A stretch of 64,000 nt of DNA, from the NCBI RefSeq assembly GCF_010685995.1, contig NZ_JAAGWK010000010.1:62001-126000 (forward strand), given 5' to 3'. The stretch is from Goekera deserti. GTDB lineage: Bacteria; Actinomycetota; Actinomycetes; Mycobacteriales; Geodermatophilaceae. Under the pieces are notes generated by a model. The model had not been told where the DNA came from and made no database searches. It saw nothing but the letters and a program-made list of their open reading frames with translations. The stretch's first letter is position 1; every line of letters begins with the position of its first letter. A program made the translations under genes and the position numbers. This document shows, piece after piece, positions 1-64,000 of the stretch.

Positions 1-138
1 CTGGACCACATGCAGAAGGGCGAGCTGGTCACCGAGCACCTGGCCACGCACACCATGCCGCTCATCGACGGCCCGCGCGGCTACGAGATGTTCAAGGCCA
101 AGACCGACGGCTGCGTGCGGGCGGTCTTCACGCCCTGA
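1..138 (+). CDS. Zinc-dependent alcohol dehydrogenase, C-terminal end only
   Basis: Only the last 45 codons lie in the window, open from base 1 to a TGA at 136-138. The tail (HTMPL...GYEMFKAKTDGCVRAVFTP) has the closing helix and strand pattern of medium-chain zinc alcohol dehydrogenases. The complete homologue at 51930 ends similarly (THRVPL...AYEDF...VKVLLQP), so the fragment probably belongs to the same formaldehyde-dehydrogenase-like branch. The substrate cannot be told from this piece. A long hairpin begins 10 bases after the stop. The family call is fairly safe; the exact subfamily is inference. Confidence 0.7.
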   Translation: MDHMQKGELVTEHLATHTMPLIDGPRGYEMFKAKTDGCVRAVFTP

Positions 139-148
139 CCTCGCCATC

Positions 149-196
149 GTGCGCTGGTCGTCGTCCGGGTCCGCTCCCGGGCGACGACCAGCGCAC
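149..196. terminator. Long hairpin between ADH fragment and DUF559 gene
   Basis: A perfect 15-base inverted repeat (GTGCGCTGGTCGTCG at 149-163, complement at 182-196) encloses an 18-base loop that can itself pair (CCGGG/CCCGG), so the hairpin is nearly continuous. It can end the upstream dehydrogenase transcript. There is no U-tract, as is common in high-GC actinobacteria. It is also the left member of the pair of palindromes that bracket the DUF559 gene at 256-1125. Confidence 0.6.
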
Positions 197-255
197 AGCC
201 GCGGTGCCTGTGGACGGCGGCAGCGGGGGCGGGGTGGTCCGGGCATGGTGCGCGG

Positions 256-1125
256 GTGCTCGCTCACGTGCCCGAGCAGTTGCGTGGGCGGGTGTTCCGC
301 GGCTCGCGGGTCGTCCGCGACGGGGTGCTGACACCCCGGCAGCTGCGCAGCTCGGCCTGGCGGCGACTGTTCCCCGACGTGTACGCGCACGCCGACGTAC
401 CGGTCGACCACGCCCTGCGCGCCCGGGCGGCCGCCAGCGTCCTGCTCCCGGACGCCGTCGTGTCCGGGAGCAGTGCGGCGGTCCTGTGGGGTGTCGACCT
501 CGTCGGCCCCCACGACGACGTCGAGCTGACCCGGGCGGCGGGCACGCACCCGGTGCGGGTGCCGGGCCTCCGCGTACGCCGCACCGACCTGCACCCGGAC
601 GTCGTGTGGTGCCGCGCTGGGGTGCGGGTGCTCACCCCGGAGGCGTCGGCAGCGTCGGTCGCCGCTGCACTGCCGCCCGTGGACGCCGTCGTCGCGCTCG
701 ACCGGCTGGTGCTCAGTGGGGTCGTCGAGCTCGCGGCGGTCCGCGCCGCGGCCGGGACGCTGACCGGTGCCGGTGCCCGGCGCGCCCGCACGGCTGCCGC
801 CCGCGCGGACGGACTGGCGCAGTCTCCGCAGGAGACCCGGCTCCGGCTGCTGCTGCACGCCAGCCGGCTGCCCCGGCCGATCGCACAGCACAGGATCCGG
901 TACGGCGGCCGCGAGATCGCGCGGGTCGACTTCGGCTGGCCCGAGCAGCGGGTGGCGGTGGAGTACGACGGCCTGTGGCACGCGGAGCCCGGCCAGTTCG
1001 CCAGGGACCGCGCACGGCTCAACCGACTCACCGCTGCCGGCTGGCGGATCGTCTTCGTGACCGCGGCCGACCTGCACGCACCCGAGCACCTGCTGGCCCG
1101 CATCGCCGCCGCCCTCGCCCCCTGA
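256..1125 (+). CDS. DUF559 (Vsr-like endonuclease fold) protein, copy 1
   Basis: 289 residues starting at GTG 256. The N-terminal half (about residues 15-75, RVVRDGVLTPRQLR...FPDVYAHADV...SSAAVLWGVDL) resembles the AbiEi-type winged-helix region often found in front of DUF559. The C-terminal part (about 210-285: VDFGWPEQRVAVEYDG, then RDRARLNRLTAAGWRIVFV) is the DUF559 domain, related to very-short-patch-repair endonucleases; the D/E residues in VDFGW and VEYDG are the presumed catalytic acids. The biological role of the family is unknown. A close paralogue lies at 4149-5015. Both genes stand alone between long palindromes. Functional assignment beyond nuclease-like fold would be speculation. 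Confidence 0.75.
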   Translation: MLAHVPEQLRGRVFRGSRVVRDGVLTPRQLRSSAWRRLFPDVYAHADVPVDHALRARAAASVLLPDAVVSGSSAAVLWGVDLVGPHDDVELTRAAGTHPVRVPGLRVRRTDLHPDVVWCRAGVRVLTPEASAASVAAALPPVDAVVALDRLVLSGVVELAAVRAAAGTLTGAGARRARTAAARADGLAQSPQETRLRLLLHASRLPRPIAQHRIRYGGREIARVDFGWPEQRVAVEYDGLWHAEPGQFARDRARLNRLTAAGWRIVFVTAADLHAPEHLLARIAAALAP

Positions 1126-1138
1126 CCCAGCCTGCCGA

Positions 1139-1188
1139 TGTGCACGAGTGGTCGGGTGCGCGCGGTACGGGGCGACCACTGGTGCACA
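1139..1188. repeat. Palindrome on the right flank of DUF559 copy 1
   Basis: Arms 1139-1154 and 1173-1188 (TGTGCACGAGTGGTCG and its complement with one mismatch) enclose an 18-base loop. It lies 14 bases after the DUF559 stop and upstream of the RHH gene. It probably acts as a terminator, and forms a pair with the hairpin at 149-196 on the other side of the gene. Confidence 0.6.
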
Positions 1189-1236
1189 CCCGCGGCTGCC
1201 GACCCGGCCCCCCGACTAGTTTGCTGGCATTCGAGC

Positions 1237-1398
1237 ATGCCACCTGACGGCAAGCAGCAGTTCAACGTCTACCTGCCCCCGGCACTCGTCCGCCGCGTCA
1301 AGCACGCGGCCGTCGATGCCGGTGAGTCGCTGTCGCTCTTCGTCGAGCAGGCGCTCACCGCCCACCTGTCCCGGCTCGAGGAGGACGACCGTCCGTGA
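1237..1398 (+). CDS. Small ribbon-helix-helix (CopG-like) protein
   Basis: 53 residues from ATG 1237. The pattern QFNVYLPPALVRRVKHAAVDAG followed by SLSLFVEQALTAHL is a classic RHH fold: one beta strand, then two helices that form a DNA-binding dimer. It overlaps the next gene by four bases (GTGA at 1395-1398), so the two are translationally coupled. No toxin of a known family follows; the partner is a VOC-fold protein. It may be an autoregulator of this small operon; that role is inferred from fold and position only. Confidence 0.7.
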   Translation: MPPDGKQQFNVYLPPALVRRVKHAAVDAGESLSLFVEQALTAHLSRLEEDDRP

Positions 1399-1745
1399 AG
1401 CTCATGCCCATCCGCTACTGCTCGGACGTCGCCGCGTCCGCCCGCTTCTACCGTGCCCTCGGCCTGGACGGCGGCCCGGTCTCCCGGCCCGGGGAGTGGG
1501 CCGAGCTGCCCGCCGCCACCGGCATGCTGGCCTTGCACCACGCCGGCGGGGAGAGCCCGGCCGGGTCGTGCGAGCTGGCCTTCGAGTGCGACGAACCGCT
1601 CGAGGCCGTCGCCGACCGGCTGCGCGCCGCCGGGTTCACCCCGGACGGTGTGGTCGACGAGAGCTTCGGCCGCTCGCTGCGGGTCGCCGACCCGGACGGG
1701 GTGTGGGTGCAGGTCAACGAGCACGACCGTGACCTCTACACCTGA
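1395..1745 (+). CDS. VOC (glyoxalase/bleomycin-resistance fold) family protein
   Basis: 116 residues, GTG start inside the stop of the RHH gene. It shows the single-module VOC pattern: MPIRYCSDVAASARFYRALGL at the N terminus, a central LALHHAGGESPAGSCELAFECD strand, and the closing LRVADPDGVWVQVNEHD. Such proteins bind a metal in a paired beta-alpha-beta-beta-beta fold, usually as dimers, and act as lyases, dioxygenases or drug-binding proteins. The substrate is not predictable. The last 17 bases overlap the phosphatase gene, making three coupled genes. Confidence 0.75.
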   Translation: MKLMPIRYCSDVAASARFYRALGLDGGPVSRPGEWAELPAATGMLALHHAGGESPAGSCELAFECDEPLEAVADRLRAAGFTPDGVVDESFGRSLRVADPDGVWVQVNEHDRDLYT

Positions 1746-2211
1746 CACCAGCGACGACGGGGCGCCGCGGGAGGACGCCCCCTGGCCGCCGGGGACGCCC
1801 GGGCTGCTGGCCCTGCCGTCCGGCCGGCTGGTCCGGGGTCGCGCACTGGGGCGGCCGCTGCCGCCGGGCCCGCCGCCGACGTTCGCCGTGCACCTGCTCG
1901 GCGCGCCACCCCCCGACCCCGGCTGGGAGCACCGCTGGGTGGCCTGGCCGGACTTCCGGCTGCCCCGCGACCCGGCGGCGTTCACCGAGGTGCTCATCGA
2001 GGCGTGGCACCGGTCGGCGACCGGTCGGGTGGAGGTCGCCTGCCACGGCGGACACGGCCGCACCGGCACGGCGCTGGCGTGTCTCGCCGTCCTGGACGGG
2101 GTGGCGCCGGCCGACGCGGTGCGCTTCGTGCGGGAGCGGTACGCCCGCCGCGCGGTGGAGACGCCCGGCCAGCGCCGGTTCGTCGCCCGCTTCCGGGCTC
2201 CGGTGCGCTGA
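1729..2211 (+). CDS. Protein-tyrosine-phosphatase-like protein
   Basis: 160 residues if translation starts at GTG 1729, 17 bases before the end of the VOC gene; this is the only suitable start near the junction. The signature VACHGGHGRTGTALACLAVL (about residues 103-122) is the Cys-X5-Arg-Thr phosphatase loop with the nucleophile Cys and the phosphate-binding Arg. Length and layout fit the short actinobacterial dual-specificity-like phosphatases. It is the third gene of the RHH-VOC operon. Target unknown. Confidence 0.7.
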   Translation: MTSTPDTSDDGAPREDAPWPPGTPGLLALPSGRLVRGRALGRPLPPGPPPTFAVHLLGAPPPDPGWEHRWVAWPDFRLPRDPAAFTEVLIEAWHRSATGRVEVACHGGHGRTGTALACLAVLDGVAPADAVRFVRERYARRAVETPGQRRFVARFRAPVR

Positions 2212-2227
2212 GACCCGCGGCGGCCGA

Positions 2228-2233
2228 TACCGT
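2228..2233 (+). promoter_or_regulatory. -10 box (TACCGT) of a probably leaderless mRNA
   Basis: TACCGT ends six bases before ATG 2240 and no ribosome-binding site lies between. Actinobacterial -10 boxes (TANNNT) sit 6-8 bases before the transcription start, so transcription would begin at or next to the start codon. Confidence 0.45.
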
Positions 2234-2239
2234 CGGACC

Positions 2240-2788
2240 ATGCTGCAGCCACCGGCTCCCGAGAGCCTCCCCACCCCGGACCGCAGCGACGACGAGACCC
2301 CGGCACCCGACCCGCGCGCCGCGCGGGACGAGGGCGTGGTGACCGGGCTGGCCGACCGCGAGCGACTGGTCGAGCTGATCCTGCAGGCCCACGACGAGGA
2401 CCACGCCGCGACCCTCGTCACCGAGGGCCTCGACCTCGCGCCGGGAGCGGCCGAGGCACTGCTGGAGCTCCAGCTCAAGCAGCTCACCTACGCCCGCCGT
2501 GCCGAGCTCGTCGACGAGCTGACGGTGCGGACGACGCCCTGGGGCCCGCCGATGACCCTCCAGGCCAGCTTTCCCACGCCGACCACCGCCCGGATCACCA
2601 TCGACGACGCCGAGCACCAGGTGCGCACCGGCAACCGGCACGACACCCAGCTCCAGCTGGTGCAGCTGGTCACCCGGCTGGTCGCCCGCCCCCGCCTGCG
2701 CCCGGTCACCGTCACCACGGGCAGCCGGCAGTGGATCGTGGTCCAGCCCGACGGCCACGCCACCTGGCAGGACGACGAGCCCGGCTGA
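2240..2788 (+). CDS. Hypothetical protein with a GyrA-like helical segment
   Basis: 182 residues from ATG 2240. Residues about 46-95 (RERLVELILQAHDEDHAATLVTEG...AAEALLELQLKQLT) resemble the helical stretch of DNA gyrase subunit A that ends in LDMQLRRLT, a similarity seen by eye only. The C-terminal half (about 105-178) is beta-rich, with alternating T/V/I strands (ARITIDDAEHQV, PVTVTTGSRQWIVVQPDG). No catalytic motif, signal peptide or membrane segment is visible. It stands alone between the phosphatase operon and the winged-helix gene, each with its own close -10 box. Function unknown. Confidence 0.6.
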   Translation: MLQPPAPESLPTPDRSDDETPAPDPRAARDEGVVTGLADRERLVELILQAHDEDHAATLVTEGLDLAPGAAEALLELQLKQLTYARRAELVDELTVRTTPWGPPMTLQASFPTPTTARITIDDAEHQVRTGNRHDTQLQLVQLVTRLVARPRLRPVTVTTGSRQWIVVQPDGHATWQDDEPG

Positions 2789-2819
2789 CGCGGGAGCTCC
2801 GATGTGGCGCCCGCGACCC

Positions 2820-2825
2820 TAGGGT
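2820..2825 (+). promoter_or_regulatory. -10 box (TAGGGT) of a probably leaderless mRNA
   Basis: TAGGGT ends six bases before GTG 2832, again without a ribosome-binding site. The arrangement is the same as at 2228-2233. Confidence 0.4.
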
Positions 2826-2831
2826 GGCCTC

Positions 2832-3896
2832 GTGCTCCAGGTCACCCGGTCGCAGGCGCTGGCGAGCCGGGTGCGGGCGCAGCAGCTCGACCGGGAGGCC
2901 GGCTCCGCCGACGACGCGGACGCGCTCGACCTGGGCGTGCAGGACACCGGCCCGGACGGCGGGCTGTGGGCGCTGGCGATCCGCGGCGTCGTACCCGCCG
3001 ACAGCGGGCTGGCCACCGTCTGGACGGTCCGCGGCGCCCCGCACCTCTACCGCCGCGCCGATCTGCCGCAGATCGCCGCGGCGACCGCGCCGTTCTCCGA
3101 CGCCGACGCCGGCAAGCGGATCTTCGACGCGAGCAAGCCGCTGCAGGCGGCCGGGATCGGCAACCTGGAGGCGCTGGACGCCGTCGCCTCCACGATGCGC
3201 TCGGTCGTGCGCGAGCCGACGGTCAAGGGCGTGATGTCCCGGCGGGTCGCCGATCTGATGCCGGCGCCCTACCTGCGGCACTGCCGGCCCTGCGACGCCG
3301 TCCACCTGTACGAGCAGCCGTTCCGCCTGGCGGCGCTGCGAGCCGGGCTGGAGCTCGTGGCCGGCACCTCTCCCCCCGTGCTGCAGCCGATCCCCGACTT
3401 CGCACCGGCCCCGGTCGCGGGCGAGCGGTTCGACGTGGTGCGCGGCTACCTGCGCCTGCTCGGCCCGGCGACCCCGCAGGACGTCGCCGGCTACCTCGAC
3501 GCCCCGGTCAAGGACGTCAGGGCCCGCTGGCCGGCCGACGCGGTGGTGGTCTCCGTCGACGGCAGGCCGTGCTGGGCCCTCGGTGACCTGGACGGCGACC
3601 CGGTGCGCGGCGTCCGGCTGCTCGGGCCGTTCGACCCGTTCCTGCAGGCCCGGGACCGCACCCTGCTGGTACCCGACCGGGACCGGCAGAAGGAGCTGTG
3701 GCCGGTCCTCGGCCGGCCCGGCGGCGTGCTGGCCGACGGGGAACTCGCCGGCACGTGGCGGGCAGCCAAGAAGAACCGGACGGTCGCGGTCACCGCGCAC
3801 CTGTGGTCCCAGGTCAGCCAGGTCGCGATCACGGAGCAGGCCGAGCGACTGGCCGCCTACCGCGGACTCGAGCTGTCCCGCGTGGCGATCGGCTGA
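2832..3896 (+). CDS. Winged helix DNA-binding domain protein (HTH_42, AlkZ-like family)
   Basis: 354 residues from GTG 2832. The three-part layout of the HTH_42 family is visible: an N-terminal module with ALDLGVQDTGPDGGLWALAIRG, a middle winged-helix region (VVRGYLRLLGPATPQDVAGYLDAP) and a C-terminal region with GPFDPFLQARDRTLLVPDR. Family members include AlkZ/YcaQ-type glycosylases that unhook DNA interstrand crosslinks. AlkZ uses a Gln-X-Gln pair; here the aligned motif reads VQDT, so the second Gln is missing and activity is doubtful. The paralogue at 59655 keeps VQGQ. A hairpin at 3921-3942 follows. Confidence 0.7.
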   Translation: MLQVTRSQALASRVRAQQLDREAGSADDADALDLGVQDTGPDGGLWALAIRGVVPADSGLATVWTVRGAPHLYRRADLPQIAAATAPFSDADAGKRIFDASKPLQAAGIGNLEALDAVASTMRSVVREPTVKGVMSRRVADLMPAPYLRHCRPCDAVHLYEQPFRLAALRAGLELVAGTSPPVLQPIPDFAPAPVAGERFDVVRGYLRLLGPATPQDVAGYLDAPVKDVRARWPADAVVVSVDGRPCWALGDLDGDPVRGVRLLGPFDPFLQARDRTLLVPDRDRQKELWPVLGRPGGVLADGELAGTWRAAKKNRTVAVTAHLWSQVSQVAITEQAERLAAYRGLELSRVAIG

Positions 3897-3920
3897 CCGG
3901 ACGGGTCGACAGGCCGAGCA

Positions 3921-3942
3921 GTCGACACGGGGACGTGTCGAC
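3921..3942. terminator. Hairpin after the winged-helix gene
   Basis: Perfect nine-base arms (GTCGACACG / CGTGTCGAC) with a four-base loop, 24 bases after the stop. It probably ends the transcript of the gene at 2832-3896. Confidence 0.5.
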
Positions 3943-4015
3943 ATGGACACACCGTGGCCAGGTCCCCGCCCCACCACTGCCGGCGCGCCGTCCGGTCACG
4001 ACCGCTCGCTCATCT

Positions 4016-4081
4016 CCCGCGAGTGTCGGCCCAGCGGGGTCTCGGCCACCCGGACACCCCGCTGGACCGACACTCGACGGG
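4016..4081. repeat. Palindromic element A, left flank of DUF559 copy 2
   Basis: The core 4020-4076 has 21-base arms (CGAGTGTCGGCCCAGCGGGGT and its complement with one mismatch) around a 15-base loop. By eye its reverse complement matches element B at 5023-5079 at 48 of 57 positions; the direct alignment gives 44 of 57. The two elements therefore look like one repeat in opposite orientations on either side of the DUF559 gene at 4149-5015. Confidence 0.7.
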
Positions 4082-4148
4082 CCTGTGGACGACGGCAGCG
4101 GGCTCGGGGGTGATCGGGGCAGCATCTGCGCTCGTGCCTCGGCCTGCG

Positions 4149-5015
4149 ATGCGACCGTCCTCGCTGGTCAGCGGGCCGTTCCGGGGCACCGACGCCGTGC
4201 ACCGTGGGCTGCTCACCCGCGACCAGCTGCGCGGGCGTGCGTGGTGCCGGCTGTTCCCCGACGTCTACTGCGACGCCCGGCTCCCGGCGACCCACATGCT
4301 GCTCTGCCGCGCCGGCTGCCTCGCCGTCCCCCGCGCCGTGGTCACCGGGCGCAGTGCGGCCGTGCTGTGGGGTGTCGACCTCGCCGGCACCACCGACACC
4401 GTCGAGCTGACCGTGCCGCCGGGATCGTCGGCGCGCACGTTGACCGGTGTCCGGGTCAGGCGTGCACGGCTGACACCCGAGGAGGTCACCCGTCGGCGGT
4501 CGCTCCCGGTGACCACCCCGCTGGCCACTGCGGTCGAGGTGGCGCGGACGAGCGTCGACCTGGAGGGCGCCGTGATCGCCCTCGACCGGTTGGTCGTCTC
4601 CGGGGTCGTCGACCTGGACGCGGTCCGCCGGGCCGCTCATCTCACGACCGGCCGTGGATGCGGGCAGCTGCGGCGGGCCGCCGACCTCGCCGACGGACTG
4701 GCCGAGTCGCCGCAGGAGACCCGGCTGCGGCTGCTCCTGGGTGGGTCCGGCCTGCCGCGGCCGGTCGCCCAGCACCGCATCGTCGTGGCCGGCGTCGTCC
4801 TGGCGAGGGTCGACTTCGGCTGGCCGGAGCGCAAGGTCGCCGTCGAGTACGACGGGTCGTGGCATGCCGAGCCGGGGCAGTTCGCGAAGGACCGCCGGCG
4901 ACTCAACCGGCTCACCGCCGCCGGCTGGCGCATCGTCTTCGTCACCGCCGCCGACCTGTACCACCCGGCCGAGCTGGTCGCCCGGATCGCCGCCGCGCTG
5001 GCCTTCCTGCCGTGA
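4149..5015 (+). CDS. DUF559 (Vsr-like endonuclease fold) protein, copy 2
   Basis: 288 residues from ATG 4149; GTG 4134 is an alternative, but 4149 gives an N terminus of about the same length as copy 1. The domain order matches copy 1: a winged-helix-like N-terminal region (GLLTRDQLRGRAWCRLFPDVYCDA...SAAVLWGVDLAG), then DUF559 with VDFGWPERKVAVEYDGSWHAEPGQFAKDRRRLNRLTAAGWRIVFVTAADL in two or three unbroken conserved blocks. The C-terminal halves of the copies are nearly identical while the middle parts differ. The gene is closely bracketed by palindromic elements A and B, with B filling the whole gap to paaE. Role unknown. Confidence 0.75.
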   Translation: MRPSSLVSGPFRGTDAVHRGLLTRDQLRGRAWCRLFPDVYCDARLPATHMLLCRAGCLAVPRAVVTGRSAAVLWGVDLAGTTDTVELTVPPGSSARTLTGVRVRRARLTPEEVTRRRSLPVTTPLATAVEVARTSVDLEGAVIALDRLVVSGVVDLDAVRRAAHLTTGRGCGQLRRAADLADGLAESPQETRLRLLLGGSGLPRPVAQHRIVVAGVVLARVDFGWPERKVAVEYDGSWHAEPGQFAKDRRRLNRLTAAGWRIVFVTAADLYHPAELVARIAAALAFLP

Positions 5016-5017
5016 CG

Positions 5018-5083
5018 CCCGTCGAGTGTCGATTCAGCGGGGTGTCCGGCCGCTGGAGACCCCGCCGAGCCGACACTCGGGGG
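5018..5083. repeat. Palindromic element B, right flank of DUF559 copy 2
   Basis: The core 5023-5079 has 21-base imperfect arms and a 15-base loop. It exactly fills the space between the stop of the DUF559 gene (5015) and the stop of convergent paaE (5085), so it can serve as a two-way terminator. It is the inverted partner of element A. Confidence 0.7.
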
Positions 5084-5084
5084 G

Positions 5085-6161
5085 TCAGGCGTCGAAGTCG
5101 ATGGTGACGGCGTCGGAGACGGGCAGGGTCTGGCAGGTGAGCACGTAGCCCGCGTCTACCTCGCTGGCGTCGAGGGCGTAGTTGCGCCGCATGTCGACGT
5201 CGCCGTCGGTGACCCGGGCGCGGCAGGTGCCGCACACGCCGCCCTTGCAGGCGAATGGGAGGTCGCTGCGCACGCGCTGGGCGGAGTCGAGCACGGGTGC
5301 GTCCTTGGGCAGCGCCAGCGTGGTGGACCGGCCGTCCAGGACGACGGTGACCTGGCTGCTCGGCCCGTCGAGGACCTCGTCGTCGCCGCGCACCGGCACC
5401 GGAGGCACGTCGTCGACGAAGAACAGCTCCTGGTGCACCTTCTCCGCCGGCACCCCGAGCTCGGCGAGCAGCTCGCGGGCCTCGGTCACCATGCCGTGCG
5501 GGCCGCAGAGCCACCAGTGGTCGGTGTCCTCGACGTCGACCAGCGCGCTCACGAGGGTGCGCAGCCGGTCGCCGTCCAGCCGGCCGCTGGTGACCTCGGC
5601 GTCTCGGGGTTCGCGGGAGAGCACGTGCACCAGTTGCAGCCGGGAGCCGTGGCGGTCCTTCAGGTCGGCCAGTTCGTCGGCGAACATCACCGTGTTGGTG
5701 CGCCGGTTGCCGTAGAAGACGGTGACCGTCGACTCGCCGTCCCGCAGCACCGTGCCGGCCAGGCTGAGCACCGGGGTGACCCCCGAGCCGGCGACGACGA
5801 ACACGTGGTCGGCCGGGGTGGAGACGTCCGCGGTGAAGGTGCCGGACGGCGGCAGCACCTCGATCGTGTCGCCGGCCTGCACCTCGTTGACCAGCCAGGC
5901 GGAGAAGAAACCGCCCGGCACCTCCCGGACACCGACCCGCGGCGGCGAGCCCATCGGCGCGCAGATCGAGTACGACCGGCGCTCATCGCGCTCGCCGTCC
6001 ACCCGGCGCAGCGTCAGCGCCTGCCCGGGCCGGAACGCGTAGTCCTCGGCCAGCTCCGGCGGGACGTCGAAGGTCACCGCGACCGCGTCGTCGGTCAGCC
6101 GCTCGACCCGGGCGACCGTCAGCTGGTGGAACTGCGGTCGCCTGCGCTGGGTGCTGGTCAC
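5085..6161 (-). CDS. paaE: 1,2-phenylacetyl-CoA epoxidase reductase subunit
   Basis: 358 residues from GTG 6161; an AGGAGG lies seven bases upstream and the start shares one base with the paaD stop. It delivers electrons from NADPH to the PaaA di-iron site. The FAD domain comes first (FRPGQALTLRRV, RRSYSICAPMG), then the NAD(P) domain (VVAGSGVTPVLSLAGT), then a C-terminal plant-type 2Fe-2S ferredoxin with CKGGVCGTCRARV and a last Cys in VLTCQ. It is the last gene of the paaABCDE operon and converges on DUF559 copy 2. Confidence 0.95.
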   Translation of the reverse strand: MTSTQRRRPQFHQLTVARVERLTDDAVAVTFDVPPELAEDYAFRPGQALTLRRVDGERDERRSYSICAPMGSPPRVGVREVPGGFFSAWLVNEVQAGDTIEVLPPSGTFTADVSTPADHVFVVAGSGVTPVLSLAGTVLRDGESTVTVFYGNRRTNTVMFADELADLKDRHGSRLQLVHVLSREPRDAEVTSGRLDGDRLRTLVSALVDVEDTDHWWLCGPHGMVTEARELLAELGVPAEKVHQELFFVDDVPPVPVRGDDEVLDGPSSQVTVVLDGRSTTLALPKDAPVLDSAQRVRSDLPFACKGGVCGTCRARVTDGDVDMRRNYALDASEVDAGYVLTCQTLPVSDAVTIDFDA

Positions 6162-6664
6162 TAGACCTCCTTCACGTGCTCGAACGGCTCGGCGCAGCTG
6201 CGGCACCGGCGCATGGCCTTGCACGCCGTCGCGCTGAACTCGCTGACCTCAACGGTGTCCGCCGATCCGCAGACCGGGCAGGACGCCGTCCGCCGGCTCG
6301 GTCCGAGGGTGAGCGGGACGGGCCCGGACGGGCGGACCGGCGCCTTCCCGGGCGGCGCGATGCCACCGTCGGCGAGCTTGCGCCGGCCGGCCTCGCTGAT
6401 CCAGTCGGTGCTCCAGGGCGGCGACAGGACGGTGCGCACGTCGACCTCGGCGAACCCTGCCCGGTGCAGCGCGTGGACCAGGTCGGCCCGCATCACGCCC
6501 ATCGCCGGGCAGCCGGAGTAGGTCGGCGTGATCTCGACGACCACGGTGCCGGCCTCCTCGCGCACGTCCCGCAGCACCCCGAGGTCGGCCAGCGTCAGCA
6601 TCGGCAGCTCCGGGTCGGTCACCGTCTCCGCCACTGCCCGCGCGCTCGTCACCACCGCCGTCAC
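6161..6664 (-). CDS. paaD: Phenylacetate-CoA oxygenase Fe-S assembly protein
   Basis: 167 residues from GTG 6664, overlapping the paaC stop by four bases. The N-terminal half (about 8-90) is a MIP18/DUF59 domain (TVTDPELPMLTLADLGVLRDV, TPTYSGCPAMGVMRADL). The C terminus carries a zinc-ribbon-like set of Cys (CPVCGSADT...CKAMRRCRSC). PaaD is needed for the activity of the epoxidase complex, probably for maturation of the PaaE cluster. Length and order in paaABCDE are standard. Confidence 0.93.
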   Translation of the reverse strand: MTAVVTSARAVAETVTDPELPMLTLADLGVLRDVREEAGTVVVEITPTYSGCPAMGVMRADLVHALHRAGFAEVDVRTVLSPPWSTDWISEAGRRKLADGGIAPPGKAPVRPSGPVPLTLGPSRRTASCPVCGSADTVEVSEFSATACKAMRRCRSCAEPFEHVKEV

Positions 6665-7572
6665 CAGGTGGCTGCGGGGTGCTGGCGGGCGAGGCCCTGG
6701 AGGTCGGCGAGCAGGGCGGTGAGCTCGGGGCCGTGCCGGCCGAGGCGGCCGCTGGGGGCGGCGTCGGCGGGCCAGGCGGGGACGGCGAGCGTGGCCCGCT
6801 CGACGACCATCGTCAGGACACCGGTGACCTCGTCGCGCAGCTCGGCGGGGTCGACGGCGACGCCGGCCTCGACCAGCCGGCGCTCGACGTCGGTGGCGGT
6901 GAACAGATCGGCCGTCAGCGGCCAGACGGCGTCGACGCCGGCCTGCGCGCGGCGGTGCGACTCGGTCGTGCCGTCACCGAGGCGGAGCAGCCAGCGGGCG
7001 GCGTGGTCGCGGTGGTAGGTCAGCTCGTGCACGCCCTTGGCGGCGATCGCGGCGAGCACCGGGTCGCGGGAGGTGCGCAGCCGGGTGAACAGCGCGAGCC
7101 GCCATGCCGAGGCCACCAGCAGCCGCACCATCGTCCGGGCGAAGTCGCCGTTCTCCGCCTCGACCAGCGCGGTGTTGCGGAACTCGTCGGCGTCGCGGAA
7201 GTAGGCGAGCGCGTCCTCGTCCGGGATGGAGTCGGTCGCCTGCTCGCGGGACCGGCCCAGCACCCCGACCGAGCCGGCGCGGGCGAGCAGCAGCCGCGCC
7301 TGGCCGAGCAGGTCGAGCCCGCTGTTGGCCAGCGCGACCTCCTCCTCCAGCTCCGGCGCGTTGGTCGCCCACTGCGTCAGCCGCTGGCACAGCACGAGCG
7401 CGTCGTCACCCAGCATCAGGCAGTAGACGCCCAGGTCAGCCGGGTCGATGCCCTCCGGCACCGTGGTGTCCACCCCGGCCAGCGGGTCGTCGAACCCGGT
7501 GCCGAACGCCCACTGCCCCTCGCCCCCATGGGCATGGTCCAGCGCGTCGTACACCGTCTCCTCGTGCGCCAC
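6661..7572 (-). CDS. paaC: 1,2-phenylacetyl-CoA epoxidase structural subunit
   Basis: 303 residues from GTG 7572, chosen because GAGGAG lies seven bases upstream; a longer frame reaches 7599. PaaC is a ferritin-like four-helix protein that pairs with PaaA and is needed for substrate turnover but lacks a working di-iron site. Conserved stretches include QWATNAPELEEEVALANSGLDLLGQARLLL, split here by normal helix breaks, and HELTYHRDHAARWLLRLGDGT. The 76-base gap to paaB holds two palindromic units (7584-7629). Confidence 0.93.
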   Translation of the reverse strand: MAHEETVYDALDHAHGGEGQWAFGTGFDDPLAGVDTTVPEGIDPADLGVYCLMLGDDALVLCQRLTQWATNAPELEEEVALANSGLDLLGQARLLLARAGSVGVLGRSREQATDSIPDEDALAYFRDADEFRNTALVEAENGDFARTMVRLLVASAWRLALFTRLRTSRDPVLAAIAAKGVHELTYHRDHAARWLLRLGDGTTESHRRAQAGVDAVWPLTADLFTATDVERRLVEAGVAVDPAELRDEVTGVLTMVVERATLAVPAWPADAAPSGRLGRHGPELTALLADLQGLARQHPAATW

Positions 7573-7583
7573 GGACGCGCTCC

Positions 7584-7629
7584 TCACTTTTTCGGGCAAA
7601 AGTCAGTTCACTTCTTCGGGGGAAGGAGC
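7584..7629. repeat. Two tandem palindromic units between paaB and paaC
   Basis: Unit 1 (7584-7605) has arms ACTTTT and AAAAGT around TCGGGC. Unit 2 (7608-7629) starts TCACTTCTTCGGGGG and is less symmetric. Both resemble the 22-bp palindrome at 11034-11055 at the paaR/paaZ junction. They may form mRNA hairpins that adjust expression of paaC-E relative to paaAB, or bind a regulator. Confidence 0.5.
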
Positions 7630-7648
7630 TGGGAGTCAGGGGGGCCGT

Positions 7649-8011
7649 TCAGATGTGGGGGACGTCGTCCGGGATCTCGTAGAAGGTCGGGTGCCGGTAG
7701 ACCTTGTCGCCGGACGGCGCGAACATGGGGTCCTTCTCGTCCGGCGAGGACGCCGTGATGTGCGTGGCCTTGACGACCCAGATGCTGACGCCCTCGTTGC
7801 GGCGGGTGTAGAGGTCGCGGGCGGCGTGCACCGCCATCTCGTCGTCCGGGGCGTGCAGCGAGCCGACGTGCACGTGGTTCAGCCCGCGCTTGCCCCGGAC
7901 GAACACCTCGTACAGCGGCCAGTCGCGGCGGGCCGCCTTGCCCGTCCCGGTCGGCACCTCGGGCCCGGTCGGCACTGCCCCGTGGCCACCCTCGGCGGTC
8001 AGGTCGCTCAC
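7649..8011 (-). CDS. paaB: 1,2-phenylacetyl-CoA epoxidase subunit B
   Basis: 120 residues from GTG 8011, overlapping the paaA stop (GTGA). The small PaaB subunit bridges the PaaAC heterodimers. Diagnostic segments are [20 protein letters not shown], then [20 protein letters not shown], and [13 protein letters not shown]. The first 25 residues are a low-complexity extension not needed for the fold. Second gene of the operon. Confidence 0.94.
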
Positions 8012-8967
8012 GACGCGTGCTTCTCCGCGTACGCGGTCGCCGCCTCGATCACCCACGCGTTGTCGTCGCGGGCGGCCCGGCGGCGGGCGATGCGCTCGGC
8101 GTTGGCCGGGCCGTTGCCGGAGATGACCCGCTTGAACTCGTCCCAGTCGATCTGGCCGAACCGGTACCGCCCGGTCGAGGGGTCCAGCCGCAGCTCCGGG
8201 TCGGGCAGCGTGACGCCGAGCGCTTCGGCCTGCGGGACCGACATGTCGACGTAGCGCTGGCGCAGCTCGTCGTTGGAGTGCCGCTTGATGCCCCACGCCA
8301 TCGACTGCGCCGAGTTGGGGCTGTCGTCGTCCGGCGGGCCGAACATCATCAGCGACGGCCACCACCAGCGGTCGACGGCGTCCTGGACCATGGCCCGCTG
8401 CTCGTCGGTGCCGCGCATCATCGTCATCAGGAGCTCGTAGCCCTGCCGCTGGTGGAAGGACTCCTCCTTGCAGACCCTGATCATCGCGCGGGCGTAGGGC
8501 CCGTACGACGAGCGGCACAGCGGCACCTGGTTGCAGATCGCCGCGCCGTCCACGAGCCAGCCGATGACGCCGACGTCGGCGTAGGTGAGCGTCGGGTAGT
8601 TGAAGATCGAGCTGTACTTATGCCGGCCCTCGATCAGCTTGTCGGTGAGGTCGGCCCGGTCGGCGCCGAGCGTCTCGGCCGCGGAGTAGAGGTACATGCC
8701 GTGGCCGGCCTCGTCCTGCACCTTGGCCAGCAGGATCGCCTTGCGGCGCAGCGACGGCGCGGCGAGCAGCCAGTCGCCCTCGGGCTGCATGCCGATGATC
8801 TCCGAGTGCGCGTGCTGGGCGATCTGCCGGATCAGGCCCTTGCGGTATCCCTCGGGCATCCAGTCGCGCGGTTCGACGCGCTTGTCGGCGGCGATCGTGG
8901 CGTCGAAGTGCGCCTGCAGCGCGGCCTCGTCCGGAGCGGCCGGGCGGTCGAGCGTGGGTGCGGACAT
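8008..8967 (-). CDS. paaA: 1,2-phenylacetyl-CoA epoxidase catalytic subunit
   Basis: 319 residues from ATG 8967, with GGAGG nine bases upstream. PaaA holds the di-iron centre that turns phenylacetyl-CoA into its ring-1,2-epoxide. The iron-ligand motifs are [20 protein letters not shown] (E..H) and [15 protein letters not shown] (E..H) in a ferritin-like fold. First gene of paaABCDE. The promoter region shared with divergent paaK contains two TetR-type operators, the nearer one just upstream of this ribosome-binding site. Confidence 0.96.
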
Positions 8968-8983
8968 CGGGGGCCTCCGATCA

Positions 8984-9007
8984 ATTACTGACCAAGCGGT
9001 CGGTAAT
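8984..9007. promoter_or_regulatory. TetR-type operator O1 (probable PaaR site), paaA side
   Basis: ATTACTGACC-N4-GGTCGGTAAT, a nearly perfect inverted repeat with a single mismatched pair. It is identical in both half-sites to O2 at 9070-9093; only the spacer differs (AAGC against ACCC). It lies 17-40 bases before the paaA start, so bound repressor would block paaABCDE. The likely ligand-responsive repressor is the TetR protein encoded at 10438. Confidence 0.8.
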
Positions 9008-9043
9008 CAGTGTGCCCCAGAACCATGCCGCGCACAACCCGTC

Positions 9044-9072
9044 TTGACAGCGCGTGCCGGGCCGAGTTGATT
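9044..9072 (+). promoter_or_regulatory. Probable paaK promoter
   Basis: TTGACA at 9044-9049 is followed after 17 bases by TTGATT at 9067-9072, a fair -35/-10 pair. Operator O2 starts at 9070 and overlaps the -10 box, as expected for repression by steric block. Confidence 0.5.
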
Positions 9073-9093
9073 ACTGACCACCCGGTCGGTAAT
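9070..9093. promoter_or_regulatory. TetR-type operator O2 (probable PaaR site), paaK side
   Basis: ATTACTGACC-N4-GGTCGGTAAT, same half-sites as O1, centre-to-centre distance 86 bases. It overlaps the predicted paaK -10 box and lies 32 bases before the paaK start. Confidence 0.8.
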
Positions 9094-9124
9094 CACGTGC
9101 GGCCCGGAAGGCGAGGAGAGCGGC

Positions 9125-10441
9125 ATGACGACGCGGCGACTGGGCCAGGCCCCCGATCCGGCACTCCTGGACGACGCCGAGCGGATGGGCGTCGACGAGC
9201 TGCGCGCCCTCCAGCTGCAGCGGCTGCAGTGGACGTTGCGGCACGCCTATGAGAACGTCCCGCACTACACCAAGGTCTTCGACGCGGCCGGCGTGCACCC
9301 CGACGACTGCCGCTCGCTGGAGGACCTGGCCCGCTTCCCCACCACGTCGAAGGCGGACCTGCGGGAGAACTACCCGTTCGGCATGTTCGCCGTCCCGCGG
9401 GAGCAGGTCCGCCGGGTGCACGCGTCGTCGGGCACCACCGGCCGCCCCACCGTCGTCGGGTACACGGAGCAGGACATCCGCACCTGGGCGACCGTCATGG
9501 CCCGGTCGATCCGCGCGTCCGGTGGCCGGGCGGGCGACGTGCTGCACAACGCCTACGGCTACGGGCTGTTCACCGGCGGGCTGGGCGCGCACTACGGCGC
9601 CGAGGAGCTGGGCTGCACGGTCGTCCCGGTGTCCGGCGGCATGACCCCGCGCCAGGTGCAGCTGATCACCGACTTCGCGCCGCGGATCATCATGGTGACG
9701 CCCAGCTACATGCTCACCGTCATCGACGAGTTCGAGAAGCAGGGCATCGACCCGCGGACGTCGTCCCTGCAGATCGGGATCTTCGGCGCCGAGCCGTGGA
9801 CCGAGCAGATGCGCCAGGAGATGGAGCAGCGCCTGGACATCGACGCGGTCGACATCTACGGGCTGAGCGAGGTGATGGGCCCCGGCGTCGCCAACGAGTG
9901 CGTGGAGACCAAGGACGGCCTGCACGTCTGGGAGGACCACTTCTACCCCGAGGTCGTCGACCCGCTGACCGCGGAGCCACTGCCGGCCGGGGAGCGCGGC
10001 GAGCTGCTGTTCACCTCGCTGACCAAGGAGGCGATGCCGATCATCCGGTACCGCACCCGCGACCTCACCCGGCTGCTGCCCGGCACCGCCCGCCCCGGCA
10101 TGCGCCGGATGGAGAAGGTCACCGGCCGCACCGACGACATGATCATCCTGCGCGGGGTGAACGTCTTCCCGACCCAGATCGAGGAGGTCGTGCTCCGGAC
10201 GCCGGGGCTGTCGCCGCACTTCTCGCTGCTGCTGTCCACCCGCGGCCGGATGGACCACCTGACCGTCACCGTCGAGGCCCGCCCGGACTGCCCGCCCGCC
10301 CGCCGGGCCGACGCCGCCGAGGAGGTCGCCCGGGCCGTCAAGGAGACGGTCGGCGTCAGCATGGACGTCCAGGTGGTCGACCCGGAGACCCTGGCCCGGT
10401 CGGTGGGCAAGCTGCAGCGGCTCGTGGACCAGCGCTCGTGA
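9125..10441 (+). CDS. paaK: Phenylacetate-CoA ligase
   Basis: 438 residues from ATG 9125 with GGCGAGGAGAG upstream. It activates phenylacetate with ATP and CoA to phenylacetyl-CoA, the substrate of PaaABCDE. Adenylate-forming motifs are visible: the P-loop VHASSGTTGRPTVVGYT, the aromatic-binding YGLSEVMGPGVANEC, RYRTRDLT, and the C-terminal GRTDDMIILRGVNVFPTQIE hinge. Length is normal for PaaK. It is divergent from paaA and overlaps the tetR gene by four bases (GTGA). Confidence 0.96.
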   Translation: MTTRRLGQAPDPALLDDAERMGVDELRALQLQRLQWTLRHAYENVPHYTKVFDAAGVHPDDCRSLEDLARFPTTSKADLRENYPFGMFAVPREQVRRVHASSGTTGRPTVVGYTEQDIRTWATVMARSIRASGGRAGDVLHNAYGYGLFTGGLGAHYGAEELGCTVVPVSGGMTPRQVQLITDFAPRIIMVTPSYMLTVIDEFEKQGIDPRTSSLQIGIFGAEPWTEQMRQEMEQRLDIDAVDIYGLSEVMGPGVANECVETKDGLHVWEDHFYPEVVDPLTAEPLPAGERGELLFTSLTKEAMPIIRYRTRDLTRLLPGTARPGMRRMEKVTGRTDDMIILRGVNVFPTQIEEVVLRTPGLSPHFSLLLSTRGRMDHLTVTVEARPDCPPARRADAAEEVARAVKETVGVSMDVQVVDPETLARSVGKLQRLVDQRS

Positions 10442-11061
10442 CCGTCGCCGCGCGCCGGGGGCGGCCGGGGCACTCGCTGGACTCGCTGCTCGACGTCGCC
10501 GTCGAGGTGTTCAACGAGCGCGGCTACGAGGCGACGTCGATGGACTCCCTCGCCGAGCGGCTGGGGGTCACCAAGTCGGCGATCTACCACCACGTGCCGA
10601 GCAAGGTCGAGCTGCTGCGCCTCGCGCTGGACCGGGCGCTGGACGGGCTGTTCGCCGTCCTCGCCGAGCCGGCGGCGACCAGCGGCCCGGCGATCGACCG
10701 GCTGGAGCACGTCGTCCGCGGGTCGGTCCGGGTGCTCACCGGCGAGCTCCCCTTCGTGACGCTGCTGCTGCGGGTGCGCGGCAACACCGAGGTCGAGCAG
10801 CACGCCCTCGGGCGCCGGCGCGAGTTCGACCGGGTCGTCACCGACCTGGTGCGCCTGGCCGAGGACGAGGGCAGCGTCCGCCCGGACGTCGACCCCGCGG
10901 TCACCAGCCGGCTGCTCTTCGGCACCGTCAACTCGCTCACCGAGTGGTACCGCCCCGGCGGCCCGCTCACCCCCGACGCCCTGGCCGACGCCCTCGTCAC
11001 CACCCTCTTCACCGGCCTGCGCACCACCCCTCCTGACTTCTTCGGGAAGAAGTCAAGGTGA
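10438..11061 (+). CDS. paaR: TetR family repressor, probable PaaR
   Basis: 207 residues from GTG 10438, inside the paaK stop. The N-terminal TetR helix-turn-helix is clear (DVAVEVFNERGYEATSMDSLAERLGVTKSAIYHHVPSKVELL, read as several helices). The ligand-binding half has LLLRVRGNTEVEQHALGRRREFDRVV. Its place inside the paaK-paaZ transcript and the two palindromes between paaA and paaK mark it as the phenylacetyl-CoA-responsive repressor of the cluster; this is inference. The last codons (PPDFFGKKSR) are encoded by a perfect 22-bp palindrome at 11034-11055. Confidence 0.85.
   Translation: MTVAARRGRPGHSLDSLLDVAVEVFNERGYEATSMDSLAERLGVTKSAIYHHVPSKVELLRLALDRALDGLFAVLAEPAATSGPAIDRLEHVVRGSVRVLTGELPFVTLLLRVRGNTEVEQHALGRRREFDRVVTDLVRLAEDEGSVRPDVDPAVTSRLLFGTVNSLTEWYRPGGPLTPDALADALVTTLFTGLRTTPPDFFGKKSR
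11034..11055. repeat. Perfect 22-bp palindrome at the paaR 3' end
   Basis: TGACTTCTTC-GG-GAAGAAGTCA, ten-base perfect arms, inside the last codons of paaR and 33 bases before the paaZ start. It is closely related to the units at 7584-7629. In RNA it could fold with a UUCG-type loop and affect the paaZ ribosome-binding region or mRNA stability. Confidence 0.6.
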
Positions 11062-11087
11062 AGGACGACGTCAAGGAGCTGCACACG

Positions 11088-13136
11088 ATGACCGCACCGC
11101 TGCTGGAGAGCCACATCGCCGGACGCTGGGTCGCCGCCGATGACGAGGGCACACCTCTGCCGGACGCCGTGACCGGGGAGACCGTCGCCCGGGTGTCCAC
11201 CGCCGGCGTCGACGTCACCGCGATGCTCGACCACGCCCGCCGGGTCGGCGGCCCGGCGCTGCGCGAGCTGACGTTCCACCAGCGGGCCGGCCTGCTCAAG
11301 GCGCTGGGCCTGAAGCTGATGGCCGGCAAGGACGAGTTCTACGCGCTGAGCCGCCGCACCGGCGCCACCGACCGGGACTCCGCCGTGGACGTCGACGGCG
11401 GGTTCGGCACGCTGCTGTCCTACGCCAGCAAGGCCCGCCGCGAGCTGCCCGACGACACCGTCGTCCTGGACGGCGCACCGGAGGTGCTGGGCAAGCGGGG
11501 CACGTTCCTCGGCCAGCACGTCTACACCTCGATGCGCGGGGTCGCCGTGCAGGTCAACGCCTTCAACTTCCCGGTGTGGGGGATGCTGGAGAAGCTGGCA
11601 CCGGCGTTCCTGGCCGGCGTCCCGACGGTGGTGAAGCCGGGCAGCCAGACCGCCTACCTCACCGAGCTGGTGTTCCGCCGGATGGTCGAGTCGGGGCTGC
11701 TGCCCGAGGGCTCGGTGCAGCTGCTCGTGGGCAACCCCGCCGGGCTGCTCGACTCCCTGGGCGGGCAGGACCTGGTCTTCTTCACCGGCTCGGCCGAGAC
11801 CGCCCGCAAGCTGCGCAGCACGCCGGCGGTGCTGGCCAACTCGGTGCGGTTCAACGCCGAGGCGGACTCGCTGAACTGCTCGGTGCTGGGCCCGGACGCC
11901 ACCCCGGACACCCCCGAGTTCGGCCTGTTCGTCGACCAGCTGGTCACCGAGATGACGGTCAAGGCCGGCCAGAAGTGCACCGCGATCCGCCGCGCCCTGG
12001 TCCCCCGCGCACTCGTGGACGACGTCGTCGAGGCGACCCGGGTGAAGCTCGCCGAGGTCGTGGTCGGCGACCCGGCCGCCGAGGGCGTGACCATGGGCGC
12101 GCTGGCCAGCCCGGACCAGCGCCGCGAGGTGCTGAAGGCCGTCGGCGCGCTGCGCGGGGTGGCGCGGCTGGTCGCCGGTGACCCGGACGACTTCACGGTC
12201 CGCGGCGCGGACCGCGAGCGCGGGGCCTTCCTGCCGCCGATGCTGCTGCGCTGCGACGACCTGGGCGCCGGCGAGCCGCACGACGTCGAGGCGTTCGGCC
12301 CGGTGAGCACCGTGCTGCCCTACGACTCCGTCGCCGATGCCGTGGCCCTCGCAGAACGTGGTCAGGGGTCGCTGGTCGGCTCCCTGGTCACCCACGACCC
12401 GGCGGTCGCGCGGGAGTTCGTGCTGGGTGCCGCGCACGCGCACGGCCGGATCCTGGTCCTGGACCGGGACGACGCCCGGGAGAGCACCGGCCACGGCTCC
12501 CCGCTGCCGGTGCTGGTGCACGGCGGCCCGGGCCGGGCCGGCGGCGGTGAGGAGCTGGGCGGCATCCGCGGCGTGCTGCACCACATGCAGCGCACCGCCG
12601 TGCAGGGCTCACCCGACGTGCTCACCGAGGTCGGCGGCCGCTGGATGACCGGCGCCCGGCGCACCGACGACGGGGTGCACCCGTTCCGGAAGTCGCTGGC
12701 CGAGCTGCGCATCGGCGACTCGGTCACCGCCGGCCCGCGCGAGGTGACCCTGGCCGACGTCGAGCACTTCGCCGAGTTCACCGGCGACACGTTCTACGCG
12801 CACATGGACGAGGCGGCCGCCGCGGCGAACCCCCTGTTCGGCGGCCGGGTGGCGCACGGCTACCTCATCGTCTCCTTCGCCGCCGGGCTGTTCGTCGACC
12901 CCGACCCGGGCCCGGTCCTGGCCAACTACGGGGTCGACGGCCTGCGGTTCCTGACCCCGGTCAAGCCCGGGGACACGCTGACGGTGACGCTGACCTGCAA
13001 GCAGATCAGCCCGCGGGGCGGTGCCGAGCACGGCGAGGTGCGCTGGGACGCCGTCGTGGTCAACTCCGAGGGGAAGCCGGTCGCCACCTACGACGTGCTG
13101 ACGATGGTCGCCAAGCAGTGGCCCCCGGCGGCGTGA
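11088..13136 (+). CDS. paaZ: Bifunctional oxepin-CoA hydrolase / 3-oxo-5,6-dehydrosuberyl-CoA semialdehyde dehydrogenase
   Basis: 682 residues from ATG 11088, with AAGGAG nine bases upstream (an in-frame GTG at 11058 is less likely). PaaZ opens the oxepin-CoA ring and oxidises the resulting aldehyde. The N-terminal aldehyde dehydrogenase (about 1-515) has the general-base Glu in NAEADSLNCSVL and the nucleophile Cys in GQKCTAIRR. The C-terminal MaoC-type hydratase (about 535-680) has GDTFYAHMDEAAA...FGGRVAHGYLIVS. Standard full length. Last gene of the plus-strand paaK-paaR-paaZ transcript. Confidence 0.95.
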   Translation: MTAPLLESHIAGRWVAADDEGTPLPDAVTGETVARVSTAGVDVTAMLDHARRVGGPALRELTFHQRAGLLKALGLKLMAGKDEFYALSRRTGATDRDSAVDVDGGFGTLLSYASKARRELPDDTVVLDGAPEVLGKRGTFLGQHVYTSMRGVAVQVNAFNFPVWGMLEKLAPAFLAGVPTVVKPGSQTAYLTELVFRRMVESGLLPEGSVQLLVGNPAGLLDSLGGQDLVFFTGSAETARKLRSTPAVLANSVRFNAEADSLNCSVLGPDATPDTPEFGLFVDQLVTEMTVKAGQKCTAIRRALVPRALVDDVVEATRVKLAEVVVGDPAAEGVTMGALASPDQRREVLKAVGALRGVARLVAGDPDDFTVRGADRERGAFLPPMLLRCDDLGAGEPHDVEAFGPVSTVLPYDSVADAVALAERGQGSLVGSLVTHDPAVAREFVLGAAHAHGRILVLDRDDARESTGHGSPLPVLVHGGPGRAGGGEELGGIRGVLHHMQRTAVQGSPDVLTEVGGRWMTGARRTDDGVHPFRKSLAELRIGDSVTAGPREVTLADVEHFAEFTGDTFYAHMDEAAAAANPLFGGRVAHGYLIVSFAAGLFVDPDPGPVLANYGVDGLRFLTPVKPGDTLTVTLTCKQISPRGGAEHGEVRWDAVVVNSEGKPVATYDVLTMVAKQWPPAA

Positions 13137-13152
13137 CACCCCGCCGGGGGTG
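13137..13152. terminator. Short hairpin between convergent paaZ and MocR gene
   Basis: CACCCC-GCCG-GGGGTG lies directly after the paaZ stop and four bases before the stop of the opposing gene. It is a likely shared terminator. Confidence 0.5.
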
Positions 13153-13156
13153 ACGC

Positions 13157-14620
13157 TCAGACGACGGCGACCGCTCGTGAGGTCCGGCCGGCCGTCGTCT
13201 GCACCTGGCCGACCAGCCCGGCCAGCACGGCGACCGCGGTGCGCAGGTCGTCCTCACCGAGGGTGAAGGGCAGCCGCAGGTGGTCGTCGAAGGCGTGCCC
13301 GGTGCCGAACGCCCGCCCCTCGGCGAGCACCAGCCCGTGCGGGGCGGCGGCAGCGGCGAGCGCCGCCGAGCCCAGCCCGGCGGGGAGACGGCACCACAGC
13401 GACAGCCCGCCGGCCGGCGGCGTCACCTGCCAGTCCGGCAGGTGCTCGGCGAGCTCGCCCAGCAGCACGTCGCGCCGGTGCCGCAGCAGCGCGCGGCGCT
13501 CGGCCAGGACGTCGTCCCAGCGGGCGAACAACTCGACGGCGGTCAGCTGGTCCAGCGCGCTGACCGTCATCTGCCGGTGGCCCAGCGCGGCACCGAGCCG
13601 GGCGGCGAGGGCGGCATCGGTGCGCAGCCAGCCGATCCGCAGGCCACCCCACACCACCTTGCTGAGCCCACCGAGCGTCACGGTCGCGGCGTCCGGCAGG
13701 CTCGCGGCGAAGGGCGGCACGTCCTGCGCGCCGTCCAGGCGCAACTCCGCGGAGACCTCGTCGACGACGCCGAGCACGCCGTGGCGCCACAGCGTCGCGG
13801 CCAGCCGGCGCCGGCCGGCGGCCGACAGCACGGCCCCGGACGGGTTGGAGAAGTCGGGCATCAGGTAGGCCAGCCGGGGCGCGCTCTGCCGGGCCGCGAG
13901 GTGCACGGCCTCGACGAGCGCATCCGGGGCGGCGGCGTCGACCGGCACCGGGATGCAGCGCCCACCGGCCTGCTCGATCACGGTGACCGCGCCCGGGTAG
14001 GTGGGGTGCTCGACCAGCACCCGGTCGCCGGCCTGCACCAGGGTCTGCAGCACGACGGCGGTGGCGTCCATCGTGCCGGCGGTGACCACGACCTGCTCGG
14101 GTTCGGTGGGCAGCCCGCGGGCGGTGAAGCGCGCGGCGACCGCGGCCCGCAGCGACGGCAGACCGCCGGGGTGGTAGCCGTGGTCGTCGAGCAGCCGGGG
14201 CAGCTGGTCCAGCGCGGCGCGGTAGGCCGGCACCAGCTGCCCCGCCGCGCCCGGGGCCGCGTGCGCGAGGTCGACCAGGCCGGTGTCGTGCGGCGGCCAG
14301 TCGGCTGCCGCCCGGCCGGGCGGCAGCTCGACCACCGTGCCCGACCCGTGCCGGGTGCGGGCGAAGCCCTCCTCCCGGAGCACGCGGTAGGCCGAGGCGA
14401 CGGTGACCCGGCTCAGCCCGAGGGCGGCGGCGAGCTCCCGCTCCCCGGGCAGCCGGGTGCCCACCGGCAGCTCGCCGGAGGCGACCCGCTCCCGCACCCG
14501 GCGGGCCAAGGCGGCGTAGCGCGGGCCGGGCAGGTCGTCGAGCGACCCCAGGGCGGACCCGAACGCGCGGGCGGACCCGGACGCGACGGCCGACCCGGGC
14601 AGCTGACCGACCACTGGCAT
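13157..14620 (-). CDS. MocR-type regulator: GntR winged helix fused to class I aminotransferase fold
   Basis: 487 residues from ATG 14620; the frame is open further upstream, but conserved sequence starts at LDDLPGPRYAALARRVRERV. The winged helix (about 35-100) has LPVGTRLPGERELAAALGLSRVTVASAYRVL in two blocks, and the aminotransferase part (about 115-480) has PDFSNPSGAV and the PLP lysine in LGGLSKVVWGGLRIGW. MocR proteins use bound PLP to regulate vitamin B6, amino-acid or transporter genes. A gene for a one-span membrane protein is divergent at 14682, so that is the likely target, in place of the usual YczE. Confidence 0.88.
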   Translation of the reverse strand: MPVVGQLPGSAVASGSARAFGSALGSLDDLPGPRYAALARRVRERVASGELPVGTRLPGERELAAALGLSRVTVASAYRVLREEGFARTRHGSGTVVELPPGRAAADWPPHDTGLVDLAHAAPGAAGQLVPAYRAALDQLPRLLDDHGYHPGGLPSLRAAVAARFTARGLPTEPEQVVVTAGTMDATAVVLQTLVQAGDRVLVEHPTYPGAVTVIEQAGGRCIPVPVDAAAPDALVEAVHLAARQSAPRLAYLMPDFSNPSGAVLSAAGRRRLAATLWRHGVLGVVDEVSAELRLDGAQDVPPFAASLPDAATVTLGGLSKVVWGGLRIGWLRTDAALAARLGAALGHRQMTVSALDQLTAVELFARWDDVLAERRALLRHRRDVLLGELAEHLPDWQVTPPAGGLSLWCRLPAGLGSAALAAAAAPHGLVLAEGRAFGTGHAFDDHLRLPFTLGEDDLRTAVAVLAGLVGQVQTTAGRTSRAVAVV

Positions 14621-14681
14621 GCAGGCCACCATGCCGTATTGGACCGATCCACACCAGTCCTCGCGCCGCCAGGCTGGTCGC

Positions 14682-14858
14682 ATGACCTCCACTGGACTGT
14701 TCCTGACCCTGCTCGTGCTGGCGATCGGCAGCCTGTGTGCGACCACCGTGCTCCTCGCCGCACGGGGCGGACGCGGCCCGGGCGACCCGCCGGCCAGCCA
14801 CCCGCCGCCGTCCCGGCAGGGGTGGGGCCACCCGGCCGGACACAGCAGGCTAGGTTAG
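14682..14858 (+). CDS. Small single-span membrane protein
   Basis: 58 residues from ATG 14682. One hydrophobic segment (GLFLTLLVLAIGSLCATTVLL, positions 5-25 in two halves) is followed by an Arg/Pro/Gly-rich tail. The gene is divergent from the MocR regulator with about 60 bases between starts, the usual arrangement of regulator and target. A CAGGCT box ends six bases before the ATG. Its last codons overlap the iron box at 14850-14868, so it ends inside the next gene's promoter. Coding status is probable, function unknown. Confidence 0.45.
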   Translation: MTSTGLFLTLLVLAIGSLCATTVLLAARGGRGPGDPPASHPPPSRQGWGHPAGHSRLG

Positions 14859-14868
14859 CCTCGCCTAA
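14850..14868 (+). promoter_or_regulatory. DtxR/IdeR iron box
   Basis: CTAGGTTAGCCTCGCCTAA matches the DtxR/IdeR consensus TTAGGTTAGGCTAACCTAA at 15 of 19 positions by eye. It is 23 bases before the start of the siderophore-binding protein, so iron-loaded repressor would shut that gene off. Confidence 0.75.
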
Positions 14869-14891
14869 TCACCACCCCGGAGGTCCTCACC

Positions 14892-15902
14892 GTGCGCTCT
14901 ACCCGTCCCGTCCGCCTCGTCGCCCCCCTGGCGGTGGCCGCCCTGCTGGTCACCGGCTGCGGCTCCTCGGAGTCCGACACCGACTCGTCCGCGGCCGGCG
15001 GGTCCTCCTCCGGTGCCTTCCCGGTCACCATCGAGCACACGTTCGGCGAGACCGTCATCGACGAGCAGCCGGTCGACGTCGTCACGTGGGGCTTCGGCAG
15101 CACCGACGCCGCCCTGGCCCTCGGCGTCGTCCCGGTCGCCATCCCGACGCAGACCTACGGCGGGGACGCCGAGGGCGTGCTGCCGTGGATCGGCGAGAAG
15201 CTGGACGAGATGGGCGCCGAGCGGCCGACCATGCTGCCCGACGGCGACGAGGTGCCCTTCGAGGCCATCGCCGCGGCCCAGCCGGACGTCATCCTGGCCA
15301 ACTACTCGGGCATCACCGAGGAGGAGTACCGGACCCTCAGCGAGATCGCGCCGACCGTCGCCTACCCCGGTGAGGCGTGGGCGACCCCGTGGCGCGACGT
15401 CGTCACCACCGTCGGGCAGGCGCTCGGCAAGGCCGAGGAGGCCGAGCAGCTGGTCGCCGACACCGACAAGGTGATCTCCGATGCCGCCGCCGAGCACCCG
15501 GAGCTGCAGGGCAAGACCGTCGCCGCCGTCTGGGACACCGCCGGCACCTTCTACGTCTACAAGCCGGCCGACGCCCGGGTGGAGTTCCTCACCGACCTGG
15601 GCCTGACCGTGGCGCCGAGCGTGACCGCGCTGGACAGCGGCGAGTCGACCTTCTACACCACGATCAGCTACGAGCAGGTGCCCGAGCTGACCAGCGACAT
15701 CCTGCTCAGCTACGCCTCCACCCCGGAGGAGGCGGCGACCTTCGACGCCCAGCCGTACACGCAGCTGATGCCGCAGGTGCAGTCCGGCCACCACGCCACC
15801 ATGATCGGCACCGAGGCCATCGCCGCGGTGTCCCCGCCGACCGTCCTGTCGCTCACCTACAGCCTGGACGACTACCTGCAGGTGCTCTCCGACGCCGCCT
15901 GA
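14892..15902 (+). CDS. Iron-siderophore ABC transporter substrate-binding lipoprotein
   Basis: 336 residues from GTG 14892 with GGAGG upstream. The signal peptide ends in a lipobox (LLVTGCGSS, Cys about residue 23), followed by a Ser/Gly linker. The class III binding-protein fold is recognised by PVTIEHTFGETVIDEQPVDVVTWG, split as two strands, then FEAIAAAQPDVILANYSGITEEEY and PSVTALD. It should capture a ferric siderophore outside the cell. No permease or ATPase gene follows, so it relies on a transporter encoded elsewhere. The iron box upstream agrees with the role. Confidence 0.9.
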   Translation: MRSTRPVRLVAPLAVAALLVTGCGSSESDTDSSAAGGSSSGAFPVTIEHTFGETVIDEQPVDVVTWGFGSTDAALALGVVPVAIPTQTYGGDAEGVLPWIGEKLDEMGAERPTMLPDGDEVPFEAIAAAQPDVILANYSGITEEEYRTLSEIAPTVAYPGEAWATPWRDVVTTVGQALGKAEEAEQLVADTDKVISDAAAEHPELQGKTVAAVWDTAGTFYVYKPADARVEFLTDLGLTVAPSVTALDSGESTFYTTISYEQVPELTSDILLSYASTPEEAATFDAQPYTQLMPQVQSGHHATMIGTEAIAAVSPPTVLSLTYSLDDYLQVLSDAA

Positions 15903-15911
15903 CACAGCGAC

Positions 15912-15961
15912 CGACACGAACTCCTCGCCACGATGGCCATCGTGGCGAGGAGTTCGTGTCG
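15912..15961. repeat. Perfect 50-bp palindrome
   Basis: Every base of CGACACGAACTCCTCGCC... (15912-15936) pairs with 15937-15961 without a loop or mismatch. It lies 10 bases after the lipoprotein stop, between two genes on the same strand. It can act as a terminator. The perfect symmetry and the GTGTCG end, shared with elements A and B, suggest a member of a dispersed palindrome family. Confidence 0.8.
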
Positions 15962-16053
15962 ATGGTGTCCGGGTGTCGATGTCGCTCCCGTCCCCGGCCG
16001 GGGGCCGGTCGGGTGCGGGAGTGAGGGCGCGCCGCGCCGGGCATGCTGTCGGC

Positions 16054-16911
16054 GTGGACACCTTCCGACGCGGTCCCCTCGTCTTCGACGTCCGTGACGG
16101 CGGCCCCGCCGACGGCGAACCGGTCGTACTGCTGCACGGCTTCCCGCAGGACTCCTCGGCCTACGACCGGCTGGCGACGGCGCTGCACGGCCAGGGCTTC
16201 CGCACGCTGGCCCCGGACCAGCGCGGCTACTCCCCCGGCGCCCGGCCGACCGGCCGCTCGGCCTACGCGCTGCGCGAGCTGGTGGACGACGTCCGGGCGC
16301 TGCTGGACTCCGCCGGCCTGCGCAGCGCGCACGTGGTCGGCCACGACTGGGGCGCCGTGGTGGCCTGGGCGCTCGCCGCGTGGCACCCGGAGCGGGTGCG
16401 CACGCTCACCGCGCTGTCGGTGCCGCACCCGGCCGCGTTCAGCCGCGCCCTGATCACCAGCCCGCAGGCGCTGATGAGCACCTACATCGCGTTCTTCCAG
16501 CTGCCGGCGTTGCCCGAGCGGGTCCTGCTGGCCGGCAACGGCACCCCGCTGACCCGCCTGCTGGAGACCATGGGGCTCCACCGGGACCACGCCGAGCGCT
16601 ACGTCGCCCGGATGCGCGAGCCCGGGGCACTCACCGCCGCCCTGGACTGGTACCGGGCGCTGCCCTTCTCCGCCCGCGCGATGGCCGGCACCCGGGGACG
16701 GGGCACCGTCGGCAGGATCACGGTGCCGACGCTGCACGTGTGGAGCTCGGGCGACCCGGCCTTGTCCCGCGCCGGCGCGGAGGCCACCGGGCGGTACGTG
16801 GACGCCCCGTACCAGCTGGAGGTGCTGCTCGGGGTGCCGCACTGGATCCCCGAGGTGGCCGCCGAGCACACCGCCGGGCTGGTCGTCGCGCACGCCCGCA
16901 CGCACGGCTGA
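16054..16911 (+). CDS. Alpha/beta hydrolase, epoxide-hydrolase-like
   Basis: 285 residues from GTG 16054. Oxyanion motif HGFPQDSSAYDRL; the nucleophile elbow reads VVGHDWGAVVAW, so the nucleophile is Asp, as in epoxide hydrolases and haloalkane dehalogenases; the catalytic His is in GVPHWIPE. A cap region lies at about 130-200. Members hydrolyse epoxides or related substrates; the substrate is not known here. Soluble, no signal peptide. The gene is followed on the same strand by an epimerase. Confidence 0.85.
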   Translation: MDTFRRGPLVFDVRDGGPADGEPVVLLHGFPQDSSAYDRLATALHGQGFRTLAPDQRGYSPGARPTGRSAYALRELVDDVRALLDSAGLRSAHVVGHDWGAVVAWALAAWHPERVRTLTALSVPHPAAFSRALITSPQALMSTYIAFFQLPALPERVLLAGNGTPLTRLLETMGLHRDHAERYVARMREPGALTAALDWYRALPFSARAMAGTRGRGTVGRITVPTLHVWSSGDPALSRAGAEATGRYVDAPYQLEVLLGVPHWIPEVAAEHTAGLVVAHARTHG

Positions 16912-16958
16912 GCCGCGGGCGAGGGGTGGGCACCGGCATCGGTGGGTAGCCGACCGGC

Positions 16959-18059
16959 ATGTCTGCACTCACCACCGGACGCCTCCAGGGCATGACCGTC
17001 GCCGTCACCGGGGTCACCGGGAACGTCGGCACCGGCCTGCTGCGCGCGCTCCGCGACTCGGGGGTGGCCGAGGTCCGCGGGCTCTCCCGCCGCCCGCCGC
17101 CGCCCACCCAGCTCTTCTCCGACGTCCGCTGGACCCGCGCCGACCTGGGCGAGGAGGCCAGCAGCGCCGCACTGGCCGAGCTGCTCGAGGGCGCCGATGC
17201 CGTCGTGCACACCGCGTGGCTGCTGTCCCCCGACCGGGACCACGACCTGCTGCAGCGGTGCAACGTCGACGGCACCCGGCGGGTGATGGAGGCGGCGGTC
17301 GCCGCCGGCGTGGGCCACGTCGTCCACCTGTCCTCCCTCGGCGCGTACGCCGCCGGGCCGCCGGCACGGCGGATCACCGAGGACTGGCCGACCACCGGGG
17401 TGCCGTCCTCGCAGTACAGCCGGATGAAGGTCGCCACCGAGCAGATCGTGCGGGACGTCGTCGGCGCCGCGCCGGACACCGCGATCACCATGATCCGGCC
17501 CACCCTGGTGCTCCAGCCGGACGCCGCGAGCGAGATCGGCCGCTACTTCCTCGGCCCGTTCGCGCTGGCCGCGGTGCGCATGGTGCCCGGCTCGCTGGCC
17601 AGCAGGCTGCCGCTGCCGCTGCCCGGTGACCTGCACCTGGGCTTCGTGCACGCCGACGACGTGGGCCAGGCGCTGGTCCGGGTGCTGGACCGCCGGGCCG
17701 ACGGCGCCTTCAACCTGACCGCCGACCCGATCATGGGCCCGGCGGAGATCGCCGAGGCACTGGGCACCGTGCGCGTGCCGGTGCCGGCCGCCCTGCTGCG
17801 GGCCGGGCTGCAGGCCGCCTACGCAGCCCACCTGGTGCCGATCGAGCCCGGGTGGCTCGACCTGGGCCTCGGCGTGCCCGCGCTGGACAACACCCGGGCC
17901 AAGCGACTGCTGGAGTGGACGCCGCGGCACACCGGCAACCACCTGCTGCCGGAGTTCGTCGCCGCGCTGAGCCGCGGCCAGGGCGCGCCCGGGGACATCA
18001 TGCGGCCGGCCGGCAGCGTGCCCGAGCACCCCGCCCAGCCGGCCGACTCGCGCAGCTGA
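16959..18059 (+). CDS. NAD-dependent epimerase/dehydratase family protein
   Basis: 366 residues from ATG 16959. This is an extended short-chain dehydrogenase: the cofactor loop is VTGVTGNVGTGLLRAL near the N terminus, the conserved Asn/Asp context is NVDGTRRVMEAAVAAGVGHVVHLSS in two blocks, and the catalytic pair is in SQYSRMKVATE (Y-X3-K). The C-terminal part (about 240-340) resembles regulatory or atypical members more than sugar epimerases. The substrate is unknown. Confidence 0.85.
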   Translation: MSALTTGRLQGMTVAVTGVTGNVGTGLLRALRDSGVAEVRGLSRRPPPPTQLFSDVRWTRADLGEEASSAALAELLEGADAVVHTAWLLSPDRDHDLLQRCNVDGTRRVMEAAVAAGVGHVVHLSSLGAYAAGPPARRITEDWPTTGVPSSQYSRMKVATEQIVRDVVGAAPDTAITMIRPTLVLQPDAASEIGRYFLGPFALAAVRMVPGSLASRLPLPLPGDLHLGFVHADDVGQALVRVLDRRADGAFNLTADPIMGPAEIAEALGTVRVPVPAALLRAGLQAAYAAHLVPIEPGWLDLGLGVPALDNTRAKRLLEWTPRHTGNHLLPEFVAALSRGQGAPGDIMRPAGSVPEHPAQPADSRS

Positions 18060-18071
18060 CGGCGCCGGCGG

Positions 18072-18500
18072 TCAGCCCGCGGGGGCGAAGAGCTCCAGGG
18101 CGATGCCGTCGGGGTCCCGGAACTCCAGGATGTGCCCGGCACCGATGTCCTTGACACCGCTGTGCGCGATGCCCTTCTCGTCGAGCATCGCCGCAGCGGC
18201 GTGCAGTTCCGCGGTGTCGACCAGGAAGCTGACGTGGTCCAACCCGGTGCGGTCCTCGTCGAAGCCGTCGTCGGCGACCGGGCGCAGGCCGAGCAGGCTG
18301 TCGCCGAGGGCGTAGATCACCCCGCCGTAGAGGAAGCCGAGCTGCTCGCGGGTGGCGTCGTCGGCGTCCGCGGGCACCTCGAAGGCCACCGGGAGGCCGA
18401 AGACGTCGTCGTAGAAGGCGCGGGACCGGGCGATGTCGGTGACGGTGAGGCGGACATGGGCGAAGGCGCTGGTCCTGATGGGCACGACCCGATCATGCAC
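18072..18500 (-). CDS. VOC family protein (glyoxalase fold)
   Basis: 142 residues from GTG 18500 (GTG 18485 is an alternative). It has the full VOC pattern: FAHVRLTVTDIARSRAFYDDVFGLPV at the start, LDHVSFLVDTAELHAAA in the middle and ILEFRDPDGIALELFAPAG at the end, where H, H and E positions form the usual metal site. It may be a lyase or dioxygenase. The next gene upstream on this strand is the acyl-CoA dehydrogenase at 18564, which could be co-transcribed. Confidence 0.82.
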   Translation of the reverse strand: MHDRVVPIRTSAFAHVRLTVTDIARSRAFYDDVFGLPVAFEVPADADDATREQLGFLYGGVIYALGDSLLGLRPVADDGFDEDRTGLDHVSFLVDTAELHAAAAMLDEKGIAHSGVKDIGAGHILEFRDPDGIALELFAPAG

Positions 18501-18563
18501 CGCCCTGCTCGACCGCGCCGCGGACGTCGGACCCCGTCCGGGCGTGCACCGGCCGCTCGGGCG

Positions 18564-19715
18564 TCACCGCGGCATGCCGGCCTCGCGCAGCAGCGACCCG
18601 CCGATGATCACCTTTTGCACCTCGCTGGTGCCCTCGTAGAGCCGGTACAGCCGGGCGTCGCGGTAGAAGCGCTCGACCGGCGTGGTGCGCAGGTAGCCCA
18701 GCCCGCCGTGCACCTGCACGGCGCGGTCGGTGGCCCGGCCGACCATCTCGCTGCACCACAGCTTGGCCGCGGACGGACCGACCGAGGTGTCCTCACCGGA
18801 GTCGTAACGCCGCGCGACGTCGAGCACCATGCTGCGGCCGGCGATCAGCTCGGCGTGCATGTCGGCGAGCATCGCCTGCACCAGCTGGAAGCGGCCGATC
18901 GGCGCACCGCCCTGCTTCGCGGTGGCCGCGTAGGCGACCGACTCGTCGAGCACCCGCTGTGCCATGCCGACGCACAGCGCCGCCACGTGCAGCCGGCCGC
19001 GGGAGAGCACGGTGAGCGCCTTGGCGTACCCGCGGCCCTCCTCGCCGACCAGCGCGTCGCCGTCGACCCGGACGTCGTCGAAGAACACCTCCGCCGTCCA
19101 GGCGCCGGACTGGCCCATCTTCCTGTCGTGCGGGCCCACGCTCACCCCGGGCAGCGAGGCGTCGACGACGAAGCTGGAGATGCCGCGGCCACCGGCCGCG
19201 GCCGGGTCGCTGCGGGCGAAGACGACGAACAGGTCCGCGATCGGCGCGTTGGTGATGTACCGCTTGCCGCCGGCGATCACCCAGCCGTCGCCGTCGCGAC
19301 GGGCACTGGTGCGCAGGCCGGCGGGGTCGGACCCGGCCTCGGCCTCGGTGAGGGCGAAGGAGCCGATCAGCTCACCGGCGGCCAGCCGCGGCAGGTACGT
19401 CTTCTTCTGCTCGTCGCTGCCGAACTTCGCGATCACCTGCCCGGCGATGCCGTTGTTGGTGCCGAACAGGCTGCGGAAGGCCGGCGTCGTGTAGCCGAAC
19501 TCGAAGGCCAGCTGCACGTCCTCGACCATGGTGACGCCGAGCCCGCCGAACTCCTCGGGCAGCGCGTAGCCGAACAGGCCCATGTCGGCCGCCGCCCCGC
19601 GCAGCTCCTCGGGCACGCGGTCGTGCCGGTCGATCTCCTCCTCGCGCGGGAGCACGACCTCCCGCACGAGCTGCCGCACCGCGGCCCGGACCTGGTCGAA
19701 GACGTCGGCGTCCAT
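18564..19715 (-). CDS. Acyl-CoA dehydrogenase
   Basis: 383 residues from ATG 19715, the normal length. FAD-dependent alpha,beta-oxidation of an acyl-CoA. Signature regions: SFALTEAEAGSDPAGLRTSA, the FAD-binding GQSGAWTAEVFFDDVRV and the C-terminal QVHGGLGYL...YRLYEGTSEVQK, whose Glu (YEGTSE) is the catalytic base. It could serve the beta-oxidation-like lower part of phenylacetate degradation or fatty acids; no paaF/G/H/J genes are in the window. Followed downstream by a VOC gene. Confidence 0.92.
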   Translation of the reverse strand: MDADVFDQVRAAVRQLVREVVLPREEEIDRHDRVPEELRGAAADMGLFGYALPEEFGGLGVTMVEDVQLAFEFGYTTPAFRSLFGTNNGIAGQVIAKFGSDEQKKTYLPRLAAGELIGSFALTEAEAGSDPAGLRTSARRDGDGWVIAGGKRYITNAPIADLFVVFARSDPAAAGGRGISSFVVDASLPGVSVGPHDRKMGQSGAWTAEVFFDDVRVDGDALVGEEGRGYAKALTVLSRGRLHVAALCVGMAQRVLDESVAYAATAKQGGAPIGRFQLVQAMLADMHAELIAGRSMVLDVARRYDSGEDTSVGPSAAKLWCSEMVGRATDRAVQVHGGLGYLRTTPVERFYRDARLYRLYEGTSEVQKVIIGGSLLREAGMPR

Positions 19716-19767
19716 GGCTGCATCATCGTCGCCCGGGGCCCGCCCGCGCGAGCAGGCCCGGCGACCT

Positions 19768-19795
19768 CCCCGCCGTCCCGGGCGGGACGGCGGGG
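19768..19795. terminator. Strong GC hairpin after the aldo/keto reductase gene
   Basis: Perfect 12-base arms (CCCCGCCGTCCC / GGGACGGCGGGG) with a four-base loop, seven bases past the stop of the minus-strand gene at 19803. Confidence 0.6.
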
Positions 19796-19802
19796 TGCGG
19801 CC

Positions 19803-20660
19803 TCAGGCCAGCCCGTCCAGGCGTGCCATGTCGGCCTCGGACAGCGTCAGCTGGGCGGCGCCGAGGTTCTCCCGCAGGTGGTCGACGGACTTGGTGCCCG
19901 GGATGGGCAGCACGACCGGCGACTTCTGCAGCAGCCAGGCCAGCGCGACCTGCGACGGGGTGGCGTCCAGCTCGGCGGCGATCGCCGCGACCGGGCTGTC
20001 CGGGCGGGCCAGGTCACCGGTGGCGATCGGGAACCACGGGATGAAGGCGATGCCCTCGGCGGTGGCGTGGTCGAGCACGTCCTGGCTCTGCCGGTTGGTC
20101 AGGTTGTACAGGTTCTGCACGCTGGCGATCGGGGTGATCTGCTGCGCGGCCCGGAGCTCCTCGACGGAGACCTCGGAGACGCCGATGTGCCGGACCTTGC
20201 CCTCCTCGCGCAGCTCCGCGAAGGCGCCGAGCTGGTCGGCCAGCGGGACGCCCGGGTCGATGCGGTGCAGCTGGATGAGGTCGATCCGCTCCACCCGCAG
20301 GTGCCGCAGGGAGAGCTCCACCTGCTGCCGGAGGTAGGCGGGGTGGCCCACCGGCGTCCAGATGCCGGGGCCCTGGCGGGTCAGCCCCGCCTTGGTGCCG
20401 ACGACGAGCGAGGCGGGGTAGGGGTGCAGCGCCTCGGCGATGAGCTGCTCGCTGACCAGCGGGCCGTAGGAGTCGGCGGTGTCGATGAAGTCGACGCCGA
20501 GCTCGACGGCGGCCCGCAGCACGGCGAGGGCGGCGTCGCGGTCGACCGGCTCACCCCAGACGCCGGGGCCGGGCAGCTGCATGGCGCCGTAGCCGAGGCG
20601 GTGCACGGTGAGGTCGCCACCGAGGTCGAAGGTGTCCCGGGCTGTCGTGGAGGTGGTCAT
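19803..20660 (-). CDS. Aldo/keto reductase
   Basis: 285 residues from ATG 20660 (MTTSTTARDTF); the frame is open upstream but only non-conserved sequence precedes. This is an NADPH-dependent TIM-barrel reductase. The catalytic tetrad is visible as FIDTADSYGP (Asp, Tyr), the Lys in VVGTKAGLTRQ and the His in DLIQLHRIDP. The phosphate-binding end reads PIPGTKSVDHLRENL. The paralogue at 54519 has the same YGAMQLPGP-like start but VVNLRMPGF in place of the His motif. Confidence 0.92.
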   Translation of the reverse strand: MTTSTTARDTFDLGGDLTVHRLGYGAMQLPGPGVWGEPVDRDAALAVLRAAVELGVDFIDTADSYGPLVSEQLIAEALHPYPASLVVGTKAGLTRQGPGIWTPVGHPAYLRQQVELSLRHLRVERIDLIQLHRIDPGVPLADQLGAFAELREEGKVRHIGVSEVSVEELRAAQQITPIASVQNLYNLTNRQSQDVLDHATAEGIAFIPWFPIATGDLARPDSPVAAIAAELDATPSQVALAWLLQKSPVVLPIPGTKSVDHLRENLGAAQLTLSEADMARLDGLA

Positions 20661-20820
20661 GCCGGGCACAGCGAGCACGACCGGCCCGGGCTTCCCGATG
20701 CGCGCGGCATGTGACCGGGACCACCACTCGGCGGCCCCGCCCGCGCGGCGCGGCGGCGGCTGGGCCAGGCTGGTCGGGTCGGCCCGGGCGGCGGGCCGGC
20801 CACGGTGAGGAGACGGACGC

Positions 20821-21402
20821 GTGGGCGAACTCGTGGTGGTCAGGCACGGACAGACCGAGTGGAGCAAGAGCGGTCAGCACACCGGGGTCACCGACCTGCC
20901 GCTGCTGCCGGAGGGCGAGGAGCGGGCCCGGGTGCTCGGCACGGAGCTGGCCGGCCGCAGGTTCGCCCAGGTGCTGGTCAGCCCGCGCCGGCGGGCACAG
21001 CACACCGCCGAGCTGGCCGGCCTGCACCCGGTCGAGGTCGACGAGGACCTGGTGGAGGTCGACTACGGCGGCTACGAGGGCCGCACCACGCCGGAGATCA
21101 GCGCTGAGCTCGGCCGGGAGTGGTCGCTGTGGACGCTGGGCACGGTGCCCGGCGACACCCCCGGGGAGAGCCTGGGTGACGTGACGGCGCGGGTCGACCG
21201 GGTGCTGGACCGGGTGCAGCCCGCCCTGGCCGACGGTGACGTCGCGCTGGTCGCCCACGGCCACGTGCTGCGCATCCTCACCGCGCGCTACCTGCGGCTG
21301 GCCCCGGAGTCCGGGGCCCTGTTCGCCCTGGCCGCCGGGTCCTACGGCGTGCTGGGCCGGGAGCACGGCCGGCCCGTGCTCACCGGGTGGAACGTGGGCT
21401 GA
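20821..21402 (+). CDS. Histidine phosphatase (phosphoglycerate-mutase-like)
   Basis: 193 residues from GTG 20821 with GAGGAGA upstream. The catalytic motif RHGQTEWSKSGQHTG has the phospho-accepting His; other pocket residues are the Arg in SPRRRAQHT, the Glu in DLVEVDYGGYEGRTT and the second His in ALVAHGHVLR. Length and the YGGYEGRT signature fit broad-specificity acid phosphatases rather than glycolytic mutase. Convergent with the EAL gene, six bases apart. Confidence 0.88.
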   Translation: MGELVVVRHGQTEWSKSGQHTGVTDLPLLPEGEERARVLGTELAGRRFAQVLVSPRRRAQHTAELAGLHPVEVDEDLVEVDYGGYEGRTTPEISAELGREWSLWTLGTVPGDTPGESLGDVTARVDRVLDRVQPALADGDVALVAHGHVLRILTARYLRLAPESGALFALAAGSYGVLGREHGRPVLTGWNVG

Positions 21403-21408
21403 CCGGGC

Positions 21409-22701
21409 TCAGCCCGCGGCCGGCCGGTCGTCGGTCGTGGCGGCCGGCTGCAGGACCGGACGGCCGAACAGCCAGCCCTGGCCCAGGTCCGCGCCGAGCG
21501 CGGCCACCTCCTGGGCCGTCTCCTCGTCCTCCACGCCCTCGGCCACCACGGTGGCACCGCGGGAGTGGGCCAGCTCGACGACGGCCGCCACCACGGCCCG
21601 GGCGCCCGGTGCGGGCAGCTGCTGCACCAGCGCCTTGTCCAGCTTGACGACGTCGGGCCGCAGCGCTCCGAGCAGCCCCAGGCTCGACCAGCCGGCGCCG
21701 TCCAGGGCGACCCGCCAGCCCAGCGAGCGGTGGTGCTCCAGCAGGGCGACCAGGTGCCCGCGGTCGACGACGGCGTGCGACTCGACCACCTCGATCACCA
21801 GCTGCCCCGGGGCGACCCCGAGTTCGGCGGCCAGCGCCTCGGTGCCGGCCAGGCACACCTGCGGGCGGTGCACCGACGCCGGGTGCAGGTTGACGTACAG
21901 GTCGGCCGAGCCCAGCCAGGGCGCCGCGCCGCCGAGCGCCGCGTGCCGGGCCACCCGGTCCAGCTCGGGCAGCCAGCCGGCGGCCTCGGCCAGGAAGAAC
22001 AGGTCACCGCCGCCCACGTGCCGGCCGTCGACCTGACCCCGCAGCAGGGCCTCGTGCCCGGTGACCCGCCGGTCGGCGAGGGAGACGATCGGCTGGTAGA
22101 CCGGCCACAGGTCGGCCTCGACGAGCAACCCGATCTCGGCACTGACGCCCCGGCGGGCGAGCTCCACGGCGAGGGTCGGGGCCACGAGCAGCTGCGCGGC
22201 CAGCCGGACGCCGTCGGCGGCGGGGTCGGTGGCGATCCGCAGCTGCTCGGTCTCGGCGACGGTGAGCTCGCGGGCCAGCCGGTCCAGCAGGCCGAGCAGG
22301 CCGGCGCCGTCGCCGGGGTCCACGACGTCGAGCAGTCCGGGCGCGCGGGCGACGTCGAGCCCGAGCCCGCCGGCGTTGTCCACCACCGCCGGCAGCAGGT
22401 GCCCGACCGTCGTGGCGAACAGCGCGCGGCGCGGCCGCACCGGCAGCGGCCAGTCCGGCCGGGGCACGGCGAACGGCTCGGGCCCGGCCGCGACCGGGCC
22501 GAGCGCCAGCGAGCGAGCCCGCACCGACCCGGCGGCGGGCGGCGCCAGGACGGCGGGCCTGGCGCCGCGCCGCTGCCGCGGACGGGCGGGCCCGTCCGCG
22601 CGGCCGATGAGCTGGGTCACCCGGCCAGGATGACCGAGTTCGGCAGCCGACGCGCCCAGGCGCGCCCGCACGGGGGCCGTCGAGTCCTCCGCCGCGGTCA
22701 C
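21409..22701 (-). CDS. EAL-domain protein, possibly impaired c-di-GMP phosphodiesterase
   Basis: 430 residues from GTG 22701. Residues about 1-90 are Arg/Ala/Pro-rich, 90-190 form a helical region of unknown type, and 190-420 the EAL domain: YQPIVSLADRRVTGHEALLRG (EAL), YVNLHP, VIEVVES, VKLDK, VAEGVED, GQGWLFGRP. In active enzymes the metal-binding loop reads DDFG; here it reads ALDGAGWSSLGLL, with the second Asp replaced by Gly. It may therefore bind c-di-GMP without hydrolysing it well. No GGDEF or membrane segments are present. Confidence 0.85.
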   Translation of the reverse strand: MTAAEDSTAPVRARLGASAAELGHPGRVTQLIGRADGPARPRQRRGARPAVLAPPAAGSVRARSLALGPVAAGPEPFAVPRPDWPLPVRPRRALFATTVGHLLPAVVDNAGGLGLDVARAPGLLDVVDPGDGAGLLGLLDRLARELTVAETEQLRIATDPAADGVRLAAQLLVAPTLAVELARRGVSAEIGLLVEADLWPVYQPIVSLADRRVTGHEALLRGQVDGRHVGGGDLFFLAEAAGWLPELDRVARHAALGGAAPWLGSADLYVNLHPASVHRPQVCLAGTEALAAELGVAPGQLVIEVVESHAVVDRGHLVALLEHHRSLGWRVALDGAGWSSLGLLGALRPDVVKLDKALVQQLPAPGARAVVAAVVELAHSRGATVVAEGVEDEETAQEVAALGADLGQGWLFGRPVLQPAATTDDRPAAG

Positions 22702-22754
22702 ATCCGCAGGTCAGGAGGTGGTGTTCAACTCCCCGGAGCAGGCGTGGGGCGCTA

Positions 22755-22781
22755 TTGAACCAGGGGTTCCCGGTCTAAAGT
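22755..22781 (+). promoter_or_regulatory. Promoter and likely operator of the TetR gene
   Basis: TTGAAC (22755-22760) and TAAAGT (22776-22781), spacing 15, with the -10 box ending seven bases before ATG 22789, so the mRNA may be leaderless. The palindrome GAACC-AGG-GGTTC (22757-22769) lies between the boxes and is a good candidate for autorepression. Confidence 0.5.
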
Positions 22782-22788
22782 GCGACTC

Positions 22789-23418
22789 ATGGTCTCCCCC
22801 ACCGCCGCCGAGAACGTGCGGCCCAATCGCGGCGGCAGGCCGCGCGACCCGTCCCGCGACGGAGTGATCCGCGCGGCCATCCTGCGGCTGCTGGCCGACA
22901 GCGGTTACGCGGCCCTCACCATGGACGCCGTGGCGTCCGAGGCGGGCGTGGGCAAGGCGACGATCTACCGCCGCTGGCGCACCAAGAGCGACCTGGTCGT
23001 CGACACGATCTCCGAGGTCAACCGCACCGAGGCGCTCGTGCCCGACACCGGCAGCCTGGAGGGGGACCTCCGCATGCTGCTGCACGCGCTGGTGACCACC
23101 ATGAACTCCCCGCTGGGTTCGGCGACCGTCAGCCTGCTGTCCACGCTGCCCCACCAGCCCGCTCTCGCCGCGGCCTTCCGCAACGGCCCGCTCGGGCAGT
23201 GGACCCACAGCTTCAACGAGGTCTGGGCCCAGGCCGAGCGCCGCGGTGAGGTCGCCGCCGGCCAGGCGACCGGCCCGGTGCCCGACGTAGCCTCGGCGAT
23301 GCTCGTGCAGCGCTGGCTGCTCACCGGCGACACGGTCGACGACGACTACGCCGACCTCGTGCTCGAGCAGGTCGTCATGCCGCTGGTGCGCTCGGCGACG
23401 GCTGCCCAGCCTGCCTGA
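22789..23418 (+). CDS. TetR family transcriptional regulator
   Basis: 209 residues from ATG 22789. Helix-turn-helix at about 22-68 (RAAILRLLADSGYAALTMDAVASEAGVGKATIYRRWRTKSDLV, in consecutive helices). The ligand-binding part shows the TetR_C pattern with FRNGPLGQWTHSFNEVWAQAERRGEV, also seen in regulators of efflux or acyl-CoA genes. No divergent or following target gene is obvious: upstream is the minus-strand EAL gene and downstream a minus-strand DUF427 gene. It probably controls itself through the palindrome in its promoter. Confidence 0.88.
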   Translation: MVSPTAAENVRPNRGGRPRDPSRDGVIRAAILRLLADSGYAALTMDAVASEAGVGKATIYRRWRTKSDLVVDTISEVNRTEALVPDTGSLEGDLRMLLHALVTTMNSPLGSATVSLLSTLPHQPALAAAFRNGPLGQWTHSFNEVWAQAERRGEVAAGQATGPVPDVASAMLVQRWLLTGDTVDDDYADLVLEQVVMPLVRSATAAQPA

Positions 23419-23436
23419 CGGCGGGCCGGGGGTGTG

Positions 23437-23943
23437 TCACCATCCCCGGCTGCCGGGCCCGCCCTTGAACGGCCCGACCACCTCGGCGGTGATCCAGCCG
23501 CCGTAGAAGTCGCCCTGCTGCGACAGCACCACCTCGCCGTCGACCAGGGCGCGCTCCACCTTGCTCGGGTAGAACGCCACGGCGCCGGCCAGGTGCTCGT
23601 ACCCGGGGGTGGGCCGCTCATAGGACCAGCCCACCGCGGGCGTCCGGACGCCGTCCACGACGGCGTCCCAGTAGGTCGCCGTGCCCTTGAACTCGCACCA
23701 CGAGGCGCCCTGCCCGCGCTCCAGCACGCCCTCGACGACGTCCCCGCGGGGCACGTAGAACACCGGTGGGTGGCTGGTCTCGCACACCCGGATCGCTCGC
23801 TGGGTGCGGGCCACGACACGGCCGCCGATCTCGACGACGACCCGGCGCGGGCTGACCTCGGCCGACGGCGGGCGCGGGTAGTCCCACACCGACTCCTGTC
23901 CGGGTCCGACCGGGTCGGGGGTGGGATGGTGGCTGGAGAACAT
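23437..23943 (-). CDS. DUF427 domain protein
   Basis: 168 residues from ATG 23943. The DUF427 fold is recognised by VWDYPRPPSAE, RVVVEIGGRVVARTQRAIRV, VFYVPRGDVVEG and FKGTATYWDAVVDG, ending in YPSKVERALVDGEVV...GDFYGGW. These small beta-rich proteins are common in actinobacteria and fungi and their biochemical role is not established. It stands between the convergent TetR gene and the DUF3618 gene. Confidence 0.85.
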   Translation of the reverse strand: MFSSHHPTPDPVGPGQESVWDYPRPPSAEVSPRRVVVEIGGRVVARTQRAIRVCETSHPPVFYVPRGDVVEGVLERGQGASWCEFKGTATYWDAVVDGVRTPAVGWSYERPTPGYEHLAGAVAFYPSKVERALVDGEVVLSQQGDFYGGWITAEVVGPFKGGPGSRGW

Positions 23944-23978
23944 GGCCCCAGTGTGCGCCCGCACGTGCGGGCGCCGGC

Positions 23979-24209
23979 TCAGCGGCGGCGGTGCCGGATC
24001 CGCTGCACGACGACGAAGGTGACCAGCACGCCGATCGCGCCGATGGTGGCCTTGCCGGCCGGGGACTCCAGCCAGCGCTGCGCGGCGACCTGCCCCTGCG
24101 CCTTCAGCCTGTTCGGGCTGCCCCGGTACGCGATCTCGTCGAGGGTCGCGGCGAGCGACTCCCGAGCAGCGTCGATCTCCAGCTGGATCTGTCGGGGGTC
24201 GCGGGGCAC
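23979..24209 (-). CDS. DUF3618 family small membrane protein
   Basis: 76 residues from GTG 24209 (VPRDPRQIQLEIDAARESLA); the open frame extends upstream but the conserved family sequence starts here. The N-terminal half is the DUF3618 helix (IQLEIDAARESLAATLDEIA), and a single membrane span lies near the C terminus (TIGAIGVLVTFVVVQRI), followed by RHRRR on the presumed cytoplasmic side. Such proteins often accompany phage-holin-like DUF1469 proteins; none is adjacent. Role unknown. Confidence 0.8.
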   Translation of the reverse strand: MPRDPRQIQLEIDAARESLAATLDEIAYRGSPNRLKAQGQVAAQRWLESPAGKATIGAIGVLVTFVVVQRIRHRRR

Positions 24210-24273
24210 GCGCCAGATCGTGCCATGCCGCGGGCGGCCGCGCGCTGCCACACCGTCCTAGACTCCCCCCGAC

Positions 24274-24354
24274 GCGGGAGTGGTGTAACGGCAGCCACGC
24301 CAGACTTAGGATCTGGTGCCTTCGGGCGTGGGGGTTCGAGTCCCCCCTCCCGCA
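24274..24354 (+). tRNA. tRNA-Leu (anticodon UAG)
   Basis: 81-base class II tRNA. The acceptor stem GCGGGAG (24274-24280) pairs with CTCCCGC (24347-24353), with discriminator A. The anticodon stem CCAGA...TCTGG encloses CTTAGGA with anticodon TAG. A long variable arm (TGCCTTCGGGCG) and the T-arm GGGGGTTCGAGTCCCCC follow. The CCA end is not encoded. The gene reads CUA-type leucine codons, rare in such GC-rich genomes. Confidence 0.96.
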
Positions 24355-24370
24355 CGGTCGGTCACGCCCG

Positions 24371-25264
24371 TCAGCCCCCGAGTCGGACCGTCAGTTCGTC
24401 GAAGAGGCGCAGCACCACCCGGGGTCGGTGGACGGTCCTGGTCACGCCGAGGATCTCGCGGGGCGGACAGCTGAGGTCGTCCGGGAGCGCCACGGGGCGG
24501 ATCAGGCCGCGATCGATGGACGGCGCCGCGACATGGGTCGGCAGGAGTCCGACGGCGCAGCCGGTCTGGATCAGCGCGAGGGAGCTCTGGAACTCCTCCA
24601 CCTCGTAGCGGATGGTCGGCTTGAAGCGCAGGGAACGCGCCCATCGTTCGAGCAGGCGTCGATCTCCGTTCCCCGCGTGCCCCGCGACCCACCTGGCGTC
24701 GACACACGCCGCGAAGTCCCAGTCCCGGTCGCTCGAGGCGACCAGCGTCAGCGCGTCGTGCCCGAGCTGGCTGACCTGGAAGCCGTCCCGCGCGTACGGC
24801 TCGTCGTCCGGCAGGTAGCGATAGGCGACGAGCGCATCGATCTCACCCGACTTCACCATGCGCAACCCCGCCGGGGTCTCCACCTCGACGATGTGCAGCC
24901 GCACGCCGTCGGCGACGCCCGACAGAGCTGGTGCGACCAGATGGGCGAGCGCAGAGGGGAAGCTACCGAGCCGCAGTTCCTCGACGTGGCCGTCTGCCAG
25001 CTCGCCCACGGCGTCCTGGAAGGAGGTCGTAGAGACCAACAGCTCCGCCGCGGCTGCCTGCACCGCCCGACCGGCTGCGGTGAGCACGAGCCGGCTGCCC
25101 GGGCTGCGGTCGATGAGCCGCACTCTGAGCTCACGTTCCAGGTCGGCCACGTGGCTCGACACGGCGGACGGGACGTACCCCAGCGCTGTGGCTGCGTCGG
25201 TCATGGAGCCCTGCGAGGCGACCTCGAGGAAGGTTCGGAGAATCTTGAGGTTCGGGAGGCTCAT
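24371..25264 (-). CDS. LysR family transcriptional regulator
   Basis: 297 residues from ATG 25264. N-terminal winged helix-turn-helix (LKILRTFLEVASQGSMTDAATALGYVPSAVSSHVADLERELRVRL, in helices), then the periplasmic-binding-type effector domain (VEELRLGSFPSALAHLVAPAL, GCAVGLLPTHVAAPS). It is divergent from the aminotransferase-kinase-aldolase genes and very probably their activator, responding to a sugar acid or keto acid. The third-position base use is less extreme than in surrounding genes. It ends 17 bases after the convergent tRNA-Leu. Confidence 0.9.
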   Translation of the reverse strand: MSLPNLKILRTFLEVASQGSMTDAATALGYVPSAVSSHVADLERELRVRLIDRSPGSRLVLTAAGRAVQAAAAELLVSTTSFQDAVGELADGHVEELRLGSFPSALAHLVAPALSGVADGVRLHIVEVETPAGLRMVKSGEIDALVAYRYLPDDEPYARDGFQVSQLGHDALTLVASSDRDWDFAACVDARWVAGHAGNGDRRLLERWARSLRFKPTIRYEVEEFQSSLALIQTGCAVGLLPTHVAAPSIDRGLIRPVALPDDLSCPPREILGVTRTVHRPRVVLRLFDELTVRLGG

Positions 25265-25507
25265 CACGTTCTCTGAACTATTCGTTCGCGATCTTTCGCT
25301 GTACCTGCAGCATCCTGCCAGCTGACACTTCTGGGACGCCGGAGACGCTCTGCCTGGCCGGCCTCGCCCTGGGCCGCGGGTACGTCCGTGCCGACGCCGT
25401 CGTCCTGTCCACCGGGGGTCGGCACGCGGTGGGTACCGAGTCGACCTGACGACCGCTCGTCCCGACCGCCAGCTCTGCCCCCACCCTCGCCCGATCGGGA
25501 GCCCACC
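25265..25507. promoter_or_regulatory. Divergent control region of the LysR islet
   Basis: 243 bases between LysR and the aminotransferase. The part next to LysR is AT-richer than its surroundings (around TCTGAACTATTCGTTCGCG) and holds a small inverted repeat GAAC-N5-GTTC (25275-25287), a possible regulator site. A GGGAG ribosome-binding site precedes ATG 25508. No small gene is convincing here. Confidence 0.35.
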
Positions 25508-26683
25508 ATGTACATCGCACCTCGGTTGCAGGACATGCAGCGATCCGGCATCCGCGAGATCGGCGAGCTGGCCGGTCGCCTCGACGACGTCGTCCGTCTC
25601 GAGATCGGTGAGCCCGACCTGGACACGCCTCCGCACATCATCGAGGCCGCCCATGACGCGGCGTCCCGCGGTATGACGCACTACGCGCCCAACACCGGAC
25701 TCCCCGAGCTGCGGGAAGCCCTGGCCGACAAGGTCACCTCGGTCAACGGCGTGGCCGCCGGCCCGGACGACGTGATCGTCACCAACGGCGCGGTGCAAGG
25801 TCTCTTCAGCGTGCTCACCTCGATCGTCAGCCGGGGTGACGACGTGCTGCTCCCGAATCCCGGATGGCCCAACTACCGGATGATGGCCGACATCCTCGGC
25901 ATCGAGGCACGCGGTTACCGGATCGACGTGCTCACCGGGCAGCCGGACCTCGATCACCTCGCCTCGCTGGTGACGCCGCGGACCCGGGCCCTCGTGCTGA
26001 ACAGCCCGTCGAATCCCCTGGGCACCGTGATCGAGGCCGCCGGCCTCGCCGCCCTGCACGCGTTCGCCGAGCACCACGACCTGTGGATCGTCTCCGACGA
26101 GGTGTACGACCAGCTGGTCTTCACCGGCGAGCACACGGCCGCCGGCTCCCTGGAGGCTCGTCCGGAACGGGTGATCAGCGTCTACAGCTTCTCGAAGACG
26201 TACGCGATGACGGGTTGGCGCGTGGGCTACGTGGTCAGCCCGCCCGCGCTGCACCCCACGCTCGCCAAGCTGCAGGAGCCGATCATCTCCTGCGTCAACA
26301 CACCGGCACAGTTCGCCGCGCTGGCCGCACTGACCGGCCCCCAGGAGTGCGTCCGCGTCGGCGTGGAGACCTACCGCGAACGCGCACGATCCGTGGGCGG
26401 CATGCTCGGCGATGCCGGGATCGGCTACACCGAGCCCGCCGGCGGCTTCTACCTGTGGCTCGACGTGGGAGAGCGCAACGGCCAGGAGGTCGCCCGCGCA
26501 CTCGTGGCACACCACGGGGTCGCTGTCGCGCCGGGGCCCACGTTCGGCAGTGCGGGCAGGCACGCGATCAGGGTCGCTCTGGCGAACTCGGACCTCGAGC
26601 TCACGCGCGGCGTCCAGCGCCTCGTCGGCAGCGGCCTGCTCCCCGGGCGCGAGCAGGGCAACCGCGGGGTGCTGGCCCGGTGA
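25508..26683 (+). CDS. Pyridoxal-phosphate aminotransferase (class I/II)
   Basis: 391 residues from ATG 25508. Fold type I: YAPNTGLPELREALADKV, NSPSNPLG, SDEVYDQLVF, and the PLP lysine in YSFSKTYAMTGWRVGYV; the carboxylate-binding Arg is in HAIRVALANSD. It most resembles aspartate/aromatic-type aminotransferases of subgroup I. Lying directly before a sugar-acid kinase and KDPG aldolase and under the LysR regulator, it may supply or remove an amino group from a sugar-acid or keto-acid substrate; the true substrate is unknown. Confidence 0.9.
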   Translation: MYIAPRLQDMQRSGIREIGELAGRLDDVVRLEIGEPDLDTPPHIIEAAHDAASRGMTHYAPNTGLPELREALADKVTSVNGVAAGPDDVIVTNGAVQGLFSVLTSIVSRGDDVLLPNPGWPNYRMMADILGIEARGYRIDVLTGQPDLDHLASLVTPRTRALVLNSPSNPLGTVIEAAGLAALHAFAEHHDLWIVSDEVYDQLVFTGEHTAAGSLEARPERVISVYSFSKTYAMTGWRVGYVVSPPALHPTLAKLQEPIISCVNTPAQFAALAALTGPQECVRVGVETYRERARSVGGMLGDAGIGYTEPAGGFYLWLDVGERNGQEVARALVAHHGVAVAPGPTFGSAGRHAIRVALANSDLELTRGVQRLVGSGLLPGREQGNRGVLAR

Positions 26684-26757
26684 CGAGCCGGACGCCGCAC
26701 GGCCATCCGCACGCGGGATGCGGCCCCATGACCCGATCGTCACCTGGGAGTGAGTCC

Positions 26758-27639
26758 ATGATCCCATCCCTCACCGGCGCCGTGCTGTGTCTCGGCGAGA
26801 CGATGGGCGTCGTGGCGCCCATGGCGCCCGAGCCCCTCCGGCTGGCGGAGACCTTCCGCATGGACGCCGGAGGTGCGGAGTCGAACGTGGCCATGGGGCT
26901 CGCTCGGCTCGGCCATCGCGTGGTGTGGCGGAGCCGGCTCGGCAACGACCCTCTGGGTCAGCGGGTGCTGGACCGCCTGGTGGCAGCAGGCGTCGAGCCG
27001 TGGGCCGAGATCGACCCGGACCGACCCACCGGGCTCTACCTGAAGGACCCGGGCGCCGGGGTGCACTACTACCGAGCCGGGTCAGCTGCCGCGAGTTCGT
27101 CCCCGGCCCTGCTCGATGCGGTGCGATGGAACGACGTCAGCATCGTCCACGTCAGCGGCATCCTGCCCGCCCTGTCAGCCGGCTGCGCCGACCTGGTCGA
27201 CGCGGTGCTCGATCGTGCCGCCGCCGCATCGGTGACCGTCAGCTTCGACGTGAACTTCCGCCCGGCGCTCTGGAGCTCGCAACGGGCATCGATGTTCCTC
27301 CGCGAACTCGCGCGCCAGGCGGACATCGTCTTCGTGGGCCTGGACGAGGCGCAGGCCCTCTGGGGCAGCGCCGACGCCGAGGACGTCCGGCGCCTCCTGC
27401 CCGATCCTGACCTCCTGGTGGTGAAGGACGCTGCGGTGGGCGCCACGGCCTTCCACGGGGCGGCCGTGGTCTTCGAGCCGGCGCTCGTGGTCGACGTCCT
27501 CGAGCAGGTGGGCGCCGGCGACGCGTTCGCGGCCGGCTTTCTCGCCGCCACGTTGGAGAAGCGGTCTCTCGGCGACCGCCTGCGCCTGGCCCACACATGC
27601 GCAGCCCGCGTGCTCGGCACGACGGGGGACGTCTGGTGA
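26758..27639 (+). CDS. kdgK: PfkB family sugar kinase, probable 2-keto-3-deoxygluconate kinase
   Basis: 293 residues from ATG 26758 (GGGAG upstream; ATG 26728 also in frame). Ribokinase fold: DAGGAESNVAMGLARLGHRVVW at the N terminus, substrate region GLYLKDPGAGVHYYRAGSAA, FDVNFRPALW, and the C-terminal signature QVGAGDAFAAGF with the catalytic Asp. Similarity to KDG kinases plus the following KDPG aldolase makes phosphorylation of 2-keto-3-deoxygluconate the best guess. Its stop overlaps the aldolase start (GTGA). Confidence 0.85.
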   Translation: MIPSLTGAVLCLGETMGVVAPMAPEPLRLAETFRMDAGGAESNVAMGLARLGHRVVWRSRLGNDPLGQRVLDRLVAAGVEPWAEIDPDRPTGLYLKDPGAGVHYYRAGSAAASSSPALLDAVRWNDVSIVHVSGILPALSAGCADLVDAVLDRAAAASVTVSFDVNFRPALWSSQRASMFLRELARQADIVFVGLDEAQALWGSADAEDVRRLLPDPDLLVVKDAAVGATAFHGAAVVFEPALVVDVLEQVGAGDAFAAGFLAATLEKRSLGDRLRLAHTCAARVLGTTGDVW

Positions 27640-28331
27640 CGACCGGACGCCCGACCTCCGGGCGCCTGGACCGGCTTCTCGCGACGGGCGTCGTCGCCGT
27701 CCTGCGCGCCCCGTCCGCGGAGTGCGCGACCGCCACGATCGAGGCGTTGGTGCGCGGCGGGATCTCCGGGGTCGAGGTCACGTACTCGACGCCGGACGCA
27801 GCCGCGGTCATCAGTCGGGTCGTCCAGGAGCACGGTGATGCAGTCGTCGTCGGGGCCGGCACCGTCCTCCGACCGGCGCAGGCTCGCGAGGCGGCCGACG
27901 CAGGTGCGGAGTTCCTCGTCAGCCCCGGCATCGATCCGGTGATCTGCGCCGCGATGGCAGGCACCGGGGCCTTGGTGGTCTCCGGCGCTCTCACCCCCAC
28001 CGAGGTGATGCTCGCCCGCGCTCACGACGCGGACGTCGTCAAGGTGTTCCCGGCCTCGGTGGTCGGCCCCGGCTACCTGTCCGCTCTGCTCGGCCCCTTC
28101 CCCGGCACGTCGTTCATGCCGACGGGAGGTGTCACACCGGACACCCTGAGCGCGTGGTTCGGCCACGGGGCGGCCCTCGTGGGGGCGGGTTCGGATCTGA
28201 TGCCCGGGGCGGCGATGGCGTCGGGGGACATGGCCGAGATCGAGCGGCGGGCATCTCTCTTCCGTACTGCGCTGGACCACGTCAGCCGGGCCGGGCACCA
28301 CCGTTCCAGGAGGGAACAGCAGGGGCGCTGA
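27636..28331 (+). CDS. eda: 2-keto-3-deoxy-6-phosphogluconate aldolase family protein
   Basis: 231 residues from GTG 27636, coupled to the kinase. Class I aldolase TIM barrel: catalytic Glu in GVEVTYSTPDAA, Schiff-base Lys in ADVVKVFPASVVGPGYL, phosphate loop in FMPTGGVTPDTL, and GAGTVLRPAQA. It cleaves KDPG (or the galactonate isomer) to pyruvate and glyceraldehyde 3-phosphate. With the kinase it forms a short route from a sugar acid into central metabolism. Confidence 0.88.
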   Translation: MTTGRPTSGRLDRLLATGVVAVLRAPSAECATATIEALVRGGISGVEVTYSTPDAAAVISRVVQEHGDAVVVGAGTVLRPAQAREAADAGAEFLVSPGIDPVICAAMAGTGALVVSGALTPTEVMLARAHDADVVKVFPASVVGPGYLSALLGPFPGTSFMPTGGVTPDTLSAWFGHGAALVGAGSDLMPGAAMASGDMAEIERRASLFRTALDHVSRAGHHRSRREQQGR

Positions 28332-28463
28332 CGGCGTGGGCGAACGTCCCGGGACAGCTCCCGGTGGTGGTCGGTCGGCGACGGCGAGCGGCTGGTCCTG
28401 ACTGTCCGCGCAGACCGTCCGTGACCGCCCGGTCACCCGGGTTTGGGCGGGCGCCGGAGGACG

Positions 28464-28469
28464 TAAGGT
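28464..28469 (+). promoter_or_regulatory. -10 box (TAAGGT) of a probably leaderless mRNA
   Basis: TAAGGT ends six bases before GTG 28476 of the protein kinase gene, with no Shine-Dalgarno sequence between. Confidence 0.45.
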
Positions 28470-28475
28470 CCGCCC

Positions 28476-29711
28476 GTGGTCGCCGACGCAGTGCCCGACG
28501 GCCGGCTGGTCGCCGGGCGGTACACGCTGACGGCCGAGTTGGGCCGGGGCGGCATGGGCGTGGTCTGGCGGGCCACCGACCACGTGCTGGAGCGCGAGGT
28601 GGCGCTCAAGGAGATCACCTTCCCGCTGCACACCACGGCCGAGGAGCGCGAGGTGCTGCGCGAGCGCACCCGCCGCGAGGCCCGGGCCGCGGCACGGCTG
28701 GACCACCCGAACGTCACCACCGTCTACGACGTCGTGGAGGACGGCGGCGAGCCGTGGCTGGTGATGGAGCACGTGCCCTCCCGCAGCCTGCAGGAGATCG
28801 TGGACGCCGACGGCCCGCTGCCCCCGGCCACCGTGGCCCGGATCGGCCTGGACGTGCTGTCCGCGCTGGAGGCCGCGCACCGGGCCGGGATCGTGCACCG
28901 CGACGTGAAGCCGGCCAACGTGCTGGTCGGCGCGGACGGGCACGCGTGGCTCACCGACTTCGGGATCGCCTCCACCACCGGGTCAGCCACGCTCACGATG
29001 GACGGCATCGTGCTCGGCTCGCCCAGCTACATGGCCCCGGAGCGGGCGCACGGCGAGGACCCGCTCCCCCCGGTCGACCTGTGGTCGCTGGGCGCCACGC
29101 TCTACACCGCGGTCGAGGGCCGGCTGCCGTTCTCCCGGGGCGAGCCGATGGCCACGCTGCTGGCCGTGGTCAGCGAGGACCCGGAGCCGCCGGTGGCCGC
29201 CGGGCCGCTGGCCCCCGCACTGCACGCGCTGCTCACCAAGGAGCCGGCCCGCCGGGCGGGTGTGGACCAGGCCCGGTTGCTGCTGCAGGACGTCGTGGCC
29301 GGCCGCACGCCGGCCGGCCCGCACGCCGCCGGTGGCCTGCCGGGGACGCCGACGCTGCACGTCGCCGCCGGTGCCGGCAACCGGGTGGAGCGCTTCGACC
29401 GGCAGCAGCTGCGGGCGCTGGCCTCGGCGTCCCGCTCGGCGCTCGGCGCGGTCGCCCGGGACGCCCGGACCCAGGCCCGGGACGTGCGGCACCGGGCACT
29501 GGACGGCGCCATCGACCAGGCGCGGACGCTGGCCGAGCGGCGCGCGACCCCCACCAGGACCGCGGGGCCCGCGACCGGCCCGCGCGCCCCGCGGCGCTTC
29601 CGGTTCAAGCGCCGCTGGGTGGTGGTGCCGGCCGCCGTGGGCCTGCTGCTGCTGACCCTGCTGGTCGCCGGGCTGGTGCTGGGCGCGGTGCTGCTGTCCC
29701 GGTCGTTCTGA
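28476..29711 (+). CDS. Membrane-anchored Ser/Thr protein kinase (Hanks type)
   Basis: 411 residues from GTG 28476. Kinase domain about 14-275: glycine loop LGRGGMGVVWRA, ATP Lys in REVALKEI, catalytic loop IVHRDVKPANVLV, metal Asp in LTDFGIAS and SYMAPERAHG. A basic linker follows, then one membrane span near the C terminus (VVVPAAVGLLLLTLLVAGLVLGAVLL, about 382-407) with only a few residues outside, so it has no extracellular sensor such as PASTA repeats. Substrates unknown. Convergent with rdgB. Confidence 0.92.
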   Translation: MVADAVPDGRLVAGRYTLTAELGRGGMGVVWRATDHVLEREVALKEITFPLHTTAEEREVLRERTRREARAAARLDHPNVTTVYDVVEDGGEPWLVMEHVPSRSLQEIVDADGPLPPATVARIGLDVLSALEAAHRAGIVHRDVKPANVLVGADGHAWLTDFGIASTTGSATLTMDGIVLGSPSYMAPERAHGEDPLPPVDLWSLGATLYTAVEGRLPFSRGEPMATLLAVVSEDPEPPVAAGPLAPALHALLTKEPARRAGVDQARLLLQDVVAGRTPAGPHAAGGLPGTPTLHVAAGAGNRVERFDRQQLRALASASRSALGAVARDARTQARDVRHRALDGAIDQARTLAERRATPTRTAGPATGPRAPRRFRFKRRWVVVPAAVGLLLLTLLVAGLVLGAVLLSRSF

Positions 29712-29720
29712 GCCGGCCGG

Positions 29721-30332
29721 TCAGCGGCCGGTGAGCACCTCGGCCAGCACCGGCACCAGTGCGGCGAACGCCTGCCCGCGGTGGCTCATCGCGTCCTTGT
29801 CCGTGGGCGCCAGCTCGGCGGCGGTGACGTCCAGCCCGGCCGGTGCGAACACCGGGTCGTAGCCGAAGCCGTTGCTGCCGCGCGGCTCGCGGACGACGAC
29901 GCCGCGCCAGCGGCGCTCCAGCACGTGCTCCCGGCCGTCCGGGGTGACCAGCGCCGCCGCGCACACGAACGCCCCGCCACGGCGCTCGTCGGGCACGTCG
30001 GTGATCTGGGCGAGCAGCAGGGCGGTGTTGGCCGGGTCGTCGCCGTGCCGGCCGGCCCAGCGCGCGGAGAGGATCCCCGGCATCCCGTTGAGCGCGTCGA
30101 CGGTCAGCCCGGAGTCGTCGGCCACCGCCGGCAGGCCGGTCCAGCGCACCGCCTCACGGGCCTTGAGCAGCGCGTTCTCCTCGAAGGTGGCGCCCGTCTC
30201 CGGCACCTCGGGGTACTCCGGCACGTCCCGCAGGCCGATCACCTCGACGCCGGGGACGGCGGTGGCCAGCATCCGCTGCAGCTCGACGAGCTTGCCGGCG
30301 TTGCGGGTGGCCAGCAGCAGCCGGGTGCTCAT
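29721..30332 (-). CDS. rdgB: XTP/dITP diphosphatase
   Basis: 203 residues from ATG 30332, overlapping the rph stop (ATGA). It removes inosine and xanthosine triphosphates from the nucleotide pool. Motifs: [13 protein letters not shown] at the N terminus, [27 protein letters not shown] and [11 protein letters not shown]. Standard length. rph-rdgB coupling is conserved across actinobacteria (Rv1340-Rv1341 in M. tuberculosis). Confidence 0.96.
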
Positions 30333-31066
30333 CGGGTGGGCACCGGCGCTGCGAGCGCCTCGGTCTGGGCCCGGGTGAGGTCGGCGCACCCGGCGACGGC
30401 CAGGTCGAGCAGCTGGTCCAGGGTGGCCCGGTCGAACACGGCGCCCTCGGCCGTGCCCTGCACCTCGACAAACCCGCCGCTGCCGGTGCAGACCACGTTC
30501 ATGTCGGTGCCGGCCTTCACGTCCTCCTCGTAGGCGAGGTCCAGGCGCGGCTCGCCGTCGACCACCCCGACGCTGACCGCGGCCACCGACTCGACCAGCG
30601 GCGCGGGCCTGCTGAGCTTCCCCCGCCCACCCAGCCACGTCACCGCGTCGGCGAGCGCCACGTAGGCGCCGGTGATCGCCGCGGTGCGGGTGCCGCCGTC
30701 GGCCTGCAGCACGTCGCAGTCCAGCGCGACGCTGTTCTCCCCCAGGGCGGCGAGGTCGATCGACGCCCGCAGGGAACGGCCGATCAGCCGGCTGATCTCG
30801 TGCGTGCGGCCACCGATCTTGCCCCGCACCGACTCCCGGTCGTTCCGGGTGTGGGTGGCCCGGGGCAGCATCGAGTACTCGGCGGTGACCCAGCCCAGAC
30901 CGGAGCCGCGCCGCCAGCGCGGCACGCCCTCGGTGACGCTGGCCGCGCAGAGCACCCGGGTGCGGCCGAACTCGACGAGCACCGAGCCCTCGGCGTGGTC
31001 GAGCCAGTTGCGGGTGATGGTCACCGGGCGGAGCTGGTCGGCCGAACGGCCGTCGGGGCGGGTCAC
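30329..31066 (-). CDS. rph: Ribonuclease PH
   Basis: 245 residues from GTG 31066. Phosphate-dependent 3'-exonuclease that trims tRNA precursors. Hallmarks: [15 protein letters not shown] at the start, [21 protein letters not shown] and [15 protein letters not shown], then [23 protein letters not shown] in two blocks. A TACCCT box eight bases before the start suggests a leaderless message. Downstream rdgB is translationally coupled. Confidence 0.97.
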
Positions 31067-31074
31067 GTGCGCCG

Positions 31075-31080
31075 AGGGTA
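31075..31080 (-). promoter_or_regulatory. -10 box (TACCCT) of rph
   Basis: On the minus strand TACCCT is separated from GTG 31066 by eight bases without a ribosome-binding site, consistent with leaderless rph-rdgB mRNA. Confidence 0.4.
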
Positions 31081-31124
31081 GTGGTCGCCCTGCGGGCCGC
31101 CCGCCGCCCTGTCAGGCTCGCGCC

Positions 31125-31529
31125 ATGCGATCGGAACTGCGCCGCGTGCGCACCGGGGCCGACCCGGTGGTGGTCGACCTGACCGACGAGTGCGCCGAGT
31201 TCGTCGCCGACCAGGGCGACGGCCTGTTCCAGCTCTTCGTGCCGCACGCGACGGCCGGCATCGCGATCATCGAGACCGGCGCCGGCAGCGACGACGACCT
31301 GCTGCGCCAGCTCGACGAGCTGCTGCCCCGCGACGACCGCTGGCGGCACCGGCACGGCGCGGCGGGCCACGGCCGGGACCACGTACTGCCCGCCTTCGTG
31401 CCCCCGCACGCCACCGTGCCGGTGCTCGAGGGCCGGATGGCGCTGGGCACGTGGCAGCGGATCTGCTTGGTGGACACCAACGTGGACAACCCCGAGCGGC
31501 ACGTGCGGCTGACGTTCCTGCCCGGCTGA
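31125..31529 (+). CDS. YjbQ family protein (UPF0047)
   Basis: 134 residues from ATG 31125, divergent from rph. Diagnostic stretches are GDGLFQLFVPHATAGIAIIETG, with the conserved His, and the C-terminal WQRICLVDTNVDNPERHVRLTFLPG. YjbQ proteins are trimeric and some have thiamin-phosphate synthase side activity; the natural role is not settled. A CAGGCT box lies six bases before the start. Typical length. Confidence 0.88.
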   Translation: MRSELRRVRTGADPVVVDLTDECAEFVADQGDGLFQLFVPHATAGIAIIETGAGSDDDLLRQLDELLPRDDRWRHRHGAAGHGRDHVLPAFVPPHATVPVLEGRMALGTWQRICLVDTNVDNPERHVRLTFLPG

Positions 31530-31598
31530 GGCACCCGCCGGGGTCACCCGGACGACGCCCTGAACAGGAACGTCACCGGCGACCGGCAGAATGACGGC

Positions 31599-32090
31599 AT
31601 GACCGAGACCACGGACACCGCGCCCACCCGGCTGAGCCCCGGCGACCCGGCGCCCGAGTTCACCCTGCCCGACGCCGACGGCAACCCGGTCGCCCTGGCC
31701 GACCGGCGCGGGCGGCGCGTGATCGTGTACTGCTACCCCGCCGCGCTGACCCCCGGCTGCACCACGCAGGCCGTCGACTTCACCGCCGCCGCGGGCGACC
31801 TCGCCGAGGCCGGGCTGGACATCATCGGCATCTCCCCCGACCCGCCGGCCAAGCTGATGACCTTCCGGGAGAAGGAGGGCCTGGACATCACCCTCGTCTC
31901 CGACGAGGACAAGTCCGTGCTCGCCGCCTACGGCGCCTTCGGGCCGAAGAAGCTGTACGGCAAGGAGGTCGTCGGGGTCATCCGCTCGACGTTCGTGATC
32001 GACGCCGACGGCCGGGTGGAGAAGGCCGCCTACAACGTCAAGGCCACCGGGCACGTCGCGAAGCTGCGCCGGGACCTCGGCCTGGACTGA
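31599..32090 (+). CDS. bcp: Thioredoxin-dependent thiol peroxidase (Bcp/PrxQ)
   Basis: 163 residues from ATG 31599. It reduces hydroperoxides with electrons from thioredoxin. The peroxidatic Cys54 is in YPAALTPGCTTQAVDF; the catalytic Thr (ALTPGC) is present. The E. coli-type resolving Cys five residues later is absent, although Cys45 lies nearby (VYCYPAAL), so the mechanism may be one-Cys. A CAGAAT box six bases before the start again suggests a leaderless message. A repeat-type terminator follows. Confidence 0.93.
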   Translation: MTETTDTAPTRLSPGDPAPEFTLPDADGNPVALADRRGRRVIVYCYPAALTPGCTTQAVDFTAAAGDLAEAGLDIIGISPDPPAKLMTFREKEGLDITLVSDEDKSVLAAYGAFGPKKLYGKEVVGVIRSTFVIDADGRVEKAAYNVKATGHVAKLRRDLGLD

Positions 32091-32097
32091 GCGGCCA

Positions 32098-32141
32098 CCC
32101 CCTCGCCCCCCACCCCTCGCAGGCCGGCCCCTGCGAGGGGG
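32098..32141. repeat. Terminator-like repeat R5
   Basis: The outer stem CCCCCTCGC (32098-32106) / GCGAGGGGG (32133-32141) encloses a core that begins CCCCAC and ends CGGCCCCT, like the core of the other members (36.1, 37.6, 49.1, 49.2 kb, read in the opposite orientation). An alternative 11-base hairpin (32113-32123 with 32130-32140) can form with the same right arm. It lies eight bases after the bcp stop. Confidence 0.6.
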
Positions 32142-32184
32142 CCGGGCGGTCGCCGCGAGGGAGCCGGCGGGCGGCCCGACAGCC

Positions 32185-32760
32185 TCACGTGGTCCAGGTA
32201 CCCGGCCGGGGCTGGCAGTCCGGGCCGCACGGCCAGCCGGGGTCCCACGGGAACGAGCCGTCGGTGTGCGCCCAGGTGAGCTGCAGCGCCGGGACCGAGT
32301 ACTCGTCGGGCCGGCAGTAGAACTCGTTGGCCCGGACGACGACGTCGCCGGGGTTGGGCAGGTGTTCCACCACCAGCCCGCCCGGCCGGCCCGGCAGGTC
32401 GATCTGCTCGCCCGGCAGCAGGTCCCGACCGGCGACCACCAGCCGGGCCGTGGTGTCGAGCAGGTCGTGGCCCTCGTCCGGCCCCACCCCGACGACGACC
32501 AGCTCGGGGTGCCCCAGGCCGAACAGGCCCACGGTGTAGCCGAACGCGGGTCCCCCGGCGGACGACATGGGGTGCTCCGGGTCGTCGTCCCACCCCACGT
32601 CCCCGTCGTCGCCGGGTACCAGGTCCCAGTCGTCGGGTCCCGCGTCCCACGGATCGCAGCGGTCGACGTGCACGACGGTGAAGCGGTGCCGGCGGACCAG
32701 CTGGGCGGTGTGCGCACCAGCCTGGTCGAGGAAGGCGGTGATCTGCGGGTGGGGGTCCAT
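32185..32760 (-). CDS. DUF4262 domain protein
   Basis: 191 residues from ATG 32760. The DUF4262 pattern is visible as FGYTVGLFGLGHPELVVVGVG, followed by LLDTTARLVVAG and the strand-rich region NEFYCRPDEYSVPALQLTWAHTDGSFPWDPGW. The family is widespread in actinobacteria and of unknown function. No signal peptide or membrane span. It is downstream of the LigD-like gene on the same strand, about 100 bases away. Confidence 0.8.
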   Translation of the reverse strand: MDPHPQITAFLDQAGAHTAQLVRRHRFTVVHVDRCDPWDAGPDDWDLVPGDDGDVGWDDDPEHPMSSAGGPAFGYTVGLFGLGHPELVVVGVGPDEGHDLLDTTARLVVAGRDLLPGEQIDLPGRPGGLVVEHLPNPGDVVVRANEFYCRPDEYSVPALQLTWAHTDGSFPWDPGWPCGPDCQPRPGTWTT

Positions 32761-32867
32761 GCCCCGAGCCTGGTCCGCGGCCCGCTGCGCCGGTGCTGGA
32801 CGGGAGCACCTGTGGACGGGCGCACCACCTGGGGACGCCGGGGCCGGTCCTGTCGGTGGGTCGTGCT

Positions 32868-33827
32868 TCACCCGGTGGCGGGTGCCGGCCCGTCCCCGCG
32901 CTCCCGGGCCGCCCGGGCGCGGCGCTTGCCCTCGTGCATGGCCGCCACCCGGGCGACCGGGATGGTGTGGCCCTGCGCGACCAGGTCCGCGGGGAGCTGC
33001 TGCGGCGCCGGCAGCAGCGCCGCCCAGTCGGCCAGCTCGCCGGGCGCGGCCACCGAGACGTCGCCGGGCCGCGCCCCGGGCAGGGCGTCCCACGGCACGG
33101 GCGCCGACACCGGCAGGCCGGGCCGCACCCGCGGGCTGTAGGCCGCCACGACCGTGCCGCGGCCCGACCGGGTGGAGTCCACGAAGACCCGGCCGTCCCG
33201 GTCGGCCAGCAGGTAGGCGGTGGTCGCCGCCGCCGGGTCCAGCTCGGCGGTGCGCGCGGCCAGCGCCCGGGTGGCCGCGGCGACGTCCTCGGGCCCGGAC
33301 CCGTGCACCGGGACGACGACGTGCAGCCCGCTGGCGCCGCTGGTCTTCACCGCCCCGGCCAGCCCGGCGTCGGCCAGGGCGCGGCGCACCAGCTGGGCCA
33401 CCGCGACCACCTGGGAGAAGTCGGCGCCCTCGGGCGGGTCCAGGTCCAGCACCAGGCCGGTGGGCCGGTCACCGCCGGCCGGGGTGAAGGGCACGTGGAA
33501 CTCCACCGCCCGCTGGTTGGCCAGCCACAGCAGGGTGCGCCGGTCGTCGCAGAGCACCTGGTGGGTCTCCCGGTGCACCGCGTCGGACCAGACCGCCACC
33601 GTGCGCACCCAGGCCGGCGCCCCCTTGGGCACGTTGCGCTGCACGAACGGCGCCTGCCCGGGCCGCACCCGGACCACCGTGAGCGGCCGGCCGGCCAGCA
33701 GCGGCACCAGCCGGTCGGCGACGGCGTCCAGGTGGTCGACCAGCTGGCCCTTCGTCACGCCGAGCCCGTCGCCCAGCGGCTGGTCCAGGCTGCTCAGCCG
33801 GACGCCGTCCCGCTCCTCGTCGACCAC
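32868..33827 (-). CDS. Stand-alone LigD-type polymerase (PrimPol) domain protein, copy 1
   Basis: 319 residues from GTG 33827. It resembles the polymerase domain of NHEJ ligase D: VRLSSLDQPLGDGLGVTKGQLVDHLDAVADRLVP, RNVPKGAPAWVRTVAVWS, the metal-binding pair in LVLDLDPPEGADF, KTSGASGLHVVVPV, and the third acidic residue in VFVDSTRSGRGTVVAAYSPR. There is no ligase or nuclease domain and no Ku gene in the window. It may fill in or extend DNA ends with ribonucleotides. A second, more diverged copy is at 57097-58074. Confidence 0.85.
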   Translation of the reverse strand: MVDEERDGVRLSSLDQPLGDGLGVTKGQLVDHLDAVADRLVPLLAGRPLTVVRVRPGQAPFVQRNVPKGAPAWVRTVAVWSDAVHRETHQVLCDDRRTLLWLANQRAVEFHVPFTPAGGDRPTGLVLDLDPPEGADFSQVVAVAQLVRRALADAGLAGAVKTSGASGLHVVVPVHGSGPEDVAAATRALAARTAELDPAAATTAYLLADRDGRVFVDSTRSGRGTVVAAYSPRVRPGLPVSAPVPWDALPGARPGDVSVAAPGELADWAALLPAPQQLPADLVAQGHTIPVARVAAMHEGKRRARAARERGDGPAPATG

Positions 33828-33867
33828 CCGCCCACCGTGCCCGCCGCGCCGTCGACCGGCAAGCCCG

Positions 33868-34611
33868 CTACACGTCGTAGACGGCGCCGGCGCGCACCAG
33901 CTCGGTGGCCGGGAACGCGCGGGTCGCGGCGGCCAGCTGGGCCGGGGCGTCGACCCAGGGCGGCACGTGGGTGAGCAGCAGGCGGCCGACGGCAGCAGCG
34001 GCGGCGTGCTCGCCGGCCTCGGTCCCGGTGAGGTGCAGTGCCGCGGGCAGGCCGGGCACGCCGTCGGGGTGGGCGGCCTCGGCGAGCAGGACGTCCGCGC
34101 CGCGGGCCAGCTCGACCACCTCCGGGCAGGACCCGGTGTCGCCGGTGTAGACCAGCGAACGGCCACCGGCCTCCAGCCGCACGGCGTGACACTCCACCGG
34201 GTGCTCGGTGCGCACCGTGGTGGCGGTGAATGGCCCGATCTCGAACGTGCCCGGCCCGACCGCGGTGGTGCTGAAGACGTCGTCGATCGGCCCGTCGCCG
34301 TCGCTGTAGGCCAGCGCGAGCCGGCGGTCGGCGCCGACCGGGGCGTACAGCGGCACCGGCCGGCCCGACGAGCGGCCGCTGTAGCGGTGCCACACGATGA
34401 ACGGGGCGACGTCCAGGCAGTGGTCGGCGTGCAGGTGGCTCAGGAAGACGGCGTCCACGGTGTCCGGGTCGACGATCCCCTGCAGGGCACCGAAGGCCCC
34501 GTTGCCCAGGTCGAGCAGCAGCCGGAACCCGGCCACCTCCACCAGGTAGCAGGACGCCGCCGACTCCGGGCCCGGCGCGCTGCCCGAGCAGCCGACCACG
34601 GTGAGCCTCAC
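33868..34611 (-). CDS. Metallo-beta-lactamase fold hydrolase, Rv1339-like (possible cAMP phosphodiesterase)
   Basis: 247 residues from ATG 34611, overlapping the murI stop (ATGA). Metal site: [14 protein letters not shown] (H-X-H-X-D-H), then a His in [15 protein letters not shown], Asp in [11 protein letters not shown] and a final His in LLLTHVPPW. In mycobacteria the gene after murI, Rv1339, is an atypical phosphodiesterase acting on cAMP; conserved position and length suggest the same here. This is inference from synteny, and RNase Z-like activity is the alternative. Confidence 0.85.
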
Positions 34612-35420
34612 GCGCGCGCCACCGCGGCGACCGCGCCGATCTCCGGGCCGAGGAACCGGCGACCGAGCCGCGCGAACGGCTCCGGGTCACCGGTGGCCAG
34701 GAACCGGTGCTGCGGCGCGGGGGCGTCGGGGTCGCGCAGCAGGTCGGCGCGGGTGAGCACCCGGTACACGTCCTTCGCCGTCTCCTCCGCGCTGCTGACC
34801 AGGGTCACCTCGTCGCCCAGCACGAGGGAGAGCACCCCGGTGAGCAGCGGGTAGTGCGTGCAGCCCAGCACCACGGTGTCGACGTCGGCGCCGAGCAGCG
34901 GGTCCAGGTAGGACTGGGCGAGCCCCAGCAGCTGACGCCCGCTGGTGACCCCGCGCTCGACGAAGTCCACGAAGCTGGGGCACGCCGCGCTGGTGACGGT
35001 GATCTGCGGCGCGGCCGCGAACGCGTCCTCGTAGGCGCCGCTGGTGACCGTGGCCTGCGTGCCGATCACGCCGACCCGGCCGGTCCGGGTGGCCGCGGTG
35101 GCCCGGCGGACGGCGGGCAGCAGCACCTCGACGACGGGGACGTCGTAGCGCTCCCGGGCGTCCCGCAGGCAGGCCGCGCTGGCGGTGTTGCAGGCGACGA
35201 CGAGCATCTTGACCCCCGCCGCCACCAGGTCGTCCATGATCGCCAGCGAGTGCCGGCGCACCTCGGCGATCGGCAGCGGACCGTAGGGCCCGTGCGCCGT
35301 GTCGCCGGTGTAGCGGACCGCCTCGTGCGGCAGCTGGTCGAGCACCGCCCGGACCACGGTCAGCCCGCCCACCCCGGAGTCGAAGATGCCGATCGGGGCG
35401 TCCGCGGGGGCTGTGCTCAT
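34608..35420 (-). CDS. murI: Glutamate racemase
   Basis: 270 residues from ATG 35420. It makes D-glutamate for peptidoglycan. Catalytic motifs: [26 protein letters not shown], the first Cys in [12 protein letters not shown], and the second Cys with His in LGCTHYPLL. Standard length. It is coupled to the Rv1339-like gene downstream. Confidence 0.97.
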
Positions 35421-35460
35421 CTCACCGCCCAGGCTAGCCGCCGGTGCCGACCGGAACGGG

Positions 35461-37616
<2,156 letters not shown>

Positions 37617-38090
37617 TCAGTCGTAGACGACGGTGGCCGGCGAGTGGCCGAAGAGGTAGGACTCCACCACGTCGACGTCCTCCTCGGTGACCACGCCGTC
37701 GACGATGCGGAAGCTGCGGAACTCGACCTCGTCGCCGACCAGGCCGGTCTGCGTGCCGTGCTCGCGGGTGGAGACCAGCACGTAGTGCGCGTGCGGCTCG
37801 GAGGCGTAGCTGATGTCGGTGCGCGACGGGTACGCCTCGGTGGCGGTGTGCGAGTGGTAGACCACCACCGGCACCTCGTCCCGGTCGTCCATGTCCCGGT
37901 AGAGCCGCAGCAGGTCCCCGGAGTCGAACTCGTAGAACGTCGGGGACCGCGCGGCGTTCAACATCGGGATGAACCGTTCGGGGCGGTCGCTGTCCTCGGG
38001 ACCGGCGACGACGCCACAGGCCTCGTCCGGGTGGTCCTCCCGGGCGTGGGCCACGATGGCGTCGTAGGTCGCGCGGTCGATGCGCAGCAC
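37617..38090 (-). CDS. mec: JAMM metallopeptidase Mec (CysO-cysteine hydrolase)
   Basis: 157 residues from GTG 38090, where family homology begins (VLRIDRATYDAIVAHAREDH). The zinc motif is complete: Glu in PDEACGVV, His-X-His in VVYHSHTATEAYPSRTDISYA, with the Ser and Asp at the end. Mec releases cysteine from the CysO-cysteine adduct. The mec-cysO-cysM order is the same as Rv1334-1336. Confidence 0.93.
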   Translation of the reverse strand: MLRIDRATYDAIVAHAREDHPDEACGVVAGPEDSDRPERFIPMLNAARSPTFYEFDSGDLLRLYRDMDDRDEVPVVVYHSHTATEAYPSRTDISYASEPHAHYVLVSTREHGTQTGLVGDEVEFRSFRIVDGVVTEEDVDVVESYLFGHSPATVVYD

Positions 38091-38188
38091 GGCGCCATCG
38101 TAAGCCGACGACCCGGCTGCTGGACCCCCCGGCCCGGCCGTGACCCCTGCACGGGTGAACAGCTGACGTCCGCCGGACGACGGGGCGA

Positions 38189-38194
38189 TACCGT
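38189..38194 (+). promoter_or_regulatory. -10 box (TACCGT) of a probably leaderless mRNA
   Basis: TACCGT is separated from GTG 38203 by eight bases, without a ribosome-binding site. Confidence 0.4.
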
Positions 38195-38202
38195 GCCGTC
38201 TC

Positions 38203-38562
38203 GTGGTGGTCATCCAGGTGCTCATGGCGCTCGGCGTCCTGGCGCTGCCGGTGCCGGCGCTGGTGCTCGGCTCGGCGAACCTGATGCGCCGCAGCGGCCG
38301 CTACAGCCCCGACCAGCGGGCCGACCGGCTGGGCCTGGTCGTGCTGGTGCTGGCGCGGGTGCTCGGGCTGGTGGCCATGCTGGCGCTGTCCGCCGTCGTG
38401 CTGGTGTCCACCGTGGGCGCGCTGGTCAAGGGCCTCGAGCTGCCGAGCCTGGTGTACGTGTTCTTCGTCGCCAGCCTGCTGCTCGCGGTGCTGGTGCTGC
38501 TCACCTACGGCCGCGGCCTGCCGCGGTCACGGCGTCGACCAGCGACCCCTGCACGGCGGTGA
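38203..38562 (+). CDS. Small membrane protein, three predicted spans
   Basis: 119 residues from GTG 38203. Hydrophobic segments at about 3-24 (VIQVLMALGVLALPVPALVLG), 43-72 (LGLVVLVLARVLGLVAMLAL and onward) and 80-103 ([20 protein letters not shown]), with a basic Arg/Pro tail. No known domain. It is divergent from mec, and its 3' end overlaps the convergent DUF2017 gene by 62 bases. Function unknown. Confidence 0.7.
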   Translation: MVVIQVLMALGVLALPVPALVLGSANLMRRSGRYSPDQRADRLGLVVLVLARVLGLVAMLALSAVVLVSTVGALVKGLELPSLVYVFFVASLLLAVLVLLTYGRGLPRSRRRPATPARR

Positions 38563-38998
38563 GCCAGTAGTAGACCGCCAGCTGCTGCTCCTCGTCGCTG
38601 GTGACCTCCGCCGGCGGCTCGGTGTCCTCGGTGATGTCCAGCCGGGTGCCCAGCGCCAGCCGCAGGTCGTTGGTCGAGCGCAGCCAGGCGCGGGCCTGGT
38701 CGGTGTCCAGCTGCAGGTCCCCGCCACCGACCGGCAGAGTGGCCCGCACGACCGCCAGGTCGTCGGCCTTGCCCTCCCGCAGCGCGCCCTCGGTCAGCGA
38801 CCGGTAGTCCGCGGCCACCTCGGGGTCACCCCGGTGCCCGGGCGGCAGCAGCCGCGCCAGCACCGGGTCGCCGCCGGCGTCCTCGGCGTCGGCGTCGAGC
38901 AGCTGCTCCAGCTGGTCGCACAGCAGCCCCAGGACGTCGACCTCGGCCCGGTCCAGCCGAGCCACCAGGCCGTCGCGCGTCCGCGTGAAGGGCGTCAT
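38501..38998 (-). CDS. DUF2017 family protein
   Basis: 165 residues from ATG 38998, overlapping the clpS stop (ATGA). Typical sequence: [35 protein letters not shown] and [21 protein letters not shown], ending in [15 protein letters not shown]. The same gene follows clpS in mycobacteria (Rv1332). Function unknown, but strict coupling to clpS suggests a link to the Clp adaptor. Confidence 0.85.
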
Positions 38999-39291
38999 GA
39001 GTCCCGCTGGTAACTGGCCCACAGGCCGTAGGCGTGCAGCCGGCTGGTGTCGTGCTCCATGCGCTCGCGGGGCCCGGAACTGACGATGGCCCTGCCCTCC
39101 TCGTGCACCTGCAGCATGAGCGTGGTGGCGGTCTGCTCGTCGTAGCCGAACAGCTCCTGCAGCACGAACGTCACGTACGTCATGAGGTTCACCGGGTCGT
39201 TCCAGACGATGGTGACCCACGGGCGATCGAGCTCGGAGACCACCTCGGTCGTCGTCTCGGGGGTGCGCGTGGGCGCGAGGGGACCGGCCAC
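38995..39291 (-). CDS. clpS: ATP-dependent Clp protease adaptor ClpS
   Basis: 98 residues from GTG 39291. It delivers N-degron substrates to ClpC/ClpP. Conserved: [21 protein letters not shown] (the NDPVN substrate-contact loop), [20 protein letters not shown] and the closing [12 protein letters not shown]. Divergent from pncB, as in M. tuberculosis (Rv1330c/Rv1331). Confidence 0.95.
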
Positions 39292-39317
39292 GGCTCACAC
39301 TGTAGGAGCCCACGATC

Positions 39318-39323
39318 TAGGCT
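39318..39323 (+). promoter_or_regulatory. -10 box (TAGGCT) of pncB
   Basis: TAGGCT is eight bases from ATG 39332 without an obvious ribosome-binding site; a leaderless pncB message is likely. Confidence 0.4.
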
Positions 39324-39331
39324 GCTGGCCC

Positions 39332-40645
39332 ATGTCGGACGAGCACCCACCGCCCGCGCCCGGCCGCACCGGCCCCGCCCTGCTCACCGACCGGTACGAG
39401 CTGACGATGCTCGCCGCCGCGCTGGCCGACGGCACGGCGATGCGCGACTGCGTCTTCGAGGTCTTCGCCCGGCGGTTGCCGCACGGCCGGCGCTACGGCG
39501 TGCTGGCCGGCACGGGGCGGCTGCTGGAGGAGCTGGCCGCGTTCCGCTTCGGTGCCGCCGAGATCGACTCGCTCCGCGCCCAGGGCCTGGACGACGAGCG
39601 GCTGCTGGACTGGCTGGCCGGCTTCTCCTTCTCCGGGGACGTCGACGGCTACGCCGAGGGCGAGGTGTTCTTCCCCGGCTCGCCGGTGCTCACGGTGCGC
39701 GCGCCCTTCGCCGAGGGCGTGCTGCTGGAGACCCTCGCGCTGTCGGTGCTCAACCACGACAGCGCGATCGCCTCCGCCGCGGCCCGCATGGTGGGCGCCG
39801 CCTGCGGGCGCCCCTGCATCGAGATGGGCTCGCGGCGCACCCACGAGCAGGCCGCGGTGGCCGCCGCACGCGCCGCGTACCTGGTCGGCTTCTCCGCCAG
39901 CTCCAACCTGGCCGCCGGCCAGCGCTACGGGGTGCCCACCACCGGCACCAGCGCGCACGCCTTCACCCTGCTGCACGACGACGAGGCATCGGCGTTCCGC
40001 GCCCAGGTGGCCGCCCTCGGCGTCGGCACCACGCTGCTGGTGGACACCTACGACGTCACCCAGGGCATCCGGACGGCGGTCGAGGTGGCCGGCCCGGAGC
40101 TGGGTGCGATCCGGTTGGACTCCGGCGACCTGCCCTCGCTGGCCACCGCCGCCCGCGCGCAGCTGGACTCCCTGGGTGCCACCGGCACCCGGGTGATCGT
40201 CACCAGCGACCTGGACGAGTACGCGATCGCCGCGCTGCAGGCCGCCCCGGTGGACGGGTACGGCGTCGGCACCTCGCTGGTCACCGGTTCCGGCGCCCCC
40301 ACCGCCGGCATGGTCTACAAGCTCGTCGAGCGGGACGGCGTGCCGGTGGCGAAGAACTCCGAGGGCAAGCGTTCGGTGGGTGGCCGCAAGCAGGCGGTCC
40401 GGCGGCACGACCCGGCGGGCACGGTCACCGCCGAGGTGGTGAGCAGCGCACCGATCGAGCCCCGGGACGGCGACCGGTCGCTCGTCGTCCCGCTGGTGCG
40501 GGGCGGGCGCCCCGTGCTGCCGACCGACCCGGCGCGGGCGCTGGAGGCCGCGCGGGAGCACCACCGGCGCTCGCGGGAGGCGCTGCCGGCGGAGGCGTCT
40601 GCGCTGTCCCGCGGGGAGGCCGTCGTCGAGACGCTCGGGGCGTGA
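39332..40645 (+). CDS. pncB: Nicotinate phosphoribosyltransferase
   Basis: 437 residues from ATG 39332. It salvages nicotinate to its mononucleotide for NAD synthesis. Landmarks: LLTDRYELTMLAAALADG near the start, MGSRRTHEQAAVAAARAAYL, the phosphorylated-His region GVPTTGTSAHAFTLL, IRLDSGDLPSLA, and MVYKLVERDGVPVAKNSEGK. Normal length. Convergent with serB, 18 bases apart. Confidence 0.95.
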   Translation: MSDEHPPPAPGRTGPALLTDRYELTMLAAALADGTAMRDCVFEVFARRLPHGRRYGVLAGTGRLLEELAAFRFGAAEIDSLRAQGLDDERLLDWLAGFSFSGDVDGYAEGEVFFPGSPVLTVRAPFAEGVLLETLALSVLNHDSAIASAAARMVGAACGRPCIEMGSRRTHEQAAVAAARAAYLVGFSASSNLAAGQRYGVPTTGTSAHAFTLLHDDEASAFRAQVAALGVGTTLLVDTYDVTQGIRTAVEVAGPELGAIRLDSGDLPSLATAARAQLDSLGATGTRVIVTSDLDEYAIAALQAAPVDGYGVGTSLVTGSGAPTAGMVYKLVERDGVPVAKNSEGKRSVGGRKQAVRRHDPAGTVTAEVVSSAPIEPRDGDRSLVVPLVRGGRPVLPTDPARALEAAREHHRRSREALPAEASALSRGEAVVETLGA

Positions 40646-40663
40646 GGCCGGCCCGGTGGGTGC

Positions 40664-41959
40664 TCAGTCGGCCGGGCCGGCGTCGAGCACCTCGTCGCGG
40701 GTGAACCCGAGCACCTGCAGGACGGCATCGAGGTAGGGCTGGTTCAGGGCGGTGTCGGCCTGCTCGCGGACGAAGGGCTTGGCGTTGAAGGCGATGCCCA
40801 GGCCGGCCGCCGCCAGCATGTCCAGGTCGTTGGCGCCGTCGCCCACGGCCACCGTCTGCTCCATCGGGATGCCGTGCTCGGCGGCGAAGCGGGCCAGCGC
40901 GCGGGCCTTGGCCGCCCGGTCGACCACCTCGCCGACCAGTCCACCGGTCAGCCGGCCGTCCACCACCTCCAGGGTGTTGGCGGCGGAGAAGTCCAACCCG
41001 AGCGAGGCGGCGAGCGGGTCGGTGATCTGGGTGAACCCGCCGCTGACGATGCCGCAGCGGAAGCCGAGCCGCTGCAGGGTGCGGATGAGCGTGCGCGCCC
41101 CGGGGGTGAGCACCAGGTGCTCGCGCACCTCGTCCAGCACCGACTCCGGCAGCCCGGCCAGCGCCGCCACCCGGGCTCGCAGCGACTGCTCGAAGTCCAG
41201 CTCGCCGTTCATCGCGGCGGCGGTGATCCGGGCGACCTCGTCGGCCCGTCCCGCCCGCGCCGCCAGCTCGTCGATCACCTCGCCGCGCACCAGCGTGGAG
41301 TCCACGTCCAGCACGATCAGCCGCTTGCTGCGGCGGGCCAGGCCGACCTGCTCCACGGCGATGTCGGCGCCGGTCTCGGCGGCGACCCCGGCCAGCCCGG
41401 CGCGCAGCGGCGCCGCCTGCGCCCCGGAGACGGTCAGCTCGAAGCTGGTCACCGGGTAGTCCGACAGCCGCCGGATCGCGTCGATGTTGCCGCCCACCGC
41501 GGCGATGGCCCGGGCGGCACCGGCCACCGCGTCCGGGGGCACCGGGCGCCCCAGGACGATCACGTGGTGCCGGCGCGCGTCGGCAGCCGGCGCCCCGCCA
41601 CTGCCGGGGTCGCCGTGCTCGACCGTCACCTGGACGCCGGTGGCCGCGCTGACGTCGGCGGCCACGACGTCGAGTGAGTCCACCAGGGCCCCGGACCCGG
41701 GCGGCCGCTGCCCGGTCAGCGCGCGGACGACGACGCCCAGGACGAGCTGGCCGTGCACGACCACCTGCTCGACGTCGAGCACCTCCACCCCGGCCCCGAG
41801 CGCGCCCAGCCCGGTGAACAGCCGGGCGGTGACCCCGGGCCGGTCGGCACCGGTGACCGTGATCAGCGCCGTCGGCCCGGAGCCGCCGGGAGCCGGGCGG
41901 GCAGGCGGACTGGCCACGTCGGCGGTCGCGGAGACGTCGATCGCGCGAGTGTCGGTCAC
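40664..41959 (-). CDS. serB: Phosphoserine phosphatase with ACT domains
   Basis: 431 residues from GTG 41959. Two N-terminal ACT domains (about 28-190: ALITVTGADRPGVTARLFTGL and HHVIVLGRPVPPDAV) precede the HAD phosphatase (about 205-425): motif I VLDVDSTLVRGEVIDELA, SGGFTQITDPLA, and the Lys and metal region VAVGDGANDLDMLAAAGLG. Same architecture as mycobacterial SerB2. Last step of serine synthesis. It is downstream of ctaD on the same strand, as in mycobacteria, but a terminator separates them. Confidence 0.95.
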   Translation of the reverse strand: MTDTRAIDVSATADVASPPARPAPGGSGPTALITVTGADRPGVTARLFTGLGALGAGVEVLDVEQVVVHGQLVLGVVVRALTGQRPPGSGALVDSLDVVAADVSAATGVQVTVEHGDPGSGGAPAADARRHHVIVLGRPVPPDAVAGAARAIAAVGGNIDAIRRLSDYPVTSFELTVSGAQAAPLRAGLAGVAAETGADIAVEQVGLARRSKRLIVLDVDSTLVRGEVIDELAARAGRADEVARITAAAMNGELDFEQSLRARVAALAGLPESVLDEVREHLVLTPGARTLIRTLQRLGFRCGIVSGGFTQITDPLAASLGLDFSAANTLEVVDGRLTGGLVGEVVDRAAKARALARFAAEHGIPMEQTVAVGDGANDLDMLAAAGLGIAFNAKPFVREQADTALNQPYLDAVLQVLGFTRDEVLDAGPAD

Positions 41960-41994
41960 CCGGTCATCGTGCCGGACGCCCCCGGCACGGACGA

Positions 41995-42032
41995 CGAACG
42001 CCCCGCCGGCCGGGTGGCTGACGGGGCGTTCG
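41995..42032. terminator. ctaD terminator hairpin
   Basis: Perfect 11-base arms (CGAACGCCCCG / CGGGGCGTTCG) around a 16-base loop, 24 bases past the ctaD stop on the minus strand. Confidence 0.6.
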
Positions 42033-42055
42033 AGGTCGGCCCGGGGGGCCTCAGC

Positions 42056-43807
42056 TCAGGTCGGGTCCTTGTCGGCAGGACCCTGACGCGAACCGGTGCC
42101 GTCCAGCAGCTCGCTGGCGTAGGGCTCGTGGCCCTTGCCGGCGTGCGCCTCCATCTGCAGACGGTCCTTGAGGTGCGGGTAGTGCAGCTCGAACGCGGGG
42201 CGCTCGGACCGGATGCGCGGGATCTCGGTGAAGTTGTGCCGCGGGGGCGGCGAGGACGTGGCCCACTCCAGGGAGTTGCCGTGGCCCCACGGGTCGTCGC
42301 GCAGGGCGAGCTTCCCGTACTTCCAGGACTTCACGACGTTGTAGAGGAACGGGATCGTCGAGGCGCCCAGGATGAAGGACCCGATCGTCGAGACCGTGTG
42401 CATCGTGGTGAAGCCGTCCGTCGGCAGGTAGTCGACGTAGCGGCGCGGCATGCCGGAGCTGCCCAGCCAGTGCTGGATGAGGAACGTGGCGTGGAAGCCG
42501 ACGAAGGTCAGCCAGAAGTGCAGCTTGCCCAGCCGCTCGTCCATCATCCGGCCGCACATCTTGGGGAACCAGAAGTAGATCCCGGCGTACGCGGCGAACA
42601 CGACCGTGCCGAACACCACGTAGTGGAAGTGCGCCACGACGAAGTAGCTGTCGTTGACGTGCCAGTCCAGCGGCGGGCTGGCCAGCAGCACACCGGTCAG
42701 GCCACCCAGCAGGAAGGTGATCAGGAAGCCGACCGAGAAGAGCATCGGCGCCTCGAAGGTGATCTGCCCCCGCCACATCGTACCGATCCAGTTGAAGAAC
42801 TTGATGCCCGTCGGGACGGCGATCAGGTACGTCAGGAAGGCGAAGAACGGCAGCAGCACCGCGCCGGTGGCGAACATGTGGTGCGCCCAGACGCTGAGCG
42901 AGAGGGCCGCGATGCCGATCAGGGCGAAGATCATGCCCTTGTAGCCGAACAGCGGCTTGCGGCTGAACACCGGGATGATCTCGGAGATGATCCCGAAGAA
43001 CGGCAACGCGATGATGTAGACCTCGGGGTGCCCGAAGAACCAGAACAGGTGCTGCCACAGCATCGCCCCGCCGTTCTCGGTGCTGAACACCAGCGCACCG
43101 AGGTGCCGGTCGGCCAGCAGGGCCATCAGCGCGGCGGTGAGGATCGGGAAGGCCAGCAGCACGAGCACGCTGGTGACCAGCGTCGCCCACACGAAGATGG
43201 GCATCCGGAACATGGTCATGCCGGGAGCGCGCAGGCAGACGATCGTGGCGATGAAGTTGACGCCACCGAGGATCGTGCCGAGGCCGCTGACCGCGAGGCC
43301 GGCGATCCACAGGTCGCCACCGGCGCCCGGGGAGTTGGTCACGTCCGACAGCGGGCTGTAGGCGTACCAGCCGAAGTCGGCCGCGCCGCCCGGGGTCAGG
43401 AACCCCGCGACCGCGATGGAGGACCCGAAGAAGAACAGCCAGAAGGAGAAGGCGTTCAGCCGCGGGAAGGCGACGTCCGGGGACCCGATCTGCAGCGGCA
43501 TGATCAGGTTCGAGAACGCGAAGAACAGCGGGGTCGCGAAGAACAGCAACATGATCGTGCCGTGCATCGTGAACAGCTGGTTGTACTGCTCGGCCGAGAG
43601 AAACTGCAGGCCGGGCCTGGCCAGCTCTCCTCGGATCAGCATGGCCATCAACCCGCCGGCCATGAACCAGATGAACGACACGACCATGTACATCAGGCCG
43701 ATCGTCTTGTGGTCCGTGGTGCGCAGCAGCATCGACAGCCGCGAGCCCTTCTCGGGCACGTGAGCAGGACTGGGCCGGCTCACGATCGGCGCGGGTGCGA
43801 TCGTCAC
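42056..43807 (-). CDS. ctaD: Cytochrome c oxidase subunit I
   Basis: 583 residues from GTG 43807; a TAAGCT box seven bases upstream supports this start over longer frames. Twelve-span heme-copper oxidase of the aa3 type. Heme a His in FTMHGTIM; CuB His with the cross-linked Tyr in [13 protein letters not shown]; CuB pair in WAHHMFATG; heme a3/a His in [11 protein letters not shown]. The soluble C-terminal tail (about 540-583) is typical of actinobacteria. It acts with the bcc complex in respiration. Confidence 0.97.
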
Positions 43808-43814
43808 AAGGCGC

Positions 43815-43820
43815 AGCTTA
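43815..43820 (-). promoter_or_regulatory. -10 box (TAAGCT) of ctaD
   Basis: On the minus strand TAAGCT is seven bases before GTG 43807, without a Shine-Dalgarno sequence, so ctaD mRNA may be leaderless. The rest of the 279-base gap to 44086 shows no other gene. Confidence 0.4.
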
Positions 43821-44086
43821 GACGCTGCTGGAGCGGCCTGTGCGGAACCTGCCGGGGAGCCCCCCATCACCCTGTGGGGTGAGCCACCGACAGCACCGTC
43901 CAGCTGGCTCACAGGAACCGGCCGGCACGGGAAAGCCCAGTTCAGGAGCCCGTTCCAGGATCCGAGGTGGGCGACCGAAGATCAACACGATGTTTGAGAA
44001 CGGCAGTACCGGGGCACCACGACCCTGCCTCTGGACGGACCAGGGCATCGCGGTGGCCCTGGCCACCAGCACCAAGGAGGCTCCCC

Positions 44087-44356
44087 ATGATCTGGAACGT
44101 CATCGTGCTCATCGTCATCGGTGCGATCGCCGGCTTCATCGCCCGCGCGGTCATCCCCGGCAAGCAGGACCTGGGCATCGTGCTGACCATCGCGCTGGGC
44201 ATCATCGGCTCGTTCGTCGGCAACCTGCTCGGCAGCCTCATCCAGGGCAACGGGTTCGAGCTCGGCACCTCCGGGATCATCGGATCGATCCTCGGCGCCA
44301 TCGTCGTCCTCGGGATCTACGTCGCCGCGACCGGCCGCAAGCGCGTCCACCACTGA
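44087..44356 (+). CDS. GlsB/YeaQ/YmgE family membrane protein
   Basis: 89 residues from ATG 44087 with an excellent AAGGAGG six bases upstream. Three glycine-rich membrane segments: VIVLIVIGAIAGFIARAVI, IVLTIALGIIGSFVGNLLG, IIGSILGAIVVLGIYVAATG. The family, once called transglycosylase-associated, is induced by stress in several bacteria; its mechanism is unknown. Two strong hairpins follow. Confidence 0.92.
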   Translation: MIWNVIVLIVIGAIAGFIARAVIPGKQDLGIVLTIALGIIGSFVGNLLGSLIQGNGFELGTSGIIGSILGAIVVLGIYVAATGRKRVHH

Positions 44357-44362
44357 GGCACC

Positions 44363-44434
44363 GCTGCTCCCTCCCCGAGAGGGAGCAGCCGCACCACGCA
44401 CCCACGAGGGCCCGGCCACCTGGCCGGGCCCTCG
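44363..44434. terminator. Two tandem hairpins after the GlsB-type gene
   Basis: The first (44363-44389) has 11-base arms GCTGCTCCCTC / GAGGGAGCAGC with a five-base loop. The second (44405-44434) has perfect 14-base arms CGAGGGCCCGGCCA / TGGCCGGGCCCTCG with a two-base loop. Together they should stop transcription towards the opposing methyltransferase gene. Confidence 0.65.
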
Positions 44435-44459
44435 CGCGTTGCCGGGGTGCCGCCGGCCC

Positions 44460-45314
44460 TCAGCGGCGCGGCGTCCAGGTGGCGACGTCGACCGCCAGGG
44501 TCACCGGCACGACGGACGGCAGTGCGGCCACCGCGGCGCCCAGCGCCGCCGGGTCCAGGTGCCGGGCGTGCGGGCCCATCCCGACCAGCGTCCGCACGGC
44601 GCCGTGGTCCAGCTGCAGCACCTCCCGGTGCACCGCGGCCCGCACCGGGGCGAGGTCGGGCTCCAGCGCGGCGCCCAGCCGATCGGCCTTGCGCGGGTCG
44701 ACGGTGAGCAGGCCCAGCGGACCGACCAGCTCCCCCAGGTGGTCGGTCGCCGGCGTCACCACCACCAGCCGGCCGCCCGACCGCAGGACGCGGGCGGTCT
44801 CGGCACCGTTGCGCGGGGCGAAGACCACCAGCACCCGGTCCAGCACCGCCGACCGCACCGGCCAGCGGCCCCAGGTGTCGGCCACCACCGCCATCGCGCG
44901 CGGGTGCGCCCGGGCGGCTCGGCGGGCGGCGTAGACCGAGGAGTCCAGCACCACGCCGACCGCACCGGGGGCCCGGTCGAGCACCCCGGCCAGGTGCTGT
45001 CCCGTCCCACCCCCGGCGTCCAGCACCGAGCCGGGCTCCCCGTCGGCGAGCACCGCGGCGGCGAGCGCCGAGGTCAGGCCCGCGTAGTGCCCCGCGGCCA
45101 GGAAGCCGACCCGGTCGGCCACCATCCCGGCGGAGTCACCGGCGACGGCCGGCGCGCCGGGGGTCCGCAGCGACACGTGTCCCTGCCGGGCGCGGTCGAA
45201 GGCGTGCCCGACGGTGCAGCGCAGGCCGTCCCGGTCCGGGCCCAGGCGCGCGCCGCACACCGGGCACGCCAGCAGGGCGACGGCCTCGGCCGGCATCGGC
45301 GGGCGCGACGTCAT
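44460..45314 (-). CDS. RlmA-type 23S rRNA (guanine-N1) methyltransferase
   Basis: 284 residues from GTG 45314. The N-terminal zinc site (CPVCGARLGPDRDGLRC then GHAFDRARQGHVSL) followed by a SAM-binding Rossmann domain (VLDAGGGTGQHLAGVL) is specific to the RrmA/TlrB group, which methylates G745 or G748 in 23S rRNA hairpin 35. TlrB-type members give tylosin resistance. Which guanine is modified cannot be told by eye. Soluble, single gene. Confidence 0.85.
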   Translation of the reverse strand: MTSRPPMPAEAVALLACPVCGARLGPDRDGLRCTVGHAFDRARQGHVSLRTPGAPAVAGDSAGMVADRVGFLAAGHYAGLTSALAAAVLADGEPGSVLDAGGGTGQHLAGVLDRAPGAVGVVLDSSVYAARRAARAHPRAMAVVADTWGRWPVRSAVLDRVLVVFAPRNGAETARVLRSGGRLVVVTPATDHLGELVGPLGLLTVDPRKADRLGAALEPDLAPVRAAVHREVLQLDHGAVRTLVGMGPHARHLDPAALGAAVAALPSVVPVTLAVDVATWTPRR

Positions 45315-45411
45315 GCCCGGCAGCCTGCCAGCCGGCGACGGGGAGGACCCTGGAGCCGACGACGACAGCGGGCGCCGGCCTGGTCACGGCCGGTGCCTGC
45401 GAGGGGGTGGG

Positions 45412-45951
45412 ATGGACTCCGCGACGGACGGGCCGGCGGTGCTGCTGCTGGACGTGGACGGCGTGCTCAACGGCCTGGCCGGGCTGGCTGCGCTGCCCGA
45501 CGGCTGGCAGCAGGGCACCTACAACGGCTACCTGGTCAGCTGGGACCCCACGATCACCGCCCGGTTGCGCTGCTGGCACGACGACGGCCTGGTGCAGATC
45601 CAGTGGCTGACCACCTGGACCACCGACGCCGACCGGCTGCTGGCCGGGCCGATGGGGCTGCCCACCGGGCTGACCACCCACCGGCGTCCCGACCGGGCGC
45701 TGCCCACCGGGCACGGCGACCGGTTCCGCGGCCTGCGCACCTGGTGGAAGCTCGGCCCCGCGCAGGAGGTGACCCGCAGTCGGCCGGGCCGGCGGGTGGT
45801 CTGGATCGACGACGACCTGGGCAGTGGTGACCCGCTGACCGACGACTGGCTGGCGGGACAGCCGGAGGTGCTGGTCGTCGCCCCCGACCTGCACGCCGGC
45901 CTCACCCACCGCGAGCTGGACGACGTCGAGACCTGGCTGCGCGCCGGCTGA
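45412..45951 (+). CDS. HAD domain protein
   Basis: 179 residues from ATG 45412. Motif I is VLLLDVDGVLNGLAGL; VQIQWLTTWTTDADRLL and VVWIDDDLGSGDPLTDDWL contain the motif II and IV regions. This short type is annotated only as HAD domain-containing in actinobacteria; substrate unknown. It is divergent from the methyltransferase and convergent with the phosphoesterase gene. Confidence 0.75.
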   Translation: MDSATDGPAVLLLDVDGVLNGLAGLAALPDGWQQGTYNGYLVSWDPTITARLRCWHDDGLVQIQWLTTWTTDADRLLAGPMGLPTGLTTHRRPDRALPTGHGDRFRGLRTWWKLGPAQEVTRSRPGRRVVWIDDDLGSGDPLTDDWLAGQPEVLVVAPDLHAGLTHRELDDVETWLRAG

Positions 45952-45972
45952 CCGCCCGGCTGCCACGCGCGC

Positions 45973-46476
45973 TCAGCGCAGGACGGGGTGCAACCGCACG
46001 TCGGCCAGCCGCCCGTCGTCGACCACGGCCGTGAGCCAGGTGCCGTGCGGCTGACGCCGCCGGTCGGTGGGCGAGCCGGGGTTGAGCAACCGCAGGCCGG
46101 TGCCGGTGGTCGTGTCCCAGGGGATGTGGCTGTGCCCGAAGACCAGCACGTCGTCGTCGGGGAACCGGGCGGCGCAGCGGGCCTCCCGGCCGGCGGCCGG
46201 ACCCGTCTCGTGCACCACGGCCAGCCGCAGGCCCTCCAGCTCCACCCGGGCGACCTCGGGCAACCGGTCGCGCAGCGGCCCGTGGTCGTTGTTGCCGTAC
46301 ACCCCGACGAGGCGGCGGGCGCGCTCCTCGAGTTCGTCCAGCAGGGCGACGTCGACCCAGTCCCCGGCGTGCACGACGACGTCGGCCGCCTCGACCGCCG
46401 CCCACACCGCGGGCGGCAGCGCCTTCGCCCGCTTCGGCAGGTGGGTGTCGCTGATCACCGTCAGTGAGATGGCCAT
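45973..46476 (-). CDS. YfcE/MJ0936-type metallophosphoesterase
   Basis: 167 residues from ATG 46476. Di-metal site: VISDTHLPKRA (D-X-H), VVHAGDWVD (GD), GVYGNNDHGPLR (GNND), VVHETG and VFGHSHIP (GHSH). Such proteins hydrolyse phosphodiesters in vitro; the natural substrate is not known. Complete and typical in length. Divergent from the MFS exporter gene. Confidence 0.9.
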   Translation of the reverse strand: MAISLTVISDTHLPKRAKALPPAVWAAVEAADVVVHAGDWVDVALLDELEERARRLVGVYGNNDHGPLRDRLPEVARVELEGLRLAVVHETGPAAGREARCAARFPDDDVLVFGHSHIPWDTTTGTGLRLLNPGSPTDRRRQPHGTWLTAVVDDGRLADVRLHPVLR

Positions 46477-46561
46477 GAACCGGTCACCTCCCGCCGGTAG
46501 CGTCCGGACCGCACACGAGCGCCACAGATTACCCAGCCCGCACCCTCCCGGAGGACCCCGC

Positions 46562-48076
46562 GTGACCGAGCCCGCCCGATCCCCCTCCGGACCCGTCCTG
46601 ACCGACGAGCCCTACCCCCGACGCTGGCTCGCACTGGCCGTCATCGCCGTCACGGTGCTGATGATCGTGCTCGACGCCACGATCGTGAACATCGCCCTGC
46701 CGGCGGTCGCCGCGGACCTCCAGATCACCCCCGCCACGCAGCAGTGGATCGTCACCGCCTACACGCTGACATTCGGCGGGTTCCTCCTGCTGGGCGGCCG
46801 GATCGCCGACTTCTGGGGCCGCAAGCGCACCTACCTGGTGGGCGCCGTCGGTTTCGCCCTCGCCTCCGCGCTGGGCGGCGTGGCCACCAACGAGGCCATG
46901 CTCTTCGCCGCCCGCGCGCTGCAGGGCACCTTCGGCGCGCTGCTCGGCCCGGCGTCGCTGGCCCTGATCACCGTGCTGTTCACCGACCCGGCCGAGCGGG
47001 CGAAGGCTTTCGGCGTCTACGGCGCCATCGCCGGCGGCGGGTCGGCCGTGGGCCTGCTGCTCGGCGGGGTGCTCACCGAGTACGCCAGCTGGGAGTGGTG
47101 CTTCTGGGTCAACGTGCCGGTGGCCGTCGTCGCCGTCGTCGCAGCCCTGCGGATCGTGCCGGAGAGCAAGGCCACCGGTGAGACGACGTACGACGTCCCG
47201 GGCGCCGTGCTGGTCACCCTGGGCCTGGCGTCGCTGGTCTACGGCTTCACCCAGGTGGCCGAGCAGGCGCAGAGCGACCCCACCGGCAACGCCTGGGGCG
47301 ACCCCGCGGCCCTGGCCTTCATCGTCGTGGGCCTGGTGCTGGTCGCGGCGTTCACCGTCGTCGAGCTCAAGGTGCGCAACCCGCTGCTGCCGATGCGGCT
47401 GGTGCTCGACCGCAACCGCGGCGGCGCCTACCTGACCTCGACGTTCGTCGGCGCGGGCCTGATCGGCGCGTTCTTCTTCCTGTCGCTGTACTTCCAGCTG
47501 GTCAAGGGCTACACGCCGATCACCGCCGGTCTCGCCTCGCTGCCCACCACCCTGGGCGTGCTCGTCGCCGCTGGTTCCGCCAGCGCACTGGTGCCGAAGA
47601 TCGGCCCCAAGCCGCTCATGGTCGCCGGCGGCCTGTTCGCGGCCGCGGGGCTGTTCCTGATGTCGTTCCTGACGCCGGACACCGCCTTCGTCACCCTGGT
47701 GCTGCCGGGCGAGCTGCTGCTGGGCCTCGGGCTGGGGCTGACCTTCGTGCCGCTGTCGAACCTGGCCCTGGTCGGCATCGACCCGCGCGACGCCGGCGCG
47801 GCCAGCGCGGTGCTGCAGGCCGTGCAGCAGATCGGCGCCTCGATCGGCACCGCGCTGCTGAGCACGATCTCGGTCACCGCGATCACCGCGGCCGCCTCCG
47901 ACGACCCGACGACGGGCCCCGCCGGCCCGGGGCTGCAGGCGATGACCGAGGGCTACACCACCGCCCTGTTCTGGGGCTCGGTGCTGCTCCTGCTCGGTGC
48001 ACTCACCTCACTGGTGATGATCAAGGCCACCAAGGAGGACCTGCCCGCCGAGGGCGCCGTCGCGCACGCCGGCTGA
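46562..48076 (+). CDS. MFS drug exporter, 14-span DHA2 (EmrB/QacA) family
   Basis: 504 residues from GTG 46562, with GGAGGA upstream. Signature motifs: ALAVIAVTVLMIVLDATIVNIALP (motif D1 at span 1), GGRIADFWGRKRTYLVG (motif A), and GAIAGGGSAVGLLLGGVLTE (motif C of antiporters). The 14-span length fits DHA2 proton antiporters that export drugs or dyes. No regulator gene is adjacent. Cytoplasmic membrane. Confidence 0.92.
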   Translation: MTEPARSPSGPVLTDEPYPRRWLALAVIAVTVLMIVLDATIVNIALPAVAADLQITPATQQWIVTAYTLTFGGFLLLGGRIADFWGRKRTYLVGAVGFALASALGGVATNEAMLFAARALQGTFGALLGPASLALITVLFTDPAERAKAFGVYGAIAGGGSAVGLLLGGVLTEYASWEWCFWVNVPVAVVAVVAALRIVPESKATGETTYDVPGAVLVTLGLASLVYGFTQVAEQAQSDPTGNAWGDPAALAFIVVGLVLVAAFTVVELKVRNPLLPMRLVLDRNRGGAYLTSTFVGAGLIGAFFFLSLYFQLVKGYTPITAGLASLPTTLGVLVAAGSASALVPKIGPKPLMVAGGLFAAAGLFLMSFLTPDTAFVTLVLPGELLLGLGLGLTFVPLSNLALVGIDPRDAGAASAVLQAVQQIGASIGTALLSTISVTAITAAASDDPTTGPAGPGLQAMTEGYTTALFWGSVLLLLGALTSLVMIKATKEDLPAEGAVAHAG

Positions 48077-48100
48077 CGGAGTCCGGCGCCCGCCCTGCAC

Positions 48101-49060
48101 TCAAGGGCGGGCGTCGGCCATCCGGCGCAGCCGCTCGTTGTAGGCGACCAGGTCGGCGTCACCGTTGCGGTCGGCCGTGCGGTCCTGCGTGCGCCCCTTG
48201 CGCTCCTCGCTGCCGGCCCACTGGAAGAACACCACGGCCAGCACCAGCACCGTCGGCAGCTCCCCGAACGACCAGGCGATGGAACCCGCGGTGGCCTGGT
48301 CGGCGAGCGCGTCCACGCCCCAGGACGCGGGCGGGTTCGCGAAGCTGGTCACCAGCAGCGAGTCGGCCATCATGATCGCCACGCCGAAGAAGGCGTGGAA
48401 CGGCACCGGGAGCAGCAGCTCGCCCATCCGGCCCGGGTGGCTCAGGTTCCGCGGCCACGGGTCGGCGCCGATGATCGGGCCGAAGAAGAGCAGCCCGGTG
48501 ACGGTGAAGTGGGCCAGCATGACCTGGTGGCCGAACGGGTCGGCCATCAGGTCGTCGAACACCGGCGTGAAGTAGACGCCGTAGAGGCTGCCGATGAACA
48601 GCGGCATCGTGAAACCCGGGTGCGACAGGAAGCGCGCCACCCGGCTGTGCAGCGCCTCCAGCAGCAGCGCCCGCGGCGTGCCGGCCGCGGTCCTGCCGCG
48701 GGGCAGCGTGCGCAGCGCCAGGGTGACCGGCGAGCCGATCAGCAGCAGGATCGGCGCGATCATCGACAGCACCATGTGCTGGGACATGTGCACGCTGAAC
48801 AACACCATCGCATAGCCGTTCAGCCCGGTGCCGGTGACGGCGAACAGCGACAGGGCGCCCAGCGCGAACGAGAGCGTTCGCCACCAGGGCCAGCGCACCC
48901 CGGAGCGCCGCAGCCGCACCAGCCCGACGAGGTAGGCCGCCAGCGCCAGCACCGAGACGGCCGGGATCAGCGACCACGCGTCCAGGTGCGGCACGAACAT
49001 CCGCGCCCAGGTGGGCGGGTCGGTCGGCATCCACATGCCGCTGTGGTCGGTGTGGTCCAC
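48101..49060 (-). CDS. CtaG-like cytochrome c oxidase assembly membrane protein
   Basis: 319 residues from GTG 49060. About seven membrane spans with the caa3_CtaG pattern: the conserved His-rich SVHMSQHMVLSMIAPILLLIGSP, FFGPIIGADPWPRNLSHPGRM and a second HMS-like region, LAHFTVTGLLFF. Homologues help deliver copper to cytochrome oxidase; the N terminus also has MDHTDHSGMW, a possible metal-binding start. The ctaD gene at 42056 is about 4 kb away. Confidence 0.85.
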   Translation of the reverse strand: MDHTDHSGMWMPTDPPTWARMFVPHLDAWSLIPAVSVLALAAYLVGLVRLRRSGVRWPWWRTLSFALGALSLFAVTGTGLNGYAMVLFSVHMSQHMVLSMIAPILLLIGSPVTLALRTLPRGRTAAGTPRALLLEALHSRVARFLSHPGFTMPLFIGSLYGVYFTPVFDDLMADPFGHQVMLAHFTVTGLLFFGPIIGADPWPRNLSHPGRMGELLLPVPFHAFFGVAIMMADSLLVTSFANPPASWGVDALADQATAGSIAWSFGELPTVLVLAVVFFQWAGSEERKGRTQDRTADRNGDADLVAYNERLRRMADARP

Positions 49061-49138
49061 GCGCTACCTCCGTCGTGCCGTGCTGGGCGGACAGCCCGCT
49101 CCCCCACTGTCCCACCACCTCGGACACAGAGGTCGGCC

Positions 49139-49185
49139 CCCTCGCAGGGTCCCGCCGCGCGCGGAGCGTCCGGTGGGGGCGAGGG
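49139..49185. repeat. Terminator-like repeat R2
   Basis: The outer stem CCCTCGC (49139-49145) / GCGAGGG (49179-49185) encloses a 33-base core aligned with R1 and R3 (AGGGTCCCGCCGCGCGCGGA and then GCG...GTGGGG). It is tandem to R3, three bases apart. Confidence 0.65.
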
Positions 49186-49188
49186 CGG

Positions 49189-49240
49189 CCGGCCTTCAGG
49201 GGCCCGCGGCGTGCGGAGCGCGTCGTGGGGGGAAGGCCGG
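49189..49240. repeat. Terminator-like repeat R3
   Basis: The outer stem CCGGCCTTC (49189-49197) / GAAGGCCGG (49232-49240) is perfect and different from R1 and R2, while the core (AGGGGCCCGCGGCGTGCGGA, then GCGCGTCGTGGGG) is shared. On the minus strand it begins with GGACC seven bases after the CDF stop, like R1 and R4 after their genes. Confidence 0.7.
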
Positions 49241-49247
49241 TCCTTCA

Positions 49248-50273
49248 TCAGTCGTGCGAGGCGGCCTCGTGGGTGCGGTGGCCCGGGGACTCCAGCTGGA
49301 ACGTGCAGTGCGCGACGTCGAAGTGCGAGCCGAGGCAGGCGCCGAGCGCGTCCAGCACCCGCCCGCCGTGGCCGACGTCCAGTGCCGCGTCGGTGACCAC
49401 GACGTGCGCGGAGAGCACCGGCAGCCCAGAGGTGATGGTCCAGGCGTGCAGGTCGTGCACGCCGATCACGTCCGGCACACCCAGCACGTGCCGGCGGACG
49501 TCTTCCAGGTCGACGCCGCGGGGCGCCGCCTCCAGCAGCACGTCCAGCGCCTCCCGGAGCAGCGACCAGGCCCGGGGCAGCACCAGGAACCCCACGACCA
49601 CCGAGGCCAGCACGTCGGCGGGCGTCCACCCGGTGGTGGCGATGACGAGGGCGGCCACGATGACGGCGACCGAGCCGAGCGCGTCACCGGCCACCTCCAG
49701 GTAGGCCCCGCGCAGCGTCAGCGACTCGCCCCGGCCGCGGCGCAGCACCTCCAGGCACACCAGGTTGACCACCAGCCCGGCCACCGCGACCCACAGCATC
49801 AGGCCGGAGGCGATGTCGGGCGGGTCGCCGATCCGGCCGACCGCCTCGACCAGCACGTAGACGGCGACCCCGAGGAGCAGCAGCCCGTTCGCGACCGCGG
49901 AGAGCACCTCCAGGCGCTGCCAGCCGAAGGTGCGCCGGCCGGCGGCGGGGCGCTGGGCCAGGGACACCGCGCCCAGGGCGAGGGCGATGCCCAGCGCGTC
50001 GGTGGCCATGTGCCCGGCGTCGGCCAGCAGCGCCAGCGAGCCGGACAGCACTCCCCCGACCACCTCCACGCCCAGCACGCCCAGCGTCAGGCCCAGCACC
50101 ACGGCCAGCCGGCGGCGCTGCGCGCCGCTGGCCGTGCCGTGCACGTGCGTGTGCCCGTGGGCGTGCCCGTGCGCGTGCCCCTGACGTGGACCGCGACTGG
50201 TGGACGGGTGCCTGTCGTGCACGGGCCCGGGCGCGGCGCTCACCGGCACCACGCCGTCACCGCCGGGTGTCAC
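49248..50273 (-). CDS. Cation diffusion facilitator (zinc/cobalt exporter)
   Basis: 341 residues from GTG 50273. Six membrane spans. A His-rich N terminus (GHAHGHAHGHTHVHG) precedes span 1; the transport site is formed by ALLADAGHMATDALG in span 2 and YLEVAGDALGSVAVI in span 5. The cytoplasmic C-terminal domain (about 260-330) has GVHDLHAWTITSG and CTFQLES. It exports Zn2+ or similar ions by proton exchange. Two repeat terminators follow it. Confidence 0.93.
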   Translation of the reverse strand: MTPGGDGVVPVSAAPGPVHDRHPSTSRGPRQGHAHGHAHGHTHVHGTASGAQRRRLAVVLGLTLGVLGVEVVGGVLSGSLALLADAGHMATDALGIALALGAVSLAQRPAAGRRTFGWQRLEVLSAVANGLLLLGVAVYVLVEAVGRIGDPPDIASGLMLWVAVAGLVVNLVCLEVLRRGRGESLTLRGAYLEVAGDALGSVAVIVAALVIATTGWTPADVLASVVVGFLVLPRAWSLLREALDVLLEAAPRGVDLEDVRRHVLGVPDVIGVHDLHAWTITSGLPVLSAHVVVTDAALDVGHGGRVLDALGACLGSHFDVAHCTFQLESPGHRTHEAASHD

Positions 50274-50401
50274 ATGCGTCCTCGTGCATGCGACGAGTGT
50301 GCACCACGCCTCCCGGCCTGGACGCCGACCGGGTGGTGGGCGCGGCGACAGGGCGGGGCGGGGCGGGGCCGACCGGGGCAGGGGTCAGCCGGGTGCAGGT
50401 C

Positions 50402-51655
50402 TCAGGGGACGACGCCGTGGTCGGCGAGCCAGACCAGCGGGTCGACCTTCTCCCCGTCGATGCCGCCGACGATCACCTCGAAGTGCAGGTGCGGCCCGGT
50501 CGACTGGCCGCGACTGCCGAGCAGCGCGATGGTGTCGCCCGCCCGCACCGTCTGACCGACCTCGACCAGGATTTGCTCCATGTGGCCGTAGACGGTGACG
50601 ATGCCGTCGGCGTGCTGGATGTAGACGACCTGGCCGTAGCCACTGGCCGCACCGGCCTCGATGACCACGCCGTCCATGGCCGCGTACTCGGGGGTGAGCA
50701 TCGGGGCGGCGAGGTCGATGCCGGCGTGCAGCGTGCCCCAGCGGTAGCCGAAGGGGCTGCTCAGCCGGGCACCGGCGACCGGGAGCACCACCGTGGGGCG
50801 AGCCGCCTCGGCGGCGGCGGCCGCAGCGGCGGCCTCGGCCGCGGCAGCCTCCTCCGCGGCGACCCGGTCGGCCTCGGTCTGCACCTGCGTGGCACGCACC
50901 GCGGCGCTCGTACGCTCGGCGCGGGAGGCCGCCATCTCCTGCAGGAGCCGCCCGGCCTCCACGTCGCTCACCCGGGTCCGCTGCGCCTCGCGACCGAGCT
51001 GCTCGGCGACGCTGGTGCTGACCTCGACCGCCTCGTCGGCCTGGGCTGCACCGTCGGTACCGGTGGTGACCAGACCCACGCCGGTGGCCCCCACCAGGGC
51101 GGCGGCGACGTAGACGCGGGGCCGGCGCTTCTCCACCGGGCGGCGGTGCCGGCCACCGGCGGCGCGGTGCCGCACCGCGGGCGCCGCAGGTACGGCTGCT
51201 GCCCCGGTCTCGGCGGCGGCCTCGGTCTCGGTCTCGGCCTCGGCCTCGGCGGCGGGCACCGTCTCGGCGGCGGGCTCGGGCTCGGCCTCGGCCGGGACGG
51301 GCGCCGGAGGCAGCACGACCGTGGGCAGCGCCGGCAGCGGCACGGTCACGTCCACGCTGGCCACGGCGTCCGACCCCAGGTCGACCGGGGTCACCGCGAC
51401 GGACCGGGTGCGGCCCAGCACGCGGGACGAGCCCACCGACGTGGGGCAGGACGCGCCGAGCACGGCCACCAGCTGCGCCTCCACGGGGGAGGCGGCGCCG
51501 GCGGGAGGCCGACGGCCGGGTGCGCGGGTGTCGTGCGCGGACCGCTGGGCACCCCCGGGACCACGGGAGGGCGTGGAGGGTGCCGAGCCGGCCGAGGGGC
51601 CGGCGCCGGGGCTCACGACGCCGTCGAGCAGTCGGGCTGGGTGCTGCGGTCTCAT
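50402..51655 (-). CDS. M23 family metallopeptidase (LytM-type), membrane-anchored
   Basis: 417 residues from ATG 51655. A long Ala/Glu/Pro-rich N-terminal region (1-175) has no known fold. One hydrophobic segment follows (YVAAALVGATGVGLVTTG, about 182-200), then an Ala-rich coiled stretch (205-285) and the M23 domain (about 290-410): zinc ligands in TLHAGIDLAAP (H...D) and GPHLHFEVIVGG (H-X-H), with SSPFGYRWG in front. It should cut peptidoglycan cross-bridges outside the cell. A CRP-like site lies about 100 bases upstream. The start codon is less certain than the rest. Confidence 0.88.
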   Translation of the reverse strand: MRPQHPARLLDGVVSPGAGPSAGSAPSTPSRGPGGAQRSAHDTRAPGRRPPAGAASPVEAQLVAVLGASCPTSVGSSRVLGRTRSVAVTPVDLGSDAVASVDVTVPLPALPTVVLPPAPVPAEAEPEPAAETVPAAEAEAETETEAAAETGAAAVPAAPAVRHRAAGGRHRRPVEKRRPRVYVAAALVGATGVGLVTTGTDGAAQADEAVEVSTSVAEQLGREAQRTRVSDVEAGRLLQEMAASRAERTSAAVRATQVQTEADRVAAEEAAAAEAAAAAAAAEAARPTVVLPVAGARLSSPFGYRWGTLHAGIDLAAPMLTPEYAAMDGVVIEAGAASGYGQVVYIQHADGIVTVYGHMEQILVEVGQTVRAGDTIALLGSRGQSTGPHLHFEVIVGGIDGEKVDPLVWLADHGVVP

Positions 51656-51751
51656 CCACCTGGCTTCCGGTAGCACTGTGCAGGGCGGGGCCCATGTAAA
51701 CACGCCGTGACCCCGTCGTGATCTCCTCCTGGGGACACAGCCGGCTGTTTC

Positions 51752-51765
51752 GTGACCGAGGTCAC
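51752..51765. promoter_or_regulatory. CRP-like site, GTGA-N6-TCAC
   Basis: GTGACCGAGGTCAC, flanked by C and G so that the 16-mer is symmetric apart from its two centre bases, in the 274-base gap between the M23 peptidase and the alcohol dehydrogenase. It fits the actinobacterial CRP/GlxR half-sites. Cell-wall hydrolase genes are known CRP targets in mycobacteria, so the M23 gene is the likelier target. The rest of the gap shows no gene. Confidence 0.5.
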
Positions 51766-51929
51766 GACAGGATGTGTCAACGCTGCACGCTCCGTGATGT
51801 CGTACGTGCACACCCGTGAACGCGTGTCGCGCACCGTGGCGGGTAGGGGGACGAACGTCACGCCTCCCCGGGCGGCTCGGCAGGACCACGCCCGGGGACG
51901 GCGTCCACCCCGATCCGAGGAGAGCCCCC

Positions 51930-53108
51930 ATGCGCGCAGTGACCTGGCACGGCCGGGACGACGTCCGCGTCGACACCGTCCCCGATCCCTCCATCAAGGA
52001 CCCCACCGACGTCATCGTCGAGGTGACGTCCTCCGGGATCTGCGGCTCGGACCTCCACCTCATCGAGGTCATGGCGCCTTTCATGACCGTCGGCGACGTC
52101 ATGGGCCACGAGCCGATGGGCATCGTCCGCGAGGTGGGTCCGGAGGTGACCGGCGTGCGCGCCGGCGACCGGGTCGTCGTCCCGTTCAACATCTCCTGCG
52201 GCACCTGCTGGATGTGCGAGCAGGGCCTGCAGAGCCAGTGCGAGACCACCCAGAACCGGGACACCGGGATGGGCGCGTCGCTGTTCGGCTACACCAAGCT
52301 CTACGGGCAGGTCCCCGGCGGGCAGGCCGAGCTGCTGCGGGTGCCCTTCGGCAACACCCTGCCGATCACCGTCCCGCACGGCCCGCCCGACGACCGCTTC
52401 GTCTACCTGTCCGACGTGCTGCCCACCGCCTGGCAGGCCGTGCAGTACGCCGCCGTGCCGCCCGGCGGCACCGTGCTGGTGCTCGGGCTGGGCCCGATCG
52501 GTGACATGGCCGCCCGGATCGCCGCCCACCTGGGGTCACGGGTGGTGGCCGTGGACGTCGTCCCGGAGCGGATCGCCCGGGCCCGGGCCCGCGGCATCGA
52601 GGTGATCACCTCCACCGAGCAGGCCGACGTGGTGCAGGCGATCCGGGACAAGACCGACGGCCGCGGCGCCGACGCCGTCATCGACGCGGTCGGCATGGAG
52701 GCGCACGGCTCCCCCGGCGCCCGGCTGGCCCAGAAGGCGACCGCACTCGTCCCCGACGCGATCATGGAGAAGGTGATGACCGTGGTCGGCATCGACCGGC
52801 TGGCGGCCGTCAACACGGCCATCGAGGCGGTGCGCCGCGGCGGCACCATCTCGCTGTCCGGGGTGTACGGCGGTGCCACCGACCCGATGCCGCTGATGCG
52901 GATGTTCGACAAGCAGGTGCAGATGCGGATGGGGCAGGCCAACGTGTGGCGCTGGGTGCCCGACATCCTGCCGTTGCTGGCCGACGAGGACGTGCTCGGC
53001 GTCGACGACTTCGCCACCCACCGCGTGCCGCTGGCGGACGCTGCCACGGCCTACGAGGACTTCCGTCAGAAGCGCAACGGCACCGTGAAGGTGCTGCTGC
53101 AGCCCTGA
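51930..53108 (+). CDS. Zinc-dependent alcohol dehydrogenase, formaldehyde-dehydrogenase-like
   Basis: 392 residues from ATG 51930 with GAGGAG upstream. Catalytic zinc ligands in SSGICGSDLHL (Cys) and MGHEPMGIV (His-Glu); structural zinc Cys in NISCGTCWMCEQGLQSQC; NAD loop VLVLGLGPIGDMAARI; then DAVIDAVGMEAHGS. The length and the GADAVIDAVG region fit the glutathione-independent, dismutase-like branch. The substrate is probably a small aldehyde or alcohol. A strong terminator follows directly. Confidence 0.93.
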   Translation: MRAVTWHGRDDVRVDTVPDPSIKDPTDVIVEVTSSGICGSDLHLIEVMAPFMTVGDVMGHEPMGIVREVGPEVTGVRAGDRVVVPFNISCGTCWMCEQGLQSQCETTQNRDTGMGASLFGYTKLYGQVPGGQAELLRVPFGNTLPITVPHGPPDDRFVYLSDVLPTAWQAVQYAAVPPGGTVLVLGLGPIGDMAARIAAHLGSRVVAVDVVPERIARARARGIEVITSTEQADVVQAIRDKTDGRGADAVIDAVGMEAHGSPGARLAQKATALVPDAIMEKVMTVVGIDRLAAVNTAIEAVRRGGTISLSGVYGGATDPMPLMRMFDKQVQMRMGQANVWRWVPDILPLLADEDVLGVDDFATHRVPLADAATAYEDFRQKRNGTVKVLLQP

Positions 53109-53114
53109 CACCGT

Positions 53115-53147
53115 CCCGGGGGCGGCCGGCGGCCCGCCGCCCCCGGG
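53115..53147. terminator. Terminator after the alcohol dehydrogenase gene
   Basis: Perfect 11-base arms (CCCGGGGGCGG / CCGCCCCCGGG) with an 11-base loop, starting seven bases after the stop. It separates the gene from the MFS transporter that begins at 53152. Confidence 0.65.
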
Positions 53148-53151
53148 TCGG

Positions 53152-54480
53152 GTGAGCGATCTCATGCGGGTCGCGGGGACGCCGGGGCCACCCGGTGGGC
53201 TTGGCTGGAGGAGGGCGCGCGCCGGCGCGCCGCCCGACTCCCCTCCCCTCCCCGAGGAGCCCGCCCTGCCCCGCGCCCTGCTCGCCCTGGCCATCGGCGC
53301 CTTCGGCATCGGCACGACCGAGTTCGTCGTCCTGGGCATGCTGCCGGACATCGCCGAGGGGCTGGGCGTGTCGGTGTCCGCGGTGGGCCTGCTGATCTCG
53401 GCCTACGCCCTCGGCGTCGTCGTCGGGGCACCGCTGCTGACCGCTGTCGGCGTGCGGTTCACCCCGCGGCAGACGCTGGTCGCGTTGATGGTGCTGTTCA
53501 CCGTCGGCAACGCGCTGTCGGCGGTCGCGCCCGACTACACCACGCTCGCGGTCGCCCGGGTGCTCACTGCCCTGGCGCACGGCTCGTTCTTCGGTGTCGG
53601 TGCGGTGGCGGCCCGCCGGATGGTCCCGCGGGAGAAGGCCGGCCGGGCCATCTCGCTGATGATCTCCGGGCTCACGCTGGCCAACGTGATCGGGGTGCCG
53701 CTGGGCACCTTCGTCGCCCAGACCACCAGCTGGCGCTACGTGCTCGCCGGCGTCGCGGTGATCGGCCTGGTGACCATCGCGGCCCTGCTCGCCTGGATGC
53801 CGGACGCGGCCGGTGAGCCGACCGACCTGCGGGCCGAGCTGGCCGCGTTCCGCCGTCGTCAGGTGTGGCTGGTGCTGGGCGTGACGATGGTCGGCTTCTC
53901 GGCCATGTTCGCCGTGTACAGCTACGTCAACCCGATCCTCACCGAGCTGGGCGGCATCCCGGAGGCCTGGGTCACCCCGGTGCTCGCCCTGTTCGGCGTG
54001 GGCACCACGGTCGGCACGCTGGTCGGCGGCCCGCTGGGCGACCGGTTCGGCTTCGCCTTCGTCGCCACCGGCCTGGTGGCGATCGCCGGGGTGCTGGCCG
54101 CGTTCGCCGTCCTCGCCCGGACGCCGGCTGCCGCGGTCGCCCTGCTGGTGCTCTTCGGCACGATCGCCTTCGCGCTGGGCCCGGTCGTGCAGGACCGGGT
54201 GATCGTGGCGGCCCGGGTGCGCGGCGGGACGCTGGTGTCCGCGGCCAACCAGGGCGCGTTCAACGTGGCCAACGCCCTGGGCGCCGCCCTCGGCGCGGCC
54301 ACGCTGTCGGCCGGCCTGGGCTACACCGCGCCGATCTGGGTGGGCGCGCTGCTCGCCCTGGCCGGGGCGGGCGTGGCGCTGGCGGCACTGCACGGCGAGC
54401 GCCGGGAGCTGCCCGACCCGGTGGAGCAGGACGTCGTCGCATGGACCGGCGCGGTGGCACCGCTGGCCGCCACCGCCTGA
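53152..54480 (+). CDS. MFS transporter, AraJ/YdhP-like DHA1 family
   Basis: 442 residues if started at GTG 53152, but the first 38 residues are Pro/Gly/Arg-rich and not conserved. Family homology starts at LPRALLALAIGAFGIGTTEFV, and a GAGGAG lies six bases before the CTG (53266) that encodes that first Leu, so initiation there is plausible. Twelve spans; motif SGLTLANVIGVPLGTFVAQ and the GFSAMFAVYSYVNPIL region are typical of sugar-efflux-like exporters. Four codons after the previous terminator. Confidence 0.88.
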   Translation: MSDLMRVAGTPGPPGGLGWRRARAGAPPDSPPLPEEPALPRALLALAIGAFGIGTTEFVVLGMLPDIAEGLGVSVSAVGLLISAYALGVVVGAPLLTAVGVRFTPRQTLVALMVLFTVGNALSAVAPDYTTLAVARVLTALAHGSFFGVGAVAARRMVPREKAGRAISLMISGLTLANVIGVPLGTFVAQTTSWRYVLAGVAVIGLVTIAALLAWMPDAAGEPTDLRAELAAFRRRQVWLVLGVTMVGFSAMFAVYSYVNPILTELGGIPEAWVTPVLALFGVGTTVGTLVGGPLGDRFGFAFVATGLVAIAGVLAAFAVLARTPAAAVALLVLFGTIAFALGPVVQDRVIVAARVRGGTLVSAANQGAFNVANALGAALGAATLSAGLGYTAPIWVGALLALAGAGVALAALHGERRELPDPVEQDVVAWTGAVAPLAATA

Positions 54481-54518
54481 GACGGTGCGCCCCGCCGACA
54501 CGGGGTAGAACGGTGGGC

Positions 54519-55403
54519 ATGGCGATCACCGCGGACACGGCAGGCCGGTTCTCCCTGGGCGACCGGGAGGTCAACCGGATGGGCTACGGCGCGATGCAGC
54601 TGGCCGGCCCGCACGTGATGGGTCCGCCGGCCGACCGGAAGGCCGCCGTCGCGGTGCTCCGCCGGGCCGTGGAGCTCGGGGTCGACCACATCGACACCAG
54701 CGACTACTACGGCCCGTACGTGACCAACGAGATCATTCGCGAGGCGCTGCACCCCTACCCCGAGGACCTCGTCCTGGTCACCAAGATCGGCGCCCGCCGG
54801 ACGCCGGACGGGGCCTGGCCGGAGGCGCTGTCCGCCGACGAGCTGCGCCAGGCGGTGCACGACAACCTCGGCCGCCTGGGCCTGGACGTGCTCGAGGTGG
54901 TCAACCTGCGGATGCCCGGGTTCGCCGGGCCGGACGGCCGCTCGGTCACCGAGCCGATGGAGGCCCTGGCGCAGCTGCAGTCCGAGGGGCTCGTCCGGCA
55001 CATCGGGGTGAGCAACGTGGACACCCAGCAGCTCGCCGACGCCCGGGCGATCGCCCCGGTGGTGTGCGTGCAGAACCACTACAACCTCGTGCACCGGGAC
55101 GACGACGCGATGGTCGACGCGCTGGCCCGCGACGGCATCGCCTACGTGCCGTTCTTCCCGCTCGGCGGCTTCTCCCCGCTGCAGTCGGCTGCCCTGGAGC
55201 AGGTCGCCCGCACGTTGGAGACCACGCCGATGCAGGTGGCCCTGGCCTGGCTGCTGCAGCGCTCGCCGAACGTGCTGCTCATCCCGGGCACCTCGTCGGT
55301 GGCGCACCTGGAGGCCAACCTGGAGGCCGGCGCCCACCGGCTCGGCCCGGTCGAGCTGGAGGCACTGGAGCAGATCGGCGGCCCGGGCACCGCACCCGCC
55401 TGA
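54519..55403 (+). CDS. Aldo/keto reductase, paralogue of 19803
   Basis: 294 residues from ATG 54519. TIM-barrel reductase: RMGYGAMQLAGPHVMG, active Asp/Tyr in HIDTSDYYGPYV, Lys in VLVTKIGARR, NADPH end in LIPGTSSVAHLEANL. At the usual catalytic-His strand it reads VVNLRMPGF, so that His is not present; related oxidoreductases of this subfamily share the change. It starts 38 bases after the MFS gene and may be co-transcribed. Confidence 0.9.
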   Translation: MAITADTAGRFSLGDREVNRMGYGAMQLAGPHVMGPPADRKAAVAVLRRAVELGVDHIDTSDYYGPYVTNEIIREALHPYPEDLVLVTKIGARRTPDGAWPEALSADELRQAVHDNLGRLGLDVLEVVNLRMPGFAGPDGRSVTEPMEALAQLQSEGLVRHIGVSNVDTQQLADARAIAPVVCVQNHYNLVHRDDDAMVDALARDGIAYVPFFPLGGFSPLQSAALEQVARTLETTPMQVALAWLLQRSPNVLLIPGTSSVAHLEANLEAGAHRLGPVELEALEQIGGPGTAPA

Positions 55404-55436
55404 GCAGGCGCCGGACGGGCCCGCGGCCGGCCGCCC

Positions 55437-57056
55437 TCAGCGGGCGCGCTGCACGCGGGCCTCGTCGAAGACCGGCTCGGCGGCCTCGTAGACCACGCCG
55501 TCGGAGCCGAAGACCAGGAACCGGCCGAAGGACCGGGCGAACCAGCGGTCGTGGGTCACCGCCACCACGGTGCCGTCGAAGGCGGCCAGCGCCTGCTCCA
55601 GCGACTCGGCGGAGAGCACGTCCAGGTTGTCCGTGGGCTCGTCGAGCAGCAGCAGCGTGGCCCCGGAGAGCTCCAGCAACAGCACCTGGAAGCGGGCCTG
55701 CTGGCCGCCGGACAGCGACCGGAAGAGCTGGTCGCCCTGGGCGGCCAGCCCGTAGCGGCGCAGCGTGGCCATCGCCCGGCCGCGGTCCACGCCCGGCCGA
55801 CCCGGCTCGCCGTGCCACAGCAGGTCGACCAGGGTCTCGTCCAGCCACTCCGGGTGGGCGTGGGTCTGGGCGAAGAAGCCCGGCACGACGCGGGCGCCGA
55901 GCCGCCACGTGCCGGTGTGGTCGACGTCCTGGCCGGCCATGAGCCGCAGGAAGTGCGACTTGCCGGCGCCGTTCGCACCGAGCACGGCCACCCGGTCGCC
56001 GTAGTCCAGTTCCAGGTCGAAGGGCTTCATCAGCCCGGTCAGCTCCAGCTGCTCGGCGACGAGCACCCGGATGCCGGTGCGGCCGCCGGTCAGCCGCATC
56101 GACACCTCCTGCTGCGGCGGGCGCTCCGGCGGCGGCCCGGCGGCCTCGAACTTGGCCAGCCGGGTCTGCATCGCGTGGTACCGGGCGGCCATGTCCGGGG
56201 AGTTCTTGGCCAGCTGCTGCATCGTGCGGGTGAGGTCGACCAGCCGCTGGTGCTCCTCGTCCCAGCGGCGGCGCAGCTCGGCCATCCGCTCGTGCCGGGC
56301 CTCGCGGGCCTGCGGGTAGGCGGAGAACCGGCCGCCGTGCACCCACGCCGTGCCGCCCTCGACGGTGACCACGCGGTCGGCGACGGTGTCCAGCAGCTCC
56401 CGGTCGTGGCTGACGAACAGCACCGTCTTGCGGGTCTCCTGGAGCCGCTGCTCCAGCCACCGCTTGCCGGGCACGTCCAGGTAGTTGTCCGGCTCGTCGA
56501 GCAGCAGCACCTGGTCCGGGCCGCGCAGCAGCCACTCCAGGGCCAGCCGCTTCTGCTCCCCACCGGACAGCGTCTGCAGCTCGCGGTACTTGCACCGCTC
56601 GTACGGCACGCCGAGCGCCGCGACGGTCACGGTGTCCCAGGTGACCTCGACGTCGTAGCCGCCGACGTCGCCCCAGTGGCCCAGCGCCGTCGCGTAGGCC
56701 ATCTGCGTCGGCTCGTCGTCGGACTCCATGAGCGCGAGCTCCGCGGCCTGGACGGCGTCCCACGCCTGGGTGACCGGGGCCGGGGCCAGGTCGACCAGGA
56801 AGCGCTCCACGGTGGTGTCGTCGCGGACCGAGCCGATGAACTGCCGCATCACGCCCAGCCCGCCGACCAGTGCCACCGACCCGGCCTCCGGGGTCAGGTC
56901 GCCGCTGATGATCCGCAGCAGCGTCGTCTTGCCGGCGCCGTTCTCCCCGACCAGCGCGGCGCAGGCGCCGTCGCCCACCCGGAACGAGACGTCGTCCAGC
57001 AGCACCCGCCCGTCCGGGAGGGTGAACCGGACACCGGTGACGTCGACGTATCCCAC
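55437..57056 (-). CDS. ABC-F family ATPase
   Basis: 539 residues from GTG 57056. Two ATPase cassettes without membrane domains: Walker A VGENGAGKTTLL and LGANGAGKSHFL, signatures TLSGGEQKRLALEWLL and SLSGGQQARFQVLLLE, Walker B VLLLDEPDNYLD and LLLLDEPTDNLD. The inter-domain linker (about 250-310) is the ribosome-contacting arm. ABC-F proteins regulate translation or protect ribosomes from antibiotics. The first Walker B loop reads DEPDNYLD rather than the usual DEPTNHLD. Role in resistance not predictable. Confidence 0.92.
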   Translation of the reverse strand: MGYVDVTGVRFTLPDGRVLLDDVSFRVGDGACAALVGENGAGKTTLLRIISGDLTPEAGSVALVGGLGVMRQFIGSVRDDTTVERFLVDLAPAPVTQAWDAVQAAELALMESDDEPTQMAYATALGHWGDVGGYDVEVTWDTVTVAALGVPYERCKYRELQTLSGGEQKRLALEWLLRGPDQVLLLDEPDNYLDVPGKRWLEQRLQETRKTVLFVSHDRELLDTVADRVVTVEGGTAWVHGGRFSAYPQAREARHERMAELRRRWDEEHQRLVDLTRTMQQLAKNSPDMAARYHAMQTRLAKFEAAGPPPERPPQQEVSMRLTGGRTGIRVLVAEQLELTGLMKPFDLELDYGDRVAVLGANGAGKSHFLRLMAGQDVDHTGTWRLGARVVPGFFAQTHAHPEWLDETLVDLLWHGEPGRPGVDRGRAMATLRRYGLAAQGDQLFRSLSGGQQARFQVLLLELSGATLLLLDEPTDNLDVLSAESLEQALAAFDGTVVAVTHDRWFARSFGRFLVFGSDGVVYEAAEPVFDEARVQRAR

Positions 57057-57096
57057 GTGGCCATCCTCCCCGACGACGTGCCGGGTCGGAGCGCGG

Positions 57097-58074
57097 TCAG
57101 GCCTCGGGCTCGGGTGGTGTCTCGACGCCGGCGGCGGCGTCGCGGTCGGACCACGCCAGCAGCGGGGCCGGGTCGAAGACGGCGGCGTCGATCCCGGCGT
57201 GCAGGTCACCGAGCCGGGCGAAGCGCTCGGGCACCGTCGCGATGGTGAAGTCGCCCGGCTCGGCGTCGGCGATCTCGGCCCACGTGACCGGCGTCGACAC
57301 GGTGCCCTCGGCGTTGCCGCGCACCGAGTAGGCAGCGGCGATGGTGTGGTCGCGGGCGTTCTGGTTGTAGTCGACGAAGACCGCCCGCGGGTCGCGGTCC
57401 CTGCGCCACCAGGCCGTGGTGACGTCGTCGGTGCGCCGCTCGACCTCCCGGGCGAAGGCGAGCGCTGCCCGGCGGACGTCGGCGAACGGCACCGGCGGGA
57501 CGCGCACGTAGACGTGCAGGCCGCGCCCACCGGAGGTCTTCGGGAAGCCGACGGCGCCGAGCTCGTCGAGCACCTCCTGCACCACCCCGGCGACCCGGCG
57601 CACGGTGGCCCAGTCGGCGTCGGGCATCGGGTCCAGGTCGATCCGCCACTCGTCGGGCAGCTCGACGTCGGCCCGGCGGCTGTTCCACGGGTGGAACTCC
57701 ACCGTCGACATCTGGACCGCCCAGGCCACGTGCGCCAGGTGGGTGACGCAGAGCTCGTCGGCGGTGCGGTTCCAGCGCGGGAAGTGCACCCGCACCGTCT
57801 CCAGCCAGGGCGGTGCCCCGGCGGGCACCCGCTTCTGGTGCACCTTCTCCCCCGCCACGCCGGTCGGGAAGCGGTGCAGCATGCACGGCCGCTCGCGCAG
57901 CGCGGTGACGATGCCGTCGCCGACGGACAGGTAGTACTGCAGCAGGTCCAGCTTGGTCTCCCCGCGGGCCGGGAAGTAGACCCGGTCGGGGTTGGACAGC
58001 CGCACGGTCAGCCCGTCGACGTCGATCTCCAGCGCTGCCGAGCTGCCCACCGCGCGACCCCCGCCCTCGATCAC
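57097..58074 (-). CDS. Stand-alone LigD-type polymerase (PrimPol) domain protein, copy 2
   Basis: 325 residues from GTG 58074. Closer to canonical LigD polymerase domains than copy 1: LSNPDRVYFPARGETKLDLLQYYLSVGDG in two blocks, STVEFHPWNSR, catalytic acids in RIDLDPMPDAD, FPKTSGGRGLHVYVRV, and the third Asp in AVFVDYNQNARDHTIAAAYS. No ligase or phosphoesterase domain and no Ku nearby. It possibly adds or primes nucleotides at breaks. It lies just upstream of the ABC-F gene on the same strand. Confidence 0.88.
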   Translation of the reverse strand: MIEGGGRAVGSSAALEIDVDGLTVRLSNPDRVYFPARGETKLDLLQYYLSVGDGIVTALRERPCMLHRFPTGVAGEKVHQKRVPAGAPPWLETVRVHFPRWNRTADELCVTHLAHVAWAVQMSTVEFHPWNSRRADVELPDEWRIDLDPMPDADWATVRRVAGVVQEVLDELGAVGFPKTSGGRGLHVYVRVPPVPFADVRRAALAFAREVERRTDDVTTAWWRRDRDPRAVFVDYNQNARDHTIAAAYSVRGNAEGTVSTPVTWAEIADAEPGDFTIATVPERFARLGDLHAGIDAAVFDPAPLLAWSDRDAAAGVETPPEPEA

Positions 58075-58078
58075 GCGG

Positions 58079-58168
58079 TCAGAGGTAGGAGAGCAGCACC
58101 GACAGCGCCCCCAGCACCAGCGCCACCACGATGACGCCGGCCACGAGACGCTGTCGGCGCAGGCTCAT
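58079..58168 (-). CDS. 29-residue single-span membrane peptide
   Basis: An open frame from ATG 58168 (or ATG 58171) to TGA 58079: a basic start (MSLRRQRLV) and one hydrophobic helix (AGVIVVALVLGALSVLL) ending SYL. It fits between sfnG and the LigD-like gene, five bases before the latter. The layout is that of genuine tiny membrane proteins, but coding has not been shown; there is no clear ribosome-binding site. Confidence 0.4.
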   Translation of the reverse strand: MSLRRQRLVAGVIVVALVLGALSVLLSYL

Positions 58169-58204
58169 CATGCGCAGGACGGTAACCCGTCCAGCGGGTC
58201 GACG

Positions 58205-59353
58205 TCAGCGGGCCGCCGTCGCGGGGGCGAACTCGGTGGGCGCGAACCCGGCGGCCGCCTCCAGCTCGCGCACCACCGGCAGCACGCGGGCGCCGAAGTA
58301 CTCGATCTCCTCCTGGAAGTGCAGGAACCCGCAGAGGAAGAGGTCGACGCCGTGGCGGCGGAACTCCACGATCCGCTCGGCGATCTGCTCCGGCGTCCCG
58401 ATGAGGTTGGTCCGGAAGCCGTCGTTGTACTGCACCAGGTCCTCGAAGGAGGAGTCGGCCCACATGCCCTTCCCGTCCCCGGTCGAGTTGCCGGCCTGCT
58501 GCACGGCGTCCCGGAAGCCCTCGACGGCGGGCCTGTTCGCCTTGGCGACGATCTCGCGCAGCGTCTCGTGCGCCTCGGCCTCGGTGTCGCGGGCGATGAC
58601 GAAGCCGTTGAGCCCGAAGCGGACCCGGCGTCCCAGCGGGTCGGCGACCGCGCGGACGTCACGGATCTGCTCGTCGATGCCGGCGAGGTCCTTGCCGTTG
58701 CTGAAGTACCAGTCGGAGACCCGGCCGGCCATCTGCCGGGCGGCGGTGGAGTTGCCGCCCTGGAACACCTCGGGGTGCGGGCGGCCCGGTGAGGACAGCG
58801 GCTTGGGCTTGAGGTCGAAGTCGCGGAACCGGTAGAAGTCGCCGCCGAGCGTGTAGCCCTCCTCGGTCCAGATGCCCTTCAGCGCGGTGATGAACTCCTC
58901 GCTGCGGCGGTAGCGCTCGTCGTGCTCCAGCCACGGCTCGCCCATGGCGGTGAACTCGCCCTTGAACCACCCGGAGACGACGTTGACGGCGAACCGGCCG
59001 CCGGACATGTGGTCGGCGGTGGCGCCGAGCTTGGCCAGCACGCCGGGCTGCCACATGCCGGGGTGCACGGCGGCGATCACCTTCAGCCGCTCGGTGGCCA
59101 GCAGCAGGCCGAGGGAGAACGACGTCGACTCGTGCTGGAACTCCGCGCCGTAGCTGGCCATGTAGCGAACCTGGGACAGCGCGTACTCGAAGCCGACGGC
59201 CTCGGCGGTCCGCGCCAGCTTCCTGTTGTAGTCGAAGCCCCAGTCGGTGCGCTGCTCGATGGTGGAGGTGACCAGGCCACCACTGACGTTGGGGACCCAG
59301 TAGGCGAACTTCGAGGCCTGCAGCTCGTCGTCGGGGGTGTTCGGTGCGCTCAT
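58205..59353 (-). CDS. sfnG: FMNH2-dependent dimethylsulfone monooxygenase
   Basis: 382 residues from ATG 59353 with GGAG seven bases upstream. Luciferase-like TIM-barrel flavin monooxygenase; FAYWVPNVSGGLVTSTIEQR, YNRKLARTAEAVGFEYALSQ and AEFQHESTSFSLGLLLATE are typical of SfnG. It turns dimethylsulfone into methanesulfinate so that the sulfur can be assimilated. The leader peptide with a Cys-rich end and the hairpin upstream suggest control by cysteine supply. The reduced flavin must come from a reductase elsewhere. Confidence 0.92.
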   Translation of the reverse strand: MSAPNTPDDELQASKFAYWVPNVSGGLVTSTIEQRTDWGFDYNRKLARTAEAVGFEYALSQVRYMASYGAEFQHESTSFSLGLLLATERLKVIAAVHPGMWQPGVLAKLGATADHMSGGRFAVNVVSGWFKGEFTAMGEPWLEHDERYRRSEEFITALKGIWTEEGYTLGGDFYRFRDFDLKPKPLSSPGRPHPEVFQGGNSTAARQMAGRVSDWYFSNGKDLAGIDEQIRDVRAVADPLGRRVRFGLNGFVIARDTEAEAHETLREIVAKANRPAVEGFRDAVQQAGNSTGDGKGMWADSSFEDLVQYNDGFRTNLIGTPEQIAERIVEFRRHGVDLFLCGFLHFQEEIEYFGARVLPVVRELEAAAGFAPTEFAPATAAR

Positions 59354-59401
59354 CGGTGGACTCCTCGTGCCGGAGGGACAGGGGACGGACGTGTGCTCGG
59401 G

Positions 59402-59434
59402 CGGCCCGGGCAGGGGTGGTCGCTGCCCGGGCCG
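59402..59434 (-). terminator. GC-rich hairpin between leader peptide and sfnG (possible attenuator)
   Basis: Perfect 12-base arms (CGGCCCGGGCAG / CTGCCCGGGCCG) around a nine-base loop, 83 bases downstream of the leader stop and 49 bases before the sfnG start. It could be a transcription terminator or a translation-blocking stem whose formation depends on ribosome position on the leader. Confidence 0.55.
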
Positions 59435-59516
59435 GTGCGTGCGGTCGACGACCCGCGGTCGGGGCGTGCGGACGCGACGTGCGGTCGGGGGCGTGCGGTC
59501 GGGCGGGAGCGGTGGC

Positions 59517-59591
59517 TCAGCGCGGACAGGCACAGGTGCACACGAGCGAGAAGTCGACGACCCGGCGGCGGGTCAGCTCCTGGCGTGGCAC
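59517..59591 (-). CDS. Cysteine-rich leader peptide upstream of sfnG
   Basis: 24 codons from GTG 59591 to TGA 59517, ending LTRRRVVDFSLVCTCACPR: three Cys codons alternate just before the end. Actinobacteria carry short leader peptides of this shape (arginines, VD, then Cys-rich tail) upstream of sulfur-assimilation genes, and ribosome stalling at Cys codons under cysteine shortage controls the downstream gene in mycobacteria. Position, length and the following hairpin fit that model. The match to the family is by recognition; regulation here is inferred. Confidence 0.7.
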   Translation of the reverse strand: MPRQELTRRRVVDFSLVCTCACPR

Positions 59592-59654
59592 GGCACCACT
59601 GAACCACACCACTCTGGTAGAGAATGCGTCAGCACCCCGTGCCACAGTGACCAG

Positions 59655-60716
59655 GTGACCAGCGCCACCGAGATCAGCCTGCTCCGGATCGCCGCCCAGC
59701 GGCTGGCCGGGCCCCGGCACGCCACCCCGGCCGACGCGGTCCGCTGGTCGCTGTGCGTGCAGGGCCAGGAGCTGCCCGGGGCGCTGAGCGCGGTCGCGCT
59801 GCGCACCACCGACGGCAGCCGGGCCGGCGTCCGTGCGGCGATGGACGCCGGGGACGTCGTCCGGTCGTGGCCGATGCGCGGCACGCTGCACCTGGTGGCC
59901 GGCGACGACCTGCCCTGGCTGCTGGAGCTGCTCACCGCCCGGGCGCTGAGCGGGGTGGAGAAGCGCCGGGAGGTCGTGCAGCTGACCGTCGCGGACCTGG
60001 AGCGTTCCCGGGAGCTCGCGGTCGGGCTGCTGTCCGGGCGGCGCCGGCTGTCCCGCCCCGACCTGCTCGCCGCGCTCGGCGAGGCGGGCGCGCTGGTCGA
60101 CGGCCCGCGGGGCTACCACACGCTGTGGTTCCTCTCCCAGACCGGGACGCTGGTGCTGGGGCCCACCGACGGCACCGAGCAGCAGTTCGTGCTGCTCGAG
60201 GAGTGGCTGCCCGGGGCGCGCCGGCCGGAGCGGGAGGAGGCCCTCGGCGAGCTGGCGTGGCGCTACCTCGCCGGCCACGGCCCGGCGACCGTCCCCGACC
60301 TGGTGCGCTGGGCCGGGTTGACCGTGCGCGACGCCCGGGCCGGGCTGGCGCTGGTCCGCGACCGGCTGGAGTCGACGACCGTCGACGGCACCGAGCACTG
60401 GCTGGACCCCGCGACGCCGGAGCTGCTCGCCGCGCACCGCGCCGACGCGCAGCGGGTGCTGCTGCTGCCCGGGTTCGACGAGCTGGTGCTGGGCTACGCC
60501 GACCGCAGCTGCACCGTGCCGGCCGAGCACGCCGCCCGCATCGTGCCCGGCAACAACGGCGTCTTCCGCCCGACCGTCGTCGTGGGGGGCGTGGCGGTGG
60601 CGACGTGGAGGGTCACCGGCGCGCGGCGGGCGGTCACCGTCGAGGCGTTCGGCACCCTGGACCCCGCGGTCGAGGCCACCGTCCCCGACCTCGCCGCGGG
60701 CCCGGCCTGGGCCTGA
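59655..60716 (+). CDS. Winged helix DNA-binding domain protein (HTH_42, AlkZ-like family), QxQ type
   Basis: 353 residues from GTG 59655. HTH_42 layout: ISLLRIAAQRLAG, then RWSLCVQGQELPGALSAVALRT, a middle region GPRGYHTLWFLSQTGTLVLGP, and a C-terminal LLPGFDELVLGYADRSCTVP with GVFRPTVVVGGVAVATWRV. The V-Q-G-Q segment matches the Gln-X-Gln pair used by AlkZ-type crosslink glycosylases, so enzymatic function is more credible than for the paralogue at 2832. It is divergent from sfnG and its leader. Confidence 0.78.
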   Translation: MTSATEISLLRIAAQRLAGPRHATPADAVRWSLCVQGQELPGALSAVALRTTDGSRAGVRAAMDAGDVVRSWPMRGTLHLVAGDDLPWLLELLTARALSGVEKRREVVQLTVADLERSRELAVGLLSGRRRLSRPDLLAALGEAGALVDGPRGYHTLWFLSQTGTLVLGPTDGTEQQFVLLEEWLPGARRPEREEALGELAWRYLAGHGPATVPDLVRWAGLTVRDARAGLALVRDRLESTTVDGTEHWLDPATPELLAAHRADAQRVLLLPGFDELVLGYADRSCTVPAEHAARIVPGNNGVFRPTVVVGGVAVATWRVTGARRAVTVEAFGTLDPAVEATVPDLAAGPAWA

Positions 60717-60741
60717 GCCCGGGTCCGGGCGGTGGGCCGGT

Positions 60742-61497
60742 TCAGTGCGTGACCATGCCGCCGGTGACGTTGAGGGCGTCGCCGGTGAGGTAGTCGGCGT
60801 CGGAGGAGGCGAGGAAGAGCGCGGCGCGGGCGACGTCGGCCGGTTCGGCGAGCCGGCCCAGCGGCGAGCGGGCCGACCAGCGGGCGACGTCGGCGGCGGT
60901 GCGGGTGCCGGCGCCCATCTCGGTGAGCACGTAGCCGGGGCAGATGCAGTTGACGGTGATGCCGTGCGGGCCCAGCTCCTCGGCCGACGCGCGGGTGAGC
61001 CCGATGACCGCGGCCTTGGACGCGGCGTAGTGCGCCTGCCCCGCTCCCCCGGCCTTGCCGCCCATGCTCGCCATGTTGACCACCTTGCCGATGGAGTCCG
61101 CCGACGGCGTGCGGGCGGCGATCATCGCGCGGGCCACGACCTGGGTCGTCACCAGCATGGCGCGCACGTTGACCGCGAACACCTCGTCCCACTCGGCGGG
61201 CTCCAGCTCCAGCAGGGAACCGAAGCGCAGCACGCCGGCGTTGTTGACCAGCACGTCCACGCCGCCGAGGTCGGCGACCGCCTTCTCGGTGACGTCCCGG
61301 GTGGCCCGCACGTCGGCCAGGTCGACGGCGTACGCGCGCCCGCCGGCGGCCTCGGCCACCCGCTCGGCGTCCTCGGCCAGCCGGTCCAGCACGGCGACCC
61401 GCGCCCCCTCGGCGGCGAACGTCGCGACGATCGCCGCCCCGATGCCCCGGGCGCCGCCGGTCACCACCACCCGGCGGCCGCCCAGCCGGCCGGTCAC
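60742..61497 (-). CDS. Short-chain dehydrogenase/reductase
   Basis: 251 residues from GTG 61497, overlapping the creatininase-family stop (GTGA). Classical SDR: VVVTGGARGIGAAIV (cofactor loop), VLVNNAGVLRFG, catalytic Ser region VVNMASMGGKAG and Y-X3-K in AHYAASKAAVIGLTRA, with PG motif in CPGYVLTEM. NAD(H) preference is suggested by the Asp in VAVLDRLAED. It probably works on the same compound as its operon partners; the substrate is unknown. Confidence 0.9.
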   Translation of the reverse strand: MTGRLGGRRVVVTGGARGIGAAIVATFAAEGARVAVLDRLAEDAERVAEAAGGRAYAVDLADVRATRDVTEKAVADLGGVDVLVNNAGVLRFGSLLELEPAEWDEVFAVNVRAMLVTTQVVARAMIAARTPSADSIGKVVNMASMGGKAGGAGQAHYAASKAAVIGLTRASAEELGPHGITVNCICPGYVLTEMGAGTRTAADVARWSARSPLGRLAEPADVARAALFLASSDADYLTGDALNVTGGMVTH

Positions 61498-62273
61498 GGG
61501 CGCGGGCTGGGGTCGAAGCGGGCGACCTCGGCGAAGGCCTCACCGAGGTGGGCGACCATGGCCTTCGCGCGCTGCTCGCCGCGCTCGGCGGTGGCCCCGG
61601 TGGCGTCGCCGATCACACCGGACGGGCCGAAGTCGTCCGACGTCCAGCCGAAGCTGACCGAGCCGCCGAAGCGCACGTGCCGGTAGTCGTCCAGGTGTTC
61701 GGGCACCCAGCGGTCGGCGGCGGACATGTCGACCAGGTCCGGGCGCAGGTGCAGCATCAGCGAGGTCTCCTCCAGCCCGCCGTGCACGCCCATGCCGAGC
61801 TCCTCGACCGGGCTCTCCCCGCCCTGGTCGGCGGGCACCCCGGGGTGCAGCGTGAAGGTGCGCAGCCCGTGTGCCAGCCGGAGGTCGCGGGCGGCGACCT
61901 GCAGCAGCGCGGAGTTCCCGCCGTGGCCGTTGAGGAAGGCCAGCCGGCGCGCCGGCGTCTTCGCCACGCAGCGGCCGAGGTCGTCCAGCACGGCGAGCAG
62001 CGTGGCCGCCGAGAGCCAGAAGGTGCCACCGGACCAGGCGTGCTCGTTGCTCTTGGTGTACGCCAGCGGCGGCAGCAGCCACAGGTCGAGCTCCTCGCCG
62101 AACTGCTCGACGACGCGCTCGGCGAGGCTCTGCGCGGCGATCAGGTCGGTGGCCACCGGCAGGTGCGGTCCGTGCTGCTCGATCGCCCCGGTCGGCAGCA
62201 CGAGCACCGAGTCGGGGCCGAGTGCTGCGGTGATGGCGGGGGCGGACAACTCGGTGAGCAGGCGCACGGTCAC
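61494..62273 (-). CDS. Creatininase family amidohydrolase
   Basis: 259 residues from GTG 62273. Metal ligands: PTGAIEQHGPHLPVATD (Glu, His, Asp), AFLNGHGGNSALL and HGGLEETSLML (Glu). Family members open cyclic amides (creatinine) or act in cofactor synthesis. Here it sits between a sugar-type MFS importer and an SDR, with an amidohydrolase-like gene starting divergently, so a small catabolic pathway is likely. The exact substrate cannot be inferred. Confidence 0.88.
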   Translation of the reverse strand: MTVRLLTELSAPAITAALGPDSVLVLPTGAIEQHGPHLPVATDLIAAQSLAERVVEQFGEELDLWLLPPLAYTKSNEHAWSGGTFWLSAATLLAVLDDLGRCVAKTPARRLAFLNGHGGNSALLQVAARDLRLAHGLRTFTLHPGVPADQGGESPVEELGMGVHGGLEETSLMLHLRPDLVDMSAADRWVPEHLDDYRHVRFGGSVSFGWTSDDFGPSGVIGDATGATAERGEQRAKAMVAHLGEAFAEVARFDPSPRP

Positions 62274-62345
62274 GCCGGCGGACGCTAGGGCGCCGGTGTG
62301 TCCGTCCCGTGTCGCCGCCGTGTCGGCCGGGCGGCGGCGGGCAGG

Positions 62346-63737
62346 TCAGTGTGCGCGGGCGGCGCTTGGCGCGACGTCCTCCGGGGTGAGCTCGATGCCG
62401 AGCGCCGCCTCCATCTCCTCCAGCGGCACGCCCTTGGTCTCCGGCATGACCCGCAGCACCCACACCAGCTGGCCGACCATGCAGACGAAGAACAGCGAGA
62501 ACGCAGCGCCACCGCCGAGCACGGCGGCGATCCCCGGGAAGGACCAGGAGACGACGGCGGCGAACACCCAGTGCGTCAAGCTGCCCAGCGACTGGCCCCG
62601 GCCCCGGATCCGGCTGGGGAAGATCTCGGAGATGAAGACCCAGATGACCGCCCCCTGACCGAAGGCGTGCGCGGCGATGAAGACGACCAGGCCGCCGAGC
62701 ACCAGGACGCTGGAGGTCCCGGAGAACTGACCGTCGTAGACGAAGAACACCGCGGCCAGGCCGCCGAGGCTGACCAGGTAGCCGATCGAGCCGATGAGCA
62801 TCAGCTTCCGGCGGCCGATCCGGTCGATCACCGTCAGCGCCGCCATCGTGGCGACCAGGTTCACCAGACCGACGACGACGCTCTGCAGGCCGGCTGCGCT
62901 GTCGCCGGCCCCGGCCATCCGGAACACGTCGGGGGCGTAGTACAGGATCGCGTTGATCCCGGACAGCTGGTTGAAGGCCGCGATGGCCACGGCCAGCATG
63001 ATCACCTTGCGGTTCTCCCGGACGAAGAACGGCGCCTGCGCCAGACCCGCACCCCGGCCCAGCTCCTCGTCGATCTCGCGCACCTGCACCGCGGCCTCCG
63101 CCGGGTCGGCGGTCAGCCGGGACATCACCGCGACGCCCTCCTCCCGCCGGCCCACCGAGAGCAGCCAGCGGGGCGTCTCCGGGGTGGTGGACAACAGCAG
63201 GAAGAACACCGCGGCCGGCGCCGCCATGACGATGAACATCCACCGCCAGGCCACGTCCGCCGGAAGCAGCGCGGCGATCGCCACGTTCGACAGGTACGCC
63301 AGCAGGATGCCGAGCACGATGTTGAACTGCACCAGGCCGACCAGCCGGCCGCGGTGCCGGGGCGGGGCGATCTCGGCGGTGTAGATCGGCGCCACCACCG
63401 ACGCCACGCCGACCCCGATCCCGCCGAGGAAGCGGAAGGCCATGAACAGCGGCAGCGAGGTGACCACGCCGCTGCCGATCGCGCCGACGAAGTACAGGAC
63501 GCCGATCGCGAAGAGCACCTTCTTCCGGCCGTAGCGGTCGACCGGGCGGCCGGCGACGAGCGCGCCGACGATCGTGCCGATCAGCGCGGTCGCGACGGTG
63601 AAGCCGAGCATGAACCCGTCGATGCCGTAGACCCGTTCCAGGTCCTCGGTGGTCCCGGAGATCACCGCGGTGTCGAAGCCGAACAGCAGGCCGCCGAGGC
63701 CGGCCACCACGGCACTCCTGATCACCAGTGCGTTCAT
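62346..63737 (-). CDS. MFS sugar-porter family transporter
   Basis: 463 residues from ATG 63737 (an in-frame GTG at 63779 would overlap the CRP-like site). Twelve spans; sugar-porter signatures GLGGLLFGFDTAVISG, GRPVDRYGRKKVLF, FRFLGGIGVGVASVVAPIYTAEIAPP in blocks, FNQLSGINAILYYAP and the closing PETKGVPLEEME. It should import a sugar, polyol or similar solute with protons. First gene of the MFS-creatininase-SDR operon. Confidence 0.92.
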   Translation of the reverse strand: MNALVIRSAVVAGLGGLLFGFDTAVISGTTEDLERVYGIDGFMLGFTVATALIGTIVGALVAGRPVDRYGRKKVLFAIGVLYFVGAIGSGVVTSLPLFMAFRFLGGIGVGVASVVAPIYTAEIAPPRHRGRLVGLVQFNIVLGILLAYLSNVAIAALLPADVAWRWMFIVMAAPAAVFFLLLSTTPETPRWLLSVGRREEGVAVMSRLTADPAEAAVQVREIDEELGRGAGLAQAPFFVRENRKVIMLAVAIAAFNQLSGINAILYYAPDVFRMAGAGDSAAGLQSVVVGLVNLVATMAALTVIDRIGRRKLMLIGSIGYLVSLGGLAAVFFVYDGQFSGTSSVLVLGGLVVFIAAHAFGQGAVIWVFISEIFPSRIRGRGQSLGSLTHWVFAAVVSWSFPGIAAVLGGGAAFSLFFVCMVGQLVWVLRVMPETKGVPLEEMEAALGIELTPEDVAPSAARAH

Positions 63738-63765
63738 CTCGACAGCGCCCCTCTGCGCTCGGTAA

Positions 63766-63779
63766 GTGACGGAGGTCAC
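63766..63779. promoter_or_regulatory. CRP-like site, GTGA-N6-TCAC
   Basis: GTGACGGAGGTCAC lies 29-42 bases before the MFS sugar-porter start. The half-sites are the same as those at 51752. Control of a sugar importer by cAMP-CRP would make biological sense. Confidence 0.45.
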
Positions 63780-63877
63780 GCTAGGCCGGTGCGGCCGATC
63801 CGGCAGGTCGAGACCGGCCCGGGCCGCACCGGTCGGCGCGCACCCGGCCGTAACACGGGGCTGCCAGGGTCGCCGGC

Positions 63878-64000
63878 GTGCTGACCGTCGCAGGGGCCCT
63901 CGTCGTCCGGACCACCAGCGGGGAGCGCGACGGCGTCGCGGTCACCTGCGCCGACGGCCGGGTCGTCGACCTGGGCGCCACACCGCAGCCGCCCGGTGAG
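63878..64000 (+). CDS. N-terminal part of a probable amidohydrolase-like protein
   Basis: 41 codons from GTG 63878 run off the window end: VAGALVVRTTSGERDGVAVT, then CADGRVVDLG. A strand-rich start with GRVVDLG is what the N-terminal beta-sandwich of amidohydrolases (hydantoinase, deaminase type) looks like, but the metal motif would lie beyond the window. The divergent creatininase-family operon makes an amidohydrolase plausible. Weak call. Confidence 0.4.
   Translation, partial: MLTVAGALVVRTTSGERDGVAVTCADGRVVDLGATPQPPGE

Follow-up and report, generated by a model that had tools for sequence, protein, structure and literature searches.

A conserved cysteine-codon leader frame upstream of sfnG in Goekera deserti and a shared UGU codon among its actinobacterial relatives

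Introduction

Mycobacterial polycysteine short ORFs (uORFs) with leaderless starts reportedly act as cysteine-responsive attenuators, a finding attributed to Canestrari et al. 2020. Cysteine leader peptides have also been predicted before the cys operons of Mycobacterium and P. acnes and before cbs of B. longum, according to the sections available of Seliverstov et al. 2005 (PMC1262725). Other reports describe a ribosome-occupied, Cys-tailed small ORF before cysA2 of M. smegmatis (PMC4633059), a Cys uORF before cysS of Rhodobacterales that uses mainly UGC (PMC8632094) and a reannotation of Streptomyces lividans whose available sections give eight leader peptides, none of them named for cysteine (PMC8079986). 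Among the literature matches listed there was no sfnG leader peptide, and the one co-mention (PMC10454058, Mesorhizobium hypE) looks unrelated. Cys-rich leaders before sulfur genes are already known; as far as the literature was searched, sfnG appears to be a new target.

Results

A 24-codon cysteine leader precedes sfnG

The window, as the term is used here, is the whole 64-kb stretch of DNA that was analysed. The initial annotation had described in it a frame of 24 codons with Cys codons at its end, upstream of sfnG. Both the frame (59591..59517, Cys at codons 18, 20 and 22) and the identity of the gene (TIGR04021, 629.3 bits against a curated cut-off of 382.95) held up on analysis. The features of the locus are as follows.

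59604..59619, minus strand: promoter-side element TACCAGAGTGGTGTGG, CACC-N5-GGTGTGG in most Klenkia-type genomes; putative function
59598..59603, minus strand: -10-like hexamer TTCAGT, 6 nt upstream of the leader's GTG, read by eye
59591..59517, minus strand: leader peptide ORF VPRQELTRRRVVDFSLVCTCACPR, 24 codons, GTG at 59591-59589, TGA at 59519-59517
59553..59579, minus strand: conserved nascent-peptide core E-L-T-R-R-R-V-V-D, codons 5-13, from pN/pS of nine Geodermatophilaceae leaders
59532..59540, minus strand: Cys codon 18, TGC (59540-59538), a Thr codon and Cys codon 20, TGT (59534-59532)
59526..59528, minus strand: invariant Cys codon 22, TGT, nine residues after Asp13, from codon counts across leaders
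59354..59516, minus strand: spacer from leader stop to sfnG start, 163 nt, C-rich and G-poor (skew 0.30)
59402..59434, minus strand: perfect GC hairpin, 12-bp arms and 9-nt loop, not conserved, no U-tract
59361..59365, minus strand: Shine-Dalgarno sequence AGGAG of sfnG
58205..59353, minus strand: sfnG, dimethylsulfone monooxygenase

The cysteines of the window leader are arranged as C-x-C-x-C and are not contiguous. The span 59402-59622 takes in the whole element apart from the sfnG ribosome-binding site. At gathering scores, Rfam models matched a single tRNA (24274-24354) in the whole window and no known riboswitch near sfnG. Directly 3' of sfnG lies a hydrophobic 30-residue ORF (58079-58171, minus strand) without a meaningful family match. 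On the other side, a divergent gene of the AlkZ-like DNA glycosylase family (PF06224; 59649-60716, plus strand) shares the intergenic region that holds the leader promoter.

The leader is conserved and selected as a peptide

At E <= 1e-100, sfnG was found in 10 of 112 genomes of the family, namely the window genome and nine others; the genomes searched included no second member of the window genome's genus. Eight of these nine other Geodermatophilaceae, all Klenkia-type, carry a leader at the same place, with a GTG start, invariant E-L-T-R-R-R and D, and Cys nine residues after the Asp. The initial annotation had named the lack of a conserved Cys tail in close relatives as grounds for rejecting the leader; a Cys is present at the key position in all eight that keep the leader, and the ninth, G075, lacks the leader entirely. 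Codon 18 is Cys in seven of the nine family leaders and codon 20 in the window leader alone. At the G075 locus (L014) the sfnG frame is open and the same promoter motif directly precedes the sfnG ATG, from which the leader appears to have been lost or bypassed as a unit.

Across the nine family leaders, pN is 0.027 and pS 0.283 in the core codons, and the pN/pS ratio over codons 2-22 is 0.50. The window leader also ranked first (E = 9e-5; runner-up E = 1.7) among 1028 six-frame stop-to-stop pieces when searched with a profile of 29 + 69 other leader cores, from which the sfnG leaders of Geodermatophilaceae had been excluded. The leader frame is confirmed to exceed chance and, judged by substitution patterns, its core is under selection at the peptide level. 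We regard it as scarcely credible that there is no gene here and that a conserved DNA or RNA element reads as an ORF by accident: the invariant Cys codon is indeed conserved at the nucleotide level, as TGT mostly followed by C (69/87), but in the rest of the core the third codon positions vary and the residues do not.

Promoter geometry predicts a leaderless start

In the family's leaders, a TTNNNT hexamer recognized by eye ends 6 nt (8/9) or 7 nt (1/9) before the GTG; a scan with the sigma-70 consensus gave no promoter near the window leader. From this geometry the leader start is predicted to be leaderless, with the GTG placed where transcription is predicted to begin. Outside the family, the start codon of sfnG leaders lies 35-40 nt downstream of TTGAC in 59 of 70 cases, and several of the 11 leaders that do not fit this spacing (e.g. 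L128, L130, L132, L148, L153) show GGAG before the start. In the window's family, the -10 hexamer of the leader is preceded by a CACC-N5-GGTGTGG-like element, a place taken by TTGAC in most sfnG leaders of other families. The initial annotation had pointed to a palindrome, CTCTACCAGAG, at 59612-59622. It is present, but its CTCT/AGAG arms are not conserved, aligned Klenkia-type promoters reading CCACCAGGTCGGTG or similar. On these grounds we ruled out the palindrome as an operator; what is conserved is the CACC-N5-GGTG-like element.

Distribution of leaders before sfnG

Across the order, a sample of 397 genomes included 83 with sfnG at E <= 1e-120. All of their loci were taken; G081, the tenth member of the family, and a single additional copy bring the set to 85 loci, which were searched over 500-700 nt upstream of sfnG or less at contig ends (200 nt at L019, 355 nt at L091). 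Leaders were found in 9 of 10 loci of the window's family, 13 of 30 in family f15 and 1 of 4 in f3. Within the same 85 loci none preceded sfnG in f8, which we take to be Mycobacteriaceae (0/37, with L019 counted as lacking one on 200 nt of upstream sequence), f16 (0/3) or f6 (0/1).

A second and uneven sample consisted of the best 80 of 586 confirmed sfnG loci from named organisms, of which 62 had a leader. These were all loci of Streptomyces (54/54), Streptantibioticus (1/1), Klenkia-type organisms (3/3) and Pseudonocardia (2/2) and two of three from Nocardia; among the same best 80, the 17 loci of Rhodococcus, Rhodococcoides, Gordonia, Williamsia, Mycobacterium, Mycolicibacterium, Antrihabitans and Jongsikchunia had none. 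Duplicates were dropped (L098, L099, L100 and L155, whose leaders equal those of L009, L011, L010 and L017, and L178, equal to L093). The leaders of L057 and L159, missed by the strict pattern, enter these occurrence counts and are not among the 79 pattern-derived leaders. Leaders of this type extend well past sfnG: within the order, 116 of the 121 genomes sampled had at least one match to a leader profile at E <= 0.01, and NF042934 matched at E <= 0.001 in 50 of 60 genomes class-wide vs 0 of 14 control genomes. Two sfnG copies contain one in-frame stop each (TGA, TAG; G370:C45:24859-25953, G116:C234:350-1414).

Kinship with known leader families and sister leaders in the genome

The NCBIfam models NF042933 (leader_Ms5788A), NF042936 (leader_Ms4527A) and NF042934 match leaders of the relatives, but none of them finds the window leader. 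It was unmatched by NF042933 (cut-off 45 bits) and, up to E 10, by NF042934 (cis_reg_atten, cut-off 27 bits), where HMMER filters may mask weak matches. The relatives' leaders, in contrast, match the Cys-rich models NF042933 (E 3.3e-5) and NF042934. Two Klenkia-type sfnG leaders scored 23.5 and 20.8 bits on NF042933 (cut-off 45) and three others were unmatched. One Streptomyces sfnG leader scored 29.9 bits on NF042934, above the cut-off of 27, so that the model would call it a "putative leader peptide". Profile detection and the motif L-x2-R-R-x-V-D-x8-C place the window leader in the actinobacterial Cys-leader homology group, and by this sequence kinship it is a divergent relative of the Cys-rich leaders already described for sulfur genes of actinobacteria.

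A search with the leader profile found five sister leaders in the window genome.

Sister leader before a gene resembling alkanesulfonate monooxygenase (NF001939 at 456.8 bits, under the cut-off of 510)
Sister leader between a thioredoxin-like gene and a DUF4395/rhodanese pair
Sister leader before a nitrite/sulfite-reductase-family gene
Sister leader before a PF13454 FAD-NAD(P)-binding protein
Sister leader L342, G000:C22:86500-87700, minus strand, before cysteine dioxygenase (PF05995); invariant Cys TGT

Four of the five pass NF042934, at 27.6-28.5 bits in the genome search and 28.2-30.2 bits as peptides, and the cysteine-dioxygenase leader falls just under the cut-off of 27 (26.3 bits). The window leader is absent from the five NF042934 matches of the genome.

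A near-invariant UGU codon nine residues after the aspartate

The motif L-x2-R-R-x-V-D-x8-C keeps a fixed spacing across the leaders; 4-13 residues were allowed when the sfnG set was searched, and the profiles of the other sets were built with the spacing, which is therefore partly built in there, although the codon is not. Cys occupies position Asp+9 in every leader counted, two of 94 examined (L240, L249) that lack it having been set aside to leave 92. With identical sequences collapsed, the codon used there is TGT for 72 of the 74 non-redundant leaders of sfnG and for 85 of 88 other leaders; the exceptions are L009 and L011 among the former and three among the latter. In a class-wide set, in which near-identical leaders were not collapsed, it is TGT in 28 of 28 leaders. 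Two of the 30 loci in that set were dropped: L337 yielded no leader, and the frame assigned at L320, some 300 residues long and away from the usual position, was wrong, and its TGC was left out of the count. L325 and L326 are also off the expected place, look genuine and were counted. All six leaders of the window genome have TGT at Asp+9.

Background use of this codon is low, the gene sets having been chosen by a GC-frame filter and not by annotation: in 42 window genes 8 of the 119 Cys codons are TGT, and the share is 2 of 55 at Klenkia-type loci, 51 of 338 at the named loci and 0 of 11 in sfnG genes themselves. Elsewhere in the leaders Cys is encoded predominantly by TGC, at positions +2 (30/30), +5 (26/26), +7 (25/27), +8 (8/9) and +10 (30/38); position +11, found mainly in Streptomyces sfnG leaders, has TGT in 11 and TGC in 2 of 13. 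The leader sequences are kin, so binomial p-values overstate their independence, and the contrast within leaders together with the six leaders of one genome is the better argument.

Two general causes of the UGU rule were ruled out. A preference for codons ending in T does not fit, other third positions being mostly G or C and other Cys codons mostly TGC. Pairing with the ribosome-binding site holds for part of Streptomyces but not generally; at the 10% level, complementarity was seen in 0 of 9 Geodermatophilaceae, 2 of 13 f15 and f3 loci and 4 of 30 other leaders.

In 55 of 162 leaders (17/74 sfnG, 38/88 other) the Asp+9 codon is the sole Cys codon, which suggests stalling at one UGU, possibly assisted by the nascent chain. 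All 46 tRNA matches in the window genome were examined and include one tRNA-Cys, with anticodon GCA. This anticodon reads UGU by G-U wobble, and as it belongs to the sole tRNA-Cys, UGU is read in this way here, presumably more slowly. The UGU rule and the fixed Asp-to-Cys spacing appear to be new as far as the literature was searched.

The hairpin is an improbable terminator

The initial annotation had also noted a 12-base hairpin before the sfnG ribosome-binding site, implying classical transcription attenuation with 59402-59434 as the terminator. The perfect 12-bp GC stem exists, at -27.9 kcal/mol alone. Perfect hairpins of at least 12 bp (loop 3-15) occur at 6 places in the 64-kb window vs a mean of 0.8 in 20 dinucleotide shuffles, so that the hairpin stands out against chance, although the window has others of its kind. 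As an attenuator it fares poorly. A terminator scan of 59300-59750 found nothing and no U-run follows the stem; the spacers of relatives have only 3-5 bp helices (L008-L012) or different helices of 4-7 bp (L013, L015, L016), and no competing antiterminator was identified. Spacers in Geodermatophilaceae fold no better than their shuffles (mean folding z -0.01), and those of f15/f3 average -0.57. Streptomyces spacers are somewhat more structured (mean -1.33, 14 of 55 folded), which leaves room for structure there. Termination at this hairpin is in our judgement improbable. The longest perfect hairpin of the window lies elsewhere, as an inverted repeat at 15912-15961 with 23-bp arms and a 4-nt loop.

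Shine-Dalgarno sequestration and a C-rich spacer as candidate read-outs

A second possible read-out is sequestration: the ribosome-binding site of sfnG would be paired with the Cys-codon tract until a stalled ribosome released it. The Streptomyces clade argues for it: in 20 of 55 loci the leader sequence CTCCTGTTGC (Ser-Cys-Cys codons) is the exact 10-nt complement of GCAACAGGAG at the sfnG Shine-Dalgarno sequence, and a complement of at least 8 bp occurs in 26 of the 55 vs 49 of 2970 leader/RBS pairs with a leader from outside the clade. L107 and L172 show matching changes on both the leader and the RBS sides, and for the 11 of these 55 loci that were folded, RBS and Cys tract paired with a probability of 0.60 when matched and 0.18 when swapped. 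Set against this, 29 of 55 Streptomyces loci stay under 8 bp (e.g. 7 nt at L114, 5 nt at L118), and the Streptomyces loci are closely related, with few independent events behind the complementarity.

The window RBS is predicted to pair with the leader (probability 0.81 vs 0.27 swapped), but its partner is a stretch of the leader other than the Cys tract, which itself pairs at 0.00 (0.09 swapped). Unusual complementarity was found in 0 of 9 members of the window's family, whose mean duplex energy is -12.3 matched and -12.4 swapped and whose longest perfect leader/RBS complement is 4-6 nt. In f15 and f3 loci, matched pairing lies under swapped (0.06 vs 0.17), and the UGU rule holds also where leader/RBS pairing is absent. 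We rate sequestration as less likely than not for sfnG here.

The composition of the spacer would fit a different read-out. C>G skew is positive in 79 of 79 spacers (mean 0.28; family 0.40), whereas among control intergenic regions it is positive in 109 of 160 (mean 0.09), and among controls from the window in 20 of 36 (mean 0.03); the sfnG starts that delimit spacers were chosen by script, and the controls may include unpurged sfnG spacers, which would act against the observed difference. Spacers after other leaders have positive skew in 89 of 91 cases, vs 36 of 77 (mean 0.00) upstream of those leaders. C-rich, G-poor composition is expected of Rho loading sites. Rho-dependent termination is the read-out toward which we lean tentatively, at a little short of an even chance, the C-rich spacer being a compositional hint drawn from related sequences.

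Discussion

On this evidence we consider it likely that a cysteine-sensing, leaderless mini-ORF sets sfnG expression, with Cys-tRNA shortage halting the ribosome and turning sfnG on. Transcription would start at or beside the leader GTG, where a ribosome would initiate without a Shine-Dalgarno sequence. With ample Cys-tRNA, the ribosome would cross the Cys codons, end at UGA (59519-59517) and depart, and the spacer left bare would lead to sfnG being shut off, most likely by Rho-dependent termination in the window genome. When charged Cys-tRNA is scarce, the ribosome would halt at the Cys codons, chiefly at the UGU of codon 22, which would be read by the sole tRNA-Cys (GCA) through G-U wobble. 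The halted ribosome would mask the start of the spacer, sfnG would be expressed and sulfur would be drawn from dimethylsulfone. We infer the translation of the leader, the stall, the cysteine response and the Rho read-out. Of the leader attenuation of sfnG put forward in the initial annotation, the Cys leader is supported by conservation, coding selection, geometry, homology and the five sister leaders, and the roles given to hairpin and palindrome are not.

Some observations count against this reading. G075, which lacks the leader, keeps an open sfnG, and no leader was found before sfnG in 37 of 37 f8 and 17 of 30 f15 loci. Two further observations sit uneasily with a plain starvation switch. 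One sister leader precedes cysteine dioxygenase, whose induction would be unexpected under such a switch because the enzyme degrades cysteine. In multi-Cys leaders, the ribosome often reaches TGC codons before UGU.

A broader proposal is that actinomycete Cys leaders are nascent-chain-assisted arrest peptides, with UGU at Asp+9 as the sole trigger, which form one sensor for the sulfur regulon with a clade-specific read-out. The segment L-T-x-R-R-x-V-D, lying in the exit tunnel at a distance of 9 to 16 residues from the decoding site, would prime the ribosome, and the wobble step at UGU would be hypersensitive to Cys-tRNA charging (or to a sulfur-dependent tRNA modification). The read-out would be Shine-Dalgarno sequestration in Streptomyces and probably Rho in Geodermatophilaceae, with the window sfnG as one target. 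If arrest is special at Asp+9, the cysteine-dioxygenase leader and the order of TGC before UGU become easier to accept. We hold this proposal to be possible, though rather less probable than not. E. coli TnaC offers a parallel: at arrest, its Asp16 is placed nine residues ahead of the codon in the A site, and its read-out masks a Rho site. This is the same register as that from Asp to Cys here, an analogy that would imply no sequence relation. TnaC differs in that it senses free tryptophan at a stop codon.

Alternatively, the leader could be translated yet not sense cysteine, and feed ribosomes into sfnG by reinitiation or coupling. Leader genes have been proposed to boost expression through reinitiation in Actinobacteria, but in the sections available that proposal covers distances of 10-11 nt (PMC4833913); the spacer here measures 163 nt, and those at other loci 37-314 nt. 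Reinitiation also leaves the invariant Cys, the UGU codon and the sulfur-gene targets unexplained, and we find it very improbable.

If the cysteine-sensing mini-ORF is the correct reading, dimethylsulfone use would join the genes under cysteine-leader control, in non-mycobacterial soil actinobacteria. The fixed spacing and the near-universal rare UGU, for which UGC is a silent swap, offer a handle on how such leaders sense cysteine.

Comparison with known systems

Among the closest described systems, mycobacterial polycysteine sORFs reportedly agree with this locus in their leaderless geometry, in having Cys codons close to the stop and in their placement before sulfur genes, and leaders such as MLTKRRAVDLCRVAGCCCCCCSC (L312, L314; f8) carry L-T-x-R-R-x-V-D-x8-C. 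They differ in that the Cys codons of the mycobacterial sORFs are reportedly contiguous, whereas the window leader reads C-x-C-x-C and many of its relatives have one Cys. Their published read-out is reported to be Shine-Dalgarno sequestration, which is not conserved in the window's family, and passages that cite this work do not name sfnG as a target. The leaders predicted in PMC1262725 are, in the sections available, likewise short frames whose Cys codons come close to the stop; they lack a conserved terminator, and a role for Rho was suggested for them. Unlike the leader here, they have runs of Cys codons and other target genes, and those sections do not mention sfnG. In the Rhodobacterales cysS uORF, as far as the available text of PMC8632094 describes it, Cys is encoded mainly by UGC, in contrast to the UGU of the actinobacterial leaders described here.
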